NCBI GenBank assembly: GCA_023262185.1
Contig: JALRDO010000010.1
Span: 1-64,000 of the forward strand
DNA: 64,000 nt
Direction: 5' to 3'
Origin: Flavobacteriaceae bacterium
GTDB taxonomy: Bacteria; Bacteroidota; Bacteroidia; Flavobacteriales; Flavobacteriaceae
This document shows, one piece after another, positions 1 to 64,000 of the stretch. Below the pieces are notes generated by a model. That model was not told where the DNA came from. It saw only the letters and a program-made list of their open reading frames with translations, and ran no database searches. Each line of letters starts with the position of its first letter. Positions within the stretch are counted from its first letter, which is position 1. The translations under genes were made by a program, and so were the position numbers.

Positions 1-14
1 GATACGAGCATAAC

Positions 15-2225
15 TTAGATGTTTAGCCAGTAAGTTAGCTTTAAATTCACAGATCGTCCTCTTGGACCCCAGGTGGTCGTGAAATAGTTGTCGTTGTAAA
101 CTAAATAGAGGTCGGATAGCGGAGCAAAACGCCATTGCAATCTAGAATTGATTCCTAGATTGTCACGTTGATTACTGTATTGAATAAGCGTTGACCAAAA
201 TAGATTACGATTAAAAGTGTACTGAATCCTTGGACTGACTAGAAGTATGTTTGCCATTCCGTAATCATCCGGTAAAGTAATGTGGTCAAAATTGGTTCTT
301 AGTCCGATATTTATTTTTGGCTGAATTCTATACGTTATCTCATTTTCAATAGAAACCCTCTTGCCATTGTAAAATTGACCAATCTCTAATTGTGGATTGG
401 TAAAAAATTTTTTTTGGGGATTAGAGCGCAACTGAAGTTGTATTGTTGAATATCTATAACCCGTTTCACCTTCCAAATCTCTTGCGCCACTTTTCCTTGT
501 CGGATTAAAGCCATCAATTAAATAAGTATACGATTCACGAAAAGCAAATTCGAATTGTGATTGATTACGAAAATTTCCCTGGTAACCAAATTTTTTAAAG
601 TAATCGGTACGTTGATAATCCCTGCTTATTATAAGTGAATTACTCTGAAAAAAATCAAATATATGAGCGTTTATTAAACCCTTTTTAGGCCAAATAGTAT
701 AGGCTAATCTACCATCTAGTTTAAAAACATCTTTTCTTGGAATAAAACCAAGGTCTGAAACAAATTCAGAATCTATGTATGAAATATTTGCAAAACCACC
801 CCAATTCCTTGTATTGTAACGAAGGTTTGTACCCCAGGACAAATTGCCCTCGGAATCATCAGGCGAAAGCGATTTATGTAGATAAAATTTGCCATTGTAA
901 ACATTATCGGCTGACGCTAAATTGTAATCAATTCCTATAACTCTATTGAATTTCTGCGGAATTGATTCAATTTCGGAATTAAACTCGGTATTATGTTGAC
1001 GGTTAAGTATGAAACCTCCAATATTTGATCTTGAAAATACTTTTTGTTGGAAAGCAATCATTCCATTGTTTGTTGATGGAATATGGTTATCAAGGTCGGC
1101 TTCAGTTTGAACATTGAGAACACCTAATCTGAATTTGTCACCTATCTTTCCTGATAAGCGCGCTCCTACAACAATTGGATTTTCAATTGAATTACCCTCT
1201 TTGTCTCTTGCAATTCCAATTCTTCTAGAAAAAAATGGATTCGCATCCCGACCATTTCCAAATCCACCAAATAGATCATTATTATCTAAGAAAAATTGTC
1301 TTCTTTCTGGAAGCGAGACTTCAAATCTTGTAAGGTTAGTTATAAAATTATCTACTTCTACTTGAGAAAAATCAGGGTTTATTGTTAAATCTAGATTCAT
1401 TCCTTTTCCTACTGGAACCTTAAAATCGGCACCTACTGATGAATTCGAAAATTGATCTGTTCCAGATTCGAAATCTTTACTTCTACCTGCTGTAAAAAAT
1501 GGGATAAAAGCTAAAGAAGTACTAGAATTTCCTAATGGCTTTTCAAATTCTAGTAATCCTGTGAACGCTAGGTTTGCAATCATTTGAGGTTGAGGTACTC
1601 TAGACCAAGCGCTTTGCTCATTGGTTTGGGTATCAAAACGATAAGTATTTATACTCCAATATTTACTTCCATCTTGAAATTTTAATGAGTTCATTGGGAT
1701 AGCCATCTCAGCGCTGTAATAATTTTCTCCTATATAAGATTCCCCCCACCATTTTACATCCCAAGAAGTACTAAAATCAAAACGGTTAGACCCTCCATTA
1801 GCAATAAGTCCTTCTCTCATTACACCGAATGGATTAATGCCAAATAAAAATCCATTTGTACCATCATTAAATGTGTCAAATAGAATACTTATGTTATCTG
1901 TACCGGTTGCCCTATAGTCTCTTTGAAGAGAGTTTGTTACAAATTCTTTAGAATCAGTTTGCATAACAAATCCTACATAAATAAAATCATTATTATACAT
2001 TATTCGAAAGGATGAGTCCTTTCTTGCTGGTAAAGAATCAGTTGGGAAATTCTGAATATAACTTGATTGCACCTCTGCGTTACCCCATTGAGGCTCATTA
2101 AGTTTACCATCAATTTCAAATGGCTCTTCGGTAAAAAAAGCCTTTATGCTTCTGCGCTCTTGAGCGTTTACTCCACTAATTGCAAGAGCTATTAGTGCGA
2201 GCAAAAAAAGTTTCTTGATCATCAT
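15..2225 (-). CDS. DUF5916 outer-membrane protein with CBM9-like N-terminal domain
   Basis: A signal peptide (MMIKKLFLLALIALA...NAQ) is followed by a CBM9-like fold at about residues 30-240 (motif IDGKLNEPQW) and then a long region rich in alternating aromatic/polar strands ending in an aromatic residue near the C-terminus, as in DUF5916 proteins thought to sit as barrels in the outer membrane. The family is widespread in Bacteroidota; its function is not established, and carbohydrate binding is only inferred from the N-terminal fold. A longer reading frame begins with TTG at 2237, but that codon lies inside a -7 promoter element (2235-2242), so I start at the ATG at 2225 (736 residues). The gene is complete, with its stop at 15-17. 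Confidence 0.85.
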   Translation of the reverse strand: MMIKKLFLLALIALAISGVNAQERRSIKAFFTEEPFEIDGKLNEPQWGNAEVQSSYIQNFPTDSLPARKDSSFRIMYNNDFIYVGFVMQTDSKEFVTNSLQRDYRATGTDNISILFDTFNDGTNGFLFGINPFGVMREGLIANGGSNRFDFSTSWDVKWWGESYIGENYYSAEMAIPMNSLKFQDGSKYWSINTYRFDTQTNEQSAWSRVPQPQMIANLAFTGLLEFEKPLGNSSTSLAFIPFFTAGRSKDFESGTDQFSNSSVGADFKVPVGKGMNLDLTINPDFSQVEVDNFITNLTRFEVSLPERRQFFLDNNDLFGGFGNGRDANPFFSRRIGIARDKEGNSIENPIVVGARLSGKIGDKFRLGVLNVQTEADLDNHIPSTNNGMIAFQQKVFSRSNIGGFILNRQHNTEFNSEIESIPQKFNRVIGIDYNLASADNVYNGKFYLHKSLSPDDSEGNLSWGTNLRYNTRNWGGFANISYIDSEFVSDLGFIPRKDVFKLDGRLAYTIWPKKGLINAHIFDFFQSNSLIISRDYQRTDYFKKFGYQGNFRNQSQFEFAFRESYTYLIDGFNPTRKSGARDLEGETGYRYSTIQLQLRSNPQKKFFTNPQLEIGQFYNGKRVSIENEITYRIQPKINIGLRTNFDHITLPDDYGMANILLVSPRIQYTFNRNLFWSTLIQYSNQRDNLGINSRLQWRFAPLSDLYLVYNDNYFTTTWGPRGRSVNLKLTYWLNI

Positions 2226-2234
2226 GAATGGCTT

Positions 2235-2242
2235 CAAAAATA
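2235..2242 (-). promoter_or_regulatory. -7 promoter element for the DUF5916 gene
   Basis: On the minus strand the sequence reads TATTTTTG, matching the Bacteroidota -7 consensus TAnnTTTG. It ends 9 bases before the ATG at 2225. No convincing -33 TTG is seen at the right distance. Confidence 0.5.
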
Positions 2243-2355
2243 CGCGTTTTGGCGAACCGACATGTTAAAATTGTCTATTGTTCTAAACTTTCTTAAGGGT
2301 GCTCTGAATGAAGCCTAATGTTCGTTTAACTTTACCTTATTAATTTTTTTCGCTC

Positions 2356-3180
2356 ATGTTAAGCCTCATCTTAATTCTACTCAGCCTTCCGTCAGAAATA
2401 GAAATTAAAGAGCCTACCCATTTACCCATAGAACACATTGAAGTCGTTAATTCGAATGAAGAGGTATGGGGGCAAACAGGCCATCGCGTGGTGGGTCAAA
2501 TTGCTGAAGCTTATCTAAGTAAAAAAGCTAAAAAAGAGATCAATAGACTGTTAGACGGTCACAGTCTAGCTTTTGCCTCTACCATTGCTGATGAAATCAA
2601 GTCAGATCGGGCCTATGATTCCTTTGGGCCATGGCATTACGTCAATTATGAAATGGGAGGGCATTACGACCCTACTAATGCTGACGAAAGAGGAGACATT
2701 GTTTATGGCATTCAAAAGAGCGTTGAAGTTTTAGAAAGTGAAAGTTCGAGTGATGCCGACAAGCGCTTTTATTTAAAATTATTGATTCATTTCATCGGTG
2801 ATCTGCATCAACCTCTTCACGTGGGAAGGGCAGAAGACCAAGGAGGAAATCGCATTCAAGTAAGCTGGTTTTCAAGAACTTCGAATCTACATCGTGTATG
2901 GGATTCAGATCTAATTGATGGGTACAGCATGGGTTATGATGAGCTGGCACAAGAATTATTGCGATCAACTACTAAAGAGGAACACGCTGCGCTAGCCAAA
3001 GGCACCTATTTAGATTGGGTAGAAGAGTCTCATCAAATTGTCGAGCGTATTTACGCTTCAGCCTCAAGCGAAGATCGTTTAGGGTATCGCTACACCTATG
3101 ATTTTAATCCACTACTGTTTGAGCAGTTAGCTAAAGGTGGAATTCGTTTAGCTAAAGTTTTAAATGAGCTTTTTGATTGA
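2356..3180 (+). CDS. S1/P1-type zinc-dependent nuclease
   Basis: The protein (274 residues) has the S1/P1 nuclease signature: WGQTGHRVVG near residue 38, PWHYVNYE, then LIHFIGDLHQPLHVG and NLHRVWDSDLID. These supply the His/Asp ligands of the trinuclear zinc site. Such enzymes cut single-stranded DNA or RNA and 3'-nucleotides and are usually exported. The start gives a hydrophobic N-terminus (MLSLILILLSLPS) that resembles a signal or anchor, but 37 residues precede the Trp that is the mature N-terminus in studied P1 nucleases, and no clear signal-peptidase site sits just before it. The gene stands alone and ends 3 bases before the convergent DUF2805 gene. Confidence 0.88.
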   Translation: MLSLILILLSLPSEIEIKEPTHLPIEHIEVVNSNEEVWGQTGHRVVGQIAEAYLSKKAKKEINRLLDGHSLAFASTIADEIKSDRAYDSFGPWHYVNYEMGGHYDPTNADERGDIVYGIQKSVEVLESESSSDADKRFYLKLLIHFIGDLHQPLHVGRAEDQGGNRIQVSWFSRTSNLHRVWDSDLIDGYSMGYDELAQELLRSTTKEEHAALAKGTYLDWVEESHQIVERIYASASSEDRLGYRYTYDFNPLLFEQLAKGGIRLAKVLNELFD

Positions 3181-3182
3181 GG

Positions 3183-3479
3183 TCAACGGCGTTTTGAAAC
3201 TTTATTCATGCTGATGTGACGCTGTCTGCTGCATTTAAAGCGACTGATATCTTCTGAACGTTTCTTTACGTGCTTGGTTGCACGGCCCTGAACACGTTCG
3301 CGCCACATTCTAAAACTTGAGGCTTTCATCTCTCGTCTCATGAGGTCAATAACTTGTCTCTCACTAAGCCCAAATTGAAAGGTTATAGCATCGAAAGGAG
3401 TGCGATCTTCCCATGCCATTTCGATGATGCGCTCAATCTCAGCCTCTGATAGCTTAAGGATAGTGGATTCTTTTTTCAT
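3183..3479 (-). CDS. TIGR03643/DUF2805 family small protein
   Basis: This basic protein of 98 residues has a helix-turn-helix-like core (IERIIEMAWEDRTPFDAI, FGLSERQVIDLMRREM) followed by SSFRMWRERVQGR and a Lys/Arg-rich tail. It matches my memory of the TIGR03643 (DUF2805) family. The core suggests nucleic-acid binding, but no function is established. Its start overlaps the end of alkB by 4 bases, so the two are probably translationally coupled in an araC-alkB-DUF2805 operon. The C-terminal tail (about residues 75-98) is very basic and looks disordered. Confidence 0.8.
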   Translation of the reverse strand: MKKESTILKLSEAEIERIIEMAWEDRTPFDAITFQFGLSERQVIDLMRREMKASSFRMWRERVQGRATKHVKKRSEDISRFKCSRQRHISMNKVSKRR

Positions 3480-4066
3480 AGCCCTTCAAAGATATAGCGA
3501 AAAGTCAAATTGATTCTTGGTGCTTTGGGGGATTGGGTTTTTGGCAGTTGATGTTTGAAGTCTTTTTGACTCGCGCCAGCCATCAACAGAAGACTGCCAT
3601 GGGTCAGGTCAATAGTTCTCTTAAGGGTTTTGTCCCTTTTGTGCTTGATGTGAAATCGGCGAGTTGCCCCTAGACTTAGTGAGGCAATAACGGGTTGAGA
3701 ACCTAGTTCTGGCTCGTCATCGGCATGCCAGCCATTACTGTCTTTTTCGTTTCGGTAAAGATTGAACAGACAACTGTTATAGCGATGTCGGGTAACGTCT
3801 TCAATATCGCTCTTGAGTTGTTTCATTTTCTCGTTGAAGGAGAAGGCTTCAAGCGTTAATCCGGCATAAGTGTATGATCTTTCTTCATCGGCATAAAGGG
3901 CGGTCAGTCGAGGTTGATCGTAAACTTTTCCAAAAACCTTTACCTGCTCAGAGCGCCATTGCACCGTTGAGTAAAAGTGTTCAAACCAGCTATCAGCATC
4001 GATTTGATTAAGAAAGTCTTCCCAAATCAAAAGCTTAGCGGTTCCTAAAGATAAATCGATCATCAT
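3476..4066 (-). CDS. AlkB-family 2-oxoglutarate/Fe(II)-dependent dioxygenase
   Basis: The protein (196 residues) resembles the AlkB/ALKBH2-3 group that removes alkyl groups from bases in DNA or RNA by oxidation. The iron ligands H114 and D116 (GWHADDE) and H172 (FKHQLPK) are present, as are the 2-oxoglutarate arginine R184 in PRINLTFR and the R190 typical of DNA repair members. The substrate-side motif RHRYNSCLFNLYRN precedes the metal site. The length is usual for short bacterial AlkB proteins. It lies between an AraC-type regulator and a DUF2805 gene, overlapping both by 4 bases. That suggests co-transcription and possibly an induced repair response, which is inference. Confidence 0.9.
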   Translation of the reverse strand: MMIDLSLGTAKLLIWEDFLNQIDADSWFEHFYSTVQWRSEQVKVFGKVYDQPRLTALYADEERSYTYAGLTLEAFSFNEKMKQLKSDIEDVTRHRYNSCLFNLYRNEKDSNGWHADDEPELGSQPVIASLSLGATRRFHIKHKRDKTLKRTIDLTHGSLLLMAGASQKDFKHQLPKTQSPKAPRINLTFRYIFEGL

Positions 4067-4932
4067 GTTGAAATAACATTTCTCATTTCATGTCGATAGG
4101 CAGAGGGAGACATTCCGGTAAAGGTTTTAAAGAGCCTGGTAAAGTGTGAGACATTTTGAAATCCGGCTTCAAAGGCGATGTCGCTAATCGCCATTTCTTT
4201 TTCTGCAAGTAGTTTTGAGGCATGCACAAGTCGGTACTCGTTCACAAACTGGGTAAAGGTTTTGCTGGTTGTTTTTTTGAAATACCTACAAAATGAAGGT
4301 TCTGTCATTCCTGATAACGAAGAAACCGTTTCAAGCGGTATGGGTTGCTGAAAATTGTTTTTGACGTAGTTAAAAACCTTGTTGATTCTGTTTTGTTCAC
4401 TAACCTCGGTTGAGATGGCAAATTTTTCAGCGTTCAGAATAGTCATTTCTGTTGAAAGACTTAATTGATGCAGAATATCGAGAATACTCAAGAGTCGCTT
4501 GAATCCATCCAGCTCGTCTAATCCTTCCATAGCTGAACCAATTCTTGACTTTGTATCTCCATGAAAGGCGAGCCCTTGTTCAGCCATGCTAAAAAGGGAT
4601 TTAAGTTTTTCCATTTCGGGGATGTCGAAAAATCCTTGGCCTAAAAAATCTTCCCTGAATTGAACAAGGGTTTCTTTCCTGTTCCCGGTAGAGCGGTCTG
4701 TAAACCCACAATGCGGCAGGTTCTTACCAATCAAAATAAGATCACCATCATTGAAGTACGACATGTGCGTTCCAATCTGGCGTTTTCCTGATCCTCCATT
4801 GATATAAACAAGTTCAATTTCAGGGTGATAATGCCAGCTCTTGTAATGGTTGACATTATACTCATCAAAGGTTTCAAGCTTGAAGGAGTTGCCAAATACG
4901 GGGGTAATGATCTCAAAAGCAAGTTGTTGCAT
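4063..4932 (-). CDS. AraC-family transcriptional regulator with cupin-like N-terminal domain
   Basis: The protein (289 residues) has an N-terminal cupin-like sensor (residues about 20-100, with HYHPEIELVYINGGSG and LPHCGF) and a C-terminal pair of AraC helix-turn-helices (about 190-285, with SGMTEPSFCRYFKK and AFEAGFQNVSHFTRLFK). Similar regulators often respond to sugars or other small effectors; the effector here is unknown. It is not an Ada protein, since it lacks the N-terminal Cys4 zinc site and a methyltransferase domain, although it heads an operon with alkB. It is transcribed away from the small secreted protein gene at 5130. Confidence 0.87.
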   Translation of the reverse strand: MQQLAFEIITPVFGNSFKLETFDEYNVNHYKSWHYHPEIELVYINGGSGKRQIGTHMSYFNDGDLILIGKNLPHCGFTDRSTGNRKETLVQFREDFLGQGFFDIPEMEKLKSLFSMAEQGLAFHGDTKSRIGSAMEGLDELDGFKRLLSILDILHQLSLSTEMTILNAEKFAISTEVSEQNRINKVFNYVKNNFQQPIPLETVSSLSGMTEPSFCRYFKKTTSKTFTQFVNEYRLVHASKLLAEKEMAISDIAFEAGFQNVSHFTRLFKTFTGMSPSAYRHEMRNVIST

Positions 4933-4968
4933 GATATTTTTTCGTCTTTAACGCTCCAATTACTGTCA

Positions 4969-4976
4969 CAAAATTA
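4969..4976 (-). promoter_or_regulatory. -7 promoter element for the araC-alkB operon
   Basis: On the minus strand this reads TAATTTTG, matching TAnnTTTG. It lies 36 bases upstream of the araC start codon. No good -33 box was identified. Confidence 0.4.
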
Positions 4977-5076
4977 ACCTTAAATTGACATTAATTGGTA
5001 TATCATACCTTAATTAGGGTTAAAATAGTGCATAAATCTGACAACCTTAGAAAAGTAATGGGGTTAAACAGGGGGG

Positions 5077-5084
5077 TATATTTG
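5077..5084 (+). promoter_or_regulatory. -7 promoter element for the small secreted protein gene
   Basis: TATATTTG matches TAnnTTTG exactly and is preceded by a G-run. It lies 45 bases before the ATG at 5130. The longer reading frame starting at 4995 would span this promoter, which supports the internal start. Confidence 0.5.
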
Positions 5085-5129
5085 CAGTATCAATCATCAA
5101 TCAAAAAACGAACTGTCAAAAAAACTGTT

Positions 5130-5474
5130 ATGAAAAAGTCTTTATTTACTTTCTTACTTGTTGCTGTTGCAACTGTTTCTTTCGCAAATGTTTCTTTAGT
5201 AAAATCTACAGGGATCTTTGAAAACGTTCTTACAGAGGACCCAACATTTGTTAGAAAAGGTGAAAAATTAGTAATCAGTTTCTTAAATGCTGATCTAGAG
5301 CCGGTTGAAATCCGTATCACAGACTCAAAAAACAACCTAGTTTTCGCTCAAGAATTCGAAGGTGATTTCATCGTTCAAAAGGCATTCGATTTCTCGAAAG
5401 CACAGCGCGATGACTATAAAGTAGTTGTAGCTTACAAATCAATCGCGGTTGGTCAAATTGTTGAGGTACAATAG
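5130..5474 (+). CDS. Small secreted protein of unknown function (114 residues)
   Basis: A clear signal peptide (MKKSLFTFLLVAVATVSFA) precedes a domain of about 90 residues with alternating short strands (KLVISFLNADLEPVEIRI, FDFSKAQRDDYKVVVAY). The pattern resembles the beta-sandwich of short secreted Bacteroidota proteins related to C-terminal sorting-like domains. No catalytic motif is visible and I cannot name a function. I chose the ATG at 5130 because the longer frame lacks a signal peptide and crosses the promoter. It is a single-gene unit with its own strong terminator at 5494-5524. Confidence 0.7.
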   Translation: MKKSLFTFLLVAVATVSFANVSLVKSTGIFENVLTEDPTFVRKGEKLVISFLNADLEPVEIRITDSKNNLVFAQEFEGDFIVQKAFDFSKAQRDDYKVVVAYKSIAVGQIVEVQ

Positions 5475-5493
5475 TTTAGTTAATTGTTAAGGT

Positions 5494-5524
5494 AAAAAAG
5501 CCCCTCATTTGAGGGGCTTTTTTT
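5494..5524. terminator. Bidirectional intrinsic terminator between the small secreted protein gene and htpG
   Basis: A near-perfect hairpin (stem core GCCCCTC/GAGGGGC, loop ATTT) is flanked by an A-run on the left and a T-run on the right. It can therefore end transcription from both convergent genes. Confidence 0.9.
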
Positions 5525-5534
5525 ATGGATTAAC

Positions 5535-7421
5535 TTACTTGATCATCTCTACACTTCTTGTAATAAAGTCTGAAAGCTCTTTACCTTTTAGAATACCCTT
5601 AGATAAGCGTGCGAGATCAACGCCTTGTTGTATGAGGCGTTTGCGTTTTTTTTCTGTTTTGGCTTCGAAGATCTCTCCGATTAGTGGGTGATTGGTATTT
5701 ACTACGAGATTGAACATATCCGGTATAGACCCTATTCCCATGATGCCACTTGACCCTGTTTGTTGCATGTCTTTCATTCTTCTCATGAATTCTGGTTCAG
5801 TAAGCATGAATGGGAGAGCCTCACTACTTAATCCTTCAGTTTGAACGATGTATCCAAAAGATTTGACGGTATCTTCTACTAGAGTCTTGAGTTCTTCTTG
5901 TTGTTTTTCATCCAGTTTAGATAGGTTAGTTTCTTCTTTCTTGATGAGGTTTTCAACGGCATCAGCATCCACTCGAGCAAATTGAACCTCCTTTAATTCA
6001 CTCTCTAGTTTTTGGATGAGATGCGGAGCAATAGGTGAGTCAAGAAGTAATACAGTGTATCCTTTCTGCTTGGCCTGTTCAATGTAGGTATGCTGCTGAT
6101 CAGGCTTTGTCGCATAGAGGTAAACAGTCTTGTTGTCTTTGTCTTTATGAAGTTCTTTTACACGCTCCTCCAGTTCTTCATAGGTGAGGTATTCTCCATC
6201 TGTGGTGGGGTAGAGGGTAAATTTTTGTGCCTTCTCAAAGAATTTTTCTTCGGTCAGCATACCGTACTCAATGACGACCTTTATGTCGTTCCATTTTTCT
6301 TCAAAGTCTTTTCGGTCTTCTTTAAATAGACTCTGCAATTTATCCGCTACCTTTCGGGTGATGTATGAGGTGATCTTTTTAACCGAACTGTCAGCTTGTA
6401 AATAAGATCTAGATACATTGAGCGGAATATCTGGAGAGTCGATCACCCCTTTCAGCATAGTCAAGAATTCTGGAACAATTCCCTCGACATTATCCGTGAC
6501 AAAAACCTGGTTTTGATACAGTTGAATGCGATCCTTTTGAATCGACAAGTCGTTGGTTAGTTTTGGAAAGAAAAGGATCCCAGTCAAATGAAATGGATAA
6601 TCTACGTTTAGGTGAATGTGAAAGAGGGGACTTTCAAATTGCATGGGGTAGAGCTCTCGATAGAAAGCCGTATAATCTTCTTCTTTAAGATCCGCCGGGG
6701 CTTTGGTCCATGCCGGATCGGTATTGTTAATGATGGCATCTACTTCTTGAGTCGGAACCGGATCGTCTTCTTTAGCTCCTTCGGGTTTGTCAAGGGTCTC
6801 AGTTCGTGTGCCGAATTTGATAGGGATCGGCATGAACTTGTTGTACTTGGTTAACAAGCCCTGAATTGTTGACTCTTTTAGGTATGAAGCGGCGTCTTCC
6901 GATATATGCAATATGATTTCAGTACCTCTTTCAGATTTGTCATGAGCTTCTAGTGAGAATTCTGGTGAACCGTCACAAGACCAGTGAACAGCTGGAGCAT
7001 CGGTATAGCTTTTGGAAATAAGCTCTACCTTGTCTGCCACCATAAAAGCTGAATAGAAGCCAAGTCCGAAGTGACCAATAATACCTGCGTCTTTAGCACT
7101 GTCTTTGTACTTGTCGAGAAATTCTTCAGCACCAGAAAAAGCTACCTCATTGATGTATTTCTTTACTTCTTCTTCGCTCATACCAATACCTTGGTCGATG
7201 ACGTGAAGCGTTTTGTTTTCTTTATTGATTTTCACCTCGATTATAGGAGTGCCATATTCGACCTTTGCCTCGCCAATGCCGGTGAGGTGTTTCAGCTTCA
7301 GGGTGGCATCTGTGGCATTAGAGATCAATTCTCTCAAAAAGATTTCTTGGTCGCTGTAGAGAAATTTTTTGATCAGTGGAAAGATGTTATCCACCGAAAC
7401 ATTAATTTTTCCTTTTTCCAT
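5535..7421 (-). CDS. htpG: Molecular chaperone HtpG (Hsp90)
   Basis: The protein (628 residues) is a full-length bacterial Hsp90. The N-terminal GHKL ATPase domain has NATDATLKL, DQGIGMS and GHFGLGFYS; the middle domain follows with FFPKL and LNVSRSYLQ; the C-terminal dimerisation domain ends at VEMIK. It refolds client proteins with ATP in the cytoplasm. The gene is monocistronic, facing the small secreted protein gene across a shared terminator. An inverted repeat at 7476-7497, 55 bases upstream of the start, is a candidate heat-shock operator. Length and motifs leave little doubt. Confidence 0.98.
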   Translation of the reverse strand: MEKGKINVSVDNIFPLIKKFLYSDQEIFLRELISNATDATLKLKHLTGIGEAKVEYGTPIIEVKINKENKTLHVIDQGIGMSEEEVKKYINEVAFSGAEEFLDKYKDSAKDAGIIGHFGLGFYSAFMVADKVELISKSYTDAPAVHWSCDGSPEFSLEAHDKSERGTEIILHISEDAASYLKESTIQGLLTKYNKFMPIPIKFGTRTETLDKPEGAKEDDPVPTQEVDAIINNTDPAWTKAPADLKEEDYTAFYRELYPMQFESPLFHIHLNVDYPFHLTGILFFPKLTNDLSIQKDRIQLYQNQVFVTDNVEGIVPEFLTMLKGVIDSPDIPLNVSRSYLQADSSVKKITSYITRKVADKLQSLFKEDRKDFEEKWNDIKVVIEYGMLTEEKFFEKAQKFTLYPTTDGEYLTYEELEERVKELHKDKDNKTVYLYATKPDQQHTYIEQAKQKGYTVLLLDSPIAPHLIQKLESELKEVQFARVDADAVENLIKKEETNLSKLDEKQQEELKTLVEDTVKSFGYIVQTEGLSSEALPFMLTEPEFMRRMKDMQQTGSSGIMGIGSIPDMFNLVVNTNHPLIGEIFEAKTEKKRKRLIQQGVDLARLSKGILKGKELSDFITRSVEMIK

Positions 7422-7475
7422 GGTGTTTGTGTTTTTCTTTCAGTGAAACCAAAAAGAATACCATCTTCATTGCGG

Positions 7476-7497
7476 CTGACAACATGACACCTGTCAG
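7476..7497. promoter_or_regulatory. Inverted repeat CTGACA-N10-TGTCAG upstream of htpG
   Basis: Six-base arms pair exactly, and a second TGACA sits between them (7485-7489), forming an alternative TGACA-CC-TGTCA. Its position, 55-76 bases before the htpG start, would suit an operator for a heat-shock regulator. This is inferred from symmetry and position only. Confidence 0.35.
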
Positions 7498-7530
7498 GCT
7501 AAAAAATTATTTAAAAAATGTTTAATTATT

Positions 7531-7562
7531 TTTTGTTTTAAATAAACAAAATGTATATTTGA
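7531..7562 (+). promoter_or_regulatory. Promoter-like TTG-N18-TATATTTG reading toward the hairpin and TetR gene
   Basis: A TTG in the T-run is followed after 18 bases by TATATTTG, an exact match to TAnnTTTG. The predicted transcript would start near 7567 and meet the hairpin at 7631-7665 about 65 bases later. Confidence 0.45.
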
Positions 7563-7566
7563 AGTG

Positions 7567-7670
7567 TTGTGGGAAATTTGCTATGAAAAAATTCTAGCAA
7601 CGATTTTGTTTATTTATTGGTTAGGTTGTTGAAAGCGCCCTCTCGAAGAATGAGAGGGCGCTTTCTATTA
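7567..7670 (+). ncRNA. Possible small RNA or structured leader of about 100 nt
   Basis: A promoter-like element ends at 7562 and a 14-bp perfect hairpin ends at 7665. The only reading frame between them is a trivial four-codon one. The unit could be an independent small RNA ending at the hairpin, or the attenuated leader of the TetR gene. The poor T-run after the stem argues against strong termination. No known RNA family is recognised. Confidence 0.3.
7631..7665 (+). terminator. 14-bp perfect hairpin, possible terminator
   Basis: The arms GAAAGCGCCCTCTC and GAGAGGGCGCTTTC pair perfectly around a 7-base loop. The following sequence (TATTAG) has only a weak T content, so it may be a terminator with a poor tail or another kind of structured element. 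Confidence 0.45.
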
Positions 7671-7743
7671 GAACCTATTTCTTCTCTCTATCCTCAGCGG
7701 TTTATTGTTTAGTTTATATTAGATTTGTGTAAACAAAATTCAC

Positions 7744-8409
7744 ATGGCAAAGACGCAAACATCTTCGAATAAAGAGCTTAAAAATGTCATACTAGCTGCC
7801 TATATGGATATAGTCTTGGAATACGAAACACATCCTAAATCAGTTTACAAGTTCTGTAAGACTGCTAAGATTGAAGAGGCTTCTTTCTACGAGTATTTTA
7901 ATAGTATGGATGCAGTTGCTACCTCAGTGTGGAACACCTTTCATGAGAATACCCTTAACACTCTTGAAAAGAGCAAAGAATTCGAAGAATTTTCGAATCG
8001 TGAAAAAGTGCTAACCTATTTATTTGCGTTTTTTGAAAATCTTACTTTAAATCGTTCTTATGTGGCTTTTGTGCTTTCAGAGGTTCAGTCTAATTGGAAT
8101 GAATTAAGAATATTGAAGTCTTTAAGATCTCATTATAAAGGTTTTATTGAAGGCTTAATTGCTGATGAAAATGAGCAGAAGTCAAATGGTATATTCAAAT
8201 ACAACAAGCAGTTTTTCGCAGAAGCGGCTTGGGTCCAGTTTTTAATACTGCTGAAGTTTTACTTAAATGATGATTCTAAGGGCTTTGAAAAAACAGATGT
8301 TTTTATTGAAAAGTCGGTCAATACCGTGTTTGATGTTTTTGACAACACTCCGCTTGAGAGTGCTTTAGATCTTGGAAAGTTTCTTTTTAAAGAATCTTTT
8401 AGCTTGTAG
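7744..8409 (+). CDS. TetR-like transcriptional regulator
   Basis: The protein (221 residues) begins with a TetR-type helix-turn-helix (about residues 10-60; FCKTAKIEEASFYEYFNSMDAVATSVWN), where FYEYF corresponds to the usual recognition-helix end. An all-helical ligand or dimerisation domain follows. The stop overlaps the GTG start of the ABC1-kinase gene by one base, so the two are very probably co-transcribed. It likely controls the downstream kinase and KAS III-like genes; the ligand, perhaps a lipid or acyl-CoA, is a guess from context. Confidence 0.8.
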   Translation: MAKTQTSSNKELKNVILAAYMDIVLEYETHPKSVYKFCKTAKIEEASFYEYFNSMDAVATSVWNTFHENTLNTLEKSKEFEEFSNREKVLTYLFAFFENLTLNRSYVAFVLSEVQSNWNELRILKSLRSHYKGFIEGLIADENEQKSNGIFKYNKQFFAEAAWVQFLILLKFYLNDDSKGFEKTDVFIEKSVNTVFDVFDNTPLESALDLGKFLFKESFSL

Positions 8410-9725
8410 TGAAGTCGACCGATCGCATTCCTACCTCAAAATTGCAGCGTACCTCAAAACTTGTAGGTACGGGAGTACGTCTAGGCGCTAATTATCTCAA
8501 ATATTACGGACAGCGTTTAGTTGATGATGAACAAACAGCAAAAGAGCGGTTAAATGAAAATAACGCCGCTGATATTTATGATTCGCTAAAGGATCTTAAA
8601 GGAAGTGCTTTAAAGGTTGCTCAAATGTTGAGCATGGAGCGCAATATGCTTCCTCAGGCCTACGTTGAGCGTTTTTCGCTATCTCAGTTTTCTGTTCCTC
8701 CTCTGTCAGCACCACTCGTTCGAAAGACTTTGAAGCGCTATCTTAATGAAGATCCAGAACGTATATTTGACAGCTTTGACTACCAGGCCATGAATGCTGC
8801 TTCTATTGGCCAGGTACATCGCGCCTCTTCAGACGGAAGAGCTCTTGCCGTGAAGATTCAATATCCCGGAATCGCCGAAAGTATCCAAAGCGATTTGGCC
8901 CTGGTTAAGCCGATCGCATTGCGCATGTTTAATTTGGGAGCGAAGGAGTCTGAGAAGTATTTTAAAGAGGTTGAGGCCAAATTGCTCGAAGAAACCAACT
9001 ACGTTATCGAATTAAATCAGAGTAAGGAGATCACTCAGGCTTGTGCTCATATTGAAGGAGTCTCTTTTCCTGAGTACGTAGAGTCTTTATCTTCCGAAAG
9101 AGTGCTAACCATGACCTACGTCAAAGGAAAACCCCTAGGAGAGTGGGTAAAATCAGCATTCGAACAAGAAGTAGGTGATAAGATTGGCCAGGCCCTATGG
9201 GATTTTTACATGTTTCAGATTCACGGATTGCGCAAGGTTCATGCTGATCCGCATCCAGGAAATTTTCTTATCGGAGAAAGCCACGAATTAATCGTCATTG
9301 ACTTTGGATGTATAAAAGAACTCTCTGAAGATTTTTATGTTCCCTATTTTGAATTAACGGATCAGGCCACTCAATCGAACGAGTCATTATTTATTGATAA
9401 ACTTTACGAGCTAGAAATGCTGGTACCTTCAGATGGCCACAAAGAAGTCGCTTACTTTACCAAACTGTATAAGGATTTGTTACAACTTTTCACTTCGCCC
9501 TTTAATCGAGACTCCTTTGATTTCGGGGACCCTACATTTTGGGAGGGCATCGGAAAGATGGCTGCTTTTTTTGCCAATGACGAGCAATTGAGAACGATGA
9601 ATGCCAATCGAGGTTCTAAACATTTTCTATACATGAATCGCACCTTTTTTGGGTTATACAATCTGCTTTACGATCTAAAGGCTAAGGTTGACACTAAGGC
9701 CTTTCAGCGTTATATAATCGATTAA
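8409..9725 (+). CDS. ABC1/AarF/UbiB-family atypical kinase
   Basis: The protein (438 residues) has the family motifs in order: the KxGQ region (here KVAQ at 69-72), the A-rich loop MNAASIGQVHRA, the ion-pair Lys in LAVKIQYPG, the catalytic HADPHPGN and the metal-binding VIDFGCIKEL. Family members are ATPases or kinases supporting isoprenoid-quinone and other lipid biosynthesis. The start is GTG, overlapping the TetR stop. The Gly-to-Ala change in KxGQ is unlike the best-studied homologues. Neighbouring a KAS III-like gene, it may act in a lipid pathway, though the substrate is unknown. Confidence 0.87.
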   Translation: MKSTDRIPTSKLQRTSKLVGTGVRLGANYLKYYGQRLVDDEQTAKERLNENNAADIYDSLKDLKGSALKVAQMLSMERNMLPQAYVERFSLSQFSVPPLSAPLVRKTLKRYLNEDPERIFDSFDYQAMNAASIGQVHRASSDGRALAVKIQYPGIAESIQSDLALVKPIALRMFNLGAKESEKYFKEVEAKLLEETNYVIELNQSKEITQACAHIEGVSFPEYVESLSSERVLTMTYVKGKPLGEWVKSAFEQEVGDKIGQALWDFYMFQIHGLRKVHADPHPGNFLIGESHELIVIDFGCIKELSEDFYVPYFELTDQATQSNESLFIDKLYELEMLVPSDGHKEVAYFTKLYKDLLQLFTSPFNRDSFDFGDPTFWEGIGKMAAFFANDEQLRTMNANRGSKHFLYMNRTFFGLYNLLYDLKAKVDTKAFQRYIID

Positions 9726-9755
9726 TCGTACCTTATTTGAATTAAATTTTTAGCG

Positions 9756-10763
9756 ATGTATACTTCTTTTATAAACGGACTCGGCCACTACGTGCCTGAA
9801 AATCGTATCACTAATGATGACTTGTCACAGTGGATGGAGACAAGTGATGAATGGATCCAAGAGCGCACGGGTATCGAGGAGCGCCGTTTTGCAGTAAAAG
9901 GAGAGGATACGACGACCTCAATGGGGGTTAAGGCAGCCAAAGTGGCTATTGAACGTTCTACCGTTTCAAAAGACGATATTGATTTTATCATTTTTGCCAC
10001 CCTGAGTCCTGATTATTACTTTCCAGGACCGGGAGTGTTGGTTCAGCGAGACCTAGAGATTGGAACCGTTGGTGCATTAGATGTCAGAAACCAATGTTCT
10101 GGCTTTGTATATGCGCTCTCTGTAGCGGATCAATTCATTCGAAGCGGCATGTATAAAAACATATTGGTTATTGGCTCTGAACTGCACTCACACGGGTTAG
10201 ATATGACGACGAGAGGGAGATCGGTGTCTGTAATTTTTGGAGACGGTGCAGGGGCAGCTGTGGTATCAAGAAGTGACAGTGCTCAAAGCCAGATATTATC
10301 TTCTCACTTGCATTCTGAGGGTCAGCATGCAGAAGAGTTGGCGCTCATTGCCCCAGGTATGGGTAAGCGATGGGTCTCGGATATTCTCGCAGAAAATGAC
10401 CCCAATGACGTGTCTTACATGCCTTATATGAACGGTCAATTTGTCTTTAAGCATGCCGTTGTTCGTTTTGCTGAGGTCATTCACGAAGGCCTTTCACACA
10501 ATGGCCTCACCACTGAAGATATTGATATGTTGATTCCTCACCAGGCCAACTTACGTATTGCGCAATTCATCCAAAAGAAGTTTAAGTTGAGCGACGACCG
10601 GGTCCATAACAACATCATGAAATACGGTAACACCACCGCTGCATCGATTCCAATAGCACTCACAGAGACCTGGGAACTGGGTAAGATCAAAAGGGGAGAT
10701 CTTGTCGTCTTAGCCGCGTTCGGCTCTGGATTTACTTGGGGAAGTGTGATTATGCGGTTCTAA
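9756..10763 (+). CDS. FabH-like 3-oxoacyl-ACP synthase III family protein
   Basis: The protein (335 residues) has the thiolase-fold KAS III catalytic triad: C114 in RNQCSGFVYA, H262 in IPHQANLRIAQ and N292 in KYGNTTAASIP, plus FGDGAGAAVV. FabH condenses acetyl-CoA with malonyl-ACP to begin fatty-acid synthesis; related enzymes use longer acyl chains or make other condensation products. It lies 30 bases after the ABC1-kinase gene rather than in a fab/plsX operon, so it may be a specialised paralogue. The gene symbol is withheld. Its 3' end overlaps the convergent symporter gene by 14 bases. Confidence 0.85.
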   Translation: MYTSFINGLGHYVPENRITNDDLSQWMETSDEWIQERTGIEERRFAVKGEDTTTSMGVKAAKVAIERSTVSKDDIDFIIFATLSPDYYFPGPGVLVQRDLEIGTVGALDVRNQCSGFVYALSVADQFIRSGMYKNILVIGSELHSHGLDMTTRGRSVSVIFGDGAGAAVVSRSDSAQSQILSSHLHSEGQHAEELALIAPGMGKRWVSDILAENDPNDVSYMPYMNGQFVFKHAVVRFAEVIHEGLSHNGLTTEDIDMLIPHQANLRIAQFIQKKFKLSDDRVHNNIMKYGNTTAASIPIALTETWELGKIKRGDLVVLAAFGSGFTWGSVIMRF

Positions 10764-12222
10764 GCTTAGGTTTTTTAATGAGATAAAGGCCTATAAAGGT
10801 GAGCAAGCCGTTTAAAGGGAGTAACTCGTACCCTAATTGATACCCTCCTAGAGTTGCCGCGTCAAGACTACCAAGTAACGCGATAGAGGTCACTGAAAGT
10901 AGGGCGACTACGCCCACCCAACGCTCTTTGATCTGATAGGGTGTTAAAATGCCAAAAGCAAATATGCCCAGGAGCGGACCGTAGGTGTAACCGGCAATCG
11001 TCAGTAAACTATCAATAACGCTGTCACTCAAGAAATAGGTGAAGCTTATGATTACGCCTATCAGCAATACGGCTATTCCGAGATGTACTTGTTTTCTTCT
11101 CTTTACCTGAATCTCTTCATCGTGCTGATCGAGTGCCAAAAAGTCTAAGCAAAACGAGGTGGTTAAGGCAGTTAAGGCGCTGTCTGCACTACTGTAAGCT
11201 GCGGCAATGAGTCCGAGGAAAAAGGTGATTCCTATACCCAAACCAAGGGAGTGATTCAAGGCTATTTCAGGAAATAAGAGGTCTGTCTTTACCACACCAT
11301 TTGAGGTCGGAATGGGGATGTTTTGAACATCGCTGTAGTGAAAAAGAAGACTGCCTAAGAAGACGAATAGTCCCGTGACTAAAATAAGAACGAGACTAAA
11401 TACAATCATATTGAGTTGTGCCTCTTTCAGATTCTTGCAGCTCAAGTTCTTTTGCATCATATCTTGATCTAACCCTGTCATTGCTATGGTGATGAAGGCT
11501 CCACCAATGAATGATTTGAAAAAATAACTCTTCTGCATAGGGTCATCGAACACAAAAATCTGGTGGTAGTTTTTAAATGCATCCGAACTCATAAACGATA
11601 GGGCAGAGGTGTCGAGCTGCTGAAGAATGAGTACAGTGGTGAGGCCGAGTGCACTTAGCATAAATAGAGTTTGCAGCGTATCGGTAATTACGATGGTTTT
11701 AATCCCTCCTCTAAAGGTATAGGCGTAGATGAGCGCTACAGATACAACTACGGTGAGTTCTATAGGAATGCCAAAAGATTCGAATACAAAATGGTGTAAC
11801 ACAATCGCTACGAGGTACAAGCGAAAAGCCGCTCCTAAAACCCGCGAGAGAAAAAAGAAAAAGGCACCGATTTTTTGACTCTTAGATCCAAATCGATCTC
11901 CTAAGTATTCATAAATCGAGCGCAAGCCCATTTTATAGTACAGTGGGAGCAGTACGTAGGCGATAACGAGGTACCCGAAAAAATATCCAAAGACGACTTG
12001 GAGGTAGGTGAACTGAGTGGCTCCCACCCAACCCGGAACAGAAATAAAAGTGACTCCTGACAATGAGGCCCCTACCATTCCGAAGGCCACTAAGTACCAT
12101 TTAGAACTTTTGCCTGCACTGTAAAAGGTTTCGTTGCTATCGTTCTTGCCGGTGAAGAAAGAAATGAGGAATAAGAGTCCGAAATAGAGTAGAAGAAGTA
12201 TGCTGATTTGGATCGAAGTCAT
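10750..12222 (-). CDS. Sodium:solute symporter (SSS family)
   Basis: The protein (490 residues) has about 13 predicted membrane helices and the SSS-family pattern: an early ISFFTGKNDSNETFYSAGKSS, then GASLSGVTFISVPG, LYYKMGLRSIYEYLGDRFG, and AAAYSSADSALTALTTSFCLD in the sodium-site region. It imports a small solute driven by sodium. The substrate cannot be told from sequence; the closest memory is of uncharacterised Bacteroidota SSS transporters. It is a single gene divergent from recR with only 24 bases between start codons. Confidence 0.9.
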   Translation of the reverse strand: MTSIQISILLLLYFGLLFLISFFTGKNDSNETFYSAGKSSKWYLVAFGMVGASLSGVTFISVPGWVGATQFTYLQVVFGYFFGYLVIAYVLLPLYYKMGLRSIYEYLGDRFGSKSQKIGAFFFFLSRVLGAAFRLYLVAIVLHHFVFESFGIPIELTVVVSVALIYAYTFRGGIKTIVITDTLQTLFMLSALGLTTVLILQQLDTSALSFMSSDAFKNYHQIFVFDDPMQKSYFFKSFIGGAFITIAMTGLDQDMMQKNLSCKNLKEAQLNMIVFSLVLILVTGLFVFLGSLLFHYSDVQNIPIPTSNGVVKTDLLFPEIALNHSLGLGIGITFFLGLIAAAYSSADSALTALTTSFCLDFLALDQHDEEIQVKRRKQVHLGIAVLLIGVIISFTYFLSDSVIDSLLTIAGYTYGPLLGIFAFGILTPYQIKERWVGVVALLSVTSIALLGSLDAATLGGYQLGYELLPLNGLLTFIGLYLIKKPKLRTA

Positions 12223-12234
12223 AGGTGTTCGCCG

Positions 12235-12242
12235 TATTTTTG
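12235..12242 (+). promoter_or_regulatory. -7 promoter element 4 bases before recR
   Basis: TATTTTTG matches TAnnTTTG and ends 4 bases before the recR ATG, so transcription would start at or next to the start codon. The same TATTTTTGAATTATG string recurs before the gene at 20232. Confidence 0.45.
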
Positions 12243-12246
12243 AATT

Positions 12247-12852
12247 ATGGAATACGGTTCTAAGTTATTGGAAAAAGCGGTAGATCACATTGCTCAGCTT
12301 CCGGGTATAGGAAAAAGAACCGCGTTGAGGTTGGCTCTTCATTTGCTTCAACGTCCAGAAACTCAGGCCTTGGATCTTGCGGACGCCCTCAAATCTTTAC
12401 GTTTAGAAATTCGACATTGTAAAAAATGCAATGCACTCTCTGATGATGAGCTGTGTGTTATTTGTTCAGATCCAAGACGTGATGAACGTTTGGTTTGTAT
12501 AGTAGAAGATATCCGAGACGTATTGGCTATAGAAGCTACGGCCGAATACAAGGGACTATATCACGTTTTAGGGGGTAAAATTTCGCCCATGGACGGTATA
12601 GGTCCTTCAGATTTGTCTATAACAGGCTTAGTCGAGCGATTGAAGACAGAGGTTGTAGACGAAGTGATTTTTGCCCTAAGTGCTTCAATGGAAGGAGACA
12701 CAACTCAGTTTTATATCCACAAGCAACTCAAAGAATTTTCAGTCAAGTGTAGCACTTTAGCTAGAGGCTTGGCTGTAGGTGATGAGCTGCAATACGCAGA
12801 TGAAATTACCCTGGGCCGCAGTATCAGTAATCGTGTTTTACTGCAAGATTAG
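12247..12852 (+). CDS. recR: Recombination protein RecR
   Basis: The protein (201 residues, normal length) has the N-terminal helix-hairpin-helix ([17 protein letters not shown]), the four-Cys zinc finger C58/C61/C70/C73, and a Toprim domain beginning at [16 protein letters not shown]. RecR acts with RecF and RecO to load RecA on gapped DNA. A -7 element just upstream suggests a leaderless transcript. The E2 gene follows 27 bases later but has its own promoter-like element. Confidence 0.97.
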
Positions 12853-12866
12853 TTGAACTGAATTCC

Positions 12867-12874
12867 TAACTTTG
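12867..12874 (+). promoter_or_regulatory. -7 promoter element 5 bases before the E2 gene
   Basis: TAACTTTG matches TAnnTTTG; the E2 start codon follows after 5 bases. A properly spaced -33 box is not evident. Confidence 0.35.
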
Positions 12875-12879
12875 CTTTT

Positions 12880-14274
12880 ATGCCAAAGATTGAAGTTGTC
12901 TTACCAGAAATGGGACAAGGTGTTGTTGATGCCACGGTGATCGCCTGGCTCAAAAACATTGGGGACACTGTGAACGTTGATGAGGCGGTGGTAGAGGTTG
13001 CCACAGACAAGGTAGATTCTGAGGTAGTTTCAGAAGTCTCGGGTACTATCGTTGAGCTCTGTGCAAAAGCTGATGAGGTGGTTAAGGTTGGACAACCCTT
13101 ATTCATCGTCTCGACAGAGGGTTCTGAAGGTAACGTTGAGCCGGAACAGGACATACGAGAGCTCACTGAGAAAGATGCAGTGCCGGTCGCGGATAAGCAG
13201 CCTGAAGCAAAAAGTGTCGATCACGAATCGGTAGCAAACATTGAGCGCTTTACGCAAGTGGTGAGTAAGCAACCGTATCGTGCTGCTACAGCTACAGGTC
13301 AAACCAAAGGATTTCTTTCTCCATTGGTGCGTAGTATTGCAGAACAAGAAGGATTAACCGCAGCTGAACTGGATCAAATTGAAGGAACAGGTCTAGACCA
13401 TCGCATAACCAAAGACGACATACTTCTCTATATTTCTAAGCGAAACGCTAGTCCATCAGCATCGATTGAGTTTAGTTCGCCTGTTGAGGCAAATGCTGTT
13501 TCTGATGAAAAGCTGCAACCTACCCAGGTTGCTCTCCAAGCAGTAGTTCGCCTAGAGACGGCGGAGGGTGACGAAAGAATAGCGCTTAACCGCATGGCAA
13601 AGCTCACTGCAAAAAATATGATGCAGAGCGTCTTAACTTCGGCACATGTTCAGAGCTTTATTGAAGTAGATGTGACCAATGTGGTAGAATGGAGGGCGAG
13701 TGTAAAACAAGAATTTGAGCGCATAGAAGGAGAGAAATTAACCTTCACTCCAATCTTTATGGAGGCGGTTTCACGCGCCTTAAAGGCGTATCCGAAAATG
13801 AACATTCAGTTCGATGGAGAAACCGTAATTCAGAAAAAAGCCATCAATATTGGAATGGCTGCAGCACTCGAAGATGGCAATCTTATTGTTCCAGTAATAC
13901 GCGAGGCAGACACGTTAAATCTTTCTGGTCTAGCTAGAAAAGTCAATGATTTGGCACATCGGGCTAGAACAAATGCCTTAAAACCAGCTGAGGTAATGAA
14001 CGCGACCTACACGGTAACTAATATAGGATCGTTCGGAAGTGTTTTTGGAACACCCATTATACCGCAACCTCAAGTAGGGATACTTGCCATTGGTGCAATT
14101 CGTAAGATTCCTTCTGTGGTAGAGACTGAACAAGGAGAATTCGTAGGAATCCGTCACAAAATGTATTTGTCGCACTCCTACGATCACCGTGTAGTGAATG
14201 GAGCGCTCGGAGGGCTCTTTATAAAGTATATAGCCGACTATCTTGAGAATTGGGATCCAAAGAGAGCGGTTTAA
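12880..14274 (+). CDS. 2-oxoacid dehydrogenase E2 component (dihydrolipoyl acyltransferase)
   Basis: The protein (464 residues) has an N-terminal lipoyl domain (lipoyl Lys in ATDKVDSE), an E3-binding domain (about 146-182; LSPLVRSIAEQEGL, GRITKDD-like IEGTGLDHRITKDDI) and a C-terminal catalytic domain. Such E2 subunits transfer acyl groups from E1 to CoA in pyruvate, 2-oxoglutarate or branched-chain complexes; the sequence looks nearest to the branched-chain/pyruvate type. The catalytic HxxxDG motif reads H436-R-V-V-N440-G, so the usual Asp is Asn. No E1 genes adjoin it; an E3 (lpd) lies at 57981-59369. Confidence 0.9.
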   Translation: MPKIEVVLPEMGQGVVDATVIAWLKNIGDTVNVDEAVVEVATDKVDSEVVSEVSGTIVELCAKADEVVKVGQPLFIVSTEGSEGNVEPEQDIRELTEKDAVPVADKQPEAKSVDHESVANIERFTQVVSKQPYRAATATGQTKGFLSPLVRSIAEQEGLTAAELDQIEGTGLDHRITKDDILLYISKRNASPSASIEFSSPVEANAVSDEKLQPTQVALQAVVRLETAEGDERIALNRMAKLTAKNMMQSVLTSAHVQSFIEVDVTNVVEWRASVKQEFERIEGEKLTFTPIFMEAVSRALKAYPKMNIQFDGETVIQKKAINIGMAAALEDGNLIVPVIREADTLNLSGLARKVNDLAHRARTNALKPAEVMNATYTVTNIGSFGSVFGTPIIPQPQVGILAIGAIRKIPSVVETEQGEFVGIRHKMYLSHSYDHRVVNGALGGLFIKYIADYLENWDPKRAV

Positions 14275-14279
14275 TTTTG
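14272..14279 (+). promoter_or_regulatory. -7 promoter element before the exonuclease gene
   Basis: TAATTTTG matches TAnnTTTG and overlaps the end of the E2 gene. It ends 10 bases before the ATG at 14290. Confidence 0.4.
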
Positions 14280-14289
14280 AATAAGGCTT

Positions 14290-15051
14290 ATGGCGTTAAC
14301 GCTCAAAAAACCAATTTGTTTTTTTGACCTCGAGACAACGGGGACCAATATTGTTAAAGACCGAATCGTCGAAATTGCGATCCTTAAGGTTTTTCCGAAC
14401 GGAAACAAGCAACAGTTTAGCTGGGTAGTCAACCCTGAAATCGAAATCCCAGATGAGGTGGTTGCCGTACACGGTATTTCTAATGAAAAAGTGGTCAACG
14501 AACCCACCTTTAAGGCCCTGTCTAAAACGATTTATGACCTGATAAAAGACAGTGATCTCTCTGGTTTTAATTGCGATCGTTTCGATATACCTCTTCTGGT
14601 AGAAGAGTTTTTACGCGCTGGAATCGACGTCGACCTTAAGAAAATGCTCTCAGTGGACGTTCAAACGATTTTTCATAAAATGGAGCAACGAACACTCTCA
14701 GCTGCCTATAAATTTTACTGTGATAAACAGCTTGAAAATGCGCATTCGGCGCTTGCTGACACCGAGGCGACCTATGAGGTGCTTCTTGCCCAACTTGAAC
14801 GGTATAGCGACTTACCTCAAACCGTTACTGAGTTGTCTGAGTTTACGGTAAGAAGAGACCGCGTAGATTTTGCGGGGCAGCTAGCCTTAGATGAAGAAGG
14901 AGATCCGGTTTTCAATTTCGGTAAACACAAAGGAACGAAAGTTAGGGTAGTATTAGAACAAGAACCCGGATACTTCGGATGGATCCTTAATGCCGACTTT
15001 CCGCTTCATACCAAAAAAGTATTGACACAAATTAAATTAGGGACGTATTAA
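14290..15051 (+). CDS. DnaQ-like 3'-5' exonuclease with ExoX-like C-terminal domain
   Basis: The protein (253 residues) has the DEDD exonuclease motifs: FFDLETTG (D13, E15), then GFNCDRFDIPLL, and AHSALADTEATYEVL supplying the last His and Asp. After about residue 215 comes FNFGKHKG and GYFGWILNADFP, resembling the small C-terminal domain of exonuclease X-type proteins. It probably trims DNA 3' ends in repair or proofreading. This gene followed by FAH hydrolase and cinA is an arrangement I recall from many Bacteroidota. Confidence 0.9.
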   Translation: MALTLKKPICFFDLETTGTNIVKDRIVEIAILKVFPNGNKQQFSWVVNPEIEIPDEVVAVHGISNEKVVNEPTFKALSKTIYDLIKDSDLSGFNCDRFDIPLLVEEFLRAGIDVDLKKMLSVDVQTIFHKMEQRTLSAAYKFYCDKQLENAHSALADTEATYEVLLAQLERYSDLPQTVTELSEFTVRRDRVDFAGQLALDEEGDPVFNFGKHKGTKVRVVLEQEPGYFGWILNADFPLHTKKVLTQIKLGTY

Positions 15052-15062
15052 ATTCTTTTGAC

Positions 15063-15674
15063 ATGAAGCTTATTTGTATCGGTAGAAACTACACTGCACA
15101 TATAGAAGAATTAGAAAACGAGCGTCCGAAGGATCCGGTCATCTTCATGAAACCGGACTCTGCGATATTACCCAAAGAGCAAGATTTCTACATTCCGGAG
15201 TTCACACAATCCTTGCATTACGAGGTTGAAGTTTTGGTGAAAATCCACAAGGTCGGAAAGCACATTGCTCCCGCATTTGCGCACAAGTATTACGATGAGA
15301 TCAGTCTTGGGATCGATTTCACGGCTCGAGATGTACAAGATGAGCTCAAGAAGAAGGGGCTCCCATGGGAAAAGGCCAAAGCATTTGATGGATCTGCGGT
15401 CATCGGTAAATGGGTTTCTAAAAGCAATTACGGGTCTATAGATCACCTTACGTTTAGTCTGCAAAAGAATCAAGAGGTGGTGCAGCAAGCAAGTACAGAA
15501 TTAATGTTATGGAAAGTGGATGAGCTTATCGCTTACGTTTCGTCCTTTTTCACCTTAAAAAAAGGAGATATTATTTTCACCGGAACCCCTGCAGGAGTTG
15601 GTACTGTAGCTTCTGGGGATTACCTCGAAGGCTTCATTGAGTGTGAGCCATTTTTTGACTTAAAAATTAAGTGA
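15063..15674 (+). CDS. Fumarylacetoacetate hydrolase (FAH) family protein
   Basis: The protein (203 residues) is a short FAH-fold enzyme. Metal-binding and fold motifs include VIFMKPDSAI, HYEVEVLVKI, GIDFTARDVQDELK, WEKAKAFDGSAVIG and GDIIFTGTPAGVG. Relatives hydrolyse or decarboxylate 2-oxo acids such as fumarylpyruvate, acylpyruvates or oxaloacetate; the real substrate is not clear. Its stop overlaps or nearly touches the start of cinA, so the two are likely expressed together. Confidence 0.88.
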   Translation: MKLICIGRNYTAHIEELENERPKDPVIFMKPDSAILPKEQDFYIPEFTQSLHYEVEVLVKIHKVGKHIAPAFAHKYYDEISLGIDFTARDVQDELKKKGLPWEKAKAFDGSAVIGKWVSKSNYGSIDHLTFSLQKNQEVVQQASTELMLWKVDELIAYVSSFFTLKKGDIIFTGTPAGVGTVASGDYLEGFIECEPFFDLKIK

Positions 15675-15682
15675 AACCTCAA

Positions 15683-16927
15683 ATGAAGGTAGAGCTCTTA
15701 AGCATCGGCGATGAGTTATTGATCGGACAAGTGGTCAATACCAATGCGAGCTATATTGCGGCTCAGCTCAACACGATCGGGCTTGAAGTGGCCTATATTT
15801 CGGTTTGCGGCGATTCACATGAGGCCATAATCGAGGCTTTGCAAACCGCGCATAAGAGAGCCTCCCTTATTCTTGTGACGGGTGGATTAGGACCCACCAA
15901 AGACGACCTTACCAAAGAAGCTATTTGCGACTTTTTTGACGATCGCCTTGAAGAAAATAAGGAGGTTCTGGCGCATATCATGCACCTCTTTGAGACGCAT
16001 ATTCAGACGCCAATTCGACCAGCAAATTTGACCCAAGCACTTCTTCCGTCGAAAGCAGTGGTCTTAAAGAATGGTGTAGGAACCGCTTCTGGAATGTGGT
16101 TTGAACGCGATAAAAAAATTACCGTTTTTTTACCCGGAGTGCCCCGTGAGATGCAATACGTCCTAGAACACGAATTACTAGACCGCCTAGGGGGTTTGAG
16201 TAGCCTCAGTATTCGGCATAGAACATTGCTTACCTATGGGTTAGGAGAAAGTGCCATTGCTGAACGAATCGACGCTGTAGTTTCAGATTTGCCTGACGGA
16301 CTTTCGTTAGCCTACCTTCCTAATTTTGGAAGGGTGCGATTACGACTTACCGCAAAGGATCATGATCAAAAAAAGGTAGAGGCTCTTCTTCAGGTATTTG
16401 GAGACCGCATAGCTGCTGAGCTCGCGGATATTTATTTTGGAGACGAAGAACAAGGAGGATTGGCTCCTCAGCTGTTGAATCTTGCACTACAAAAGCAGCT
16501 TACCGTAGCGAGTTGTGAAAGCTGCACAGGAGGTCGCATTGCTTCTTATCTTACTGCTATTCCCGGAGCATCTTCTATTTTTGTTTCAGGTCTAGTGGCC
16601 TATCAAACGGCTCAAAAGACGCAATTATTAGGTATTTCTCCTGAACTCATAGAAACCTACAGTGTGGTCAGTACTGAGGTTGCTGAAGAAATGGCTCAGG
16701 CCACTCGCCTAAAAACTGGCGCCTCAATAGCAGTTTCTACCACTGGAAATGCTGGACCAGAAAAGGGTGATTCTGATGTCGATGTAGGAACTGTCTTTAT
16801 CGGAATAAGCACCGAAGAGCATACTTTCGCTCATGAATTTAATTTTGGAAACTTACGCGAAAGGGTAGTTGAAAAGGCGAGTTTAAAGGCTTTAGAGATG
16901 CTTTATCGAGAAATTGCAAAAAAATAA
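15683..16927 (+). CDS. cinA: CinA-family protein (nicotinamide-nucleotide amidase type)
   Basis: The protein has an N-terminal molybdopterin-binding-like (COG1058) domain (LLSIGDELLIGQVVNTN, TGGLGPTKDDLTKE, FLPGVPREM) and a C-terminal CinA amidase domain (SCESCTGGRIASYLTAIPG, STTGNAGP). CinA-type enzymes deamidate nicotinamide mononucleotide and cleave ADP-ribose in NAD recycling. A GTG at 15671 would add four residues and overlap the FAH gene stop; I prefer the ATG at 15683 because homologues begin at this point. The protein is 414 residues from this start, normal for the two-domain form. Confidence 0.93.
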   Translation: MKVELLSIGDELLIGQVVNTNASYIAAQLNTIGLEVAYISVCGDSHEAIIEALQTAHKRASLILVTGGLGPTKDDLTKEAICDFFDDRLEENKEVLAHIMHLFETHIQTPIRPANLTQALLPSKAVVLKNGVGTASGMWFERDKKITVFLPGVPREMQYVLEHELLDRLGGLSSLSIRHRTLLTYGLGESAIAERIDAVVSDLPDGLSLAYLPNFGRVRLRLTAKDHDQKKVEALLQVFGDRIAAELADIYFGDEEQGGLAPQLLNLALQKQLTVASCESCTGGRIASYLTAIPGASSIFVSGLVAYQTAQKTQLLGISPELIETYSVVSTEVAEEMAQATRLKTGASIAVSTTGNAGPEKGDSDVDVGTVFIGISTEEHTFAHEFNFGNLRERVVEKASLKALEMLYREIAKK

Positions 16928-16934
16928 TTCACAC

Positions 16935-16965
16935 TTGGTCAAAATCAAGAAAACCACTACATTTG
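16935..16965 (+). promoter_or_regulatory. Promoter of the rpmB-rpmG-DUF4295 operon
   Basis: TTG (16935-16937) and TACATTTG (16958-16965) match the Bacteroidota -33/-7 consensus with 20 bases between them. The leader to the rpmB ATG at 16999 is about 28 bases. Confidence 0.6.
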
Positions 16966-16998
16966 CACACTCTAAATTCAGGTAAAAACGCTAAAACA

Positions 16999-17235
16999 AT
17001 GTCAAAGATCTGTGAGGTTACTGGAAAGAAAGTGATGTTCGGTAACAATGTATCGTTCTCGATCAATAAGACCAAACGTAGGTTTGATGTGAATATCAGT
17101 AAAAAGCGTTTTTATGTAGCTGAAGAGGATCGCTGGGTTACATTGAACGTTTCTTCTAAAGGACTTAAGGTAATCGACAAAAAAGGAATCTCTGAGGTAC
17201 TTAAAGCGTCTCGAGAAAAAGGATACATCAAATAA
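16999..17235 (+). CDS. rpmB: 50S ribosomal protein L28
   Basis: The protein (78 residues) begins MSKICEVTGKK and has the L28 pattern VSFSINKTKRRF and RWVTLNVSSKGLKVIDKKG. A longer frame starting at 16963 begins within the promoter and lacks similarity, so the ATG at 16999 is chosen. It heads a three-gene ribosomal operon with rpmG 13 bases downstream. Cys is kept only at CEVTG, so the zinc-type Cys pair of some L28 proteins is absent. Confidence 0.96.
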   Translation: MSKICEVTGKKVMFGNNVSFSINKTKRRFDVNISKKRFYVAEEDRWVTLNVSSKGLKVIDKKGISEVLKASREKGYIK

Positions 17236-17248
17236 ATAAACGTTCGCT

Positions 17249-17431
17249 ATGGCCAAGAAAGGAAATAGAGTACAGGTAATTCTCGAGTGCACAGAGCATA
17301 AAACATCTGGTATGCCTGGAACTTCTAGATACATTACAACAAAGAATAAGAAAAATACACCAGACCGTCTTGAGATTAAGAAGTTCAATCCTATCCTCAA
17401 GAAAATGACGGTTCACAAAGAAATTAAGTAA
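17249..17431 (+). CDS. rpmG: 50S ribosomal protein L33
   Basis: The protein (60 residues) has typical L33 motifs: [33 protein letters not shown] and [12 protein letters not shown]. Only one of the usual zinc-ligand cysteines (ECTEH) remains, so this is the zinc-free form. It lies between rpmB and the DUF4295 gene, whose ATG follows the L33 stop after one base. Confidence 0.96.
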
Positions 17432-17432
17432 G

Positions 17433-17585
17433 ATGGCAAAGAAAACCGTTGCAACGTTACAGACGAGTTCTAAAAGATTAACCAAAGCGATCAAGATGGT
17501 CCGCTCACCTAAGTCAGGTGCGTATACCTTTGTTGAATCAGTAATGGCTCCTGAGCTGGTTAAAGAGTGGTTATCAGATAAGTAA
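17433..17585 (+). CDS. DUF4295 small basic protein, probable ribosomal subunit protein
   Basis: A 50-residue reading frame starting MAKKTVATLQTSSKRLTKAI and ending KEWLSDK follows rpmG by one base. DUF4295 proteins occur in Bacteroidota in exactly this position after L28 and L33. I recall that a lineage-specific large-subunit protein (bL38) has been seen in a Flavobacterium ribosome structure and that it may correspond to this family; that identity should be confirmed. The basic, short sequence and ribosomal operon fit a ribosomal role. A strong terminator follows. Confidence 0.88.
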   Translation: MAKKTVATLQTSSKRLTKAIKMVRSPKSGAYTFVESVMAPELVKEWLSDK

Positions 17586-17605
17586 TTCGCTCTCAAAAGA
17601 ATTTC

Positions 17606-17628
17606 AAGCCGCTTTTGCGGCTTTTTTT
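17606..17628 (+). terminator. Intrinsic terminator after the rpmB-rpmG-DUF4295 operon
   Basis: The hairpin AAGCCGC-TTTT-GCGGCTT is followed by a run of T. It separates the ribosomal operon from ftsY. Confidence 0.92.
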
Positions 17629-17653
17629 ATGCCTTAAGTTTTAGTTTTACCGT

Positions 17654-18592
17654 ATGGGTTGGTTGGATGCCTTTAAAAAGAAACAAGAGCCTGAACAGCT
17701 ATCGGAAGGCCTTGAAAAAACCAAAAAAAGTTTTTTTGGCAAGCTCGCTGTGGCCGTCGCAGGGCGCTCTATCGTTGACGCCGAGACTTTAGATGCTTTA
17801 GAAGAGCTCCTCATCACCTCAGATGTAGGGGTGCATACCACGCTCAAAATTATTGAACGAATAGAGTCGCGCGTTGCTCAGGACAAATACCTTGGGACAG
17901 ACGATCTTAGGCGTCTTTTAAAAGAGGAGATTAAAGGGCTACTTCACGAGACTGATAAACAAGGGTATAGTGCCGACAAAAAACCCTATGTGGTACTGGT
18001 AGTTGGCGTGAATGGAGTAGGTAAAACCACCACCATCGGAAAACTCGCTCATCAACTAACCCAAGAAGGAAAGAAAGTAATGCTCGGAGCTGCGGATACT
18101 TTTAGAGCTGCGGCGGTTGACCAATTGCAGGTTTGGGCTGATCGTGCTCAGGTGCCTTTGGTGCGCATGCAAGAAGGAGCTGACCCGGCCTCTGTGGCCT
18201 TCGAAGCGGTAACAAGAGCTGTTCGAGATGAAGTAGATGTGTTGTTTGTAGACACGGCAGGAAGGCTTCATAATAAGGTGAATCTGATGAACGAATTGAG
18301 CAAAATCAAGCGTGTGATGGGTAAAGTATTGGACGATGCTCCACACGAAGTTATGCTAGTGCTTGATGGATCCACTGGTCAAAATGCCTTTGAACAGGCG
18401 AAGCAATTTACAGCGGCTACAGAGGTAAATGCATTAGCCATAACTAAACTCGATGGTACCGCTAAAGGGGGAGTTGTTTTGGGTATTTCCGATCAGTTCA
18501 CTATACCTGTTCGATTTATCGGTTTGGGTGAGGGAATTACCGACCTCAAGGTCTTCGATAAAGATTCCTTTGTCGAAGCTTTATTTTCTTAG
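17654..18592 (+). CDS. ftsY: Signal recognition particle receptor FtsY
   Basis: The protein (312 residues) has an N helical domain and a GTPase G domain with GVNGVGKTTT (118-127), AADTFRAAAVDQL, DTAGRLHNK, TKLDGTAKGG and GLGEGITDL. It docks the signal recognition particle at the membrane to deliver nascent membrane proteins. The acidic N-terminal extension found in E. coli FtsY is absent; only about 25 charged residues precede the N domain, as is usual in this phylum. rimO follows after 6 bases. Confidence 0.97.
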   Translation: MGWLDAFKKKQEPEQLSEGLEKTKKSFFGKLAVAVAGRSIVDAETLDALEELLITSDVGVHTTLKIIERIESRVAQDKYLGTDDLRRLLKEEIKGLLHETDKQGYSADKKPYVVLVVGVNGVGKTTTIGKLAHQLTQEGKKVMLGAADTFRAAAVDQLQVWADRAQVPLVRMQEGADPASVAFEAVTRAVRDEVDVLFVDTAGRLHNKVNLMNELSKIKRVMGKVLDDAPHEVMLVLDGSTGQNAFEQAKQFTAATEVNALAITKLDGTAKGGVVLGISDQFTIPVRFIGLGEGITDLKVFDKDSFVEALFS

Positions 18593-18598
18593 CCTTCT

Positions 18599-19909
18599 AT
18601 GAGAACAAAGTCTTTACACGCCAAAACGATCAATGTAGTAACCCTCGGGTGCAGCAAGAACCTTTACGATTCTGAGGTGTTGAGTGGTCAGCTTGAAGCT
18701 TCAGGCAAAAAGGTAGTTCACGAAGGTGAGGGTGAAGTCGTGGTGATTAATACTTGTGGTTTCATCGCTAATGCGAAGCAAGAAAGTATAGAGACGATCT
18801 TGCATTTTGTCGATCAAAAGCAGCGCGGAAACGTCGAAAAGGTTTACGTAACCGGATGTCTCAGTGAGCGCTACATGACGGACTTAGAAGAAGAAATCCC
18901 TGACGTTGACCGCTATTTTGGAACACAGCATCTTCCGCAATTACTCAAAGAATTAGGGGCAGACTATAAGCACGAACTCCTGGGCGAAAGGGTGATGAGT
19001 ACGCCTACACATTATGCTTACCTAAAGATAGCAGAAGGCTGTGATCGTCCTTGTTCGTTTTGTGCTATTCCACTCATGCGTGGAAAACACCGCTCAACCC
19101 CAATAGAAGATCTTGTTTCAGAGGCTCAGGTGTTGGCAAGCAAAGGAGTAAAAGAGCTTATTTTGATCGCTCAAGACCTTACGTATTATGGCTTAGACCT
19201 CTACAAAGAGCGTGCTTTGGCTAGGCTTTTAAGGGCATTAGAGCAGGTTGAAGGAATAGAGTGGATCCGACTACATTACGCCTTTCCGAGTGGATTCCCA
19301 GAAGATGTTTTAGAGGTAATCAAAAGTTCGTCTAAGGTCTGTAACTACATTGATATACCATTGCAGCACATATCCGATACCGTACTTAAGAGTATGCGGC
19401 GCGGAACTACCTATGAAAAGACAAATTCTTTACTAAACACCTTTAGAGAGAAGGTTCCAGGTATGGCCATTCGAACCACATTGATTGTGGGTTACCCAGG
19501 CGAGGACGAAAAGGCTTTTAATGAGCTCAAGGAGTGGGTAAAGAATACGCGTTTTGATCGACTTGGGTGTTTTACCTATTCCCATGAAGAGAACACTCAT
19601 GCGTATACCTTAGTTGATGATGTGCCAGAAGAGGAGAAAGAGAGAAGAGCTACTGAAATCATGGAAATTCAAGGGCAGATCTCTTGGGAATTGAATCAAG
19701 AAAAGGTGGGGCAGGTATTCAAGTGTATCATAGATCGCTATGAAGATGGATATTTTGTAGCACGAACTGAATTTGATTCTCCGGATGTCGATAATACCGT
19801 TTTAATAGAAGCAGAAAAGCAGTATTTGACAGTTGGATCCTTTGTCGAGGTAGAAATTCTAGATGCAGGGGATTTTGACCTTTACGGAAAAGTAGTCACT
19901 CATTTATAG
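18599..19909 (+). CDS. rimO: Ribosomal protein S12 methylthiotransferase RimO
   Basis: The protein (436 residues) has three domains: UPF0004 with C18, C53 and C87 binding one iron-sulfur cluster; radical-SAM with C148xxxC152xxC155 (EGCDRPCSFCAIP); and a C-terminal TRAM domain. It adds a methylthio group to an Asp of ribosomal protein S12. The IPLMRGKHRS stretch after the cluster fits RimO rather than MiaB. It lies 6 bases after ftsY and its 3' end overlaps a convergent small gene by 6 bases. Confidence 0.96.
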   Translation: MRTKSLHAKTINVVTLGCSKNLYDSEVLSGQLEASGKKVVHEGEGEVVVINTCGFIANAKQESIETILHFVDQKQRGNVEKVYVTGCLSERYMTDLEEEIPDVDRYFGTQHLPQLLKELGADYKHELLGERVMSTPTHYAYLKIAEGCDRPCSFCAIPLMRGKHRSTPIEDLVSEAQVLASKGVKELILIAQDLTYYGLDLYKERALARLLRALEQVEGIEWIRLHYAFPSGFPEDVLEVIKSSSKVCNYIDIPLQHISDTVLKSMRRGTTYEKTNSLLNTFREKVPGMAIRTTLIVGYPGEDEKAFNELKEWVKNTRFDRLGCFTYSHEENTHAYTLVDDVPEEEKERRATEIMEIQGQISWELNQEKVGQVFKCIIDRYEDGYFVARTEFDSPDVDNTVLIEAEKQYLTVGSFVEVEILDAGDFDLYGKVVTHL

Positions 19910-20149
19910 ATAATTACCTCTGTTAGGTTTTAAGGCCGATTTAACCTGATCCAATTGCGTTTCGTCTATATCAAGTGCACAACTTGCCCAGGCCTCGTTA
20001 TGTTGAACTACCTCAGTGATATTTAATTCTTGCTTATTTGAGAGGTTGTTAAGGTAAACCTCAAGGTGATCTTGAAAATGAAGAGCGGTTTGATGTGAAG
20101 AGGGGCCTCTAAAATCCCAAAACAAACGGATCTTTTTCACTGGTTTCAT
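19904..20149 (-). CDS. Conserved small protein of unknown function (81 residues)
   Basis: The protein starts MKPVKKIRLFWDFRG and ends ALKPNRGNYL; the middle has HQTALHFQDHL and a DIDETQLDQVKSAL helix. I recall similar Bacteroidota proteins with RGP near the start and LKPHRG near the end, suggesting a ferredoxin-like fold. No catalytic residues or membrane segments are seen. It is a single gene, tail-to-tail with rimO and divergent from the foldase lipoprotein gene. Confidence 0.65.
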   Translation of the reverse strand: MKPVKKIRLFWDFRGPSSHQTALHFQDHLEVYLNNLSNKQELNITEVVQHNEAWASCALDIDETQLDQVKSALKPNRGNYL

Positions 20150-20219
20150 AAGCCATGGTTTGGGCGCGAAAATTCTGTTAACATCAAGCGTAAAGTTAAG
20201 GATAACGGCTTCTTTATTC

Positions 20220-20227
20220 TATTTTTG
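20220..20227 (+). promoter_or_regulatory. -7 promoter element 4 bases before the foldase lipoprotein gene
   Basis: TATTTTTG matches TAnnTTTG and is 4 bases from the ATG at 20232, the same spacing and sequence as at recR. Confidence 0.4.
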
Positions 20228-20231
20228 AATT

Positions 20232-21104
20232 ATGCGACTGATGGCGATTTTAAGAAGTGTTCTCGGAGCTCTTTGCGGGCTAATGGTGACCGCATGCGCA
20301 CTGTTTGTTTCCGAAGAGCCTAATCAAGAAGCTGTTGCCCGAGTAGGCAGGTCATACCTCTACGCTGTTGACCTTCCAAATTTTTCTTATTTGTCTGATG
20401 AACAAGCGATCAAAGAAGCCAGAGAGTTATACATCAGTGAATGGGCCGTAAAGCAATTGATGTTTCAAAATGCACTAAATAATCTTCCTGAGGATGTTCA
20501 ATGGGATTTAGATCGTTTAGTGGAAGCCTACAAAACCGATTTATATACAAAATCTTATTTCGACTTAATTTCATTTAGTCCTTCAGACACCATCATAGCT
20601 GGCGGAGAATTAGATTCTCTGTATCGACGCGAAGAGGCAAGCATGCGACTGGATCAAGACATTGTAAAGCTTCGTTATGTGGTACTTGGTCCGCAGTATA
20701 CTAAACCAGATGAGGTGATGAACCGCTTCAAGCGCTTTAACGAACAAGATCAGCGTTTTATTGATTCTCTCCATTCCCATAATTACCTTAGAGAACTTCA
20801 ATTAAATGATTCTACTTGGTTTAACAGTGCCTCTATAGCCAAACAAATAACCCCAATTACCTATCAAAACAGTGAAGTATATCTCAAACCCTATCAGTTT
20901 TTTGATATCCGTGACAGCACTGGTTTTTACTTTGGACAGGTCTTAGATACGAGAAAAAAAGGCGATATTGCACCTTATGCTTTTGCCTTAGCCGAACTAC
21001 GCCAAATTGTTCAAAATCGAAAGCGTTTTGAGCGTTTGGAACGGCAAAAACAAGAAATGATTAGTGAAGCAATTCGAAAAAAAACCTATGAGACATATGA
21101 GTAG
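20232..21104 (+). CDS. Predicted periplasmic lipoprotein resembling SurA/PrsA foldase N-domains
   Basis: The protein (290 residues) has a signal peptide ending in a lipobox (VTAC), then VARVGRSYLYAVDLP, the pattern seen at the start of SurA/PpiD-type chaperone domains. The rest is helical and charged with no clear parvulin domain, although KLRYVVLGP might be a degenerate remnant. It likely acts as a membrane-anchored periplasmic chaperone. It overlaps the SurA-like gene that follows, indicating a coupled foldase pair. An alternative ATG lies three codons in. Confidence 0.7.
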   Translation: MRLMAILRSVLGALCGLMVTACALFVSEEPNQEAVARVGRSYLYAVDLPNFSYLSDEQAIKEARELYISEWAVKQLMFQNALNNLPEDVQWDLDRLVEAYKTDLYTKSYFDLISFSPSDTIIAGGELDSLYRREEASMRLDQDIVKLRYVVLGPQYTKPDEVMNRFKRFNEQDQRFIDSLHSHNYLRELQLNDSTWFNSASIAKQITPITYQNSEVYLKPYQFFDIRDSTGFYFGQVLDTRKKGDIAPYAFALAELRQIVQNRKRFERLERQKQEMISEAIRKKTYETYE

Positions 21105-22464
21105 ATTGTTAGCCATTTTGATGATCGCCGTAATACCTGCCGCGTCCTTTGCTCAAGGAGGAACCTCAAATCAAACGAGAATTAAAATCGATGGTGTAGT
21201 CTCTGTTATTGGAGATTTTGTCATCCTTGAATCAGATGTAGACAAGTTAAAGGCGGACATTGAAAATCAAGGTGGTGATTTAGGAGAAATTTCAGAGTGC
21301 CAATTGCTAGGAAAGTTAATGGAAGATCGTTTGTTCGCCCATCATGCTATTCAAGATAGTCTATTAGTATCTGATTCAGAAGTCAATCAAATGGGGGATA
21401 TGCAAATTCAGCAGTTAGCGCGTCAGATTGGTTCAGTAGAGAAGGTGCTAGAGTTTTACGATAAACCAGATTTGCAGACCTTTAAAGATGAGCTGTACGA
21501 GATCAACAGACTGCGAATGCTCGCAGACAAGATGCAAAGTGATATTGTCGATGAGATTGAAATCACCCCTGAAGAAGTGCGCCAGTTTTTCTACAGCATT
21601 CCAATTACCAAAAGACCTGTTTTTGGGGCAGAGCTTGAAATTGCACAGATCGTAAAGCAACCTAAGCCTTCAGAGGAAGAGAAATTACGTATCGTTCAGC
21701 GCCTTGAACAAATGAAGCAAGACGTGGAAGAGAACGGAGCAAGCTTTAGTGTAAAGGCGATTTTGTATTCTCAAGATCCGGGCTCAAAATCTAACGGAGG
21801 TGCTTACACGATGAATCGAGAAACTCCTTTTGTAAAAGAATTTAAAGATGTTGCTTTCTCGTTGAGAGAGGGAGAGATTTCAGACCCCTTTGAAACGGAC
21901 TTTGGGTATCACATTATTTTGGTTGAAAAAATCAGAGGACAAGAAGTCGATTTGAGACATGTTTTGCTTACTCCTGAAATTTCGAACGAACAAATTGAAG
22001 CTGCAAAGCAAGAATTAGACAGTATCCGCTCAGAAATCTTAGCAGGCACCATTACTTTTGAAGAAGCAGCCCGGCTGTTTTCTGATGAAAAAGAGACGAA
22101 ATTTGACGGAGGTATACTCCGTAACCCTAAAGACTACAGTGCGAGATTTGAGCTTACCAATATGGATCCTGTACTCTACAATCAGGTAGCCACTTTACGC
22201 GACGGACAAATCTCTCAACCCATCAAAGAAGACGATTCTCGTGGGGGGCCACCAAAGTTTAAAATCATGCGTGTAGCTAATCGCTACGACGAGCATATGG
22301 CCGATTTCGCTAGGGATTATGTGAAGATTAAAGATTTAGCCCTCTCAGATAAGGAGCGCAGGACCATAGAAGAATGGATTGCTGAGCAAATTGAGTCAAC
22401 CTTTATTCAGATAAACGATACGCGAAAAGACTGTGACTTTGCGAGTAATTGGCTTAAGAATTAG
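21088..22464 (+). CDS. SurA-like peptidyl-prolyl isomerase with two parvulin domains
   Basis: After a signal peptide (MSRLLAILMIAVIPAASFAQ) comes a SurA N-terminal domain (KIDGVVSVIGDFVILESDVD), then two PpiC/parvulin domains at about residues 170-275 (AELEIAQIVKQP, GGAYTMNRETPFV, DPFETDFGYHIILVE) and 280-385 (DLRHVLLTP, DGGILRNP). It should help outer-membrane proteins fold in the periplasm. The longest frame begins at 21064 inside the previous gene; I use the ATG at 21088, while the ATG at 21097 is also possible. Confidence 0.88.
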   Translation: MRHMSRLLAILMIAVIPAASFAQGGTSNQTRIKIDGVVSVIGDFVILESDVDKLKADIENQGGDLGEISECQLLGKLMEDRLFAHHAIQDSLLVSDSEVNQMGDMQIQQLARQIGSVEKVLEFYDKPDLQTFKDELYEINRLRMLADKMQSDIVDEIEITPEEVRQFFYSIPITKRPVFGAELEIAQIVKQPKPSEEEKLRIVQRLEQMKQDVEENGASFSVKAILYSQDPGSKSNGGAYTMNRETPFVKEFKDVAFSLREGEISDPFETDFGYHIILVEKIRGQEVDLRHVLLTPEISNEQIEAAKQELDSIRSEILAGTITFEEAARLFSDEKETKFDGGILRNPKDYSARFELTNMDPVLYNQVATLRDGQISQPIKEDDSRGGPPKFKIMRVANRYDEHMADFARDYVKIKDLALSDKERRTIEEWIAEQIESTFIQINDTRKDCDFASNWLKN

Positions 22465-22475
22465 ACGCTTCTTCG

Positions 22476-22483
22476 TAATTTTG
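22476..22483 (+). promoter_or_regulatory. -7 promoter element before aconitase
   Basis: TAATTTTG matches TAnnTTTG, 20 bases before the aconitase ATG. The spacing to the nearest upstream TTG is larger than usual. Confidence 0.45.
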
Positions 22484-22503
22484 CAACCTAATTAATAAGA
22501 ATT

Positions 22504-24777
22504 ATGGCATTCGATTTCGAAATGATTAAGCAAGTTTACGATCGCATGGATGCGAATGTAACTGCCGCTAGAAATATACTCGGTAGACCCCTAACACTTA
22601 CCGAAAAGATTTTATACAATCACTTGTGGGAGAAGAGTGTCACGACAGTGTTTAAGCGCGGAGAAGACTATGTAGATTTCGCTCCAGACCGCGTCGCTTG
22701 TCAAGATGCCACTGCACAGATGGCTCTTTTGCAATTTATGCATGCGGGTAAACCTAATGTTGCTGTACCTACTACGGTACACTGTGATCACTTGATCCAG
22801 GCGAAGCAAGGAGCGAGTGCTGATTTGAAACGCGCGAATGAAACCTCGAACGAGGTGTTTGATTTCTTGGGATCTGTATCTAATAAATACGGAATAGGCT
22901 TCTGGAAGCCGGGTGCGGGTATCATTCACCAAGTAGTTCTTGAAAACTATGCTTTTCCGGGGGGTATGATGATAGGAACTGATTCTCATACGGTGAATGC
23001 AGGAGGTTTAGGTATGATTGCTGTTGGTGTTGGTGGTGCAGATGCAGTAGATGTGATGGCGGGCATGGCATGGGAGCTGAAATTTCCTAAGCTCATTGGA
23101 GTGAAGCTAACGGGTAAACTTTCAGGATGGACTGCCCCTAAGGATGTAATTCTCAAGGTTGCAGACTTATTGACCGTTAAAGGAGGTACTGGTGCCGTAA
23201 TTGAATATTTTGGTGAAGGTGCCTTAGCTATGTCGTGTACCGGAAAAGGAACCATCTGTAATATGGGAGCTGAGGTAGGTGCTACCACTTCAACCTTCGG
23301 ATACGATGAATCTATGGATCGCTACTTGAGAGCCACTGGAAGAGCAGATATAGCGGATGCGGCAAATCAGGTAAAAGCCCATTTGACAGGTGATACTGAG
23401 GTTTATGCCAACCCTGAAGCGTATTTCGATCAAGTGATTGAAATTGATTTGTCAACTTTAGAACCGCATCTTAACGGACCTTTTACTCCAGACTTAGCAA
23501 CGCCTATTTCAAAAATGGCAGAAACAGCTAAGAAGAATGATTGGCCGCTTCAAGTTGAGGTTGGTCTGATAGGTTCATGTACGAACTCTTCTTACGAAGA
23601 TATTTCACGCGCAGCTTCTTTAGCCAAGCAAGTAGCGGAGAAAAAATTAAAAACTAAAGCGAAATTCACCATAACACCAGGATCAGAGCAGGTGCGCTTT
23701 ACCATCGATCGTGATGGTCTGATTGAGACTTTCGACCAGATAGGTGCTACAGTTTTTGCTAACGCCTGTGGACCGTGTATTGGAATGTGGGATCGCTATG
23801 GTGAGAAGGCATCTGATGGACCTCGAAATACCATCGTTCACTCTTTCAACAGAAACTTTGCGAAGCGAGCTGATGGAAACCCTAATACACTCGCATTTGT
23901 AGGTTCTCCCGAATTGGTCACTGCCATTGCGATAGCCGGAAGATTAGACTTTAACCCTTTAACCGACACTTTGATTAATGAAGACGGAGAAGAGGTGATA
24001 TTAGATGAGCCGAGCGGATATGAATTACCACCTGCAGGATTTGCCGTTGAAGATTCAGGATTTGTAGCTCCTGCTGCAGATTCAAGCCAAGTAACGGTAA
24101 AGGTGGATCCTTCATCTGAACGCTTGCAGTTATTGGATCCATTTATTCCGATCCAAGTCGAAAAGATGAAGAATATCCCATTACTGATTAAGGCGCAAGG
24201 AAAGTGTACTACAGACCACATCTCAATGGCCGGGCCTTGGTTGCGTTACAGAGGACATCTAGACAATATTGCCAACAATACGCTTATCGGTGCGGTAAAT
24301 GCATTTAATGTAAAGACGAACTTTGTTAAGAATCAATTAACGGGTGAATATGCTGGGGTTCCTGATACACAGCGTTCTTATAAAAAAGAAGGACTTTATT
24401 CTATTGTTGTCGGAGACCATAATTATGGAGAAGGTTCTTCAAGAGAGCATGCAGCCATGCAGCCCCGTCACTTAGGAGTAGCAGCAGTTTTAGTGAAGTC
24501 TTTCGCTAGAATACATGAGACTAACTTGAAGAAGCAAGGAATGCTAGCCTTAACCTTTGCTAATGAGGCTGACTACGATCTCATTCAAGAAGATGATAGA
24601 TTTGATTTTGTTGACTTGGACGGATTTGCACCTGGTAAACCACTTACTTTAATGGTGACTCATAGTGATGGGTCAACGGATGCTATTGTAGTGAATCACA
24701 GTTACAATAGTTCTCAAATCTCTTGGTTTGAAGCAGGGTCTGCTCTGAACTTGATCAAAAAAGAGAATGCCGCTTAA
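22504..24777 (+). CDS. Aconitate hydratase
   Basis: The protein (757 residues) is of the mitochondrial-type aconitase length. Motifs include [31 protein letters not shown] and [11 protein letters not shown], giving the three [4Fe-4S] cysteines at about residues 358, 421 and 424, and a C-terminal swivel domain with [15 protein letters not shown]. It isomerises citrate to isocitrate in the citric acid cycle. The crtA-like gene follows after 10 bases on the same strand, so a carotenoid gene may be co-transcribed with it. Confidence 0.97.
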
Positions 24778-24787
24778 ATCTTAAGGC

Positions 24788-25489
24788 ATGAGCAAACAGG
24801 TCACCTCGATTACCTTCTTTAGGTTTACTACACCGAGGTCAATGATCTGGGCGTTCTTTATGATGCAATTCGCTCGAGCGCCTTTACGAAAAGTGAAGGG
24901 TCTTGAGCGTTTTTTTTTGATGGGTACCGGAAAGAAGGGGTTTAGTCCAAACCCAGACTGGTCTACTTATGCTTTATTACAAATATGGAATTCGCAAGAA
25001 GAGGCGGATTATTATTTCTCAAGTCATCCATTATATTCTTCGTATGTGCGAAATAGTGAAGAGATCTTGAGAGTTATGATGCGTAATATTAAGGCGCATG
25101 GTGCTTGGAACGGGCTCAATCCTTTTCAGAAGTCATCTCAGCTGGATCCTGAGAATCCTTACATCGCAGCCATAACTAGAGCGACTATTAAGATACGTTT
25201 TCAACTTAAATTCTGGCGAGCTGTTCCCTATACCCAACGCTTCCTAGACACTACCACTGCCTTGAAATTTACCAAGGGGATAGGCGAGGTACCCTTTAGG
25301 AATATGGCTACTTTTTCAATTTGGGAATCTGAAGAAGACCTGAGACAGTTCGCATATACTGATAAGCATCATAAAAAAGCCATTGCTCAAACAAAGTCTC
25401 TAAATTGGTATAGCGAGGAACTCTTTAGCCGCTTTCAGCCGTATCAGATATACGGTACTTATCTCGGACAATCTATCGAGTTGTCTTAG
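24788..25489 (+). CDS. CrtA-like carotenoid oxygenase (probable 2-hydroxylase of myxol synthesis)
   Basis: The protein (233 residues) belongs to the spheroidene monooxygenase (CrtA) family: SITFFRF, FFLMGTGKKGFSPNPDWSTYA, LQIW near residue 60, ATIKIRFQLKFW and ATFSIWESEEDLRQFAY. A crtA-related gene from Flavobacterium P99-3 was reported to encode a carotenoid 2-hydroxylase of myxol biosynthesis, which fits the cruF and crtD-like genes next door. It follows aconitase on the plus strand and overlaps the end of cruF by 4 bases tail to tail. Activity is inferred from family and context. Confidence 0.82.
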   Translation: MSKQVTSITFFRFTTPRSMIWAFFMMQFARAPLRKVKGLERFFLMGTGKKGFSPNPDWSTYALLQIWNSQEEADYYFSSHPLYSSYVRNSEEILRVMMRNIKAHGAWNGLNPFQKSSQLDPENPYIAAITRATIKIRFQLKFWRAVPYTQRFLDTTTALKFTKGIGEVPFRNMATFSIWESEEDLRQFAYTDKHHKKAIAQTKSLNWYSEELFSRFQPYQIYGTYLGQSIELS

Positions 25490-26151
25490 CGCATTAAAGC
25501 GAGACTGCCAAAGAATAATGCCTGTGCAAGATAAATGTGCATGGCAATACTTAAGGATGTTTCGGGTTTGTCTTTCTGTGCCTTCTCTACTGTGAAATAA
25601 ATGAATTGAAAGAGAAAGCCAAATCCAAACCAACTCCAATAATTGGATGCTGGAGGACTCGGTATAAAAGTCCAGTAGTCAAAATGAGGAGCTAAAAGTT
25701 CAAGAAGTGCATCTAGGGCAACCATCATACTCGCCCCGATAACCGCAGAACTAAGAGTATAATGAAAGCGACCACTTACTGCTTGGGCCATCCGTGCTGT
25801 TATCATGGTTAAGACAGCCCAAAAAATTCCTATAATAATAGGAATCCCATCAATTTTCGGCCCTAGATTTTCTCCGTAACTATAGGTTCCAAAAAACCAA
25901 CCATAATGCACCCCTAGCCATTCGACAAGCATTCCCGCCGAGAAAAATAGGCCTAGTAGTATCCATTGATAGCGCTTTGTAATAGGAAAGTAGAGTACGA
26001 AAAATCCAAACGAAGCAATCAGATTGAGCACCGTTTTGGTGACAAACCAGTCTTGAAATCCAGCTGCAATCCCTAAGGCTCCGGCTACATGGGGGAGCCA
26101 GATAAAAAGAAGCACCTCTTTGGTGACAATTTTAGTCGATGTTGAAGTCAT
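25486..26151 (-). CDS. cruF: Carotenoid 1',2'-hydratase, CruF family (DUF422)
   Basis: The integral membrane protein (221 residues, about seven helices) has the DUF422 motif GVHYGWFFGTYSYGENLGPK followed by GIPIIIGIFWAVLT and later ALDALLELLAPHFDYW. CruF adds water across the psi end of gamma-carotene-type pigments. It is not a CrtYcd lycopene cyclase, since the PxExxFF-type motif is missing. It is the last gene of the crt operon, overlapping the crtD-like gene by 20 bases and the crtA-like gene by 4 bases on the other strand. Confidence 0.85.
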   Translation of the reverse strand: MTSTSTKIVTKEVLLFIWLPHVAGALGIAAGFQDWFVTKTVLNLIASFGFFVLYFPITKRYQWILLGLFFSAGMLVEWLGVHYGWFFGTYSYGENLGPKIDGIPIIIGIFWAVLTMITARMAQAVSGRFHYTLSSAVIGASMMVALDALLELLAPHFDYWTFIPSPPASNYWSWFGFGFLFQFIYFTVEKAQKDKPETSLSIAMHIYLAQALFFGSLALMR

Positions 26152-27619
26152 TTGCGATTAGCTCACTGACGATCTTTCCTGATTGCAGACATAAGGGTAT
26201 GCCTCCACCAGGATGCGACGATCCTCCACAAAAGTAAACGTTTGAGAGTGCACTTCTATGATTGGGGTGTCTTAAGAAAGCCGAAAATTGAGAATTACTT
26301 GCCGCTCCGTAAAGCGCTCCCCTGTAGGATTGAGTAGATTGTTCTATGCCTCTTGGATCAAGTATGTGTTCGACTGTAATTAAAGCAGCTAGGTCGCAAT
26401 TAAGGATTCTGCTCAATTTGGCGATGATACGCTCACGACTAAGCGCGATAAGTTCATCCCAATTCTGCTCATAATTGCCAGGTGCATTGATCATTACAAA
26501 CCAATTTTCACAGTTATCAGGGGCATCACTAGGGGTGTGCTTAGAGGTGATGTTAACATACACGGTAGGATCTTCGTGAAGCGTTTTGTCTTCGAATATA
26601 GCCTTAAACTCTTCTGAGTAAGCGTCTGAAAAGAAGATGTTGTGCAGGTCTAATTGTTCAAAAGTTCGGGCTATGCCCCAATAAAAGATTAGGGCACTAC
26701 TTGATCGTTCTTGTCTTAGAGTACGTTCTGGTGCTTTTATGGTGGGTAACAGTTTTCTATAGGTAGAAACAACATCCATATTGCTAACCACCACATCAAA
26801 ATGATACTCTTTTAGCTTTGTTTTTAGGCCCCTGACACGTTTTTGATTGGAGTTCAAAATGATTTTCTCGACTCCTTCGTCAAGATGAAAACTCACTCCC
26901 TGTCTTTGTGCGAGTCGATATAAGGATTGTGAAATCTCGTGCATTCCGCCCTTTGGATAGAACGTACCAAAATGCATTTCAAGATGGGGGATAAGTGACA
27001 TGATCCCCGGTGTCTTGTAGGGTGAGCTTCCATTGTATGTAGCATGTCTTGAAAAAAACTGAAGACTCTTGGGGTTCCTAAAATACGACTTGAGGGTTTT
27101 GAAAAGGTTTTTGTGAACGTCTAATGAGGGTAGTTTTAATACCGCCTTAAGGGTTTTAGGCGAACAGTAGGTCTGTAAGCGATGTAGGGATTGCTCAATG
27201 AAGAGCGGGCTTGTAAGTTCGTATTTTAGCGCGCTATTATTTAGAAAGTCTACTACGCTGTTAGGGTCCTCATTAAAGGTGGTGCTAAATTTTTTGACGA
27301 ACACCTCTCTATCTGCTGATGCTTCAAAGCGTGTTCCGTCTTCCCAAAAGTAGTTACATACATTTTCTTTTCGAAGGTAGTTGAAATGATCTCTTGGATG
27401 CTCCTTGAACAATACAAAAAGCTCATCCACAAAATGTGGCATGGTGAATAGCGACGGACCTAAATCGAAACGGTATCCTTCTAGGTGCAGTGCATGGAGT
27501 TTGCCTCCGGCATACGAATTAGACTCAAAAACGACTACTTCATGTCCTTGCGCTCTTAATCGAAGTGCAGTGGCCAGACCGGCTATACCAGCTCCGATAA
27601 TGCCGATTTTAAGTGCCAT
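26132..27619 (-). CDS. crtD: CrtD-like carotenoid 3,4-desaturase (phytoene desaturase family)
   Basis: The protein (495 residues) has an N-terminal FAD-binding motif (IIGAGIAGLATALRLRAQGHEVVVFE), the family pattern YRFDLGPSLFTMPH, YPKGGMHEI in the centre and the C-terminal GGSSHPGGGIPLCLQSGK. Two CrtI-family genes are in this operon; this one is assigned to CrtD (1-hydroxycarotenoid 3,4-desaturase) because it adjoins cruF and differs from the CrtI at 28911. The order of the two could in principle be reversed, but the CrtB-adjacent copy better fits CrtI. Confidence 0.8.
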   Translation of the reverse strand: MALKIGIIGAGIAGLATALRLRAQGHEVVVFESNSYAGGKLHALHLEGYRFDLGPSLFTMPHFVDELFVLFKEHPRDHFNYLRKENVCNYFWEDGTRFEASADREVFVKKFSTTFNEDPNSVVDFLNNSALKYELTSPLFIEQSLHRLQTYCSPKTLKAVLKLPSLDVHKNLFKTLKSYFRNPKSLQFFSRHATYNGSSPYKTPGIMSLIPHLEMHFGTFYPKGGMHEISQSLYRLAQRQGVSFHLDEGVEKIILNSNQKRVRGLKTKLKEYHFDVVVSNMDVVSTYRKLLPTIKAPERTLRQERSSSALIFYWGIARTFEQLDLHNIFFSDAYSEEFKAIFEDKTLHEDPTVYVNITSKHTPSDAPDNCENWFVMINAPGNYEQNWDELIALSRERIIAKLSRILNCDLAALITVEHILDPRGIEQSTQSYRGALYGAASNSQFSAFLRHPNHRSALSNVYFCGGSSHPGGGIPLCLQSGKIVSELIANDFNID

Positions 27620-27626
27620 AAAGGGG

Positions 27627-28070
27627 TTATTTGAAATATTTGCGAGGTACGATAAGCATACCGAAATTTTCCCCTTCTTCTTTTCCTAGATGCTTGTGAT
27701 GAATCTTATGCGCTCGTCTTACTCCTCGAGCATAGGCGTTATCAATGGTTCTTAGCCATTTGAAGCGTTGATGAATAAAAATATCATGGACTACAAAATA
27801 GGCGATACCGTAAGCCAAAATTCCAAAGCCAATCGGAAATCCGATCCAGAATACTTCGTCAGCAGTCATTAAAAAACTCATGCTCAATACAGCAAAGAAC
27901 AAGAAAAAGGCATCGTTTCGCTCGAACCAAGAGTCATGATCTTTCTGATGATGATCCTTGTGAAGTATCCATAATATACCGTGCATGATATATTTATGGA
28001 TGAACCATGCCATAAATTCCATGACTAAGAATGTAAGTATAAAAACAGCGATCCAAAGAAGTGCGTCCAT
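27627..28070 (-). CDS. crtZ: Beta-carotene 3-hydroxylase CrtZ
   Basis: The protein (147 residues from the ATG at 28070) is a di-iron membrane hydroxylase. Histidine clusters are HKYIMH, HKDHHQKDH, HDIFIHQRF and HKIHHKH, separated by membrane helices. CrtZ adds a 3-OH to beta-ionone rings. A longer frame begins at 28100 inside crtB; the ATG at 28070, 4 bases after the crtB stop, gives the normal N-terminus MDALLWIAVF. Its presence implies that a ring-forming cyclase exists elsewhere in the genome. Confidence 0.92.
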   Translation of the reverse strand: MDALLWIAVFILTFLVMEFMAWFIHKYIMHGILWILHKDHHQKDHDSWFERNDAFFLFFAVLSMSFLMTADEVFWIGFPIGFGILAYGIAYFVVHDIFIHQRFKWLRTIDNAYARGVRRAHKIHHKHLGKEEGENFGMLIVPRKYFK

Positions 28071-28074
28071 GGTA

Positions 28075-28914
28075 TTAGATGCGTTGTAATTTAAATTCAA
28101 GATACGATTGTGCTAGCAATCCAGCTTTTTCATAATTCGGAACGCGTATGCGTTTATTCTTTATTTCTAAAGGAGGCGTGGCTTTTAGGCGGTCTAGCAG
28201 TCTTTTGTAATATCGGTAGGCCGTATAAACCCCAAAACGAGATCCGACCGGAAGTTCTTTAATCCCTTTAAACCCTTCTTCAAAGTCATTTTCAATCTCA
28301 CGAATGATGATATCTTTAGAAGCTTCATCTAGCGCTTCTAGGTTCGCGTCCGGAAAGTAGGTACGCCCTAAGGATTCATAATCTGCTTTTAGGTCTCTTA
28401 AAAAGTTCACTTTTTGAAAGGCTGAACCTAAAGACATCGCTGGTGATTTGAGCGTGTTGTATGCGCCTTCGTCTCCGTCTAAAAATACCTTTAGACACAT
28501 AAGACCCACCACATCAGCTGATCCGTAGATGTACGCTTTGTATTCTTCTTTAGTGAGATACTCTGTTTTATGCAGGTCTAATTCCATACTCCTCATAAAC
28601 GAGTCTACCAATTCTTTTGGAATTCCGAATCGATGATAGGTCATCTGAAAGGCATTGAGAATGGGGTTCAGGCTTATTTTGTGCGTTAAACTGGCTTCGA
28701 GATCTTCTGAAAATCGTTTAAATAATACCTCTTTAGGAAAATCGTGAAAACTATCTACGATCTCATCCGCAAAGCGCACAAACCCATAGATATTGTAGAT
28801 ATGCGAACGAATCTCCTTTGAAAGCATACGCGTAGCGAGAGAGAAGGAGGTGCTGTATCGCTTAGTGACAAGCTCACTGCATTGTTGGCTTACTTCGTCG
28901 TATAATACTTTCAT
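28075..28914 (-). CDS. crtB: Phytoene synthase CrtB
   Basis: The protein (279 residues) has both Asp-rich motifs of squalene/phytoene synthases: FADEIVDSF and NFLRDLKADYESLGRTYFPD, plus STSFSLATRML near the N-terminus. It joins two GGPP molecules to phytoene, the committed step. It overlaps the end of crtI by 4 bases and is followed by crtZ. It is slightly shorter than enterobacterial CrtB, as is normal for flavobacterial forms. Confidence 0.93.
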   Translation of the reverse strand: MKVLYDEVSQQCSELVTKRYSTSFSLATRMLSKEIRSHIYNIYGFVRFADEIVDSFHDFPKEVLFKRFSEDLEASLTHKISLNPILNAFQMTYHRFGIPKELVDSFMRSMELDLHKTEYLTKEEYKAYIYGSADVVGLMCLKVFLDGDEGAYNTLKSPAMSLGSAFQKVNFLRDLKADYESLGRTYFPDANLEALDEASKDIIIREIENDFEEGFKGIKELPVGSRFGVYTAYRYYKRLLDRLKATPPLEIKNKRIRVPNYEKAGLLAQSYLEFKLQRI

Positions 28915-30377
28915 GACTCTTGCTCTTGAATGAGTTGTGCAACGAGCTTTCCTGAAATCAGAGCGGGTGGTACTCCAGGGCCAGGAACGGTCAATTGCCC
29001 AGTGAAAAATAAGTTATTTACTTTTTTCGATTGCAATTTAGGACGAAGAAATGCGGTCTGTCTCAGGGTGTTAGCTAATCCGTAGGCATTACCCTTAAAC
29101 GAATTGTAAGCTTCTACAAAGTCTTTAACACAAAAGCTCTCAACAAACTCGATGTGCTGGCTTAATTCTTGACCCGAGAAGTGTTCAAGACGTGCTATTA
29201 ACAACGAAAAAAAATGATCTCTTAGTTTTTGGGTGTCTTCGATGCCTGGCGCAATTGGGATTAAGAAGAATCCTGCTTCTTTGCCTTCAGGAGCCATACT
29301 GGTGTCTGTAATGGACGGAAAGTTAGCGTAGAATAGCGGGTCTGACGGCCATTCAGGATGGTCATAGATGACTCTTGCGTGTTCTTTGAAATCGGTATCG
29401 AAGAACAAATTATGATGCAATAATTTTTTATCGAGTTTGGTATTGAATCCTACATAGAACAGCAATGATGAAGGCGCAAAGGTTCTTTTGTTCCAATACG
29501 CTTCTGAATATTGTCGATAGCGCTCTGGAAGCAGTGTTTCACTGTGATGATAGTCTGCCCCGCTTAATACATAATCAGCCGTTATGTGTTCTCCATTGCT
29601 CAAGGTTATTCCGGTTGCTCTGCCTTTAGCATCGATGTTGATGTTTTGTACAGCATTTGAAGTGTGGATTTGAACCCCAAGGCCTTCTGCAACCTTTTGC
29701 ATCCCCTTTACAATCTCGTACATTCCTCCCTTTGGATGCCATGTTCCAAGTCCGTAATCTGCATGGTTCATGAAAATATAGAAGGAAGGGGTATTCTCAG
29801 GTTTTGCGCCCAAGAAAAGTACCGGAAATTCAAGTGCAGAACGCAATTCAGGCGATTTAAAGAACTTTTTCACTTCATCGCCCACTGACCTTAAGAACTG
29901 ACCTACGCGCACCACGGTTTCTGGAGTAACCAATTCAAGAGGAGACTTTCCGGGCCTTAAAACGATCTTCTTGATCGCAATGGTATAATTGGTCGCAGCT
30001 TTTTTGAGAAATGCTTTTAGCTTATTGCCGCTACCCGGTTCAATTTGTTCGAAAGCCTCAGCAATTCCTTCAACGGATGCCGCTATAGGAAGTGTGCGGT
30101 CTTTGAATACGATTTGATAGCCTGGATCTAAGCGTTCAAGTTCGTAGAAATCAGAGGCTGAGTGCCCAAAATCATTAAAATAATCTTCGAATATATCGGG
30201 CATCCAATACCATGACGGTCCCATATCGAAAGTGAATCCGTTTTTTACCAATTGTCTACAGCGTCCTCCAATAGTCTCATTCTTTTCGTAAATACTAACC
30301 TCGTACCCTGCTTTTGCGAGGTGCGATGCAGCAGATAAGGAAGAAAATCCAGACCCGATTACGGCAACTTTTTTCAT
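28911..30377 (-). CDS. crtI: Phytoene desaturase CrtI
   Basis: The protein (488 residues) has the FAD-binding GSGFSSLSAASHLAKAGYEV, then NGFTFDMGPSWYWMP, LGTWHPKGGMYEIVKGM, and the C-terminal TGQLTVPGPGVPPALISGK characteristic of CrtI-type desaturases. It converts phytoene to lycopene at the membrane. It follows the regulator with a 4-base overlap and precedes crtB with the same overlap, so regulator, desaturase and synthase are translationally coupled. Confidence 0.93.
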   Translation of the reverse strand: MKKVAVIGSGFSSLSAASHLAKAGYEVSIYEKNETIGGRCRQLVKNGFTFDMGPSWYWMPDIFEDYFNDFGHSASDFYELERLDPGYQIVFKDRTLPIAASVEGIAEAFEQIEPGSGNKLKAFLKKAATNYTIAIKKIVLRPGKSPLELVTPETVVRVGQFLRSVGDEVKKFFKSPELRSALEFPVLFLGAKPENTPSFYIFMNHADYGLGTWHPKGGMYEIVKGMQKVAEGLGVQIHTSNAVQNINIDAKGRATGITLSNGEHITADYVLSGADYHHSETLLPERYRQYSEAYWNKRTFAPSSLLFYVGFNTKLDKKLLHHNLFFDTDFKEHARVIYDHPEWPSDPLFYANFPSITDTSMAPEGKEAGFFLIPIAPGIEDTQKLRDHFFSLLIARLEHFSGQELSQHIEFVESFCVKDFVEAYNSFKGNAYGLANTLRQTAFLRPKLQSKKVNNLFFTGQLTVPGPGVPPALISGKLVAQLIQEQES

Positions 30378-31276
30378 GATTCTAGAATCGATGAAAAATG
30401 TGAGATAGACTCATAAGCTTTGACGTAGTCAAAAGCGAGTTTGGTTTGCATGCGTTGGGTTTGATATCCTAAGATTGAGAGTTTGCACCCTGGTCTATAT
30501 ACCGTTGCATCGAAGGCCTTTAGGTACTTCTCAATTTCATCGTTTTGAGGACTTACGGTGAAATAAGATACAAAGTGTATATTCTTATAATACCCTAGGA
30601 GTTCTTTTAGGCTGTCAAGAGTATTGGCTTGACCCAAATAAATCGATCGATATCCTTTAGAGACGATTTCATAATTGATAAATAAAAGTCCTACCTCATG
30701 TATTTCACCTTCTGGAAGGTATAATACAAAGACCTCGTCCTCTTGCGTTGGAGGTAATTTTTGAAAACGCTCTGTGTGAATATAGATCTTTTGTTTGATT
30801 AAGCTCGTGATGAAGTGCTCATGTGCCGGGCTTATGGCTTTCGCCTGCCATAAGAGTCCGAGTTCATTCATCAGTGGTACCAAGACATCATTAAACATCT
30901 CTTTAAAACTGCGTTCGGCGACAAGGCTATTGTAGGTGTTGTAGAATTGAGCCGTATCAAAATTAACCATCGCGAGCTTAAAAGCATTTACTGCATGATG
31001 CTTTTCACTGTTCTTGGCAATAATTTCATTTACAATGACCGGGATCTGACTGTCTTGAAGTATTGCAATTTTAGAGATCTTGTATCCGTTATGGTAAAGA
31101 AGCGTAATGTTTAAGAGTTTTTGAAGACTATTGAGACTGTAGGTCCGGATGTTTGTCTCTGTTCTTTCAGGGCTCAGTAGGTGATATCTTTTCTCCCAAA
31201 TCCTGATCGTATGCGCCTTGATGCCCGAAAGATTTTCTAAATCTCGTATACTGAAATACTTCTTGCTACTGTTCAT
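30374..31276 (-). CDS. MerR-family regulator with cobalamin-binding domain (CarH/LitR-like)
   Basis: The protein (300 residues) has a MerR helix-turn-helix at the N-terminus (FSIRDLENLSGIKAHTIRIWEKRY), a helical bundle with the Wx9EH motif (W143, E153, H154) and a Rossmann-like domain with E191-I-H193-E-V-G196, a variant of DxHxxG in which His193 would be the lower cobalt ligand. Wx9EH is characteristic of adenosylcobalamin photoreceptors such as CarH, which repress carotenoid genes in the dark. It is the first gene of the crt operon and probably autoregulates it. Light sensing is inference. Confidence 0.85.
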   Translation of the reverse strand: MNSSKKYFSIRDLENLSGIKAHTIRIWEKRYHLLSPERTETNIRTYSLNSLQKLLNITLLYHNGYKISKIAILQDSQIPVIVNEIIAKNSEKHHAVNAFKLAMVNFDTAQFYNTYNSLVAERSFKEMFNDVLVPLMNELGLLWQAKAISPAHEHFITSLIKQKIYIHTERFQKLPPTQEDEVFVLYLPEGEIHEVGLLFINYEIVSKGYRSIYLGQANTLDSLKELLGYYKNIHFVSYFTVSPQNDEIEKYLKAFDATVYRPGCKLSILGYQTQRMQTKLAFDYVKAYESISHFSSILES

Positions 31277-31297
31277 TCTTCATTGAAAAATCTTAAA

Positions 31298-31320
31298 CAA
31301 AAGTAGCTAAAAATAGTTAA
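31298..31320 (-). promoter_or_regulatory. Promoter and candidate operator of the regulator-crt operon
   Basis: On the minus strand TACTTTTG (31298-31305) matches the -7 consensus, 21 bases before the regulator ATG. Overlapping its upstream edge are two direct repeats, written on the plus strand as TAGCTAA (31304-31310) and TAGTTAA (31314-31320), 10 bases apart. Repeats over the promoter would suit autorepression by the MerR protein. Confidence 0.35.
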
Positions 31321-31379
31321 GGTTTTCTTGGGGATATAGAATTGTTCAAAAGATGCTTTATTGCTCACGACATGGGGTT

Positions 31380-31406
31380 ACCTTCGGTAGCTCAAGTCTT
31401 GCCCGA
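31380..31406. other. Hairpin in the tRNA-to-regulator spacer
   Basis: CTTCGG and CCGAAG pair around a 15-base loop. A second bulged hairpin (CAAAAC/GTTTTG arms) lies near 31470. No gene is seen between 31277 and 31498; the function of these structures is unknown. Confidence 0.3.
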
Positions 31407-31498
31407 AGTCTAAATCAAAAAAGAACAAGCTAGAGCGTGCGTATTTGTTTTCACCTAACTCTCCTCAAAACCTTAGTTTTGGTGAGTTCTGTTCAAAC

Positions 31499-31524
31499 AA
31501 AAAAGCACCGCCTTGTGGCAGTGC
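31499..31524 (-). terminator. Intrinsic terminator after tRNA-Leu
   Basis: On the minus strand GCACTGCC-ACAA-GGCGGTGC (one G-T pair) is followed by six T residues. It ends transcription about 20 bases after the tRNA. Confidence 0.85.
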
Positions 31525-31544
31525 AATCATTTTTGATCCTTAAG

Positions 31545-31628
31545 TGCTCACGACTGGAGTCGAACCAGCACGTCCATTCGGACACCACCCCCTCAAGATG
31601 GCGTGTCTACCAATTCCACCACGTGAGC
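31545..31628 (-). tRNA. tRNA-Leu (anticodon GAG)
   Basis: The minus strand gives an 84-nt class II tRNA with acceptor stem GCTCACG/CGTGAGC, D-arm GGTGGAATTGGTAGACAC, anticodon stem CCATC/GGTGG with loop TTGAGGG (anticodon GAG), a variable arm, and T-arm GGTTCGACTCC. The discriminator is A and the CCA end is not encoded. Confidence 0.95.
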
Positions 31629-31634
31629 TGAGAC

Positions 31635-31664
31635 AAAAAAGAGTTAAGACAAATGCCTTAACTC
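31635..31664 (-). terminator. Intrinsic terminator between tRNA-Lys and tRNA-Leu
   Basis: On the minus strand GAGTTAAG and CTTAACTC form an 8-bp stem with an 8-base loop, followed by six T residues. The two tRNA genes are thus probably separate units or only partly read through. Confidence 0.85.
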
Positions 31665-31668
31665 TTTG

Positions 31669-31741
31669 TGACTTGGCTGGGGCTCGAACCCAGGACCCAT
31701 ACATTAAAAGTGTATTGCTCTACCAGCTGAGCTACCAAGTC
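31669..31741 (-). tRNA. tRNA-Lys (anticodon TTT)
   Basis: The minus strand gives a 73-nt tRNA with acceptor stem GACTTGG/CCAAGTC, D-arm GCTCAGCTGGTAGAGC, anticodon loop CTTTTAA with anticodon TTT, and T-arm CTGGGTTCGAGCCCCAG. The discriminator is A and CCA is not encoded. Confidence 0.97.
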
Positions 31742-31753
31742 GGTTAGCGGCTG

Positions 31754-31783
31754 CAAATATAAGGGCTATATTTGATAATCCAA
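31754..31783 (-). promoter_or_regulatory. Promoter of tRNA-Lys
   Basis: On the minus strand TTG (31781-31783) and TATATTTG (31754-31761) are separated by 19 bases, the Bacteroidota consensus spacing. Transcription would begin a few bases before the tRNA. Confidence 0.6.
31767..31774 (+). promoter_or_regulatory. -7 promoter element of aroK
   Basis: TATATTTG matches TAnnTTTG and lies 20 bases before the aroK ATG. It sits within the -7/-33 spacer of the divergent tRNA-Lys promoter, so the two overlap. Confidence 0.5.
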
Positions 31784-31794
31784 CACTCAATTAA

Positions 31795-32310
31795 ATGAAA
31801 ATAGTCCTCTTGGGATATATGGGTTCCGGAAAGTCTACGATAGCCAAGGCATTGGCCTTAGAAATGGGCGTTAACGCAAAGGATCTTGACAAGCAGATTG
31901 AGGCTCATGTCGGGCTTAGTATTCCTGAGATTTTCGAACAAAAGGGAGAATTATTTTTTAGAAAAAAGGAACACCAAGTTCTTGAAGAAGAGATTAAAAG
32001 TGATGCAAATGTTGTTCTGGCACTAGGAGGAGGTACTCCTTGTTACTCCAACAATATGGACTTGATTTCATCTCAAGAGAATGTTCGCTCAATTTATTTA
32101 AAGGCGTCTATTTCTTCTTTGACCAAAAGGGTGCTTTCAGATAGTTATGAACGACCATTAATCACAGGAATCAAAGCTGAAGATATTCCAGAATTTATAG
32201 GGAAGCATTTGTTTGAGCGTATGCCCTTTTATGAGCGGGCAGATTTCATTGTAAGTGTTGACGATAAATCCGTGCAACAAGTGGTAAGCGAAATTCGAAA
32301 CTTACTCTAG
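31795..32310 (+). CDS. aroK: Shikimate kinase
   Basis: The protein (171 residues) has the P-loop GYMGSGKST, substrate-binding DLDKQIE, FFRKKEHQVL and LALGGGTP motifs. It phosphorylates shikimate in the chorismate pathway, to which aroQ at 57573 also belongs. The gene stands alone with its own promoter and overlaps the convergent phosphoribosyltransferase gene by 9 bases. Confidence 0.95.
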   Translation: MKIVLLGYMGSGKSTIAKALALEMGVNAKDLDKQIEAHVGLSIPEIFEQKGELFFRKKEHQVLEEEIKSDANVVLALGGGTPCYSNNMDLISSQENVRSIYLKASISSLTKRVLSDSYERPLITGIKAEDIPEFIGKHLFERMPFYERADFIVSVDDKSVQQVVSEIRNLL

Positions 32311-32796
32311 ATGAGCGCTGTATTTGTTCTTCTCTAAAGAAACCTTTACATGGGTTTGTATGGAGGTTGAAAGAGAAATCCCTTTAAAATCTGCTTTTAC
32401 AGGATAGCGTTTATGGTTACGGTTAACCAGAACTACCGTTTTCAACTTGCGCACACCTTGCTCTAAAAACGGCACACATCCGAACATCAGTGTGGCACCT
32501 GAATTCAAAACATCATCAACGAGGACCACTGACTTATTAGAAAGGTCTGCAGCACTGTCTAAAGTGACCTCGCTAGACTTTGGAGCTTTCTTATTGAGAC
32601 TCACCTTTATCACCTCTATGGATAATGGACTAACGGTCTGAAGCTCTTCGGCGATTTTTTGAGCAAATAGGTACCCGCTACCTTCGATTCCGGCAATGGT
32701 CAGCTCTTTCTCTGAGGCGTTAGATTCGAGAATTTGATACGCTATACGTCTTAAAATGTGAACGATTTGCTCGTGGGTTAGTATGGTGTCTTTCAT
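32302..32796 (-). CDS. PyrR-like phosphoribosyltransferase
   Basis: The protein (164 residues) has the type I phosphoribosyltransferase PRPP loop SVVLVDDVLNSGATL and an upstream GIEGSGYLFAQKIAEEL segment binding pyrophosphate. Its length and sequence recall PyrR-type proteins, which regulate pyrimidine genes or act as uracil phosphoribosyltransferases. No pyrimidine genes are adjacent, so either role is possible. Its start overlaps the end of the S4-domain gene by 4 bases. Confidence 0.85.
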   Translation of the reverse strand: MKDTILTHEQIVHILRRIAYQILESNASEKELTIAGIEGSGYLFAQKIAEELQTVSPLSIEVIKVSLNKKAPKSSEVTLDSAADLSNKSVVLVDDVLNSGATLMFGCVPFLEQGVRKLKTVVLVNRNHKRYPVKADFKGISLSTSIQTHVKVSLEKNKYSAHLE

Positions 32797-33164
32797 TCAC
32801 TTTCTTCTTTAAAAGATTCTATAGAACGTCTTTCTTTTTTGGTGGGTCGACCTAATCCTTTTTTTCTATAATGTTTCTGAGCGGCCTCAACCGTATGTTT
32901 ATGTAGCAATGCTTCGGCAGGAGTAGTGTCTTTTCGGTATTGGTCTACTAGTTTTGCTGAAACTCGAGAATCCGGAATTCCCAAGACGTCTAATTGGTAA
33001 TCTACCTGGTTGATTCGGATGCTAATGTGGTCTCCTGCAAACACCTCTTTTGAAGGCTTTACAGTCTGATTGTTTACCTTAGCTCTTTCTTTTTTAACAG
33101 CTTCAGAAGCTATTGTTCGGGTTTTAAAATACCGAAGTGCCCAAAGAAATTTGTCGATCCGCAT
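32793..33164 (-). CDS. S4-domain RNA-binding protein (Hsp15/HslR-like)
   Basis: The protein (123 residues) starts MRIDKFLWALRYFKTRTIASEAVK, the typical S4 fold of Hsp15, followed by the core VNNQTVKPSKEVFAGDHISI and a basic tail (RKKGLGRPTKKERR). Hsp15 binds stalled large ribosomal subunits carrying peptidyl-tRNA. A longer frame starting at 33239 adds 25 unrelated residues; the ATG at 33164 fits the family. It forms an operon with the PyrR-like gene. Confidence 0.9.
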   Translation of the reverse strand: MRIDKFLWALRYFKTRTIASEAVKKERAKVNNQTVKPSKEVFAGDHISIRINQVDYQLDVLGIPDSRVSAKLVDQYRKDTTPAEALLHKHTVEAAQKHYRKKGLGRPTKKERRSIESFKEESE

Positions 33165-33247
33165 GCTGTTAAAATTGACATAATTGCCTGAACAAAAATA
33201 GGGGAAAATTGTATCTTGCGCCGCGTTGTACACCTCCAAATGACTTT

Positions 33248-34198
33248 ATGAAAACCATATATAAGCTTCTTTTCGCAGCCCTTGTTATCGTTTCATGTAG
33301 CAAGAGCAATGGTTCAGATACCTACACTGATGTGCCTGTTGAAGCGCTAACAACAATCAATGAGCAGAATGAGGCTGAGATTATTGCGTTCTTGCAGTCG
33401 CACTTCTACGACAATGAAAGCTCTATTTTACCAATTGAAGAGGCTCCTGGTAAGACACCAAGTCTTTGGGACGACCCACGTTTGGGTGTAAAGCAGGTGT
33501 ATGTTCGGCCTTTAGAGTTTAATCTAGACACTTTGGATTACACGGCCGCCGAAATTGAAAGTGGTATAGCTCATAACTTGTACTATTTAATGGTTCAAGA
33601 GGGGACTGGCAATTCAGTCACTACTGCAGATTCTGTTTATGTGCAATATTCAGGTAGAACCCTAGATCTGGCTCTTTTTGATCAGGTAAAACAAGGAGGA
33701 TTGTGGTTTGATCTATCTAGAATTCAGGCCCCTCAACAAGGATTTCGTGGCTTCGCAGAGGGCGCAGCTCTTTTAAAAACGGCCACTCAAATTGCAGAAA
33801 ATGCTGATGGAACTTTTTCAGCTTCGGACGCGGGTAGGGGATTTTTCTTTTTTGGTTCAGGATTAGGAGCGTATCAAAATGCACAGGCTACTATTCCGGC
33901 ATATGGAGCAATGTTTTTCGAAATAACAGTGCTTTCGCGAAAAATTACAGATCACGACGGTGATGGAATTCCTTCGTACCTAGAAGATCTCAACAAGAAT
34001 GGATTTCTTTTTGACGACAATACCGACGCCGCTTACGAAAGGGCAAACAATTTGGCCGTCTTGCCGAACTATTATGATAATGACGACGATGGAGACGGAA
34101 CACCTACAGCCTGTGAAATTTCACTTGGTTTAGATCCGCTTAACGCTGATACATGTTACGATGCTGACCAAGATGGTGATTGCGATCGCTGTGACTAG
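33248..34198 (+). CDS. FKBP-type peptidyl-prolyl isomerase lipoprotein with C-terminal calcium-binding repeats
   Basis: A lipoprotein signal (MKTIYKLLFAALVIVSC) precedes an FKBP domain at about residues 115-235 (DSVYVQYSGRTLD, GFRGFAEGAALL, IPAYGAMFFEITVL). A C-terminal Asp-rich region follows with DHDGDGIPSYLEDLNKNG, DNDDDGDGTP and DADQDGDCDRC, resembling thrombospondin type 3/EF-like calcium repeats. It probably assists folding in the periplasm or at the cell surface. The start at 33248 is chosen for the signal peptide; the frame upstream has none. Confidence 0.87.
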   Translation: MKTIYKLLFAALVIVSCSKSNGSDTYTDVPVEALTTINEQNEAEIIAFLQSHFYDNESSILPIEEAPGKTPSLWDDPRLGVKQVYVRPLEFNLDTLDYTAAEIESGIAHNLYYLMVQEGTGNSVTTADSVYVQYSGRTLDLALFDQVKQGGLWFDLSRIQAPQQGFRGFAEGAALLKTATQIAENADGTFSASDAGRGFFFFGSGLGAYQNAQATIPAYGAMFFEITVLSRKITDHDGDGIPSYLEDLNKNGFLFDDNTDAAYERANNLAVLPNYYDNDDDGDGTPTACEISLGLDPLNADTCYDADQDGDCDRCD

Positions 34199-34205
34199 AC
34201 AACGC

Positions 34206-34796
34206 TTATTTCAGCTCTAAAAGAAGGCTTAAAATCAATTGATCTTGTCGCGTATCGATTCGAGCTTCTTTGTACACCTTTTGGGTTAAAAAGCGCATTT
34301 CTTTTTCGGTTAAACCTCTCTCGTAACGCAAATCAATATTGATCTTATTCAACGAAATGCCTAAACCAATATTGGCCCCGACGGTAATATCTTTGAGAGA
34401 GGATGCGGTATCTACTCCAGCAAATTCGCTAGACAGCACATATTGAAGGCTCGGACCTGCAAAAATATAGGTTGGTCCGATAAGTCCTGATCCAAGATTT
34501 AATGGTAGATCAATCTTAGACATGCTGAGATCGTCTCCATTGTAGGAAGAAGTAGTTGAGGTGTAAACCAATTCTGGTCTTAGGAAAAAGCCCAGTAAGT
34601 CGATTTTTTTGAAAAGCCCGACGTGGTATCCAGCGTTTGATTTAGGATTTTTATAGACTTCACTAGCCTCGCTAAAAAACTCTCCGTTTGAATTGTAGTT
34701 TAAACCTCCTTTCAATCCCCAGCTCGATTGTGCATGGATACTGTTTACCCCAAGGATTACTATAAGGATGCTAAGAGATAGTTTAACTGTTTTCAT
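34206..34796 (-). CDS. Outer-membrane beta-barrel protein (PorT-like family)
   Basis: The protein (196 residues) has a signal peptide (MKTVKLSLSILIVILGVNSIHAQ) followed by WGLKGGLNYNSNGEF and alternating strands such as YHVGLFKKIDLLGFFLRPELVY and LGISLNKINIDLRYERGL, ending in LILSLLLELK. This is the pattern of small eight-stranded barrels common in Bacteroidota. The specific role is unknown. It lies 4 bases after the transketolase C-subunit gene, so it may be transcribed with it. Confidence 0.8.
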   Translation of the reverse strand: MKTVKLSLSILIVILGVNSIHAQSSWGLKGGLNYNSNGEFFSEASEVYKNPKSNAGYHVGLFKKIDLLGFFLRPELVYTSTTSSYNGDDLSMSKIDLPLNLGSGLIGPTYIFAGPSLQYVLSSEFAGVDTASSLKDITVGANIGLGISLNKINIDLRYERGLTEKEMRFLTQKVYKEARIDTRQDQLILSLLLELK

Positions 34797-34800
34797 AAGG

Positions 34801-35754
34801 TTATGCTTTTCGTTTGATTACTTTTTGAGCCGCCTCGACGATTGCAGGGGCATTGAGTTGGTATTTTTCCATAAGTTGATCTGGAGTTCCACTCTCACCA
34901 AAAGTATCTTTGGTTGCAATGAACTCCTGAGGAGCAGGCTTGTGCATTGCTAAGGTTCTAGCGATACTTTCTCCGAGCCCGCCTAAATAGTTGTGCTCCT
35001 CAGCGCTTACCAGACATCCTGTCTTTTCAACCGAATGTACGATAGCCTCCTCGTCCAAGGGTTTTATGGTGTGAATATTAATCACTTCTGCAGAAATCCC
35101 TTTTTCTTTTAACGCTTCCGCTGCGATAAGCGCTTCCCATACGAGGTGACCTGTTGCTGCGATCGTTACATCGGTTCCTTCTAGAAGATGTAAGGCCTTC
35201 CCAATGGTAAAGGTTTGATCTATTGGAGTGAAGTTAGCCACCTTAGGTCTCCCGAAGCGTAAATAAACAGGGCCATCGTGCTCAGCAATAGCTAAAGTAG
35301 CTGCCTTAGTTTGATTGTAATCACAAGGATTGATTACCGTCATACCCGGAAGCATTTTCATAAGGCCAATATCTTCTAAAATTTGGTGGGTCGCACCGTC
35401 TTCACCTAGAGTAATACCAGCATGTGAGGCGCATATTTTCACATTCTTTCCAGAATAAGCCACGGATTGTCTGATTTGATCGTATACCCTTCCAGTTGAA
35501 AAATTTGCGAAGGTGGTCGTGAATGGAATTTTACCTCCGATGGTGAGACCTGCCGCGATACCGATCATATTTGCCTCTGCGATACCGACCTGAAAAAAAC
35601 GTTCTGGATGTTCTTCGATAAAGGTTTCGAGTTTTAAAGAACCAATAAGGTCGGCGCAAAGCGCTACTACCTTTGGATTTGTGCGCCCTAACTCGGTCAT
35701 TCCATCTCCGAAACCACTGCGCGTATCTTTTTGTCCTTGATCTGTATATTTCAT
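34801..35754 (-). CDS. Transketolase, C-terminal subunit
   Basis: The protein (317 residues) covers the pyrimidine-binding and C-terminal domains of transketolase: GFGDGMTELGRTNPKVVALCADL, RFFQVGIAEANMIGIAAGL and GEDGATHQILEDIGLM. With the N-terminal subunit 16 bases upstream it makes a thiamine-diphosphate enzyme of the pentose phosphate pathway. Two-gene transketolases are common in this phylum and archaea, so this is not a frameshift: the gene has its own normal start. Confidence 0.94.
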   Translation of the reverse strand: MKYTDQGQKDTRSGFGDGMTELGRTNPKVVALCADLIGSLKLETFIEEHPERFFQVGIAEANMIGIAAGLTIGGKIPFTTTFANFSTGRVYDQIRQSVAYSGKNVKICASHAGITLGEDGATHQILEDIGLMKMLPGMTVINPCDYNQTKAATLAIAEHDGPVYLRFGRPKVANFTPIDQTFTIGKALHLLEGTDVTIAATGHLVWEALIAAEALKEKGISAEVINIHTIKPLDEEAIVHSVEKTGCLVSAEEHNYLGGLGESIARTLAMHKPAPQEFIATKDTFGESGTPDQLMEKYQLNAPAIVEAAQKVIKRKA

Positions 35755-35770
35755 GTGTGAGGTTGTTCTG

Positions 35771-36613
35771 TTAGTAATCCCCTAGGGTTTCTGGGTTTTG
35801 TGCGAGTGCCGTGGCGAGCTGATCATCGTTTGGCGCTTTCCCGTGCCACGCATGGGTGTGCATCATGAAATCAACACCGTTACCCATTACGGTATGAAGC
35901 ATCACAGCAATTGGTTTTTGACGCCCCGTTTTGGCTTTCGCTTGCTTCATTCTGTCGACGATAGCTTCTAAATTGTTCCCTTCTTTAATGTGAAGAACCT
36001 CCCAACCGAAGGCTTCGAATTTTTGGCCGAGATCACCGAGATCCATGACGTCAGCTGTACTTCCGTCAATTTGTTGTCCGTTGAGGTCAACAGTCGCGAT
36101 AAGATTGTCGACTTTCTTTGATCCGGCGTACATTATAGCTTCCCAATTTTGACCTTCTTGCATTTCACCGTCTCCGTGAAGGCTGTATACGATTTTAGAG
36201 TCGTTGTTTAGTTTTTTACTCAAGGCAGCACCTATAGCTACAGATAGGCCTTGGCCAAGAGACCCAGATGCGATGCGTACCCCTGGTAGGTGTTCATGTG
36301 TAGTGGGGTGACCCTGAAGTCTTGAATTTATTTTTCTGAAGGTGGCGAGTTCTGCTACATCAAAATAACCGCTTCGTGCAAGTACACTGTATAAGACTGG
36401 AGAAATATGACCGTTTGACAGAAAGAAAAGGTCTTCGTTATGTCCGTCCATCGTAAAGTCAGTGCTGTAATCCATCAGTTCTTGATGCAAGGCGACCATG
36501 AATTCGGTACAACCAAGCGAACCGCCCGGATGTCCTGAATTTACCTGGTGAACCATGCGCAAAATGTCGCGTCTGACTTGAACGGTTAGATCGTTGAGGT
36601 AGGTTAGATTCAT
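35771..36613 (-). CDS. Transketolase, N-terminal subunit
   Basis: The protein (280 residues) has the thiamine-diphosphate domain: MVHQVNSGHPGGSLGCTEF, LSNGHISPVLYS, GSLGQGLSVAIGAALS and the GDGEMQEGQNWEA metal/cofactor motif. A longer frame begins at 36634 but would overlap the -7 element at 36632-36639, so the ATG at 36613 is preferred. It is co-transcribed with the C-terminal subunit and perhaps the barrel gene. Confidence 0.94.
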   Translation of the reverse strand: MNLTYLNDLTVQVRRDILRMVHQVNSGHPGGSLGCTEFMVALHQELMDYSTDFTMDGHNEDLFFLSNGHISPVLYSVLARSGYFDVAELATFRKINSRLQGHPTTHEHLPGVRIASGSLGQGLSVAIGAALSKKLNNDSKIVYSLHGDGEMQEGQNWEAIMYAGSKKVDNLIATVDLNGQQIDGSTADVMDLGDLGQKFEAFGWEVLHIKEGNNLEAIVDRMKQAKAKTGRQKPIAVMLHTVMGNGVDFMMHTHAWHGKAPNDDQLATALAQNPETLGDY

Positions 36614-36631
36614 TCGAAATACATTTGCCCT

Positions 36632-36639
36632 CAAAAGTA
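36632..36639 (-). promoter_or_regulatory. -7 promoter element of the transketolase operon
   Basis: On the minus strand TACTTTTG matches TAnnTTTG, 18 bases before the ATG at 36613. It supports the shorter start of the transketolase gene. Confidence 0.5.
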
Positions 36640-36670
36640 ACCATTATCTTTACCTTTTAACTGCTCACAT

Positions 36671-37795
36671 TTGAATTTTAAGCTCGAATCTCAGGATCAA
36701 AAGGCTAGGGCCGGCCGCATCACCACTGCTCATGGTGAAATAGAGACCCCCATATTTATGCCTGTCGGAACACTCGGAACGGTGAAAGGCGTTCATCAGC
36801 ATGAGTTGAAACAAGACACTAAGGCACAAATCATCCTCGGAAACACCTATCACCTTTACATGAGACCGGGCACTTCGATACTTGAAGCTGTAGGCGGACT
36901 GCATCAATTCATTGGATGGGACCGCCCCATTCTTACAGATAGTGGGGGTTATCAGGTTTATTCTTTAGCCGATAACCGGAAAATTACCGAAGAAGGGGCA
37001 AGGTTTAAATCCCATATTGACGGCTCTTCTCATTCTTTTACTCCTGAGAATGTCATGGAGATTCAGCGAACTATTGGAGCCGATATCATCATGGCATTTG
37101 ATGAATGTACTCCTTATCCGTGCCCAAAAGACTATGCCTTCTCTTCGATGGAATTAACGCACCGTTGGCTAGATCGCTGTGTGAATGCACTAGATAAGCT
37201 TCCTTACAAATACGGTTACCAACAAGCCTTTTTTCCGATTGTGCAAGGTTCGGTCTACCCAGATCTAAGGATCAAATCTGCTGAGTACATCGCCTCAATT
37301 GGTGCCGTGGGTAATGCGATAGGCGGATTATCTGTTGGGGAGCCGGCCGAAGAAATGTATGCCATGACAGATGTGGTTTGTCAGATCTTGCCTGTAGACA
37401 AGCCTCGCTACCTTATGGGTGTTGGAACGCCAATCAATCTGTTAGAGAATATTGCTTTAGGGATCGACATGTTTGATTGCGTCATGCCCACGCGTAATGC
37501 ACGAAACGGAATGTTATTTACTTCACATGGAACGATTAACATTAAAAATAAAAAGTGGGAGGACGACTTTTCACCCATTGATGAGCAGGCTTTATCTTAT
37601 GTAGATACGCAATACTCAAAGGCTTATCTTAGACATCTGTTCACTTGCAATGAATTTCTGGGTAAACAAATTGCTACCCTACATAACCTTGCCTTCTACT
37701 TATGGCTCGTTGGAGAGGCTCGAAAACACATCGTCGACGGAGACTTTTACGATTGGAAAGAAGAAATGGTAATTCAGATGAATAAGAGATTGTAA
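36671..37795 (+). CDS. tgt: Queuine/preQ1 tRNA-ribosyltransferase Tgt
   Basis: The protein (374 residues) swaps guanine 34 of certain tRNAs for a queuosine precursor. Motifs include ETPIFMPVGTLGTVKGV, LTDSGGYQVYSL (with the Asp nucleophile or base nearby), AFDECTPYP and CVMPTRNARNG. No ATG fits the family N-terminus, so a TTG start at 36671 is used. In the usual zinc site the three cysteines are replaced (A307, S309, D312) while the fourth ligand, H338, remains; I recall the same loss in other Bacteroidota. lptG begins at the last base of the stop codon. Confidence 0.94.
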   Translation: MNFKLESQDQKARAGRITTAHGEIETPIFMPVGTLGTVKGVHQHELKQDTKAQIILGNTYHLYMRPGTSILEAVGGLHQFIGWDRPILTDSGGYQVYSLADNRKITEEGARFKSHIDGSSHSFTPENVMEIQRTIGADIIMAFDECTPYPCPKDYAFSSMELTHRWLDRCVNALDKLPYKYGYQQAFFPIVQGSVYPDLRIKSAEYIASIGAVGNAIGGLSVGEPAEEMYAMTDVVCQILPVDKPRYLMGVGTPINLLENIALGIDMFDCVMPTRNARNGMLFTSHGTINIKNKKWEDDFSPIDEQALSYVDTQYSKAYLRHLFTCNEFLGKQIATLHNLAFYLWLVGEARKHIVDGDFYDWKEEMVIQMNKRL

Positions 37796-38880
37796 TGAAG
37801 CTAACACTCATTGATAAGTACATATTAAAGCGGTACCTGATTACCTTTTTTGGTATCCTTTTTCTCTTTGTTCCTATCGGTATCATGGCTTCTCTTGCAG
37901 AAAAGATCAACAAGATCTTAGAAAGCAAGGCTACAAGCGGAGAGATTTGGTCTTATTACTTAAACTTTACTCTTGTTTTGGGCAATATGCTTATGCCCAT
38001 TTTATTGTTCCTAGCTATTATCTTTTTTACATCACGACTAAGTGCGCGATCAGAGGTGGTGGCTATTCTTAGTTCTGGTGTATCTTATCAGCGTTTCTTG
38101 CGTCCTTACCTTATAGGTGCCACCTGTATAGCGGTGTTGATTTTTTTAATGGGTAATTTCATCGTTCCGAGTGCTAGTGCGGGGTTTCATTCCTTTGAGG
38201 ACAAATACTTTAAATCGACCAAAGAAGATAGGCAGGTTCGCAATATCTATAACCAGATCTCTGAAGATGAATTCGTTTATGTGAGTTTCTTCGACCCGAA
38301 TCGATTGATCGGTTACAATTTCACCTTGGAACACTTCGATTCAATTGGACGCCTTGAGTATAAATTATCTGCAGCTAACATTCGCTATATGACAGTCGAT
38401 TCGACATACAGGTTGACCACCTATAAAAAGCGTACGTTCGAAGATGAAGTTGAATACGTCGAGCAAATCCGAAGCATAGACACGATACTCAATTTTACTA
38501 TTGACGATTTAATGCCTGTCTCGTACATAGCAGAAACCAAGAATTTCTTTGAATTGAATCGATTCATCAACGATCAAAAGAGGAGGGGGTCGGCTACGGT
38601 GAATGCTTATATTCTGGAAAAATACAAGCGCCTTGCTTTGCCCTTGTCGGCCTATATTCTTACGCTCATTGCGGTTGCAGTTTCATCGGTGAAAAGAAGG
38701 GGAGGCTTAGGCCTGAACCTCGCTTTTGGTATCGCCATCGCCTTCATCTATATTTTCTTTGATCGCGTGTTTTCTACGTTGGCAGAACAGGCCGGATTCT
38801 CGCCTTTGTTGGCTGCTTTACTTCCGGTAATTTTCTTTGCTACAATTGCCTATTTTCTGTTGCAGCGGGCAAAACGTTAA
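37795..38880 (+). CDS. LPS export permease LptG/LptF (YjgP/YjgQ family)
   Basis: The protein (361 residues) has the family start LIDKYILKRYLITFFGILFLF, three N-terminal membrane helices, a periplasmic beta-jellyroll (about residues 120-260) and three C-terminal helices (SAYILTLIAVAVSS, LAFGIAIAFIYIFFDRVFSTLAEQ). LptF and LptG form the inner-membrane part of the ABC system that extracts lipopolysaccharide. Which of the pair this is cannot be fixed by eye; LptG seems likelier. Its start overlaps the tgt stop by one base, suggesting coupling. Confidence 0.88.
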   Translation: MKLTLIDKYILKRYLITFFGILFLFVPIGIMASLAEKINKILESKATSGEIWSYYLNFTLVLGNMLMPILLFLAIIFFTSRLSARSEVVAILSSGVSYQRFLRPYLIGATCIAVLIFLMGNFIVPSASAGFHSFEDKYFKSTKEDRQVRNIYNQISEDEFVYVSFFDPNRLIGYNFTLEHFDSIGRLEYKLSAANIRYMTVDSTYRLTTYKKRTFEDEVEYVEQIRSIDTILNFTIDDLMPVSYIAETKNFFELNRFINDQKRRGSATVNAYILEKYKRLALPLSAYILTLIAVAVSSVKRRGGLGLNLAFGIAIAFIYIFFDRVFSTLAEQAGFSPLLAALLPVIFFATIAYFLLQRAKR

Positions 38881-38884
38881 TATG

Positions 38885-38892
38885 TATATTTG
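38885..38892 (+). promoter_or_regulatory. -7 promoter element of accA
   Basis: TATATTTG matches TAnnTTTG, 32 bases before the accA ATG. A TTG at 38860-38862 is 22 bases upstream, slightly wide of the usual spacing. Confidence 0.5.
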
Positions 38893-38924
38893 TCTTTCCT
38901 CAAAACTTAACCTAAGGTTTATTT

Positions 38925-39878
38925 ATGGAATATTTAGACTTTGAACTTCCGATAAAAGACTTAGAAGATCAGCTTGAAAAGTGTCAGATCATTGGAGAAG
39001 AAAGCGCCGTTGATGTGACTGAAACCTGCAATCAGATTGAAAAGAAATTAAAGGAAGCGCGTAAAGAAATTTATACCAACTTGACTCCTTGGCAGCGTGT
39101 TCAATTATCGCGTCATCCGAATCGTCCTTATACCCTAGACTATGTAAGAGCACTCTGTGATGGAACTTTTTTGGAATTACACGGAGATCGTACAGTTGGA
39201 GACGACAAAGCGATGATAGGAGGATTGGGGAAAATTGGGGGTCAGTCGTATATGATTATTGGCCAACAAAAGGGGTATAACACCAAGACGCGTCAATACC
39301 GCAACTTCGGAATGGCTAACCCAGAGGGATATCGAAAGGCTTTACGCCTCATGAAGATGGCTGAGAAGTTCGGTATTCCTGTATTGTCTTTTATTGATAC
39401 TCCAGGCGCCTATCCGGGTATTGAGGCCGAAGAAAGAGGCCAAGGTGAGGCTATCGCTCGTAACCTTTTAGAAATGGCTCGCCTACAAGTTCCTATCATT
39501 GTGTTCATCATCGGGGAAGGTGCTTCTGGTGGAGCCTTAGGTATCGGTGTAGGTGATCGTGTAATGATGCTCGAAAATTCGTGGTACTCTGTGATTTCTC
39601 CGGAATCGTGTTCTTCAATCCTTTGGCGCAGTTGGGAGTATAAAGAAAAAGCTGCTGACGCCCTCAAGCTCACTGCCAAAGACATGAAAAAGATGACCCT
39701 CATTGACGAAATTATTAAAGAGCCTATGGGTGGCGCGCACAGCGATAGAGAACAAATGTTCCAGATCGTCAAGAAAAAAATAGAAAAGACCTACGAAGAA
39801 TTGGCCGAGCTTCCGGTGAAAACCTTAATCAAGGAGCGTATGGACAAATATTCTAACATGGGTGTATATCAAGAATAG
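38925..39878 (+). CDS. accA: Acetyl-CoA carboxylase carboxyltransferase subunit alpha
   Basis: The protein (317 residues) has the AccA pattern: an N-terminal helical part with [18 protein letters not shown], then [55 protein letters not shown]. It carries out the second half-reaction of malonyl-CoA formation with AccD, which is not in this window. dnaB follows after 5 bases, so the two are probably one transcript linking lipid and DNA synthesis genes. Confidence 0.96.
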
Positions 39879-39883
39879 AAGCA

Positions 39884-41398
39884 ATGGCTGAACCCAATCG
39901 CGTTACGAATTCGAGGCAAAAGAATGCCGAAGTGATTTCACTTGAGAGAGGAAAGATTCCTCCTCAGGCCGTTGAGCTCGAGCGCGTAGTGTTGGGAGCA
40001 ATGCTCATCGATAAAAAGGGAGTTGATGAGGTGATTGATATGCTTCACGAAGACGTCTTTTATGTAGATGCACACCAAAAGATATTTTCAGCCATTCACG
40101 AATTGTTTCAAGATACTAAACCCATCGATCTTCTTACGGTTTCGAATTTGCTGAAACAAAGAAAGCATCACGAATCTGTTGGAGGAGATTTCTATCTCAT
40201 CGAGTTAACCAGGGGAGTAGGTTCGTCGGCGCATATAGAATATCACGCTCGAATCATTCTTCAGAAATACGTACAGCGAAGCCTCATTAAAATTTCCACA
40301 CAACTCATTGAAGAGGCTTACGAAGACAGTCAAGACGTCTTTGACTTGCTAGATCAGGCTGAAGCGCGTCTATACGATATCACACAAGGAAACCTAAAAC
40401 GCTCTGCAGAATCAGCTCAAGACTTGGTTATTCAGGCCAAGAAGAAGATCGAAGAAATTTCAAATAAAGACGGTCTTAGTGGCGTGCCCTCTGGGTTTGA
40501 AAAGCTCGATGAGGTTACTTCTGGGTGGCAACCTAGTGATTTGATCATCATCGCGGCACGTCCGGGTATGGGTAAAACGGCTTTAACGCTTTCAATGGCT
40601 AGAAATATTGCGGTGAATAAAGGATTGCCAGTGGCTTTCTTTTCACTTGAGATGTCTTCGGTACAATTGATTACGCGCCTTATTTCTTCTGAAACAGGTC
40701 TTTCTTCTGAGAAGTTGAGAACCGGAAAACTCGAGAAACACGAATGGGAACAGCTCAATGTCAAAGTGAAAACCTTAGAGAAGGCGCCGCTTTATATAGA
40801 CGACACTCCTTCACTTTCGATTTTTGATCTAAGAGCCAAGGCAAGGCGATTGGCTTCTCAACACGACATTAAATTGGTCATTATTGATTACCTGCAATTG
40901 ATGACGATTGGTTCTACTCAAAAGGCAGGAAATCGTGAGCAAGAGATCTCAACTATTTCAAGAAATCTTAAGGCGCTAGCTAAGGAACTCAACGTTCCTG
41001 TTATTGCCTTGTCACAGCTCTCTAGAGCGGTAGAAACGAGAGGCGGATCGAAACGTCCTTTGCTTTCGGATCTTAGGGAGTCCGGGGCTATTGAGCAAGA
41101 TGCCGATATTGTATCGTTTATTTACCGTCCAGAATACTACAAGATTGAAGAGTGGGATGACGAGCAGCAGTCACCTACAGAAGGACAGGCTGAATTGATT
41201 ATTGCCAAGCACCGTAATGGTGGATTGGACAATATCAGGCTTAAGTTTATTGGCTCGCTTGGTAAATTCGAAAACCTCGACAACTCGTTTGGTAGCTTTG
41301 AGTTTGAATCGAAAATGAACGAAGAAAAGCCTTTGCCAAGACCTGACAACCCATTCAGCGCTTCTGGGTTTGACGGTGATGACGATATGCCCTTTTAA
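39884..41398 (+). CDS. dnaB: Replicative DNA helicase DnaB
   Basis: The protein (504 residues) has the N-terminal DnaB domain (PPQAVELERVVLGAML), a linker, and the RecA-like helicase domain with Walker A ARPGMGKTALTLSMA, FFSLEMSS, Walker B LVIIDYLQLM and the arginine-finger region AGNREQEISTISRNLK, plus DLRESGAIEQDADIV. No intein is present. The length is normal. The stop codon abuts that of the convergent HAD gene with no spacer. Confidence 0.97.
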   Translation: MAEPNRVTNSRQKNAEVISLERGKIPPQAVELERVVLGAMLIDKKGVDEVIDMLHEDVFYVDAHQKIFSAIHELFQDTKPIDLLTVSNLLKQRKHHESVGGDFYLIELTRGVGSSAHIEYHARIILQKYVQRSLIKISTQLIEEAYEDSQDVFDLLDQAEARLYDITQGNLKRSAESAQDLVIQAKKKIEEISNKDGLSGVPSGFEKLDEVTSGWQPSDLIIIAARPGMGKTALTLSMARNIAVNKGLPVAFFSLEMSSVQLITRLISSETGLSSEKLRTGKLEKHEWEQLNVKVKTLEKAPLYIDDTPSLSIFDLRAKARRLASQHDIKLVIIDYLQLMTIGSTQKAGNREQEISTISRNLKALAKELNVPVIALSQLSRAVETRGGSKRPLLSDLRESGAIEQDADIVSFIYRPEYYKIEEWDDEQQSPTEGQAELIIAKHRNGGLDNIRLKFIGSLGKFENLDNSFGSFEFESKMNEEKPLPRPDNPFSASGFDGDDDMPF

Positions 41399-42202
41399 TT
41401 AGTGTTTTAACAGTTCTTCTAGAATGCGTTCAACCCCATGATTTGTATGGGAACTCGTTCTATAGTTGGCCGCTTTTAAAACAGCAGGATGTGCATTATC
41501 CATCGCTACACTATTCGGGGTTAAGGCGAGCATCTCAAGGTCATTATTGTAATCTCCGAACACAATGAGTTCGTCGGGTGTAAGCTTGTAGTACGATAGC
41601 AATTTTTCAAGTGCATACCCTTTATTGGCATTCATGTCAGAGATATCTACCCAATAATCCCCAGAGACCTTCACTTTGAGCTCTTCTTCAAACGATCTAA
41701 AATGCGGATAAATGTTCTGTTCACCTCCATCTTTATGATACAGTGCAATTTTTAAGATAGGATCGGTGATTTCATCTAATGTCTTTACGATGCGATGCTC
41801 TTCATAGTACTCCTTCAAAAGTCCATGAAAATGCAGATTATTGCTAAGCGAATAAGCGGTTCGCTCACTGCATAGTATTGATTCTACCTCACTCAGTTCT
41901 TGCAATTGTGTAACAACGCGATGAACAAATGGAGTACCGAGTTCTTGAGTGTGAAGGGTTTTTTCTTGTTCGATAATCAGTGCTCCGTTTTCTGCAATAA
42001 AACTCATTTCATCTGCGATACTCGTGAGTTTTGAGCGCATGCTAGGGTATTGTCTGCCACTCGCTGCAACAAAACGTATGTTTCTTTTCTTTAATTTGGT
42101 GAAAAGCTCAAAAAAACGAGGACTTACCTCGTGAGAAGCATTCAAAAGTGTGCCGTCCATATCACTGACGACCATTTTTATTTTAGTGTAATCTATACCC
42201 AT
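41399..42202 (-). CDS. Cof-type HAD-superfamily phosphatase
   Basis: The protein (267 residues) has HAD motif I (VVSDMDGTLLNASHE), motif II in FVAASGRQYPS and motif IV VFGDYNNDLEMLAL, with a type IIB cap. Members remove phosphate from sugar phosphates, flavin nucleotides or pyridoxal phosphate; the substrate here is not known. It lies after the thrS-rplT operon but behind a terminator, so it probably has its own promoter. Confidence 0.92.
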   Translation of the reverse strand: MGIDYTKIKMVVSDMDGTLLNASHEVSPRFFELFTKLKKRNIRFVAASGRQYPSMRSKLTSIADEMSFIAENGALIIEQEKTLHTQELGTPFVHRVVTQLQELSEVESILCSERTAYSLSNNLHFHGLLKEYYEEHRIVKTLDEITDPILKIALYHKDGGEQNIYPHFRSFEEELKVKVSGDYWVDISDMNANKGYALEKLLSYYKLTPDELIVFGDYNNDLEMLALTPNSVAMDNAHPAVLKAANYRTSSHTNHGVERILEELLKH

Positions 42203-42213
42203 GTTTCTAAAAT

Positions 42214-42247
42214 AAAGAATCCCAAACCAGAAGGCTTGGGATTCTTT
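42214..42247 (-). terminator. Intrinsic terminator after rplT
   Basis: A 12-bp perfect stem (AAAGAATCCCAA/TTGGGATTCTTT) with a 10-base loop lies 23 bases after the rplT stop. A T-rich tail follows on the minus strand. It ends the thrS-infC-rpmI-rplT operon. Confidence 0.85.
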
Positions 42248-42270
42248 CAGTATTGCGGAAAATAAAACTT

Positions 42271-42615
42271 TTATTTAACCTTCTCAACGATTGCTTTGAA
42301 AGCCTCAGGCTCATTCATTGCTAAATCGGCGAGCACCTTACGGTTAAGGTCAATTTGATTCTTTTTTAGAGCTCCCATGAATTGCGAATAAGAAAGTCCG
42401 TGTTGGCGGGCTCCTGCGTTAATACGCGTAATCCATAAGGCTCTAAAATTGCGTTTCTTGTTTCTGCGATCTCTGTAAGAGTAGAGAAGCGCTTTTTCGA
42501 CAGCGTTTTTAGCCACTGTCCAAACATTCTTTCTTCTACCAAAGTATCCTTTGGCGAGTTTCATGATTTTTTTTCTTCGTGCTCTTGAAGCAACTGAATT
42601 AACTGATCTTGGCAT
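42271..42615 (-). CDS. rplT: 50S ribosomal protein L20
   Basis: The protein (114 residues) starts [24 protein letters not shown]-type, with [35 protein letters not shown] and [17 protein letters not shown], diagnostic for L20. It is the last gene of the infC operon. L20 represses this operon in some bacteria by binding its mRNA; the 89-base gap before this gene could hold such a site, but I see no clear one. Confidence 0.97.
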
Positions 42616-42704
42616 ACTTGTTTTTGTTTTTGTAGTTGGCGATCACAAGGTGATTCTTTTAACGGCCAAACTCCAGGGTTAAAAAATACCGAATTACGGG
42701 TGTT

Positions 42705-42902
42705 TTACTTCAAACGAAGCTGTTCTTTGATGCTGTTTACATCTGCATCATTAACGAGTCCAGAATGGGTAAGTTTTAACTTACGTTTCTTTGACTTCTT
42801 CGTTAGAATGTGGCTTTTAAACGCGTGTTTGCGCTTAATCTTTCCAGAACCAGTAAGCGTAAAACGCTTTTTAGCACTGGATTTAGTTTTCATCTTTGGC
42901 AT
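42705..42902 (-). CDS. rpmI: 50S ribosomal protein L35
   Basis: The protein (65 residues) starts [20 protein letters not shown] and continues [22 protein letters not shown]-like, typical of L35. It lies between infC (23 bases upstream) and rplT (89 bases downstream) in the standard order. Confidence 0.97.
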
Positions 42903-42925
42903 GATCTATTTATTAATTCCGCAAT

Positions 42926-43486
42926 CTACTTTTTCGCCACTTTAGGGGCAATGAACATGATCATTCGTTTTCCCTCGAGCTGTGGCATTTGCTCTACTTT
43001 TCCGAACTCTTCAAGCTCTTGTGCCAATCGAAGCAACAAGATCTCTCCTTGATCTTTATATACAATTGAGCGCCCTTTGAAAAAAACGAAGGCCTTCAAT
43101 TTCGCACCTTCTTTTAGGAATTTTTCAGCATGACGCTTTTTAAATTCAAAATCGTGGTCATCGGTTTGAGGTCCGAAACGAATCTCTTTGATGACAACTT
43201 TAGTAGCCTTCGCTTTGATTACCTTCTCACGTTTCTTTTGTTCGTAAAGAAACTTCTTGTAATCGATAACCTTACAAACCGGAGGAACAGCCTTGGGAGA
43301 AATTTCAACAAGATCAAGCTCTTGCTCTCTAGCGATTTCTAACGCTTTATTCAGTGGGTACACCCCAACTTCAACGTTGTCTCCGACTAGACGGATTTCA
43401 TTTGCTGAGATATCCCCATTGATATTGTGGGGATTTTCCATGCTGCGCCTAGGCTGCGGCTTGGTTTTTTTTCTACGTATTGCTAT
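42926..43486 (-). CDS. infC: Translation initiation factor IF-3, apparently with an ATA start codon
   Basis: The core protein has IF-3 motifs: [52 protein letters not shown] and the C-terminal domain ending [12 protein letters not shown]. The first ATG (43441) would drop the conserved basic N-terminus. Reading upstream in frame from an ATA at 43486 gives [15 protein letters not shown] before that ATG, matching the MAIRRRR-type starts I recall for flavobacterial IF-3. An in-frame TGA lies just upstream (43495-43493), and the only codons between are GTA and ACC. A non-AUG start is well known for infC (AUU in E. coli), allowing IF-3 to repress itself. Confidence 0.9.
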
Positions 43487-43503
43487 GGTTACTCAAGTTT
43501 TGG

Positions 43504-45453
43504 TTACACTTCTCTAAAAGGCTTCACACTTTCGGCAATCTGTCTGTAAATCATTTCTGCGAATGCTTCAACACTCATCGTACCTAGGCTTTCGCCACCG
43601 TGCTTACGAACAGAGATAAGCCCTTCGGCCTCTTCTTGCTCTCCGATTACCATCATAAACGGCACCTTTTTCATTTCTGCTTCTCGAATCTTTTTTCCAA
43701 CCGTCTCATTTCGAGCATCAATGAGGGCGCGAATTTCGTGATTTTCTAGCGATTTTAAAACTTTTCGGGCATAATTTTCAAAGCGCTCACTTACAGGAAG
43801 TACTTCTACTTGAACGGGAATAAGCCAAACCGGGAAGTTCCCTCCTGTATGTTCTAACAATAGGGCAATTAAACGCTCCATACTTCCGAAGGGTGCACGG
43901 TGTATCATTACGGGTCTGTGATACTCATTATCGCTCCCTTTGTAGCTAAGATCAAAACGCACAGGTAGGTTGTAGTCCACCTGAATAGTTCCTAATTGCC
44001 ACTTTCGGCCTAGGGCGTCCTTGATCATGAAGTCTAGCTTCGGTCCGTAGAATGCGGCCTCGCCTGATTCGATGATATACTTCAAGCCTTTATTTTCTGC
44101 GGCTTTTATGATCGCTGCTTCGGCCTTATCCCAATTTTCTTTCTCTCCGATGTACTTTTCGGGCTTTTCTAGGTCACGAACACTTACTTGTGCGGTGAAA
44201 TCTTCGAATCCCAAAGAGCCCAATACATAAAGGGTTAAGTCGATCACATTCTCAAACTCAGAGAGCAGTTGCTCTTGGGTACAAAAGATGTGTGCGTCAT
44301 CTTGAGTGAATCCGCGAACCCTGGTTAGTCCGTGAAGTTCTCCACTCTGTTCGTAACGGTAAACCGTTCCGAATTCAGCGAAGCGCTTAGGAAGATCTTT
44401 GTAACTGAATCGAGTCGCATTGAATATTTCACAGTGATGCGGACAGTTCATCGGTTTGAGTAAAAACTCTTCGTCTTCTTTAGGTGTTTTGATAGGTTGA
44501 AAGCTGTCTTCTCCGTATTTGGCATAATGGCCTGAGGTTACGTATAACTCTTTTTGACCGATATGAGGAGAAACCACCATTTCGTAACCGGCTTTCTTTT
44601 GGGCTGCTTTCAAAAAGTTTTCAAGTCGCTCTCTTAGTGCAGCTCCTTTAGGAAGCCATAGTGGTAATCCTTGCCCCACTTTCGCTGAAAACGTAAAGAG
44701 TTCAAGCTCTTTTCCTAGTTTTCGGTGGTCACGTTGCTTGGCTTCTTCAATGCGTTCTAAATACTCGGTAAGTTCTTTTTGTTTCGGAAAGGAGATACCG
44801 TAAACACGCGTTAACTGAGGCTTGTTTTCGTCACCGCGCCAGTAAGCACCAGCGATACTTAGGATCTTAAAGGCTTTGACGTGTCCGGTATTTGGCAAGT
44901 GTCCTCCGCGGCATAAATCTGTGAATGAACTGTGATCACAGAAAGTGATATCTCCATCGGTTAGGCCATCAATAAGTTCGATCTTGAACTCATTATTTTG
45001 CCTTTGATAATGCGCTAAGGCGTCTTTTTTCGATACCGAACGCATCTTGAATTCGTGCTTTCCTCTCGCTATTTCAAGAGCTTTGTCTTCTATGGCTTTA
45101 AAATCTTTGTCTGAAACCGTGTGGCTTCCGAAATCTACATCATAGTAAAACCCATTTTCAATAGCCGGGCCGATAGTAAGCTTAATCCCCGGATACAATT
45201 CTTCTAGGGCCTGCGCTAAAATGTGAGCGCTAGAGTGCCAAAATGCCTTTTTTCCTTCTTCATCATTCCATGTATACAAGGTCAATGCACCGTCTTCGGT
45301 TAGTGGTGTTGAAAGTTCAACGGTTTTATCATTGAAGCTAGCCGACAAGACCACTCTTGCTAAACCTTCGCTAATTGAACTTGCTACTTCGTAAGGAGTG
45401 GTACCTGACTGAAATTCTTTTACGGCGCCGTCTGGAAGCGTTATCTGAATCAT
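43504..45453 (-). CDS. thrS: Threonyl-tRNA synthetase
   Basis: The protein (649 residues) has an N-terminal TGS domain (residues 1-60), the editing domain with HSSAHILAQALEELYPG and the SFTDLCRGGHLPNTG zinc-like motif, the class II catalytic core (LLKPMNCPHHCEIF, TRVRGFTQDDAHIFC, MIHRAPFGSMERLIA) and an anticodon domain. It charges tRNA-Thr. It is first in the conserved thrS-infC-rpmI-rplT operon; infC begins 17 bases after its stop. Confidence 0.97.
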   Translation of the reverse strand: MIQITLPDGAVKEFQSGTTPYEVASSISEGLARVVLSASFNDKTVELSTPLTEDGALTLYTWNDEEGKKAFWHSSAHILAQALEELYPGIKLTIGPAIENGFYYDVDFGSHTVSDKDFKAIEDKALEIARGKHEFKMRSVSKKDALAHYQRQNNEFKIELIDGLTDGDITFCDHSSFTDLCRGGHLPNTGHVKAFKILSIAGAYWRGDENKPQLTRVYGISFPKQKELTEYLERIEEAKQRDHRKLGKELELFTFSAKVGQGLPLWLPKGAALRERLENFLKAAQKKAGYEMVVSPHIGQKELYVTSGHYAKYGEDSFQPIKTPKEDEEFLLKPMNCPHHCEIFNATRFSYKDLPKRFAEFGTVYRYEQSGELHGLTRVRGFTQDDAHIFCTQEQLLSEFENVIDLTLYVLGSLGFEDFTAQVSVRDLEKPEKYIGEKENWDKAEAAIIKAAENKGLKYIIESGEAAFYGPKLDFMIKDALGRKWQLGTIQVDYNLPVRFDLSYKGSDNEYHRPVMIHRAPFGSMERLIALLLEHTGGNFPVWLIPVQVEVLPVSERFENYARKVLKSLENHEIRALIDARNETVGKKIREAEMKKVPFMMVIGEQEEAEGLISVRKHGGESLGTMSVEAFAEMIYRQIAESVKPFREV

Positions 45454-45474
45454 GAGATTTTACTAAATAAGTGG

Positions 45475-45482
45475 CAAAGATA
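45475..45482 (-). promoter_or_regulatory. -7 promoter element of the thrS operon
   Basis: On the minus strand TATCTTTG matches TAnnTTTG, 21 bases before the thrS ATG. Confidence 0.5.
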
Positions 45483-45519
45483 GTTATCTCGTGGGCTCAC
45501 CCAAACTCTGTTTAATGCT

Positions 45520-45527
45520 TAATTTTG
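45520..45527 (+). promoter_or_regulatory. -7 promoter element 6 bases before the PAP2 gene
   Basis: TAATTTTG matches TAnnTTTG and ends 6 bases before the ATG at 45534. The upstream TTG (45525-45527) that could be taken as a start lies inside this box. Confidence 0.4.
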
Positions 45528-45533
45528 AAGCCG

Positions 45534-46181
45534 ATGATTGACCTTAAGGCTTACAACTTAAAACCAATTCTACCCTTTTTAGTGGTGGTGCTATTAAGTA
45601 CTCCATTACTTGGACTAGAAAAAGGGACGATTTTTGCTCAACTCAATGCCATACACAATCCTTTTTTGGATGTATTTTTTAAGAACATCACTTACCTTGG
45701 AGATGCTTCTTACGCTGTATTGCTGCTGCTCTTTTTCTTCTACAAGAAACCTTTTGAGTGGCCTTTTAAGTTTACTGTTGGCTTTCTAATTCACGGATTT
45801 TTTGTTCATCTTTTTAAGCAGTTTCTAGTAAAAGGTGCTTTGCGCCCGTATAGTTATTTTTCAGAGGCAGGAGAAGTAGAGCATTATCTGTGGGTTGAGG
45901 GGGTCTCTATGAAACTATTGAACAGTTTTCCGTCAGGCCACACCACTACCGTATTTTTCTTTGCCTCATTCATGGCGGTATATGCTCAAAAAAAGAGACT
46001 TACCTACGGACTAGTCGTTGTGGCAACCATTGCGGCCTTATCTAGAGTTTATCTGGGGCAGCATTGGTTTCAGGATATTTACACAGGAGCCTTATTCGGG
46101 TGTTGTTCTACCTTTTTAGCACAATGGATAGTTGATTCTAATCCGCGCAAATGGCATCATAATCGATTGCAATGGAAATAA
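45534..46181 (+). CDS. PAP2-family membrane phosphatase
   Basis: The membrane protein (215 residues) has the acid phosphatase motifs KGALRPYSYF (KxxxxxxRP-like), NSFPSGHTTTVFFF and SRVYLGQHWFQDIYTGALFG. Such enzymes remove phosphate from undecaprenyl diphosphate, phosphatidate or lipid A. The TTG start three codons earlier lies inside a -7 box, so the ATG at 45534 is chosen. It overlaps the glycosyltransferase gene by 10 bases, hinting at a shared role in lipid-linked sugar metabolism. Confidence 0.9.
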   Translation: MIDLKAYNLKPILPFLVVVLLSTPLLGLEKGTIFAQLNAIHNPFLDVFFKNITYLGDASYAVLLLLFFFYKKPFEWPFKFTVGFLIHGFFVHLFKQFLVKGALRPYSYFSEAGEVEHYLWVEGVSMKLLNSFPSGHTTTVFFFASFMAVYAQKKRLTYGLVVVATIAALSRVYLGQHWFQDIYTGALFGCCSTFLAQWIVDSNPRKWHHNRLQWK

Positions 46182-47773
46182 AAGCTTTTGTGTTTCGTTT
46201 TCGAAACTTCTTTATTGGTTTGGTCGGTTTTGTGTTGTTTTCGGCATTTAGTGCTGCTTTCCCAATCTACATACTCGATGAAGCCAAGAATAGTGAGGCA
46301 GCCCGCGAGATGTTGGTGAGCCAGAATTATTTCGTCCCCACCTTCAACGGTGAATTAAGAACTGACAAGCCACCCTTGCATTATTTCTTAATGATGCTTT
46401 CTTATAGTTTGTTTGGTGTAGGCCCTTTTGCTGCTCGTTTTTTTTCGGCAGTGGCAGGAGCCTTTATGCTTATGCTTATCACCCGTTCTGTTGAACGTTA
46501 CCTCAATTGGCATACGGCATCTATTGCAGCATTAGTGATTTGCAGTAGCCTACTTTTTGCCCAGGAGTTTCACTTGGCGGTCCCTGATCCATTTTTAATC
46601 CTCTTTGTGACAGCCTCTTTACTCTATTTTTTCGATCACGATCAACAGCCTTCAAAGAGGAAGTTACTATTAGCGTATAGCTTTATGGGATTAGGGTTGC
46701 TTTCTAAAGGACCAATCGCGTTAGTAATTGTGGCATTAACGGCACTATTATATTTGGGCGTTTCTAAGAAATTAAGCTGGCGCTATCTCATAAGTTTTTA
46801 TCCTTTTTTAGGAGTATTGTTCTCTCTTTGTATTGCGGCTCCCTGGTATATTGGAGCTCATGTTGCTACAAACGGAGCCTTTACTGAAGGCTTTTTTTTA
46901 GACCACAACCTCAATCGTTTTAGCGATCAAAAAGAGGGGCATGGTGGGCCTTTTATCCTCACTACTGCGTGGGTTCTTGTTGGTCTATTGCCTTTCGGTG
47001 TTTGGCTAATACCTGCATGGTTTAAGGCATTTAGAGCCAGATGGGATCATGATTTCATGAGATTCTGTTTCTCAGTAGGAATCGTCATCGTTGTTTTTTT
47101 TAGTTTTTCAGACACTAATCTTCCGAATTATCCTATGCCTGCCTTTGCCTTCTTAGGTGTTTTAATTGCGGATTACCTAGTGCGACTGCAAGAACACACC
47201 TCTCGCAAAACACTTCAGTGGGGACTCATCAGTCTTATCGTTCTCGGATTAGCAGCTGTTGTGGGAGCATATTTCGGCTTGAAACAGCATCCGGCCTTAA
47301 GCGACCTCAGTTATTTGAGTTTTGCACTTCTTCCCATAAGCATAGGGTCCTTAGCGTTGCTTTTTCGTCCTAAAGGTCTGGCTCCCTTTCAATTTGTTTT
47401 GACTCTAGCTTTGAATTGGTTGCTTATAGGTTGGTTGCTATGGGGATGGGTCTTTCCAACCATGAATGCCTATTCGCCAGTAGCTAAGGCACTACCCCTT
47501 ATTGCCGATAAAGAGGTGGTTGTGTTTAAACGATTAGATCCGGCCTTTTTAATTCAAACTCAGCGCACCTTTGACCAAATTGGCTCAGCTGAAGCCCTCC
47601 AAAATCGAATCGCCAAGAGCCCTGAAACCCTCATTTTGACCAATACCAAAGATACTTTAGATTTAAAGTTCTTGATTGGGCACTATGAGTTGATTCTAGA
47701 GGCGCCTGCTTTATTTGAGGATAACAGTACACGCATTTGGCGAGTGACTAAAGAAGGTATGCAATCGCAATAG
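46172..47773 (+). CDS. GT39-family membrane glycosyltransferase (ArnT/PMT-like)
   Basis: The protein (533 residues) has about 11-12 membrane helices. The first periplasmic loop holds DEAKNSEAAREML with the Asp-Glu pair of this family, followed by FNGELRTDKPPLHYF. Relatives transfer sugars from polyprenyl-phosphate donors to lipid A or proteins. The acceptor is unknown here. It overlaps the PAP2 phosphatase gene, with which it is likely co-expressed, and its 3' end overlaps the ZIP transporter gene by 26 bases tail to tail. Confidence 0.9.
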   Translation: MEIKAFVFRFRNFFIGLVGFVLFSAFSAAFPIYILDEAKNSEAAREMLVSQNYFVPTFNGELRTDKPPLHYFLMMLSYSLFGVGPFAARFFSAVAGAFMLMLITRSVERYLNWHTASIAALVICSSLLFAQEFHLAVPDPFLILFVTASLLYFFDHDQQPSKRKLLLAYSFMGLGLLSKGPIALVIVALTALLYLGVSKKLSWRYLISFYPFLGVLFSLCIAAPWYIGAHVATNGAFTEGFFLDHNLNRFSDQKEGHGGPFILTTAWVLVGLLPFGVWLIPAWFKAFRARWDHDFMRFCFSVGIVIVVFFSFSDTNLPNYPMPAFAFLGVLIADYLVRLQEHTSRKTLQWGLISLIVLGLAAVVGAYFGLKQHPALSDLSYLSFALLPISIGSLALLFRPKGLAPFQFVLTLALNWLLIGWLLWGWVFPTMNAYSPVAKALPLIADKEVVVFKRLDPAFLIQTQRTFDQIGSAEALQNRIAKSPETLILTNTKDTLDLKFLIGHYELILEAPALFEDNSTRIWRVTKEGMQSQ

Positions 47774-48434
47774 CCGTAACGATAGCAAGCACTTTCTTGG
47801 CATTAAAGCGATGGCCTTTCTCAGACTCAAAAAGGATAACGGTAGAAACGTGCAGAAATATCCCCGCCGAAAGAGCATCTAGATATACCAGAAGGCTACT
47901 ATCAACTAGAATTTGACCTAGGAAGAGGCCCAGAGGGGTCATCATGGCGAAACTTGCTAATAGCACAAAGGTACCTGCAGCGCTGAAATTCGCTTTTTTC
48001 AGAAATTGATAGATCACCATTGCTATCGGAATCTTATGCAGAAAGACAGCGATGCTTAGGGTCTCAATATGGGCGAGTGGAGTCCCTTCTAAGAAAGCAT
48101 GAATAAATAATGCCGTGAAAACTGAGAAGTAATAGGGGCGATTTTCTCCTGAATCTGATAGGTGTACGTGACCGTGTTCTGCACCCTTTGAAAAGAACTC
48201 TAAAAATATTTGAAGTAAGATTCCACAGAGTACTGCAAGAGATATACCTTTGGTTTCAGGTGCTGAAAACAGTTCGGGCATGAGATCAAAAAGAGTGATC
48301 GAGAGCAAGAATGAGCCGCTGAAAGGCAAAAGTATCCAAAGAGGAGACTTTGATTTGCGCTCCACGAGCACGGCGATAAGGACACCAATTATAACAGCTA
48401 TTACCGGAAGAACAAATAGCGCAGAACGAATCAT
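47748..48434 (-). CDS. ZIP-family divalent metal transporter
   Basis: The protein (228 residues) has about eight membrane helices. Helix IV contains HAFLEGTPLAHIE (HxxxEG) and helix V HKIPIAMVIYQFL (HKxP), the metal-binding motifs of ZIP transporters. A His-rich loop (EHGHVHLSDSG) precedes them. It likely moves zinc or a similar metal into the cytoplasm. A -7 element lies 4 bases before the ATG, suggesting a leaderless transcript. Confidence 0.9.
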   Translation of the reverse strand: MIRSALFVLPVIAVIIGVLIAVLVERKSKSPLWILLPFSGSFLLSITLFDLMPELFSAPETKGISLAVLCGILLQIFLEFFSKGAEHGHVHLSDSGENRPYYFSVFTALFIHAFLEGTPLAHIETLSIAVFLHKIPIAMVIYQFLKKANFSAAGTFVLLASFAMMTPLGLFLGQILVDSSLLVYLDALSAGIFLHVSTVILFESEKGHRFNAKKVLAIVTAIAIAYLL

Positions 48435-48438
48435 CGCT

Positions 48439-48446
48439 CAAAAATA
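48439..48446 (-). promoter_or_regulatory. -7 promoter element 4 bases before the ZIP transporter gene
   Basis: On the minus strand TATTTTTG matches TAnnTTTG, with 4 bases to the ATG at 48434. Confidence 0.4.
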
Positions 48447-48463
48447 GATCAAATAACCTACCC

Positions 48464-49624
48464 ATGAAGCATTCCGACCAAAACACGCGCTTTTTAGCTA
48501 AAACCTTTTATGGTTTTGAATCTATTTTGGCCAAAGAACTCAAGAGTCTAGGGGCGAAAAATATCAAAGAGCTGAATCGTATGGTAGCCTTTGAAGGAGA
48601 TTTGGGGTTCATGTACAAAGCAAATTTTTCATTGGGATGTGCGCTTAGGATCCTCATGCCAATAGGTACGTTTAGAGTGACCAATCAAGAACAACTCTAC
48701 GATGCGATTAAGAGTATTCCTTGGCAGCAATACTTCTCTGCTGAAAAGACCTTTGCCATAGATTCTGGTCTCTTTTCTGATCGTTTTAGTAACTCCTTAT
48801 TTCTCTCTCAGAAGGCTAAGGATGCCATTGTAGATTATTTTAGAGAGAAGACTCGAAAACGCCCATCTGTAGACACTTCTGATCCTCAAATCCGTATCAA
48901 TTTGCATTTGAGTAATGATACGCTGAGTGTTGCATTAGATAGTTCTGGAGCTTCACTTCATCAACGAGGCTACAAGACCGTTACCAATATCGCACCTATT
49001 AATGAAGTGCTTGCTGCAGGCATTCTGCATTTGAGTGACTGGCACGGGCAATGCAATTTTTTCGATCCCATGTGTGGGAGTGGAACCTTGGCGATAGAGG
49101 CGGCATTAATGGCGTGTAAGATTCCTCATGGGATTCACCGCACCTCTTACTCTTTCATGCATTGGGATTCTTTCGATGCAGAATTATGGGAAAAAATTAA
49201 AGAGTCTGCCCTGAACAAGGTGAAAGAGTTCCCTTTTACTATTTATGCCCAAGACAAGGCTCCAAGTGCTGTTCGTAAGACAGAAGAAAATGTCGAGAAC
49301 GCCGGCCTCTCAGAATATATTCAAGTCCAACGCGCTGATTTTTTTAAGACACTTCCGCCGACAGCATCTCCATTACATATGGTCTTTAATCCGCCCTATG
49401 GAGAGCGTCTAGATATTGATGATATACCCTTTTACAAAGAGATCGGAAATACGCTAAAACAGCATTACAGCAATAGTGAGGCTTGGTTGATTAGTTCGAA
49501 TCTAGAAGCCCTTAAACACCTTGGTTTAAAGCCTTTTAAAAAGGTTAAACTCTATAACGGAAAACTCGAGGCGAAGTTGCAAGGATACCGTCTCTACAGT
49601 GGTAGTTTAAAAGAGACACACTGA
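48464..49624 (+). CDS. THUMP-domain RNA methyltransferase (RlmL N-terminal-like)
   Basis: The protein (386 residues) has an N-terminal ferredoxin-like/THUMP region (about 1-165; FYGFESILAKELKSLGAKN) and a Rossmann methyltransferase domain with FDPMCGSGTLAIEAALMA (SAM loop) and the catalytic MVFNPPYGERL. It corresponds to the m2G half of E. coli RlmL, which modifies G2445 of 23S rRNA; the exact target here is inferred. It stands alone and ends next to the DUF6048 gene. Confidence 0.9.
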   Translation: MKHSDQNTRFLAKTFYGFESILAKELKSLGAKNIKELNRMVAFEGDLGFMYKANFSLGCALRILMPIGTFRVTNQEQLYDAIKSIPWQQYFSAEKTFAIDSGLFSDRFSNSLFLSQKAKDAIVDYFREKTRKRPSVDTSDPQIRINLHLSNDTLSVALDSSGASLHQRGYKTVTNIAPINEVLAAGILHLSDWHGQCNFFDPMCGSGTLAIEAALMACKIPHGIHRTSYSFMHWDSFDAELWEKIKESALNKVKEFPFTIYAQDKAPSAVRKTEENVENAGLSEYIQVQRADFFKTLPPTASPLHMVFNPPYGERLDIDDIPFYKEIGNTLKQHYSNSEAWLISSNLEALKHLGLKPFKKVKLYNGKLEAKLQGYRLYSGSLKETH

Positions 49625-50329
49625 TTATTTCTTAACCACAGGAATAAAATAAGAGAGCGTGTAGTTGACATTTAATCCAAACCTTGCGCCATCTGTTACT
49701 TTATTAAACCCTGCAATCCATAGATTGTCAAAATTGTCAGGACTTTTCTCAGAGACCAAAAAGCCTAGTCTTAAACTAGCACCTAGGTAAAGGTTATTGA
49801 ACAGTCCGGTTTTGAATCCAAGAACACCTTCAATCCAACTCCCATTGAGCCCGCCGAAACTTTCTCCATCTTGAGTGAAAAGCGGAAAACCTTCGGGTTC
49901 TCGAATGCGTGAACTGTCATACACATGCACCGCTCCTAGATCGCTGCTAAACGTCGAGATGGCATAACGAAAGCCAGCAGTCACCAGATTCTTTTCGTTC
50001 GTTTTTTGAGCGTAGACCATCCAATCGGCTCCTAATTTCAAATAGCTCCCCGTGTATTCCGTCTCATACAACAAGTAATCGCCAAGGGTTTCCTGATCTA
50101 AAAAGCGCTCATTTCCGAGTTCTGCGCTAAGCATGAGTTTCTTTTTTAACCGCAGATCACCACTCAATTCGAAACCACTATAATTGTCGTTCAAGCTGGT
50201 CCGCACAAGCCGGTGAAGGTCTGCTCCAACACGCAGTCCGTAGGCGGTTTGACCGTAAGTCATCAGGCCTACCGATAACACGCAGACGAGCATGACTCGT
50301 TTAGTGATAGATAACAAGATGCGGTTCAT
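49625..50329 (-). CDS. DUF6048-like outer-membrane protein
   Basis: The protein (234 residues) has a signal peptide (KRVMLVCVLSVGLMTYGQ) and repeated amphipathic strands (YGLRVGADLHRLV, LKKKLMLSAELGNERF, LYLGASLRLGFLVSE), ending NVNYTLSYFIPVVKK. This suggests an outer-membrane barrel. It matches my memory of DUF6048 proteins, found next to DUF6452 and rlmD in Bacteroidota. It overlaps the upstream DUF6452 gene by 29 bases unless it starts at the internal ATG (50293). Confidence 0.78.
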   Translation of the reverse strand: MNRILLSITKRVMLVCVLSVGLMTYGQTAYGLRVGADLHRLVRTSLNDNYSGFELSGDLRLKKKLMLSAELGNERFLDQETLGDYLLYETEYTGSYLKLGADWMVYAQKTNEKNLVTAGFRYAISTFSSDLGAVHVYDSSRIREPEGFPLFTQDGESFGGLNGSWIEGVLGFKTGLFNNLYLGASLRLGFLVSEKSPDNFDNLWIAGFNKVTDGARFGLNVNYTLSYFIPVVKK

Positions 50330-50786
50330 TGGTAGCGGTTACGGTTTCAATCAATACCTCGACAGAAGAAATCCAATCAAGAGAGTCGAGTGGTTTTACA
50401 GAGAGTCCTTCGAATTCCAATACATAACCGCAAGCCCTTGAAACATAGGTGATGATTGGGGTTACATTTATTTCAAGCTGATCTGAAAGTGCTGATTCTC
50501 CTACAACAAAATGAAAAACATAATTATTCTGTGTAGCCGAAAGGGCTAATTCTAGCTTAGAAACAGATTGGTTTTCAATGCCTTGATATGCATTATTATT
50601 CAAGAGCAGGCTTAGACCACTTACAGGTTTAAGGCTTTCTTTATCGCTGGCATCTCTGAATTCGATGACCAGTACTGCTGAGTCTCCGTCAACACAGATG
50701 TCATCTTTTTCACAACTAAAAAGGACAATCGTTAGAAGTGCAAAGAGAAAATGGCGCGTGTTTGGCATGAGATGCGTTCGATTCAT
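50301..50786 (-). CDS. DUF6452-like lipoprotein
   Basis: The protein has a lipoprotein signal (FALLTIVLFSC) and a beta-rich body with VLVIEFRD, LALSATQNNYVFHF and a late CGYVLEFEGLSV. It fits DUF6452, a family of unknown function paired with DUF6048. The first ATG (50786) overlaps the rlmD stop by 4 bases; an ATG at 50768 gives a shorter signal peptide. The set rlmD-DUF6452-DUF6048 appears to be an operon. Confidence 0.76.
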   Translation of the reverse strand: MNRTHLMPNTRHFLFALLTIVLFSCEKDDICVDGDSAVLVIEFRDASDKESLKPVSGLSLLLNNNAYQGIENQSVSKLELALSATQNNYVFHFVVGESALSDQLEINVTPIITYVSRACGYVLEFEGLSVKPLDSLDWISSVEVLIETVTATNEPHLVIYH

Positions 50787-52186
50787 CGACGTTTTAAAAG
50801 TACTACATTTTCAACGTGATGTGTTTGTGGGAACATGTCCACCGCTTGTGATTTCACTGTATCGTATTGTGCTGAAAGCAGTTGTAGGTCGCGGGCCTGA
50901 GTCGCTGAGTTACAACTCACATAGACGATACGCTCTGCATTTAAAGCGAGTAATTGTGCGATCACGTCTGCATGCATTCCGTCTCTTGGCGGATCGGTAA
51001 TAACCACATCGGCCTTAGAGTGACGTTGTATAAAATCTTCGTTAAATACTTTACGCATGTCGCCTACCTCAAAGCTTACATTGTCAATACCATTGATTGT
51101 GGCGTTTTCTTTTGCCTTTGCTATTGCCTCAGGAACAGATTCAACGCCAACAACCTTTTGAACAGAACGGGCAATAAACTGAGCGATGGTTCCTGTTCCG
51201 GTATACAAATCATAGACCACATCAGTTGACTTAAGTTCAGCGAAATCCCTAGCAATAGAGTAGAGTCTCTGGGCCTGAATACTGTTTGTTTGATAAAACG
51301 ATTTCGCATCGATGGCAAAGCGCAAACCTTCCATTTCTTCTATGATGTATTCTGCTCCGGCATAGCGACGTATCTCTTGATCGTAAAGGGTGTCGTTTGC
51401 CTTTTTATTGATAGTATACAGAATGGAGTGCAAGTCTGGAAAGCGATTGTGTATAGCCTTTAAGTAGGCCTCAATTGCCTCTTTTGAGGCATCACAAAAC
51501 TGTATCAACACCATCATTTGACCCTTTTGAGTGGTGCGGACCATTAAGGTTCTCAGGTCTCCGTATCCCCCGCGTAAGTTGAAGAACTTTAACCCTTGCC
51601 TTTCGGCCTCTTCTTTACAGAACAATCGGATTTCATTTGATAGGGGCCCCTGTAAATGGCATTCTTTTAGATCTATAACCTTATCCCACATTTCGGGTTT
51701 GTGAAATCCTAAAGCGTTGCGGTTAAAGGTTGCGTTAGATTGAATTTCTTCTTGAGTTAGCCATTTCGAATCAGAGAATGAAAACTCCATTTTGTTTCTG
51801 TAATCGTATTGCTCTTCGGCTCCTAGAATTTCATGCACCTCTTTGGGGGTTACCTGGCCTATGCGTTTTAGGTTTTCTATTACTTCTTGTTGTTTGCCTT
51901 TGAGTTGAGTTTCATAGTTAATGTGTTGCCATTTGCACCCTCCGCAGGTTCCGAAATGAACGCATCTAGGAGTAACCCGTTCTTCTGAAGGGCGGTGAAT
52001 TTTTTCGATTACGCCTTCGTAAAACTTGCTACGCTTTTTGGTTACGCGGACATCTACATTATCTCCTGGTGCGGCGAAGGGCACGAAAACAATTTTTTCA
52101 TCTTTAGCGCGTCCAAAGGCTTTACCTTTTGCCGCCATTCCTTCAATAGTGACTTGAGCTAAAATAATGCTAGTTCTTCTTACCAT
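50783..52186 (-). CDS. rlmD: 23S rRNA (uracil-C5)-methyltransferase RlmD/RumA type
   Basis: The protein (467 residues from the ATG at 52186) has an N-terminal TRAM domain (VFVPFAAPGDNVDVRV), a four-Cys iron-sulfur site beginning CVHFGTCGGCKWQH, and a methyltransferase domain with DLYTGTGTIAQFIA, DPPRDGMH and catalytic Cys in VYVSCNSATQARDL. It makes m5U in 23S rRNA. A longer frame from 52240 adds 18 unrelated residues and would cross a -7 box, so the ATG at 52186 is used. Confidence 0.92.
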   Translation of the reverse strand: MVRRTSIILAQVTIEGMAAKGKAFGRAKDEKIVFVPFAAPGDNVDVRVTKKRSKFYEGVIEKIHRPSEERVTPRCVHFGTCGGCKWQHINYETQLKGKQQEVIENLKRIGQVTPKEVHEILGAEEQYDYRNKMEFSFSDSKWLTQEEIQSNATFNRNALGFHKPEMWDKVIDLKECHLQGPLSNEIRLFCKEEAERQGLKFFNLRGGYGDLRTLMVRTTQKGQMMVLIQFCDASKEAIEAYLKAIHNRFPDLHSILYTINKKANDTLYDQEIRRYAGAEYIIEEMEGLRFAIDAKSFYQTNSIQAQRLYSIARDFAELKSTDVVYDLYTGTGTIAQFIARSVQKVVGVESVPEAIAKAKENATINGIDNVSFEVGDMRKVFNEDFIQRHSKADVVITDPPRDGMHADVIAQLLALNAERIVYVSCNSATQARDLQLLSAQYDTVKSQAVDMFPQTHHVENVVLLKRR

Positions 52187-52191
52187 GTCGG

Positions 52192-52199
52192 CAAAGGTA
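52192..52199 (-). promoter_or_regulatory. -7 promoter element 5 bases before rlmD
   Basis: On the minus strand TACCTTTG matches TAnnTTTG, with 5 bases to the ATG at 52186. Confidence 0.4.
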
Positions 52200-52251
52200 A
52201 TTCGTTCTAGCCGTTGAATTGCCGTAAATTGCGGGAACAAAAAATAGACCT

Positions 52252-53541
52252 ATGGGAATTTCGGCATCAGAAGCTATTGCGTTAGAAAATCAATACGGAG
52301 CGCACAATTACCATCCACTTCCGGTGGTCTTGGCAAAAGGAGAAGGCGTACATGTCTGGGATACAGAAGGCAAGCGGTATTTTGATTTCTTATCGGCCTA
52401 TTCAGCGGTGAACCAAGGGCACTGTCACCCAAAAATTGTAGAGGCTTTGGTCGAGCAATCTAAAACCCTCTCCCTTACCTCTAGAGCTTTTTATAATAAC
52501 AAGCTCGGTGAAACGGAACAGTACATGGCTCAGACTTTTGGATTCGACAAGGTGCTCTTGATGAATTCAGGTGCTGAAGCGGTTGAAACGGCTTTAAAAA
52601 TAGCGCGCCGATGGGGTTATGAGAAGAAAGGAATTTCACAAGATGATGCCATTATTGTGGTGTGCGAACAGAACTTTCACGGTAGGACCACTACCATTAT
52701 TTCTTTTTCTTCAGATCAAGGTGCTCGAAAAGGCTTTGGTCCATTTACCTCAGGTTTTGTTCAAATACCCTACAATGATACTCATGCTCTAGAAGAGGTT
52801 TTGAAATCGCGTCCCAATGTGATCGGATTTCTCGTAGAACCCATTCAAGGTGAGGCTGGCGTTCACGTACCTGATGAAGCCTATCTTTCGGCATGTAAAT
52901 CCCTGTGTAAGACGCATAATGTACTATTTATTGCCGATGAGATCCAAACTGGAATTGCGCGTACTGGAAAACTTTTAGCCACCTGCGGATCTTGCAACTG
53001 TTCAGATAGCCATTGCAGTGCGACTCCAGAGGTAAAACCTGATGTATTGATTTTAGGAAAGGCCATTTCAGGTGGAGCCTATCCGGTCTCTGCAGTACTG
53101 GCTGATGATGCCATCATGGAGGTAATTACACCGGGTTCACACGGCAGTACCTATGGAGGAAACCCTGTGGCTTCAGCGGTTGCTATTGCTGCCCTTGAGG
53201 TCGTAAAGAACGAAAAGCTTGCAGAAAATGCCTTTAGATTAGGGGAGCACTTCAGAAAATCTCTGAACGAGGCGCTAGGCACCTCAAAGTTGGTCAAACA
53301 GATTCGAGGAAAAGGATTGCTCAATGCGATCGTAATTGCAGATCATCCTGAAAGTGAAACGGCTTGGAATTTATGCGTGAGTATGATGGATAGAGGGTTA
53401 TTGGCGAAACCCACCCACGGAAACATTATCCGTTTTGCGCCACCATTGGTGATCACTAAGGAGGAAATCGACAGCTGCATTCAAATTATTGTTGACGCCT
53501 TTACCTCTTACGAAACAGACTGGGCACCTCTAGAGGGGTAA
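52252..53541 (+). CDS. rocD: Ornithine aminotransferase
   Basis: The protein (429 residues) is a class III PLP aminotransferase: NSGAEAVETALKIARRWGY, IADEIQTGIARTGK, the PLP lysine K270 in LILGKAISGGAYPVSAV, and HGSTYGGNPVA. RocD converts ornithine and 2-oxoglutarate to glutamate semialdehyde and glutamate. Just before the PLP lysine is a Cys-rich insertion, C245GSCNCSDSHC255, with four Cys and one His, that could bind a metal. It is a single gene ending 3 bases from the convergent cyclophilin gene. Confidence 0.92.
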   Translation: MGISASEAIALENQYGAHNYHPLPVVLAKGEGVHVWDTEGKRYFDFLSAYSAVNQGHCHPKIVEALVEQSKTLSLTSRAFYNNKLGETEQYMAQTFGFDKVLLMNSGAEAVETALKIARRWGYEKKGISQDDAIIVVCEQNFHGRTTTIISFSSDQGARKGFGPFTSGFVQIPYNDTHALEEVLKSRPNVIGFLVEPIQGEAGVHVPDEAYLSACKSLCKTHNVLFIADEIQTGIARTGKLLATCGSCNCSDSHCSATPEVKPDVLILGKAISGGAYPVSAVLADDAIMEVITPGSHGSTYGGNPVASAVAIAALEVVKNEKLAENAFRLGEHFRKSLNEALGTSKLVKQIRGKGLLNAIVIADHPESETAWNLCVSMMDRGLLAKPTHGNIIRFAPPLVITKEEIDSCIQIIVDAFTSYETDWAPLEG

Positions 53542-53544
53542 TGC

Positions 53545-54267
53545 CTAGTGAGCAGTAGCCTTTAGGATGTAAACATTTTTTGTTGGCCAATCTCCTTGGT
53601 CTACTTCTACCTTGTTGATGGCATCCACCACATCCATACCTTCAACGACTGTACCAAAAGCGGTATAATTTCCGTCTAGATGGTAAGATCCGGGGCGCGT
53701 TACCACTATAAAGAACTCATAGGGTGAGGCCAGTTTATGAGGATTATTAATGTCGCTACTTGGCATGGATATCACCCCTCTGTGGTGGGAGTGGCCTTTG
53801 TCGGCGTCAGGAGGTAAGAGATAACGGCCAATACTTACTCTACGTCTAGCAATCTCTCGGTTATCGGTGTTACCGCCTTGAATGATAAAGTCTTTTACCA
53901 CTCTGTGAAATTGTGTCCCGTTGAAATAGCCCTTCTTCGCAAGATAGATGAGATTAGCTCTGTGATAAGGTACATCTTCAAAAAGTTCAACGGTAAATTC
54001 ACCCATTGAGGTTTCAAAGGTGACAAAGCGTTCATTTAGCTTTTTTTGATACTCAAAAAAGAACGGAATTGCGTTCTCTTCATCAAGGACAAACGTTTCG
54101 TTTTCGCCTTTTTCTTCTGATTCCATCTCAGCAGCCTTCTGTGATTCAGAGGGTAAAGCTGTAGCGGAACCTTCAACGGATGAAGACGAGCTTACAGTAT
54201 TTGACTTAGGTGGATTAGAACAGGAGAGTACCACGAGTATTCCGCAGAAAAGACTGCCAATTCGCAT
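53545..54267 (-). CDS. Cyclophilin-type peptidyl-prolyl isomerase lipoprotein
   Basis: The protein has a lipoprotein signal (MRIGSLFCGILVVLSC), a low-complexity linker rich in Ser/Glu, and a cyclophilin domain (GTQFHRVVKDFIIQGGN, GVISMPSSDINNP, SYHLDGNYTAFGTVVEGMDV). It should catalyse proline isomerisation in the periplasm, anchored to a membrane. A longer frame begins at 54318, but the signal peptide starts at the ATG at 54267, which is chosen. Confidence 0.92.
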   Translation of the reverse strand: MRIGSLFCGILVVLSCSNPPKSNTVSSSSSVEGSATALPSESQKAAEMESEEKGENETFVLDEENAIPFFFEYQKKLNERFVTFETSMGEFTVELFEDVPYHRANLIYLAKKGYFNGTQFHRVVKDFIIQGGNTDNREIARRRVSIGRYLLPPDADKGHSHHRGVISMPSSDINNPHKLASPYEFFIVVTRPGSYHLDGNYTAFGTVVEGMDVVDAINKVEVDQGDWPTKNVYILKATAH

Positions 54268-54333
54268 ATGTAAAGCTTTTGTACTTTTGATCGTGCTAAG
54301 AGGGATTTTTGAACCCACAACTTAGCAATTTTT

Positions 54334-55176
54334 ATGCCCTTATTCAAGCAAAACCCTTTTGGACATAACCTCTTGTTGAAGAGGCTACTCATTATTGTCG
54401 CCGGAATTGGAACCCATGCGCGCTACAAGCGATTCAATACCCTCAAGATTGAGGGTTCGCAGGTGCTAAGAGACCTACCTTCAGAGAATGTGCTTTTTGT
54501 GAGCAATCACCAAACTTATTTTGCAGATGTGGTGGCCATGTTTCACGTCTTCAATGCGAGTTTGAAGGGTCGAGAAGATTCAATTAAAAACGTAGGCTAT
54601 CTCTTAAACCCCAAATTGAATATTTATTACATCGCCGCTAAAGAGACGATGAAGGGGAGTCTTTTAGCTAAAATACTGGCCTATGCTGGCTCCATTAGCA
54701 TTGAGCGCACGTGGCGCGCTGGCGGTCAAGAAGTCAATCGACAGGTTAAAATGAGTGACATTTCTAACATCGGAAAGGCACTCAAAGACGGATGGGTCAT
54801 TACCTTTCCTCAGGGAACAACCCGACCATGGAAACCCTTGAGAAAAGGAACTGCTCATATTATTAAAACCTATAAACCGGTAGTGGTTCCCATTGTTATT
54901 GATGGCTTTAGACGTTCTTTTGATCGCAAAGGAATTTATATCAAGAAGAAAGGAATCCTGCAGTCAATGATCATCAAAGAACCGCTTGAAATCGATTATG
55001 AAAACGATCCAATTGATCAGATTATTGAGCGATTAGAGTTTGCTATAGAGCAACATCCGTCTTTCTTGAAGGTGATTCCAAAAGAAGAATTAGCTGCTTA
55101 TAATGAAGATCACAAGAAGCGCAGGTTTAGGGTTGACGATGACACCAATGACGGTTCTGAAGATGCACCGTATTAA
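54334..55176 (+). CDS. PlsC-like 1-acyl-glycerol-3-phosphate acyltransferase
   Basis: The protein (280 residues) has an N-terminal hydrophobic segment and the PlsC domain. Motif I reads H59QTYFAD65 (five residues between His and Asp rather than the usual four), and the motif III region reads FPQGTTRP at 158-165 with Gln in place of the usual Glu. It probably acylates lysophosphatidate or a related lipid, but these changes leave the substrate open. The C-terminus is charged and probably disordered. Confidence 0.82.
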   Translation: MPLFKQNPFGHNLLLKRLLIIVAGIGTHARYKRFNTLKIEGSQVLRDLPSENVLFVSNHQTYFADVVAMFHVFNASLKGREDSIKNVGYLLNPKLNIYYIAAKETMKGSLLAKILAYAGSISIERTWRAGGQEVNRQVKMSDISNIGKALKDGWVITFPQGTTRPWKPLRKGTAHIIKTYKPVVVPIVIDGFRRSFDRKGIYIKKKGILQSMIIKEPLEIDYENDPIDQIIERLEFAIEQHPSFLKVIPKEELAAYNEDHKKRRFRVDDDTNDGSEDAPY

Positions 55177-55184
55177 TGGGTTAT

Positions 55185-56600
55185 TTAGTTCCTATAGTCT
55201 AAGGCTGGAGGACGATTACCTAAGAGAGGGACGTATTTAAAGTCTTTTCCTCTGCGCTCTTCAAATTCTTTCTTAGCCATTTCAATAACGCGAGGGCTCT
55301 TGTAGAGTTTTGCTGCACTTAATGCCAAAGTCTTCGCTGCAAGTGCCATTCCTTTTACACCGATATCTGTTCCTCCGGCAGCCACAGCTTGCCAAGAGTG
55401 TGCAGGTGTCCCTGGCACCCAAGTAGCTGTTCTAAATCCGACAGTTGGTGCCACGAAGCTTACGTCTCCAACATCGGTTGATCCGAAGGCACCTTGTGAC
55501 TTCTGGTAGGGGAGAACTTGCTGAGCTATAGATTCGTTCAGTTCTATATTCATAGATTTGGCGATTTGTGTCGCAAACTCCCGTTCTTCATCGTTATAGG
55601 AATACCCTCCGATAGCCGCCATACTTTCATGCACCAATCTCTCCAGGGTTTCATTGGGCAGCAGCTCGTGAACTCCGTTAACAATTTCATAGCTCATTTC
55701 AGTTTCTGTGCCTTGTGCGGCCCCCTCAGCAGTTTTAACAATACGATCAAAAATTGACTTTACCACATCGCGTCTTGGATGGCGTGAGTAATAGTATACC
55801 TCAGCAAAGTCTGGAATAACATTTGGCGCTTTTCCACCATCAGTAATTACGTAGTGAATTCTCGCGTCTTGAGGAACGTGTTCTCTCATTAAATTCACCA
55901 TGTAATTCATTGCTTCAACCGCGTCTAACGCAGATCTACCGCGATCTGGTGCGGCAGCCGCATGTGCAGAAATTCCTTTAAATCTGAATTTGGCCGAGAT
56001 ATTGGCAAGGGCTGCAGCTTCATTCACTTGATTTGAAGCTCCAGGATGCCAATGCAATACGACATCTACGTCGTCAAACAGGCCTTCTCGAGCCATATAC
56101 ACCTTGGCCCCACCACCTTCTTCTGCAGGGGTTCCGTAAAAGCGAATGATTCCCGCAGTCTTCGTTTCTTCAAGCCATGACTTTATAGCAATTGCAGCCG
56201 CAGTAGAGGCTGTACCGAAAAGGTGGTGACCACAAGCATGACCACCTCTTGTATTGGCACTCTCGCGATAGGGAACTGCTTTTTGTGAAATTCCTGGTAA
56301 TGCATCAAATTCTCCTAAAATTCCTAAGACGGGTCCCTCGGTGCCATATTCAGCCACAAAAGCTGTTGGGATTCCAGCTACACCACTCGCAATGGTGAAT
56401 CCTGCTTTTTCAAGCGTTTCTTTAAGCAAGGCGCTAGATTGTACTTCTTGATACCCCATTTCGGCCCAATTGTATATCTGCATGGCAACTGACTCGTAGG
56501 TTTCTATGCGCTCGTCGATATGTTTTGACAAGAGATTGTATTTCTGGGCAGAGAGAAAGCCAGTCAACAAAAATGCAATTGCGAGAAATAAGTGTTTCAT
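55185..56600 (-). CDS. Secreted M20-family amidohydrolase (AbgB-like)
   Basis: The protein (471 residues) has a signal peptide (MKHLFLAIAFLLTGFLSAQ) and an M20 peptidase fold: metal-site motifs RGGHACGHHLFG and GTPAEEGGGAKVYM, VLHWHPGASNQ, and the lid-domain FKGISAHAAAAP. It most resembles AbgB-type hydrolases that split p-aminobenzoyl-glutamate or N-acyl amino acids. Export to the periplasm is predicted. It is transcribed away from xerD with 29 bases between. Confidence 0.9.
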   Translation of the reverse strand: MKHLFLAIAFLLTGFLSAQKYNLLSKHIDERIETYESVAMQIYNWAEMGYQEVQSSALLKETLEKAGFTIASGVAGIPTAFVAEYGTEGPVLGILGEFDALPGISQKAVPYRESANTRGGHACGHHLFGTASTAAAIAIKSWLEETKTAGIIRFYGTPAEEGGGAKVYMAREGLFDDVDVVLHWHPGASNQVNEAAALANISAKFRFKGISAHAAAAPDRGRSALDAVEAMNYMVNLMREHVPQDARIHYVITDGGKAPNVIPDFAEVYYYSRHPRRDVVKSIFDRIVKTAEGAAQGTETEMSYEIVNGVHELLPNETLERLVHESMAAIGGYSYNDEEREFATQIAKSMNIELNESIAQQVLPYQKSQGAFGSTDVGDVSFVAPTVGFRTATWVPGTPAHSWQAVAAGGTDIGVKGMALAAKTLALSAAKLYKSPRVIEMAKKEFEERRGKDFKYVPLLGNRPPALDYRN

Positions 56601-56629
56601 GAAGTTAGATTTTAAATAAATGTAACGAT

Positions 56630-57550
56630 TTAGGACGTAGAATCTCGATTTAAACCTGATCTGGGATGCAGCATTTCAAGAGTGCTTCTAAGCTTTTCAG
56701 CGCTGCTGTGAAGGTAAATCTCTGTGGTTGTAATACTTTGATGGCCTAGCATAAGTTGTATCGCTCTCAGGTCTCCGCCATTGTCTAAAATGTGAGTAGC
56801 GAAAGAGTGTCTAAAGGTGTGCGGGCTTAAGGTCTTTTTGATTCCAGCGCTGGCAGCGATTTCTCGGGTTAGGGTAAAAATCATAGCACGAGTTAATTGT
56901 TTTCCTCTACGGTTTAGAAAAACGGTATCCTCGTGTCCTTCTTGGGGGTGGTAAGTGGCAATGCGTAGGTCGAGATAGTGTTGAACTCGTTCTTTGCAAA
57001 TATCATGGATAGGGACCAATCTGCTTTTATTTCCTTTACCGGTAACCTTTATGAAGTCTTCTTTGAAATACAAATCAGATAGTCGTAGCTGCACGAGCTC
57101 AGAAACCCGAAGGCCACAGGCATAAAGCAATTCAAAAATGGCTTGATTGCGGTACCCATGAGGGTTGCTTAGGTTAATTGTCTCAAAGAATTTTTGGATT
57201 TCTTCTGTCGTGAGGTGCACGGGCAATTTTCTTCCAATCTTAGGTGTTTCGAGCAGACTTGAAGGGTTGTCTTGTCGATACCCTTCAAATTCTAGGTAGC
57301 TGAAAAAGCCTTTTACGGCGGATAGCATTCTTGCCTGTGATCGCGCACTCAATACAACTGAAACCTCTTTGATAAAATCCTTGAGATCAGTGGTTTGAAT
57401 TGATGTTGGGGTGCTCTGGGTTAGTGTGGCTACACTGAAACCTGCAAGGTGTTCGAGGTCGTATCGATAGCTCGCCAAGGTGGCCTCGCTACTCGAACGC
57501 TCGATCTTCAAGAATAACATATAATCATCAATGGCTTGTTTCCAATTCAT
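56630..57550 (-). CDS. xerD: Tyrosine recombinase XerD/XerC
   Basis: The protein (306 residues) has an N-terminal SAM-like core-binding domain and a catalytic domain with R148, K172, H244, R247, H270 and nucleophile Y279 (GLRVSELVQL, SPHTFRHSFATH, LGHQSITTTEIYLH). It is the chromosomal type that resolves dimers at dif, not a phage integrase. XerD is likelier than XerC, and the housekeeping neighbours support this. No dif site was identified nearby. Confidence 0.93.
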   Translation of the reverse strand: MNWKQAIDDYMLFLKIERSSSEATLASYRYDLEHLAGFSVATLTQSTPTSIQTTDLKDFIKEVSVVLSARSQARMLSAVKGFFSYLEFEGYRQDNPSSLLETPKIGRKLPVHLTTEEIQKFFETINLSNPHGYRNQAIFELLYACGLRVSELVQLRLSDLYFKEDFIKVTGKGNKSRLVPIHDICKERVQHYLDLRIATYHPQEGHEDTVFLNRRGKQLTRAMIFTLTREIAASAGIKKTLSPHTFRHSFATHILDNGGDLRAIQLMLGHQSITTTEIYLHSSAEKLRSTLEMLHPRSGLNRDSTS

Positions 57551-57572
57551 TGAAAGCGTCTATTTTAGCAGT

Positions 57573-57986
57573 ATGAAGATAGCAGTAATAAACGGTCCTA
57601 ACCTCAATCTTTTGGGCAAAAGAGAGCCTGAAGTTTATGGTTCACAAGACTTCGAAGCTTTTTTAGTTGACTTACGTAAAGAGTTTGGTGCCCTTGAGAT
57701 CGATTACTTTCAATCGAACGTAGAGGGCGAATTGATTAATGCTATTCAAGAATTTGGCTATTCTCATCAAGGAATTGTCTTGAATGCAGGAGCCTATACC
57801 CACACTTCGGTCGGAATCGCTGATGCGGTAGCGGCGGTCCCTGCACCTGTAATTGAGGTGCATATCTCCAATACCTATGCTCGCGAATCTTTCAGACACC
57901 AGTCCTACATCGCTCCGAACGCTAAAGGAATAGTTATCGGATTCGGCCTTTCTAGCTATCGATTAGCGCTACAGTCTTTCTTATAG
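57573..57986 (+). CDS. aroQ: 3-dehydroquinate dehydratase, type II
   Basis: The protein (137 residues) has type II motifs: MKIAVINGPNLNLLGKREP with the catalytic Tyr in EVYG, FQSNVEGELINAIQE, NAGAYTHTSVGI and EVHISNTYARESFRH. It makes 3-dehydroshikimate in the chorismate pathway. A longer frame begins at 57531 inside xerD; the ATG at 57573 gives the family N-terminus. A near-consensus -7 box (TATTTTAG) lies 4 bases upstream. The 3' end overlaps lpd by 6 bases. Confidence 0.95.
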   Translation: MKIAVINGPNLNLLGKREPEVYGSQDFEAFLVDLRKEFGALEIDYFQSNVEGELINAIQEFGYSHQGIVLNAGAYTHTSVGIADAVAAVPAPVIEVHISNTYARESFRHQSYIAPNAKGIVIGFGLSSYRLALQSFL

Positions 57987-59369
57987 GTGAATTACCTCGT
58001 CGTAAGCCGCTGCAACTGCTTCCATCACCGCTTCGCTCATGGTAGGGTGGGGATGCACAGCTTTTAAAATGTCATGTCCTGTGGTTTCTAGCTTTCGTGC
58101 AACCACCGCTTCTGCAATCATATCGGTTACTCCTTGACCTATCATATGACATCCAAGCCACTCACCGTATTTTGCATCGAAGATGACCTTCACAAAGCCA
58201 TCTGAATTTCCAGAGGCTTTAGCTTTACCGCTTGCAGAAAAAGGAAACTTACCTACTTTGATGTCGTAACCTTGTTCTTTAGCCTGTTTTTCGGTGAGTC
58301 CTACAGAGGCCACCTCAGGGCTACAATAGGTGCAGCCTGGAATGTTTTGGTAGTCTAGAGGTTCAACGTGCAGCTTAGCTATTTTTTCAACACAGAGAAT
58401 TCCTTCGGCTGAAGCTACGTGAGCAAGGGCTTGACCTTTAGTCACGTCGCCAATAGCGTAGTAACCGGGTACATTTGTTTGATAAAACTCGTCTACCACA
58501 ATCTTGTCTCTATCGATCGTAATACCCACCTCTTCGAGACCTATATTTTCAATATTCGATTTGATACCTACGGCGGACAAAACTAGGTCTGCCTCTAAAA
58601 CCTCCTCTTTGTCATTTGAGCGCAATGTCGCCTTTACTCCTTCGCCTTGAGTTTCAACCTTAGTGACCTCGGTATTTGTTTTGATAGTAATCCCGGCTTT
58701 TTTAAAGCTGCGCTCTAATTGTTTAGAAACTTCTTCGTCCTCAACCGGAACGATGTTGGGCTGATATTCAACTACGGTCACCTCAGTTCCCATCGCATTG
58801 TAGAAATAAGCGAATTCGATTCCAATGGCTCCGCTTCCGACAACGATAAGTTTTTTGGGTTGAGTTTTGAGGGTCATAGCTTCTCTATATCCGATCACTT
58901 TGACACCGTCCTGCGGAAGGCTCGGGAGCTCTCTACTTCTTGCTCCAGTGGCGATAATAATGTGCGAAGCGCTGATGGTTTGTTCTTTTTCAGCTCCGGT
59001 GACCTTTATTTTTTTTCCTGGAAGCAGCGTTCCGTAACCGTCTATAACCGTGATCTGATTTTTTTTCATCAAGAATTGGACTCCCTTGCTCATCGAGTCA
59101 GCAACGCCTCTAGAACGGTCCACCACTTTATTGAAGTCGTAGGAAACTCCTGAAGCCGAAAGTCCGTAGTCTTCGGCGTGATTAAGGTATTCGAAGACCT
59201 GTGCCGATTTCAATAAGGCTTTGGTAGGTATACATCCCCAATTAAGACATACTCCACCTAGATTTTCTTTTTCGACAATGGCGGTTTTTAAACCTAGTTG
59301 AGACGCGCGAATGGCGGCGACGTATCCACCAGGTCCGCTTCCGAGCACTATGAGGTCAAATTCTTGCAT
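57981..59369 (-). CDS. lpd: Dihydrolipoyl dehydrogenase (E3)
   Basis: The protein (462 residues) has FAD motif VLGSGPGGYVAAIRASQLG, redox disulfide GGVCLNWGCIPT, NAD motif VVGSGAIGIEFAYFYN, and the C-terminal catalytic HPHPTMSEAV. It reoxidises lipoyl groups of 2-oxoacid dehydrogenases; its partner E2 could be the one at 12880 or others outside the window. It is monocistronic. Confidence 0.96.
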   Translation of the reverse strand: MQEFDLIVLGSGPGGYVAAIRASQLGLKTAIVEKENLGGVCLNWGCIPTKALLKSAQVFEYLNHAEDYGLSASGVSYDFNKVVDRSRGVADSMSKGVQFLMKKNQITVIDGYGTLLPGKKIKVTGAEKEQTISASHIIIATGARSRELPSLPQDGVKVIGYREAMTLKTQPKKLIVVGSGAIGIEFAYFYNAMGTEVTVVEYQPNIVPVEDEEVSKQLERSFKKAGITIKTNTEVTKVETQGEGVKATLRSNDKEEVLEADLVLSAVGIKSNIENIGLEEVGITIDRDKIVVDEFYQTNVPGYYAIGDVTKGQALAHVASAEGILCVEKIAKLHVEPLDYQNIPGCTYCSPEVASVGLTEKQAKEQGYDIKVGKFPFSASGKAKASGNSDGFVKVIFDAKYGEWLGCHMIGQGVTDMIAEAVVARKLETTGHDILKAVHPHPTMSEAVMEAVAAAYDEVIHL

Positions 59370-59390
59370 CAGTTCACTTTAATTAGAGGC

Positions 59391-59398
59391 CAAAAGTA
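59391..59398 (-). promoter_or_regulatory. -7 promoter element of lpd
   Basis: On the minus strand TACTTTTG matches TAnnTTTG, 21 bases before the lpd ATG. Confidence 0.5.
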
Positions 59399-59418
59399 AT
59401 CATTACCCCGCATACGAT

Positions 59419-59823
59419 TCAACGTATTGGACGAAATTCGAGACATACAGAATTAATGCAGTATCGCTTACCTGTTGTAGCCGTTGGGCCATCGTCAAAT
59501 ACGTGTCCGAGATGCGAATCGCAGCATGAGCATCGCGTTTCTGTGCGAATCATTCCGTACGAATGATCTCTTAGGTAGGTAATGGCACCTTCAAGAGCAG
59601 AATCAAAAGCAGGCCATCCGCAGCCACTTTCAAATTTTGAACTACTTTCAAAAAGCTTTGCCCCGCAGGCAGCGCAATGGTAATCGCCCTGCTCGTAATG
59701 TTCGTTATAGGTTCCTGAGTAAGGGGGTTCAGTGGCCCCGTGTCTTAAAACCGTATAAGCAATAGGGGTGAGGCGTTGCTTTAACGCCTCCTCGTCAAGC
59801 TTAAGCGGGTTATTTATTGCCAT
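59419..59823 (-). CDS. msrB: Peptide-methionine (R)-S-oxide reductase MsrB, cytoplasmic
   Basis: The protein (134 residues) has the MsrB fold: zinc-binding CAACGAKLF and CSCCDSHLGHVFDDGP, GCGWPAFDSALEG, and the catalytic Cys in RYCINSVCLEF. No signal peptide is present. It reduces the R form of methionine sulfoxide. It overlaps the end of the preceding, exported MsrB gene by 14 bases, so both are made from one message. Confidence 0.95.
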   Translation of the reverse strand: MAINNPLKLDEEALKQRLTPIAYTVLRHGATEPPYSGTYNEHYEQGDYHCAACGAKLFESSSKFESGCGWPAFDSALEGAITYLRDHSYGMIRTETRCSCCDSHLGHVFDDGPTATTGKRYCINSVCLEFRPIR

Positions 59824-60289
59824 CTGCGATAAATTTTAGGGCAACCCCATTAATACAGTGGCGTTTTCCGGTAGTATTACGAGGTCCGTCATCGAAGACA
59901 TGCCCTAGGTGAGAGCCGCATTTTGCACACTTCTCTTCTGTGCGTTCATAGCCAATATCGTAATCGACATCGAATGCTAACGCACCTTCAATGGGGCGAT
60001 CAAACGAGGGCCATCCGCTATTTGAATCGTACTTGTATTCAGATCTGAAGAGCGCATTGCCGCATCCGGCGCACACATAGGTGCCCTTGCGTTTTTCATC
60101 TAATAAATCACTTGTGAAGGCGTATTCGGTTCCTCCGCGTCTTAAAACGTAGTATTCTAATCCGTTTAACTGTTCTTTCCACTGTTCATTGGTTTTGAAT
60201 ACTTCGTAAGCTGCAGCGCCTGATTTTTGTTGCGCGCTTAGCACACATACACTAGCTAGGAGCAGCAGGGAAAATAGGTTCTTTTTCAT
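59810..60289 (-). CDS. msrB: Peptide-methionine (R)-S-oxide reductase MsrB, exported
   Basis: The protein (159 residues) has a signal peptide (MKKNLFSLLLLASVCVLSAQ), then MsrB motifs: CAGCGNALFRSEYKYDSNSGWPSF-type zinc site, CAKCGSHLGHVFDDGP, and the catalytic Cys in RHCINGVALKF. The usual Ser after CIN is Gly. It should repair oxidised methionine in periplasmic or outer-membrane proteins, complementing the cytoplasmic copy downstream. Confidence 0.94.
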   Translation of the reverse strand: MKKNLFSLLLLASVCVLSAQQKSGAAAYEVFKTNEQWKEQLNGLEYYVLRRGGTEYAFTSDLLDEKRKGTYVCAGCGNALFRSEYKYDSNSGWPSFDRPIEGALAFDVDYDIGYERTEEKCAKCGSHLGHVFDDGPRNTTGKRHCINGVALKFIADGNK

Positions 60290-60308
60290 GCTTCAATTTT
60301 TCTTAAAA

Positions 60309-60794
60309 TTACGGTGAAAGAAGCAAAAAATCAGCATCGCCCAAGGCGGTAATCCCCTGCACTTCTTGTGCGTAAGCCGCCGGAACCACACCCACTTTGA
60401 ATCGCTGATTAAGGAGGTCTGCTTCAGTGGCGTTACTCAGGCTGTAATCTGCCTCTACAAAAAGTCTCAGGTCACTAAAGGTGTGGTCGTATTGGTATTG
60501 TAATAACCCTGATGAAGTGAAAATTGTCTGAGGTAATGGGCGCCAAACGTATTGAACTCCTTGATTAGAATCTGTGGTTTCATAAGCTAAGAACACGAGA
60601 ACAAGGTCTGCTTCAAACACTTCGATTTCTTGTCGAAATTCAATGTAAGCTTCGTAATTATTAGAAGGAGTGAAGTCTACTTCGAATTCGAAAACTTGTG
60701 AAAATAAGGTCGGGCTAGGAGGTCCTACGGGTCCTTCAGGACCTGTGCATCCTAGCAGAAGAAGGAAGGCAGAAAAGATGGCGAATGGTTTCAT
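60309..60794 (-). CDS. Lipoprotein with short collagen-like segment, unknown function
   Basis: The protein (161 residues) has a lipoprotein signal (AIFSAFLLLLGC) followed at once by a Gly-x-Pro segment (GPEGPVGPPSP) and a beta-rich domain (FSQVFEFEVDFTP, ADLVLVFLAYETT). Similar short collagen-like starts are common in Bacteroidota lipoproteins. No function can be assigned. It lies 19 bases before the exported MsrB gene on the same strand and may share its transcript. Confidence 0.7.
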   Translation of the reverse strand: MKPFAIFSAFLLLLGCTGPEGPVGPPSPTLFSQVFEFEVDFTPSNNYEAYIEFRQEIEVFEADLVLVFLAYETTDSNQGVQYVWRPLPQTIFTSSGLLQYQYDHTFSDLRLFVEADYSLSNATEADLLNQRFKVGVVPAAYAQEVQGITALGDADFLLLSP

Positions 60795-60881
60795 GGTTTT
60801 TTTACTTGTTAGAATTCAAAAATTGGGCCAGAGTTGGGGTTTAATTAGAATTTGTATTTTCAGTCGCATTAATCTAACGCA

Positions 60882-62213
60882 ATGGGCAATGTAGTTTTTG
60901 AAAAAGGGTCGCCGAAGGTCTTAAAAGCCTGGGCATTTTACGATTGGGCGAATTCGGTGTATAGCCTTGTCATCTCTTCAGCGGTGTTTCCCATTTTCTA
61001 TGGTGCTCTTTTTCGACTTTCTGAGGTAGAGGAGGTAGAAGTCTTCGGTACGATGATCGCAAGAGGTCCGCTCATTAGTTACTTGAGCTCTGCTGCCTTT
61101 GTGCTTATTGCATTAGCAACTCCCTTTATCTCAGGGGTCGCGGATTACCTCGGAAACAAAAAGGTGTTCTTGAAATTTTTCTGCTATTTAGGAGCGCTTT
61201 CGTGCATAGGCCTGTATTGGTTTTCGTTAGATCACATCTATCTCAGTTTACTCTTTTACTTTTTCGGTTTAGTTGGTGCATGGTTAAGTATCGCCATTTA
61301 CAATTCATATCTGCCAGATATTGCATACAAAGAACAACAAGACCGTGTAAGTGCGCGTGGTTTTTCTCTTGGGTATATTGGCAGTGTTCTTCTGTTGCTT
61401 GTCAATCTAGCAATGGTTATGCGTCCTGAGCTATTTGGCATTGTAGGGGTAGGCGATCATCCTGCTGAGGTAATGGCAATGCGCTATTCATTCATCACCG
61501 TAGGACTCTGGTGGATCGTTTTTAGTCAGTACACATTCAAATACATGCCAAAAGGCTACAAGAAAGAGGGAGAGCGTAAGCAATTGATTTTAGGCGGATT
61601 CAAAGAATTGAAGAAGGTACGTACAGAGATTGCTACCCAGCTCTTCTTAAGAAAGTACCTCTGGGCTTTCTTTGTATACAGTATGGCAGTGCAAACCATA
61701 TTGCTTATAGCCGCATATTTTGGAGAGCAAGAGATTGATTGGGGTTCAGATAATCAACGAACTATAGGGCTTATTCTGAGCATTCTGCTCATTCAATTGG
61801 TTGCAATGCTCGGTTCTATTCTCACAGGAAGGCTAGCGGAGCGATTAAATAACATTAGTATGCTGATCGTGATCAATGCGATCTGGATGCTCCTTTGCGT
61901 GTATGCCTATTTTGTGAAAACACCTATGGATTTCTATCTGGCAGCAGGCTGGGTAGGCCTTGTGATGGGCAGCATTCAAACGCTATCGCGTTCTACTTAT
62001 TCTCAAAACCTTCCAGAAACTGAGGATACTACTTCTTATTTCAGTTTCTACGAGGTTGCTGAAAAGGTTGGAATAGTCATTGGCACCTTTATTTTTGGGT
62101 ATATCGCTCAATTAACCGGTAGTATGAGAGGAGCTGCCTTATTCTTAGGGGTATTCTTTTTAGTCGGTGCCTTTTTATTGGCCCGTTTACGCCGATATGT
62201 AGTGCGTGCTTAA
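60882..62213 (+). CDS. MFS transporter, UMF1 (Atg22-like) family
   Basis: The protein (443 residues) has about 12 membrane helices and UMF1-type motifs: KAWAFYDWANSVYSLVISSAVFPIFY, GVADYLGNKKVFLKFF, YNSYLPDIA and GSIQTLSRSTYSQNLPE. Members in yeast export amino acids from the vacuole; bacterial substrates are unknown. It is a single gene ending 4 bases before the convergent GIN-domain gene. Confidence 0.9.
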   Translation: MGNVVFEKGSPKVLKAWAFYDWANSVYSLVISSAVFPIFYGALFRLSEVEEVEVFGTMIARGPLISYLSSAAFVLIALATPFISGVADYLGNKKVFLKFFCYLGALSCIGLYWFSLDHIYLSLLFYFFGLVGAWLSIAIYNSYLPDIAYKEQQDRVSARGFSLGYIGSVLLLLVNLAMVMRPELFGIVGVGDHPAEVMAMRYSFITVGLWWIVFSQYTFKYMPKGYKKEGERKQLILGGFKELKKVRTEIATQLFLRKYLWAFFVYSMAVQTILLIAAYFGEQEIDWGSDNQRTIGLILSILLIQLVAMLGSILTGRLAERLNNISMLIVINAIWMLLCVYAYFVKTPMDFYLAAGWVGLVMGSIQTLSRSTYSQNLPETEDTTSYFSFYEVAEKVGIVIGTFIFGYIAQLTGSMRGAALFLGVFFLVGAFLLARLRRYVVRA

Positions 62214-62217
62214 GGGA

Positions 62218-62925
62218 TTAGTTCGAAGCGCGGATACGTCCAGATCCTGCTACGCTTTTTTCAACAGTAGAAGGATTTCCAGAATAGATCACATTACCTG
62301 ATCCGGCTACTGAGGCACTGAGGCGTTCGCTTACATGTAGCCTTGCATTACCCGATCCTGCAATTTTCACTTCGGCAGTTTTAGCAGCTAATTCATTGGC
62401 GTTCAATGAACCTGAACCCGTAATTTGAAGGTTTAAGCGTTCACAGCTTCCTGAGAGTTCCATATCTCCAGAACCAGAAATTGTCGAACTGATGTGTTCA
62501 GCCCCTTCAATATGCGCATCGAATGATCCAGATCCAGATACAGCGAGCTTAAGGTCTTCACTTGCGTGAATTGTACCGTTTAAGCTTCCAGACCCCGAAA
62601 GGTATATAGCTTTCAGTTGTGTTGCGGGTATTTGAACACCTACACGCCCCCCTCTGTACCCTGATCGCCACCACGAGTTAAGTTTTTTTTTGATTTGCAA
62701 TTTATTCTTGCGCAAACTCACCTCTATTTCATCTATAGCTTGTTGATCTCCGGTAAGAACAATGTGCTTGTCGTTGTTGTCTGTGATTTCAACCTTAAAG
62801 CTACCGCCTATGTAGACTTCATTAAAAGAAGCTATATCAATGCGTTTAACGTTTTGCGCTTGAAGCCCGATTTGGAACAGAAATAATGCGCTAAAGAATA
62901 AGGTAGATTTTAGGGTGAGATTCAT
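62218..62925 (-). CDS. Secreted head GIN-domain (DUF2807) protein
   Basis: The protein (235 residues) has a signal peptide and the GIN domain: FNEVYIGGSFKVEITDNNDKHIVLTGD-type start, then many GSGS turns (YLSGSGSL, VSGSGSFDAHI, ISGSGDMELSG, ITGSGSLNA, IAGSGNARLHV). These fit a beta-helix with one turn per repeat of about 19 residues. The family is thought to bind or adhere at the cell surface; the role is not known. Confidence 0.87.
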   Translation of the reverse strand: MNLTLKSTLFFSALFLFQIGLQAQNVKRIDIASFNEVYIGGSFKVEITDNNDKHIVLTGDQQAIDEIEVSLRKNKLQIKKKLNSWWRSGYRGGRVGVQIPATQLKAIYLSGSGSLNGTIHASEDLKLAVSGSGSFDAHIEGAEHISSTISGSGDMELSGSCERLNLQITGSGSLNANELAAKTAEVKIAGSGNARLHVSERLSASVAGSGNVIYSGNPSTVEKSVAGSGRIRASN

Positions 62926-62977
62926 ATTGAGAATTTTAAAAGAGACGATAAACGTTTCTAAATGTTACAAAAACAGC

Positions 62978-63004
62978 TTGGCACACTAATTGAACTTATC
63001 TTTG
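62978..63004 (+). promoter_or_regulatory. Promoter of lon
   Basis: TTG (62978-62980) and TATCTTTG (62997-63004) are 16 bases apart, a little short of the usual 17-20. The leader before the lon ATG is about 65 bases. Confidence 0.45.
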
Positions 63005-63076
63005 CAGCCCTTTTTAAAGAGGGATCGCCACGTGAAATTACGCGATAAAGGTGACAAAATGACGTAAGGAAGATTT

Positions 63077-64000
63077 ATGAACTCAAAGTTATATCTAGAT
63101 ATTGACAATTTGTCTGCACAAGCCTTAGAAGACGATGCAGAGTTGATTCCACTTCTTACTCCAGAAGATGAAGAAGAGATGGATCGCGAAGATGTGCCCG
63201 AAGTACTACCGATTCTTCCGCTGCGTAACACCGTACTTTTTCCAGGAGTGGTCATTCCTATCACTGCAGGTAGAGACACCTCTATTGCCCTCATTAAGGC
63301 GGCAAATCAAGGAACAAAAACCATAGGCGTGGTAGCCCAAAAAGATGCCAGTGTCGAAGCACCAGGTATCGAAGATGTGTACGCTGTGGGTACAGTTGCA
63401 AAAATCTTGCGTGTATTGCAGATGCCTGACGGTAACACCACGATTATCATACAAGGAAAGAAGCGCTTTCAGATTGTATCCGTCCTTCAAGAAAAGCCTT
63501 ACATGCAGGCTGCAGTTAAAGAGCTAAGAGAACTAAAGCCAAATCCTAACAATAGAGAGTTTGAGGCGATGGTTGAAGGGATTAAAGAATTGGCTCTAAA
63601 GATTATTAAAATCAATCCAAATCTTCCATCCGAAGCCTCATTTGCCATTCAGAATATTCAGAGTGGCTCATTCTTGATCAACTTCGTTTCGTCAAATCTC
63701 AATCTGCGTGTTGCTGAAAAGCAAGAACTGCTAGCGTATAATGATTTAAAAGATCGCGCTCTAAAAACATTGCAGTTGATGAATGTTGAACTGCAGCGTC
63801 TAGAGCTTAAAAATGACATTCAATCGAAGGTGCGCTCAGACCTTGATCAGCAGCAGCGTGAGTATTTCTTGCACCAGCAAATGAAGACCATTCAAGAAGA
63901 ACTGGGTGGCGCTTCTCACGAAGAAGAGATTGAAGAGATGCGCAAGCAGTCGACTTTAAAAAATTGGACTGAGGATACAGCAAAGTTGTTCGAGCGAGAG
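63077..64000 (+). CDS. lon: ATP-dependent protease Lon, N-terminal part (runs off window)
   Basis: The frame starts MNSKLYLDIDNLSAQALEDD and continues through VLPILPLRNTVLFPGVVIPI, VGVVAQKD-like TIGVVAQKDASVEAPG, GKKRFQIV and REYFLHQQMKTIQEELGG, the N-terminal substrate-binding domain and coiled-coil of Lon. It is open to the window end (308 codons); the ATPase and protease domains lie beyond. Lon degrades damaged and regulatory proteins. A promoter-like pair sits at 62978-63004. Confidence 0.95.
   Translation, partial: MNSKLYLDIDNLSAQALEDDAELIPLLTPEDEEEMDREDVPEVLPILPLRNTVLFPGVVIPITAGRDTSIALIKAANQGTKTIGVVAQKDASVEAPGIEDVYAVGTVAKILRVLQMPDGNTTIIIQGKKRFQIVSVLQEKPYMQAAVKELRELKPNPNNREFEAMVEGIKELALKIIKINPNLPSEASFAIQNIQSGSFLINFVSSNLNLRVAEKQELLAYNDLKDRALKTLQLMNVELQRLELKNDIQSKVRSDLDQQQREYFLHQQMKTIQEELGGASHEEEIEEMRKQSTLKNWTEDTAKLFERE

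Follow-up and report, generated by a model that had tools for sequence, protein, structure and literature searches.

To our knowledge, few small RNAs (sRNAs) of the Flavobacteriaceae have been worked out, which is our impression rather than the outcome of a survey. sRNAs derived from the 3′ untranslated regions (3′ UTRs) of mRNAs constitute a general class. Members of the Flavobacteriaceae are commonly found in soils, in the sea and in fresh water, and the Rfp RNAs are small RNAs described from this family; one of them, Rfp18 of Flavobacterium psychrophilum, is presented as conserved beyond its species, and its deletion is reported to lower two protease mRNAs (PMC9723704). The intergenic sRNAs of B. 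thetaiotaomicron, exemplified by GibS and BTnc231, are described as short and AT-rich, with a start and a terminator of their own and with exposed regions (PMC7366714). A further RNA motif of the Flavobacteriaceae is represented by the Flavo-1 RNA (RF01705). The light regulons of CarH and LitR are described with a MerR-type regulator heading a carotenoid operon and with folE and photolyase- or SDR-like genes (PMC9758184). Examples of such systems are CarH/CarA of myxobacteria and class II LitR of Pseudomonas. The operators given for CarH are 11-bp direct repeats (PMC9304148), and those given for class II LitR have the form TGTACA-N12-TGTACA (PMC9758184).

Here, we analysed a window, the whole stretch of 64,000 nucleotides from a Flavobacteriaceae bacterium, in which an sRNA of about 105 nt is predicted within the gap 7422-7743 between the divergent htpG and TetR-type genes (Table 1). 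The predicted RNA would resemble GibS and BTnc231 in the general traits listed above, but no sequence relation to them was found; the Rfam models BTnc049 (gathering score 81.9) and BTnc231 (80.4) give 21.2 and 17.3 bits here. With Rfp18 and the other Rfp RNAs it shares the family of origin, and it differs from Rfp18 in that the latter is said to pair via its third stem-loop (PMC9723704). As in 3′-UTR-derived sRNAs, its core and terminator are found in the 3′ UTR of TetR-ABC1 in another genus, whereas the RNA of the window has its own promoter and 5′ hairpin. The resemblance to the CarH/LitR regulons lies in a carotenoid operon headed by a MerR-type regulator, in folE and in the SDR- and photolyase-like genes, the last two recognised here by eye; the repeat of the present locus is TGTTTA-N18-TAAACA and neither of the two operator designs above. 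The Flavo-1 model does not match this RNA; its hit at 1173-1248 of locus L051 (minus strand) reaches 58.9 bits, is separated from the core by about 1.2 kb and was the sole Rfam match at gathering score in 20 loci. Searches of the window and these 20 loci against Rfam 15 returned no family at gathering score over the sRNA stretch, and the known families with sub-threshold hits across the intergenic stretch, among them STnc300 (27.8 bits against 80, on the other strand) and RsaE (21.7 against 79), were rejected. No description of this RNA or of the 30-bp repeat was found in the literature searched or in Rfam 15. The best reading is that of a new sRNA family of a known kind, with Rfp18 set beside it by description only.

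The initial annotation of this DNA had pointed to a consensus-like promoter followed by about 65 nt and a perfect 14-bp hairpin, placed between divergent genes, and all of these were confirmed, with htpG on the minus strand and the TetR-type open reading frame on the plus strand. The promoter, consisting of TTTG, an 18-nt spacer and TATATTTG, fits the consensus TTTG / TAnnTTTG given for the primary sigma factor of the Bacteroidota (PMC7366714). The −7 part of this consensus is given in PMC9723704 as well, and the −33 part is reported in PMC7366714 as not found in Flavobacterium johnsoniae. A promoter scanner of the E. coli type did not have the sRNA promoter among its calls. On the other side of htpG, a GC-rich hairpin with a T run (5497-5524) lies between that gene and a convergent open reading frame ending at 5474; by eye, it is an ordinary terminator.

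Table 1. Positions of the predicted sRNA, its parts and the associated genes and repeats in the window.
Feature	Position	Strand	Basis or remark
htpG	5535-7421	-	divergent neighbour of the predicted sRNA
Inverted repeat TGTTTA-N18-TAAACA, putative operator	7519-7548	+	exact match; over the sRNA promoter
−33 element TTTG	7532-7535	+	sequence; consensus as given in PMC7366714
−7 box TATATTTG	7554-7561	+	sequence
Predicted sRNA, about 105 nt	7566-7672	+	both ends predicted, 5′ from the −7 box and 3′ from the hairpin
5′ hairpin	7566-7601	+	arms 7566-7575 and 7592-7601; fold and arm-swap test
Conserved loop-side TTTGCTATGAAA of the 5′ hairpin	7577-7588	+	
Core TTTGTTTATTTATTGGTTAGGTTGTTGA, 28 nt, candidate seed	7605-7632	+	predicted unpaired except the last two bases
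Terminator-like hairpin, 14 perfect pairs	7631-7665	+	GAAAGCGCCCTCTC 7631-7644, loop 7645-7651, GAGAGGGCGCTTTC 7652-7665
Second exact copy of the repeat	7706-7735	+	spans the TetR −7 box
Own −7 box of the TetR gene, TAGATTTG	7720-7727	+	sequence
TetR-type regulator (TetR_C_23, PF17931)	7744-8409	+	
ABC1-type atypical kinase (PF03109)	8409-9725	+	in genus g126 the core can sit in its 3′ UTR
KAS III (FabH subfamily, TIGR00747)	9756-10763	+	
Carotenoid operon	25486-31276	-	headed by the CarH-like MerR gene
CarH-like MerR regulator (MerR_1 + B12-binding_2)	30374-31276	-	head of the carotenoid operon; candidate regulator
Repeat variant TGTTTA-N18-TGAACA, one mismatch	31270-31299	-	over the merR start

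Conservation within the genus of the window provides the cleanest evidence, because the RNA itself was not used to find the loci. Searching with the TetR protein located the locus in each of the 11 genomes, and the DNA upstream was then read; the TetR proteins of the other ten genomes are 47-91% identical to that of the window, one of them being split into two matches. The 28-nt core is identical in all eleven, and the −7 box, TTTGCTATGA in the loop and a hairpin after the core are likewise kept in every genome, the box reading TATATTTG in ten and TATCTTTG in one. The hairpin varies between clades of the genus while the core is constant. A layout kept to this degree is not put down to chance. 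Absence of the hairpin from close relatives had been named beforehand as evidence against an RNA at this place, and the hairpin was found after the core in each of the eleven. The proposal of an independent RNA is well supported by the conservation of −7 box, core and hairpin, from which its expression is predicted.

A search of 100 genomes of the family with 18 nt of the core, allowing at most 2 mismatches, matched in 75, mostly by chance, since a control pattern matched about as often; use was therefore made solely of the exact copies from outside the genus, 15 in number. The loop motif precedes the core in all 15 genomes that carry such a copy. A scan of named genomes with an exact pattern returned at least 118 stretches, and the genera among the matches listed include Maribacter, Flagellimonas, Muricauda, Aequorivita, Croceitalea, Galbibacter, Robiginitalea and Eudoraea. 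The pattern containing loop and core gave a set of 139 entries, four of which were dropped as second starts inside the same copy; the resulting 135 members comprise 88 among the matches listed in the named-genome scan and 47 from other genomes. Since the gathering pattern contains both elements, the invariance of core and loop among the 135 members is partly by construction, and the independent statement on the invariance of the core comes from the genus, with 11 of 11. Of the 135, 132 have TAnnTTT[GA] no more than 75 nt ahead of the loop.

A sequence-only model built from 31 members (R1) was run on 299 genomes of the family and matched in 164 at E <= 0.01. Strong matches (E <= 1e-8, counted by hand) were obtained in 78 genomes and not in the other 221, and matches between about 1e-7 and 0.01 were taken as unproven unless their neighbourhood was supportive. 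In samples of the order (196 genomes) and the phylum (198 genomes), which partly consist of the same family, the best match listed from outside the family had E = 1.9e-4, and none of the non-family loci returned has the neighbourhood of the sRNA, the one exception being locus L109, where a weak HtpG piece lies at a distance of about 1.2 kb. No convincing relative was seen outside the family in the order and phylum samples.

In the predicted RNA a 5′ hairpin, whose loop is conserved and whose arms covary, is followed by the exposed core UUUAUUGGUUAGGUUGUU and then by a hairpin of terminator-like form. Folding of 7567-7672 yields -35.4 kcal/mol, compared with a mean of -20.9 (sd 2.9) among its shuffles (z -4.94), and folding of 7566-7672 yields -36.6 kcal/mol (z -4.71); 0 of 200 shuffles were as good in either case. 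The arms of the 5′ hairpin were further compared by swapping them between members. Own pairs have a mean duplex energy of -10.55 kcal/mol and swapped pairs of -6.42, and the observed mean was reached by 0 of 20000 permutations among 70 cluster representatives of 128 distinct members, a figure that is not a probability because the members are related and not independent. The own partner was the single best in only 4 of the 70 and within the best ten in 49.

The core is essentially unpaired in single folds of the window, L035 and L058. In L014 a different pairing of the 5′ half is preferred, in which the core is not unpaired, and in RNAalifold of the 11 genus sequences alone the core is paired with the 5′ region instead. 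L065 agrees in the 5′ hairpin; its sequence is cut inside the terminator (z -1.67, 10 of 200 shuffles as good). By eye, ATAATCA, which forms the 3′ arm of the 5′ hairpin, seems able to pair instead with a TGATTAT immediately ahead of the core in L065, L060, L055, L049 and similar loci, and this alternative pairing, which does not occur in all members, is a possible switch. The hairpin of the window is followed by TATTAG, with no clean T run, and was not among the calls of the terminator scan. A run of at least four T is present somewhere 15-60 nt past the core in 127 of the 135 members, which is a loose measure that may include letters of the stem. The 55 nt after the core fold at a mean of -19.9 kcal/mol, compared with -7.0 for one shuffle each, and the value is lower than that of the shuffle in all 135.

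With one exception, the members adjoin htpG, TetR, ABC1 or KAS III (134 of 135), and they do so in several arrangements. The RNA lies between htpG and TetR in 84 members, between htpG and KAS III in 19, between ABC1 and KAS III in 6, after ABC1 with no downstream match in 14 and by htpG with no downstream match in 10; one member is placed before TetR only, and one has none of the four genes within 1.5 kb. These counts suggest that the RNA stays at the locus, yet independently of whether TetR follows. In g126, the largest other genus sampled and probably Flavobacterium, a 24-nt core with at most 2 mismatches was found in 18 of 199 genomes. In 14 of the 18 the core comes after the stop codon of ABC1 and runs into a hairpin, and is thereby located between stop codon and hairpin of that mRNA as a 3′-UTR form (L383, L385, L387, L388 and L390-L399); of the other matches, three lie about 1.2 kb before KAS III and one is without any of the genes. 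The 3′-UTR loci of g126 together with the standalone loci indicate that the core exists both as an independent gene and as a 3′ UTR.

The 30-bp inverted repeat that overlies the sRNA promoter of the window recurs, in the strict form TGYTYA-N18-TAAACA, upstream of the sRNA in 122 of the 135 members. Counted on the 139 entries, the strict repeat is present in 126, a relaxed form in 4 more and neither in 9, whereas shuffled upstream sequence gave a mean of 0.02 entries with the repeat. The 11 genomes of the genus contain 79 exact sites, compared with 3 for a reversed control pattern. In 104 of the 122 repeat-bearing members an additional half-site-like [ACT]TTAACA precedes TGTTTA, mostly by 5-8 nt; it was not seen by eye at the sRNA of the window.

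Seventeen further sites, all those of three genus genomes, were read, with protein domains tested for the G000 or G008 copies only. Three of them lie between genes for rhodopsin and beta-carotene dioxygenase, three by folE and glutathione peroxidase, three by a Rieske protein and three before a GHMP kinase that is mevalonate-kinase-like and under the NCBIfam cut-off. Two more lie by a protein without Pfam match that adjoins SDR- and photolyase-like frames (named by eye), one by a fasciclin protein and two by a zinc-ribbon protein and other frames. At L279, L280 and L286 the rhodopsin and beta-carotene dioxygenase genes flanking the repeat are divergent (domains tested for L279). As the repeat is common to the sRNA, carotenoid and rhodopsin genes, the RNA may belong to a light/carotenoid regulon.

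Among 107 TetR starts, 35 carry the 30-bp repeat, 2 a 31-bp copy and 70 neither by the pattern used, and the repeat was found at 0 of 104 ABC1 starts and 0 of 87 KAS III starts. Where the core sits in the 3′ UTR of ABC1 (10 of the 14 loci of g126, and G041 and G174), the repeat precedes TetR in 11 of 12 loci with the relaxed form allowed, so that the core would there, too, come under the same sign. Two KAS III-type loci of g126 have no repeat.

A candidate for the protein that reads this repeat is the CarH-like MerR regulator of the window. Its gene heads an operon encoding phytoene synthase, two oxidoreductases of the desaturase type and a Caroten_synth protein, along with a protein of 157 aa that has no Pfam match and looks hydroxylase-like by eye. 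In the 30 best-matching merR loci of the family the variant TGTTTA-N18-TGAACA is found at the same place in 29 and the exact form in none, and this site may be kept for coding reasons because one half overlaps the start codon (ATGAAC). The protein reaches 66.5 bits with the NCBIfam CarH model, against a cut-off of 400, and PF02310 was not found in it, though MerR_1 and B12-binding_2 are present. PF02310 was also tried as a marker of the regulator and rejected, its above-cut-off matches falling in frames of 427-934 aa that are probably MetH. Sorted by hand, MerR is present in 77 of the 78 genomes with a strong match to the RNA, and this co-occurrence says little because 264 of all 299 genomes have MerR anyway. 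G051 is the one strong-match genome without MerR, and its sRNA (L046) is also without the repeat; there is no clean correlation between MerR and repeat, since L059 lacks the repeat while its genome, G073, has MerR. The published operator designs of CarH and LitR are not matched by the present repeat, and MerR is for this reason treated as a proposed regulator with TetR as the main alternative.

The presence of a real small regulatory RNA at this locus is very probable from the sequence comparisons. The explanation we consider likely is that the locus encodes an independent sRNA of about 105 nt which would act in trans and whose promoter would be gated by the repeat, with MerR as the likeliest regulator. 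The layout, conservation, arm covariation, synteny and shared repeat are read from the DNA, and from them we infer transcription, the two ends, action in trans, the regulator and the response to light. Two observations lower confidence in it slightly: every merR site has the variant form, and the majority of TetR starts are without the repeat. The RNA would be transcribed from its own sigma-A-type promoter with a start at about 7566, and transcription would end by the hairpin 7631-7665; the 5′ hairpin would present UUUGCUAUGAAA and leave the core UUUGUUUAUUUAUUGGUUAGGUUGUUGA exposed, with the terminator following.

Action in trans is most likely, with the exposed and near-invariant core as the contact surface, and contact would probably be made by short base pairing with mRNAs, or possibly with a protein. 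When the 11 genomes of the genus were searched for 18-nt antisense matches with at most 3 mismatches, 36 sites were obtained outside the RNA gene, compared with 42 for the control; none of these sites was common to the whole genus, and a few recur within one clade. An extended antisense target was thus not found in these genomes, which suggests that pairing may involve a short seed, or that a protein may be the partner. The promoter is probably gated by the 30-bp repeat, and an unoccupied repeat would allow the RNA to be made. The presence of the same repeat at the TetR-ABC1 operon and at carotenoid, rhodopsin, isoprenoid and pterin genes suggests that the RNA would be made along with a light/carotenoid programme. 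If the CarH-like MerR of the window, as the likeliest regulator, works like CarH or LitR, the RNA would probably be made in the light.

Other explanations have to be weighed against an independent sRNA acting in trans. The initial annotation had also offered the RNA as a leader of the TetR-ABC1-KAS III cassette, and a riboswitch or attenuator in the 5′ leader of the TetR-ABC1 operon would suit the 84 of 135 members that lie directly between htpG and TetR and in sense with TetR. This proposal found no support in the window, where the TetR gene has its own −7 box and repeat past the hairpin. Furthermore, adjacency to TetR is not universal, being limited to these 84 members and the one before TetR only; 39 of the 135 instead have KAS III on the downstream side or ABC1 on the upstream side (in 19, KAS III is the closest downstream gene among those tested, and 20 follow ABC1). 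The hairpin after the core is kept, and no antiterminator pairing was noticed, short of a systematic search. Regulation by a leader is on these grounds very improbable. The conserved piece could alternatively be a cis-acting terminator or 3′-end stability element, with the standalone copies as relics, as the position of core and hairpin just past the ABC1 stop codon in 14 of 18 g126 matches would permit. The standalone form, however, possesses a promoter and a repeat of its own, its 5′ hairpin has covarying arms and a loop that is conserved, the 19 members with KAS III as nearest tested downstream gene do not have TetR there, and in the genus the stem of the terminator varies while the core is constant, so we regard a purely cis-acting element as improbable.

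The loop contains ATG AAA, and the conserved ATGA, by which the members were partly selected, resembles a start region, so that translation of a tiny peptide might be what matters. In 31 members the distance from the loop ATG to the core, modulo 3, was 0 in 13, 1 in 3 and 2 in 15, and the possible products of 3 to 31 residues have no common sequence; a coding function was rejected because the frame is not kept and the peptides share nothing. Moreover, no base of the core varies within the genus, not even at third positions, and we give a micro-ORF very little credence. A reading that leaves the RNA itself untouched assigns the repeat, as operator, to the adjacent TetR and not to MerR. The repeat spans the −7 box of TetR, and TetR is the commonest downstream neighbour. 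The repeat of the same length at 29 of 30 merR starts, the exact copies by rhodopsin, folE and photolyase-like genes and the 70 of 107 TetR starts without a repeat argue against it, and control by TetR, the main alternative to MerR, seems rather unlikely.

Returning to an sRNA gated by the CarH-like MerR, one may tentatively go further and propose that it forms the post-transcriptional arm of a CarH-like light/carotenoid regulon, with its core delivered from its own gene in some genera and from the 3′ UTR of TetR-ABC1 in another, under the same operator. This is conceivable, and falls somewhat short of what we would expect to hold. If true, it would be a light-controlled sRNA in the Bacteroidota that joins rhodopsin and carotenoid genes with the functions of ABC1 and KAS III. 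An RNA whose core is invariant across many genera, a candidate operator and a candidate photosensory regulator are found together in one window, which makes a light response via RNA directly testable. The own-gene and 3′-UTR forms of the core offer a natural case for the interconversion of sRNA genes and 3′-UTR RNAs, and it is the link to a light-type regulon together with these two genomic forms that makes this RNA of the Flavobacteriaceae interesting.
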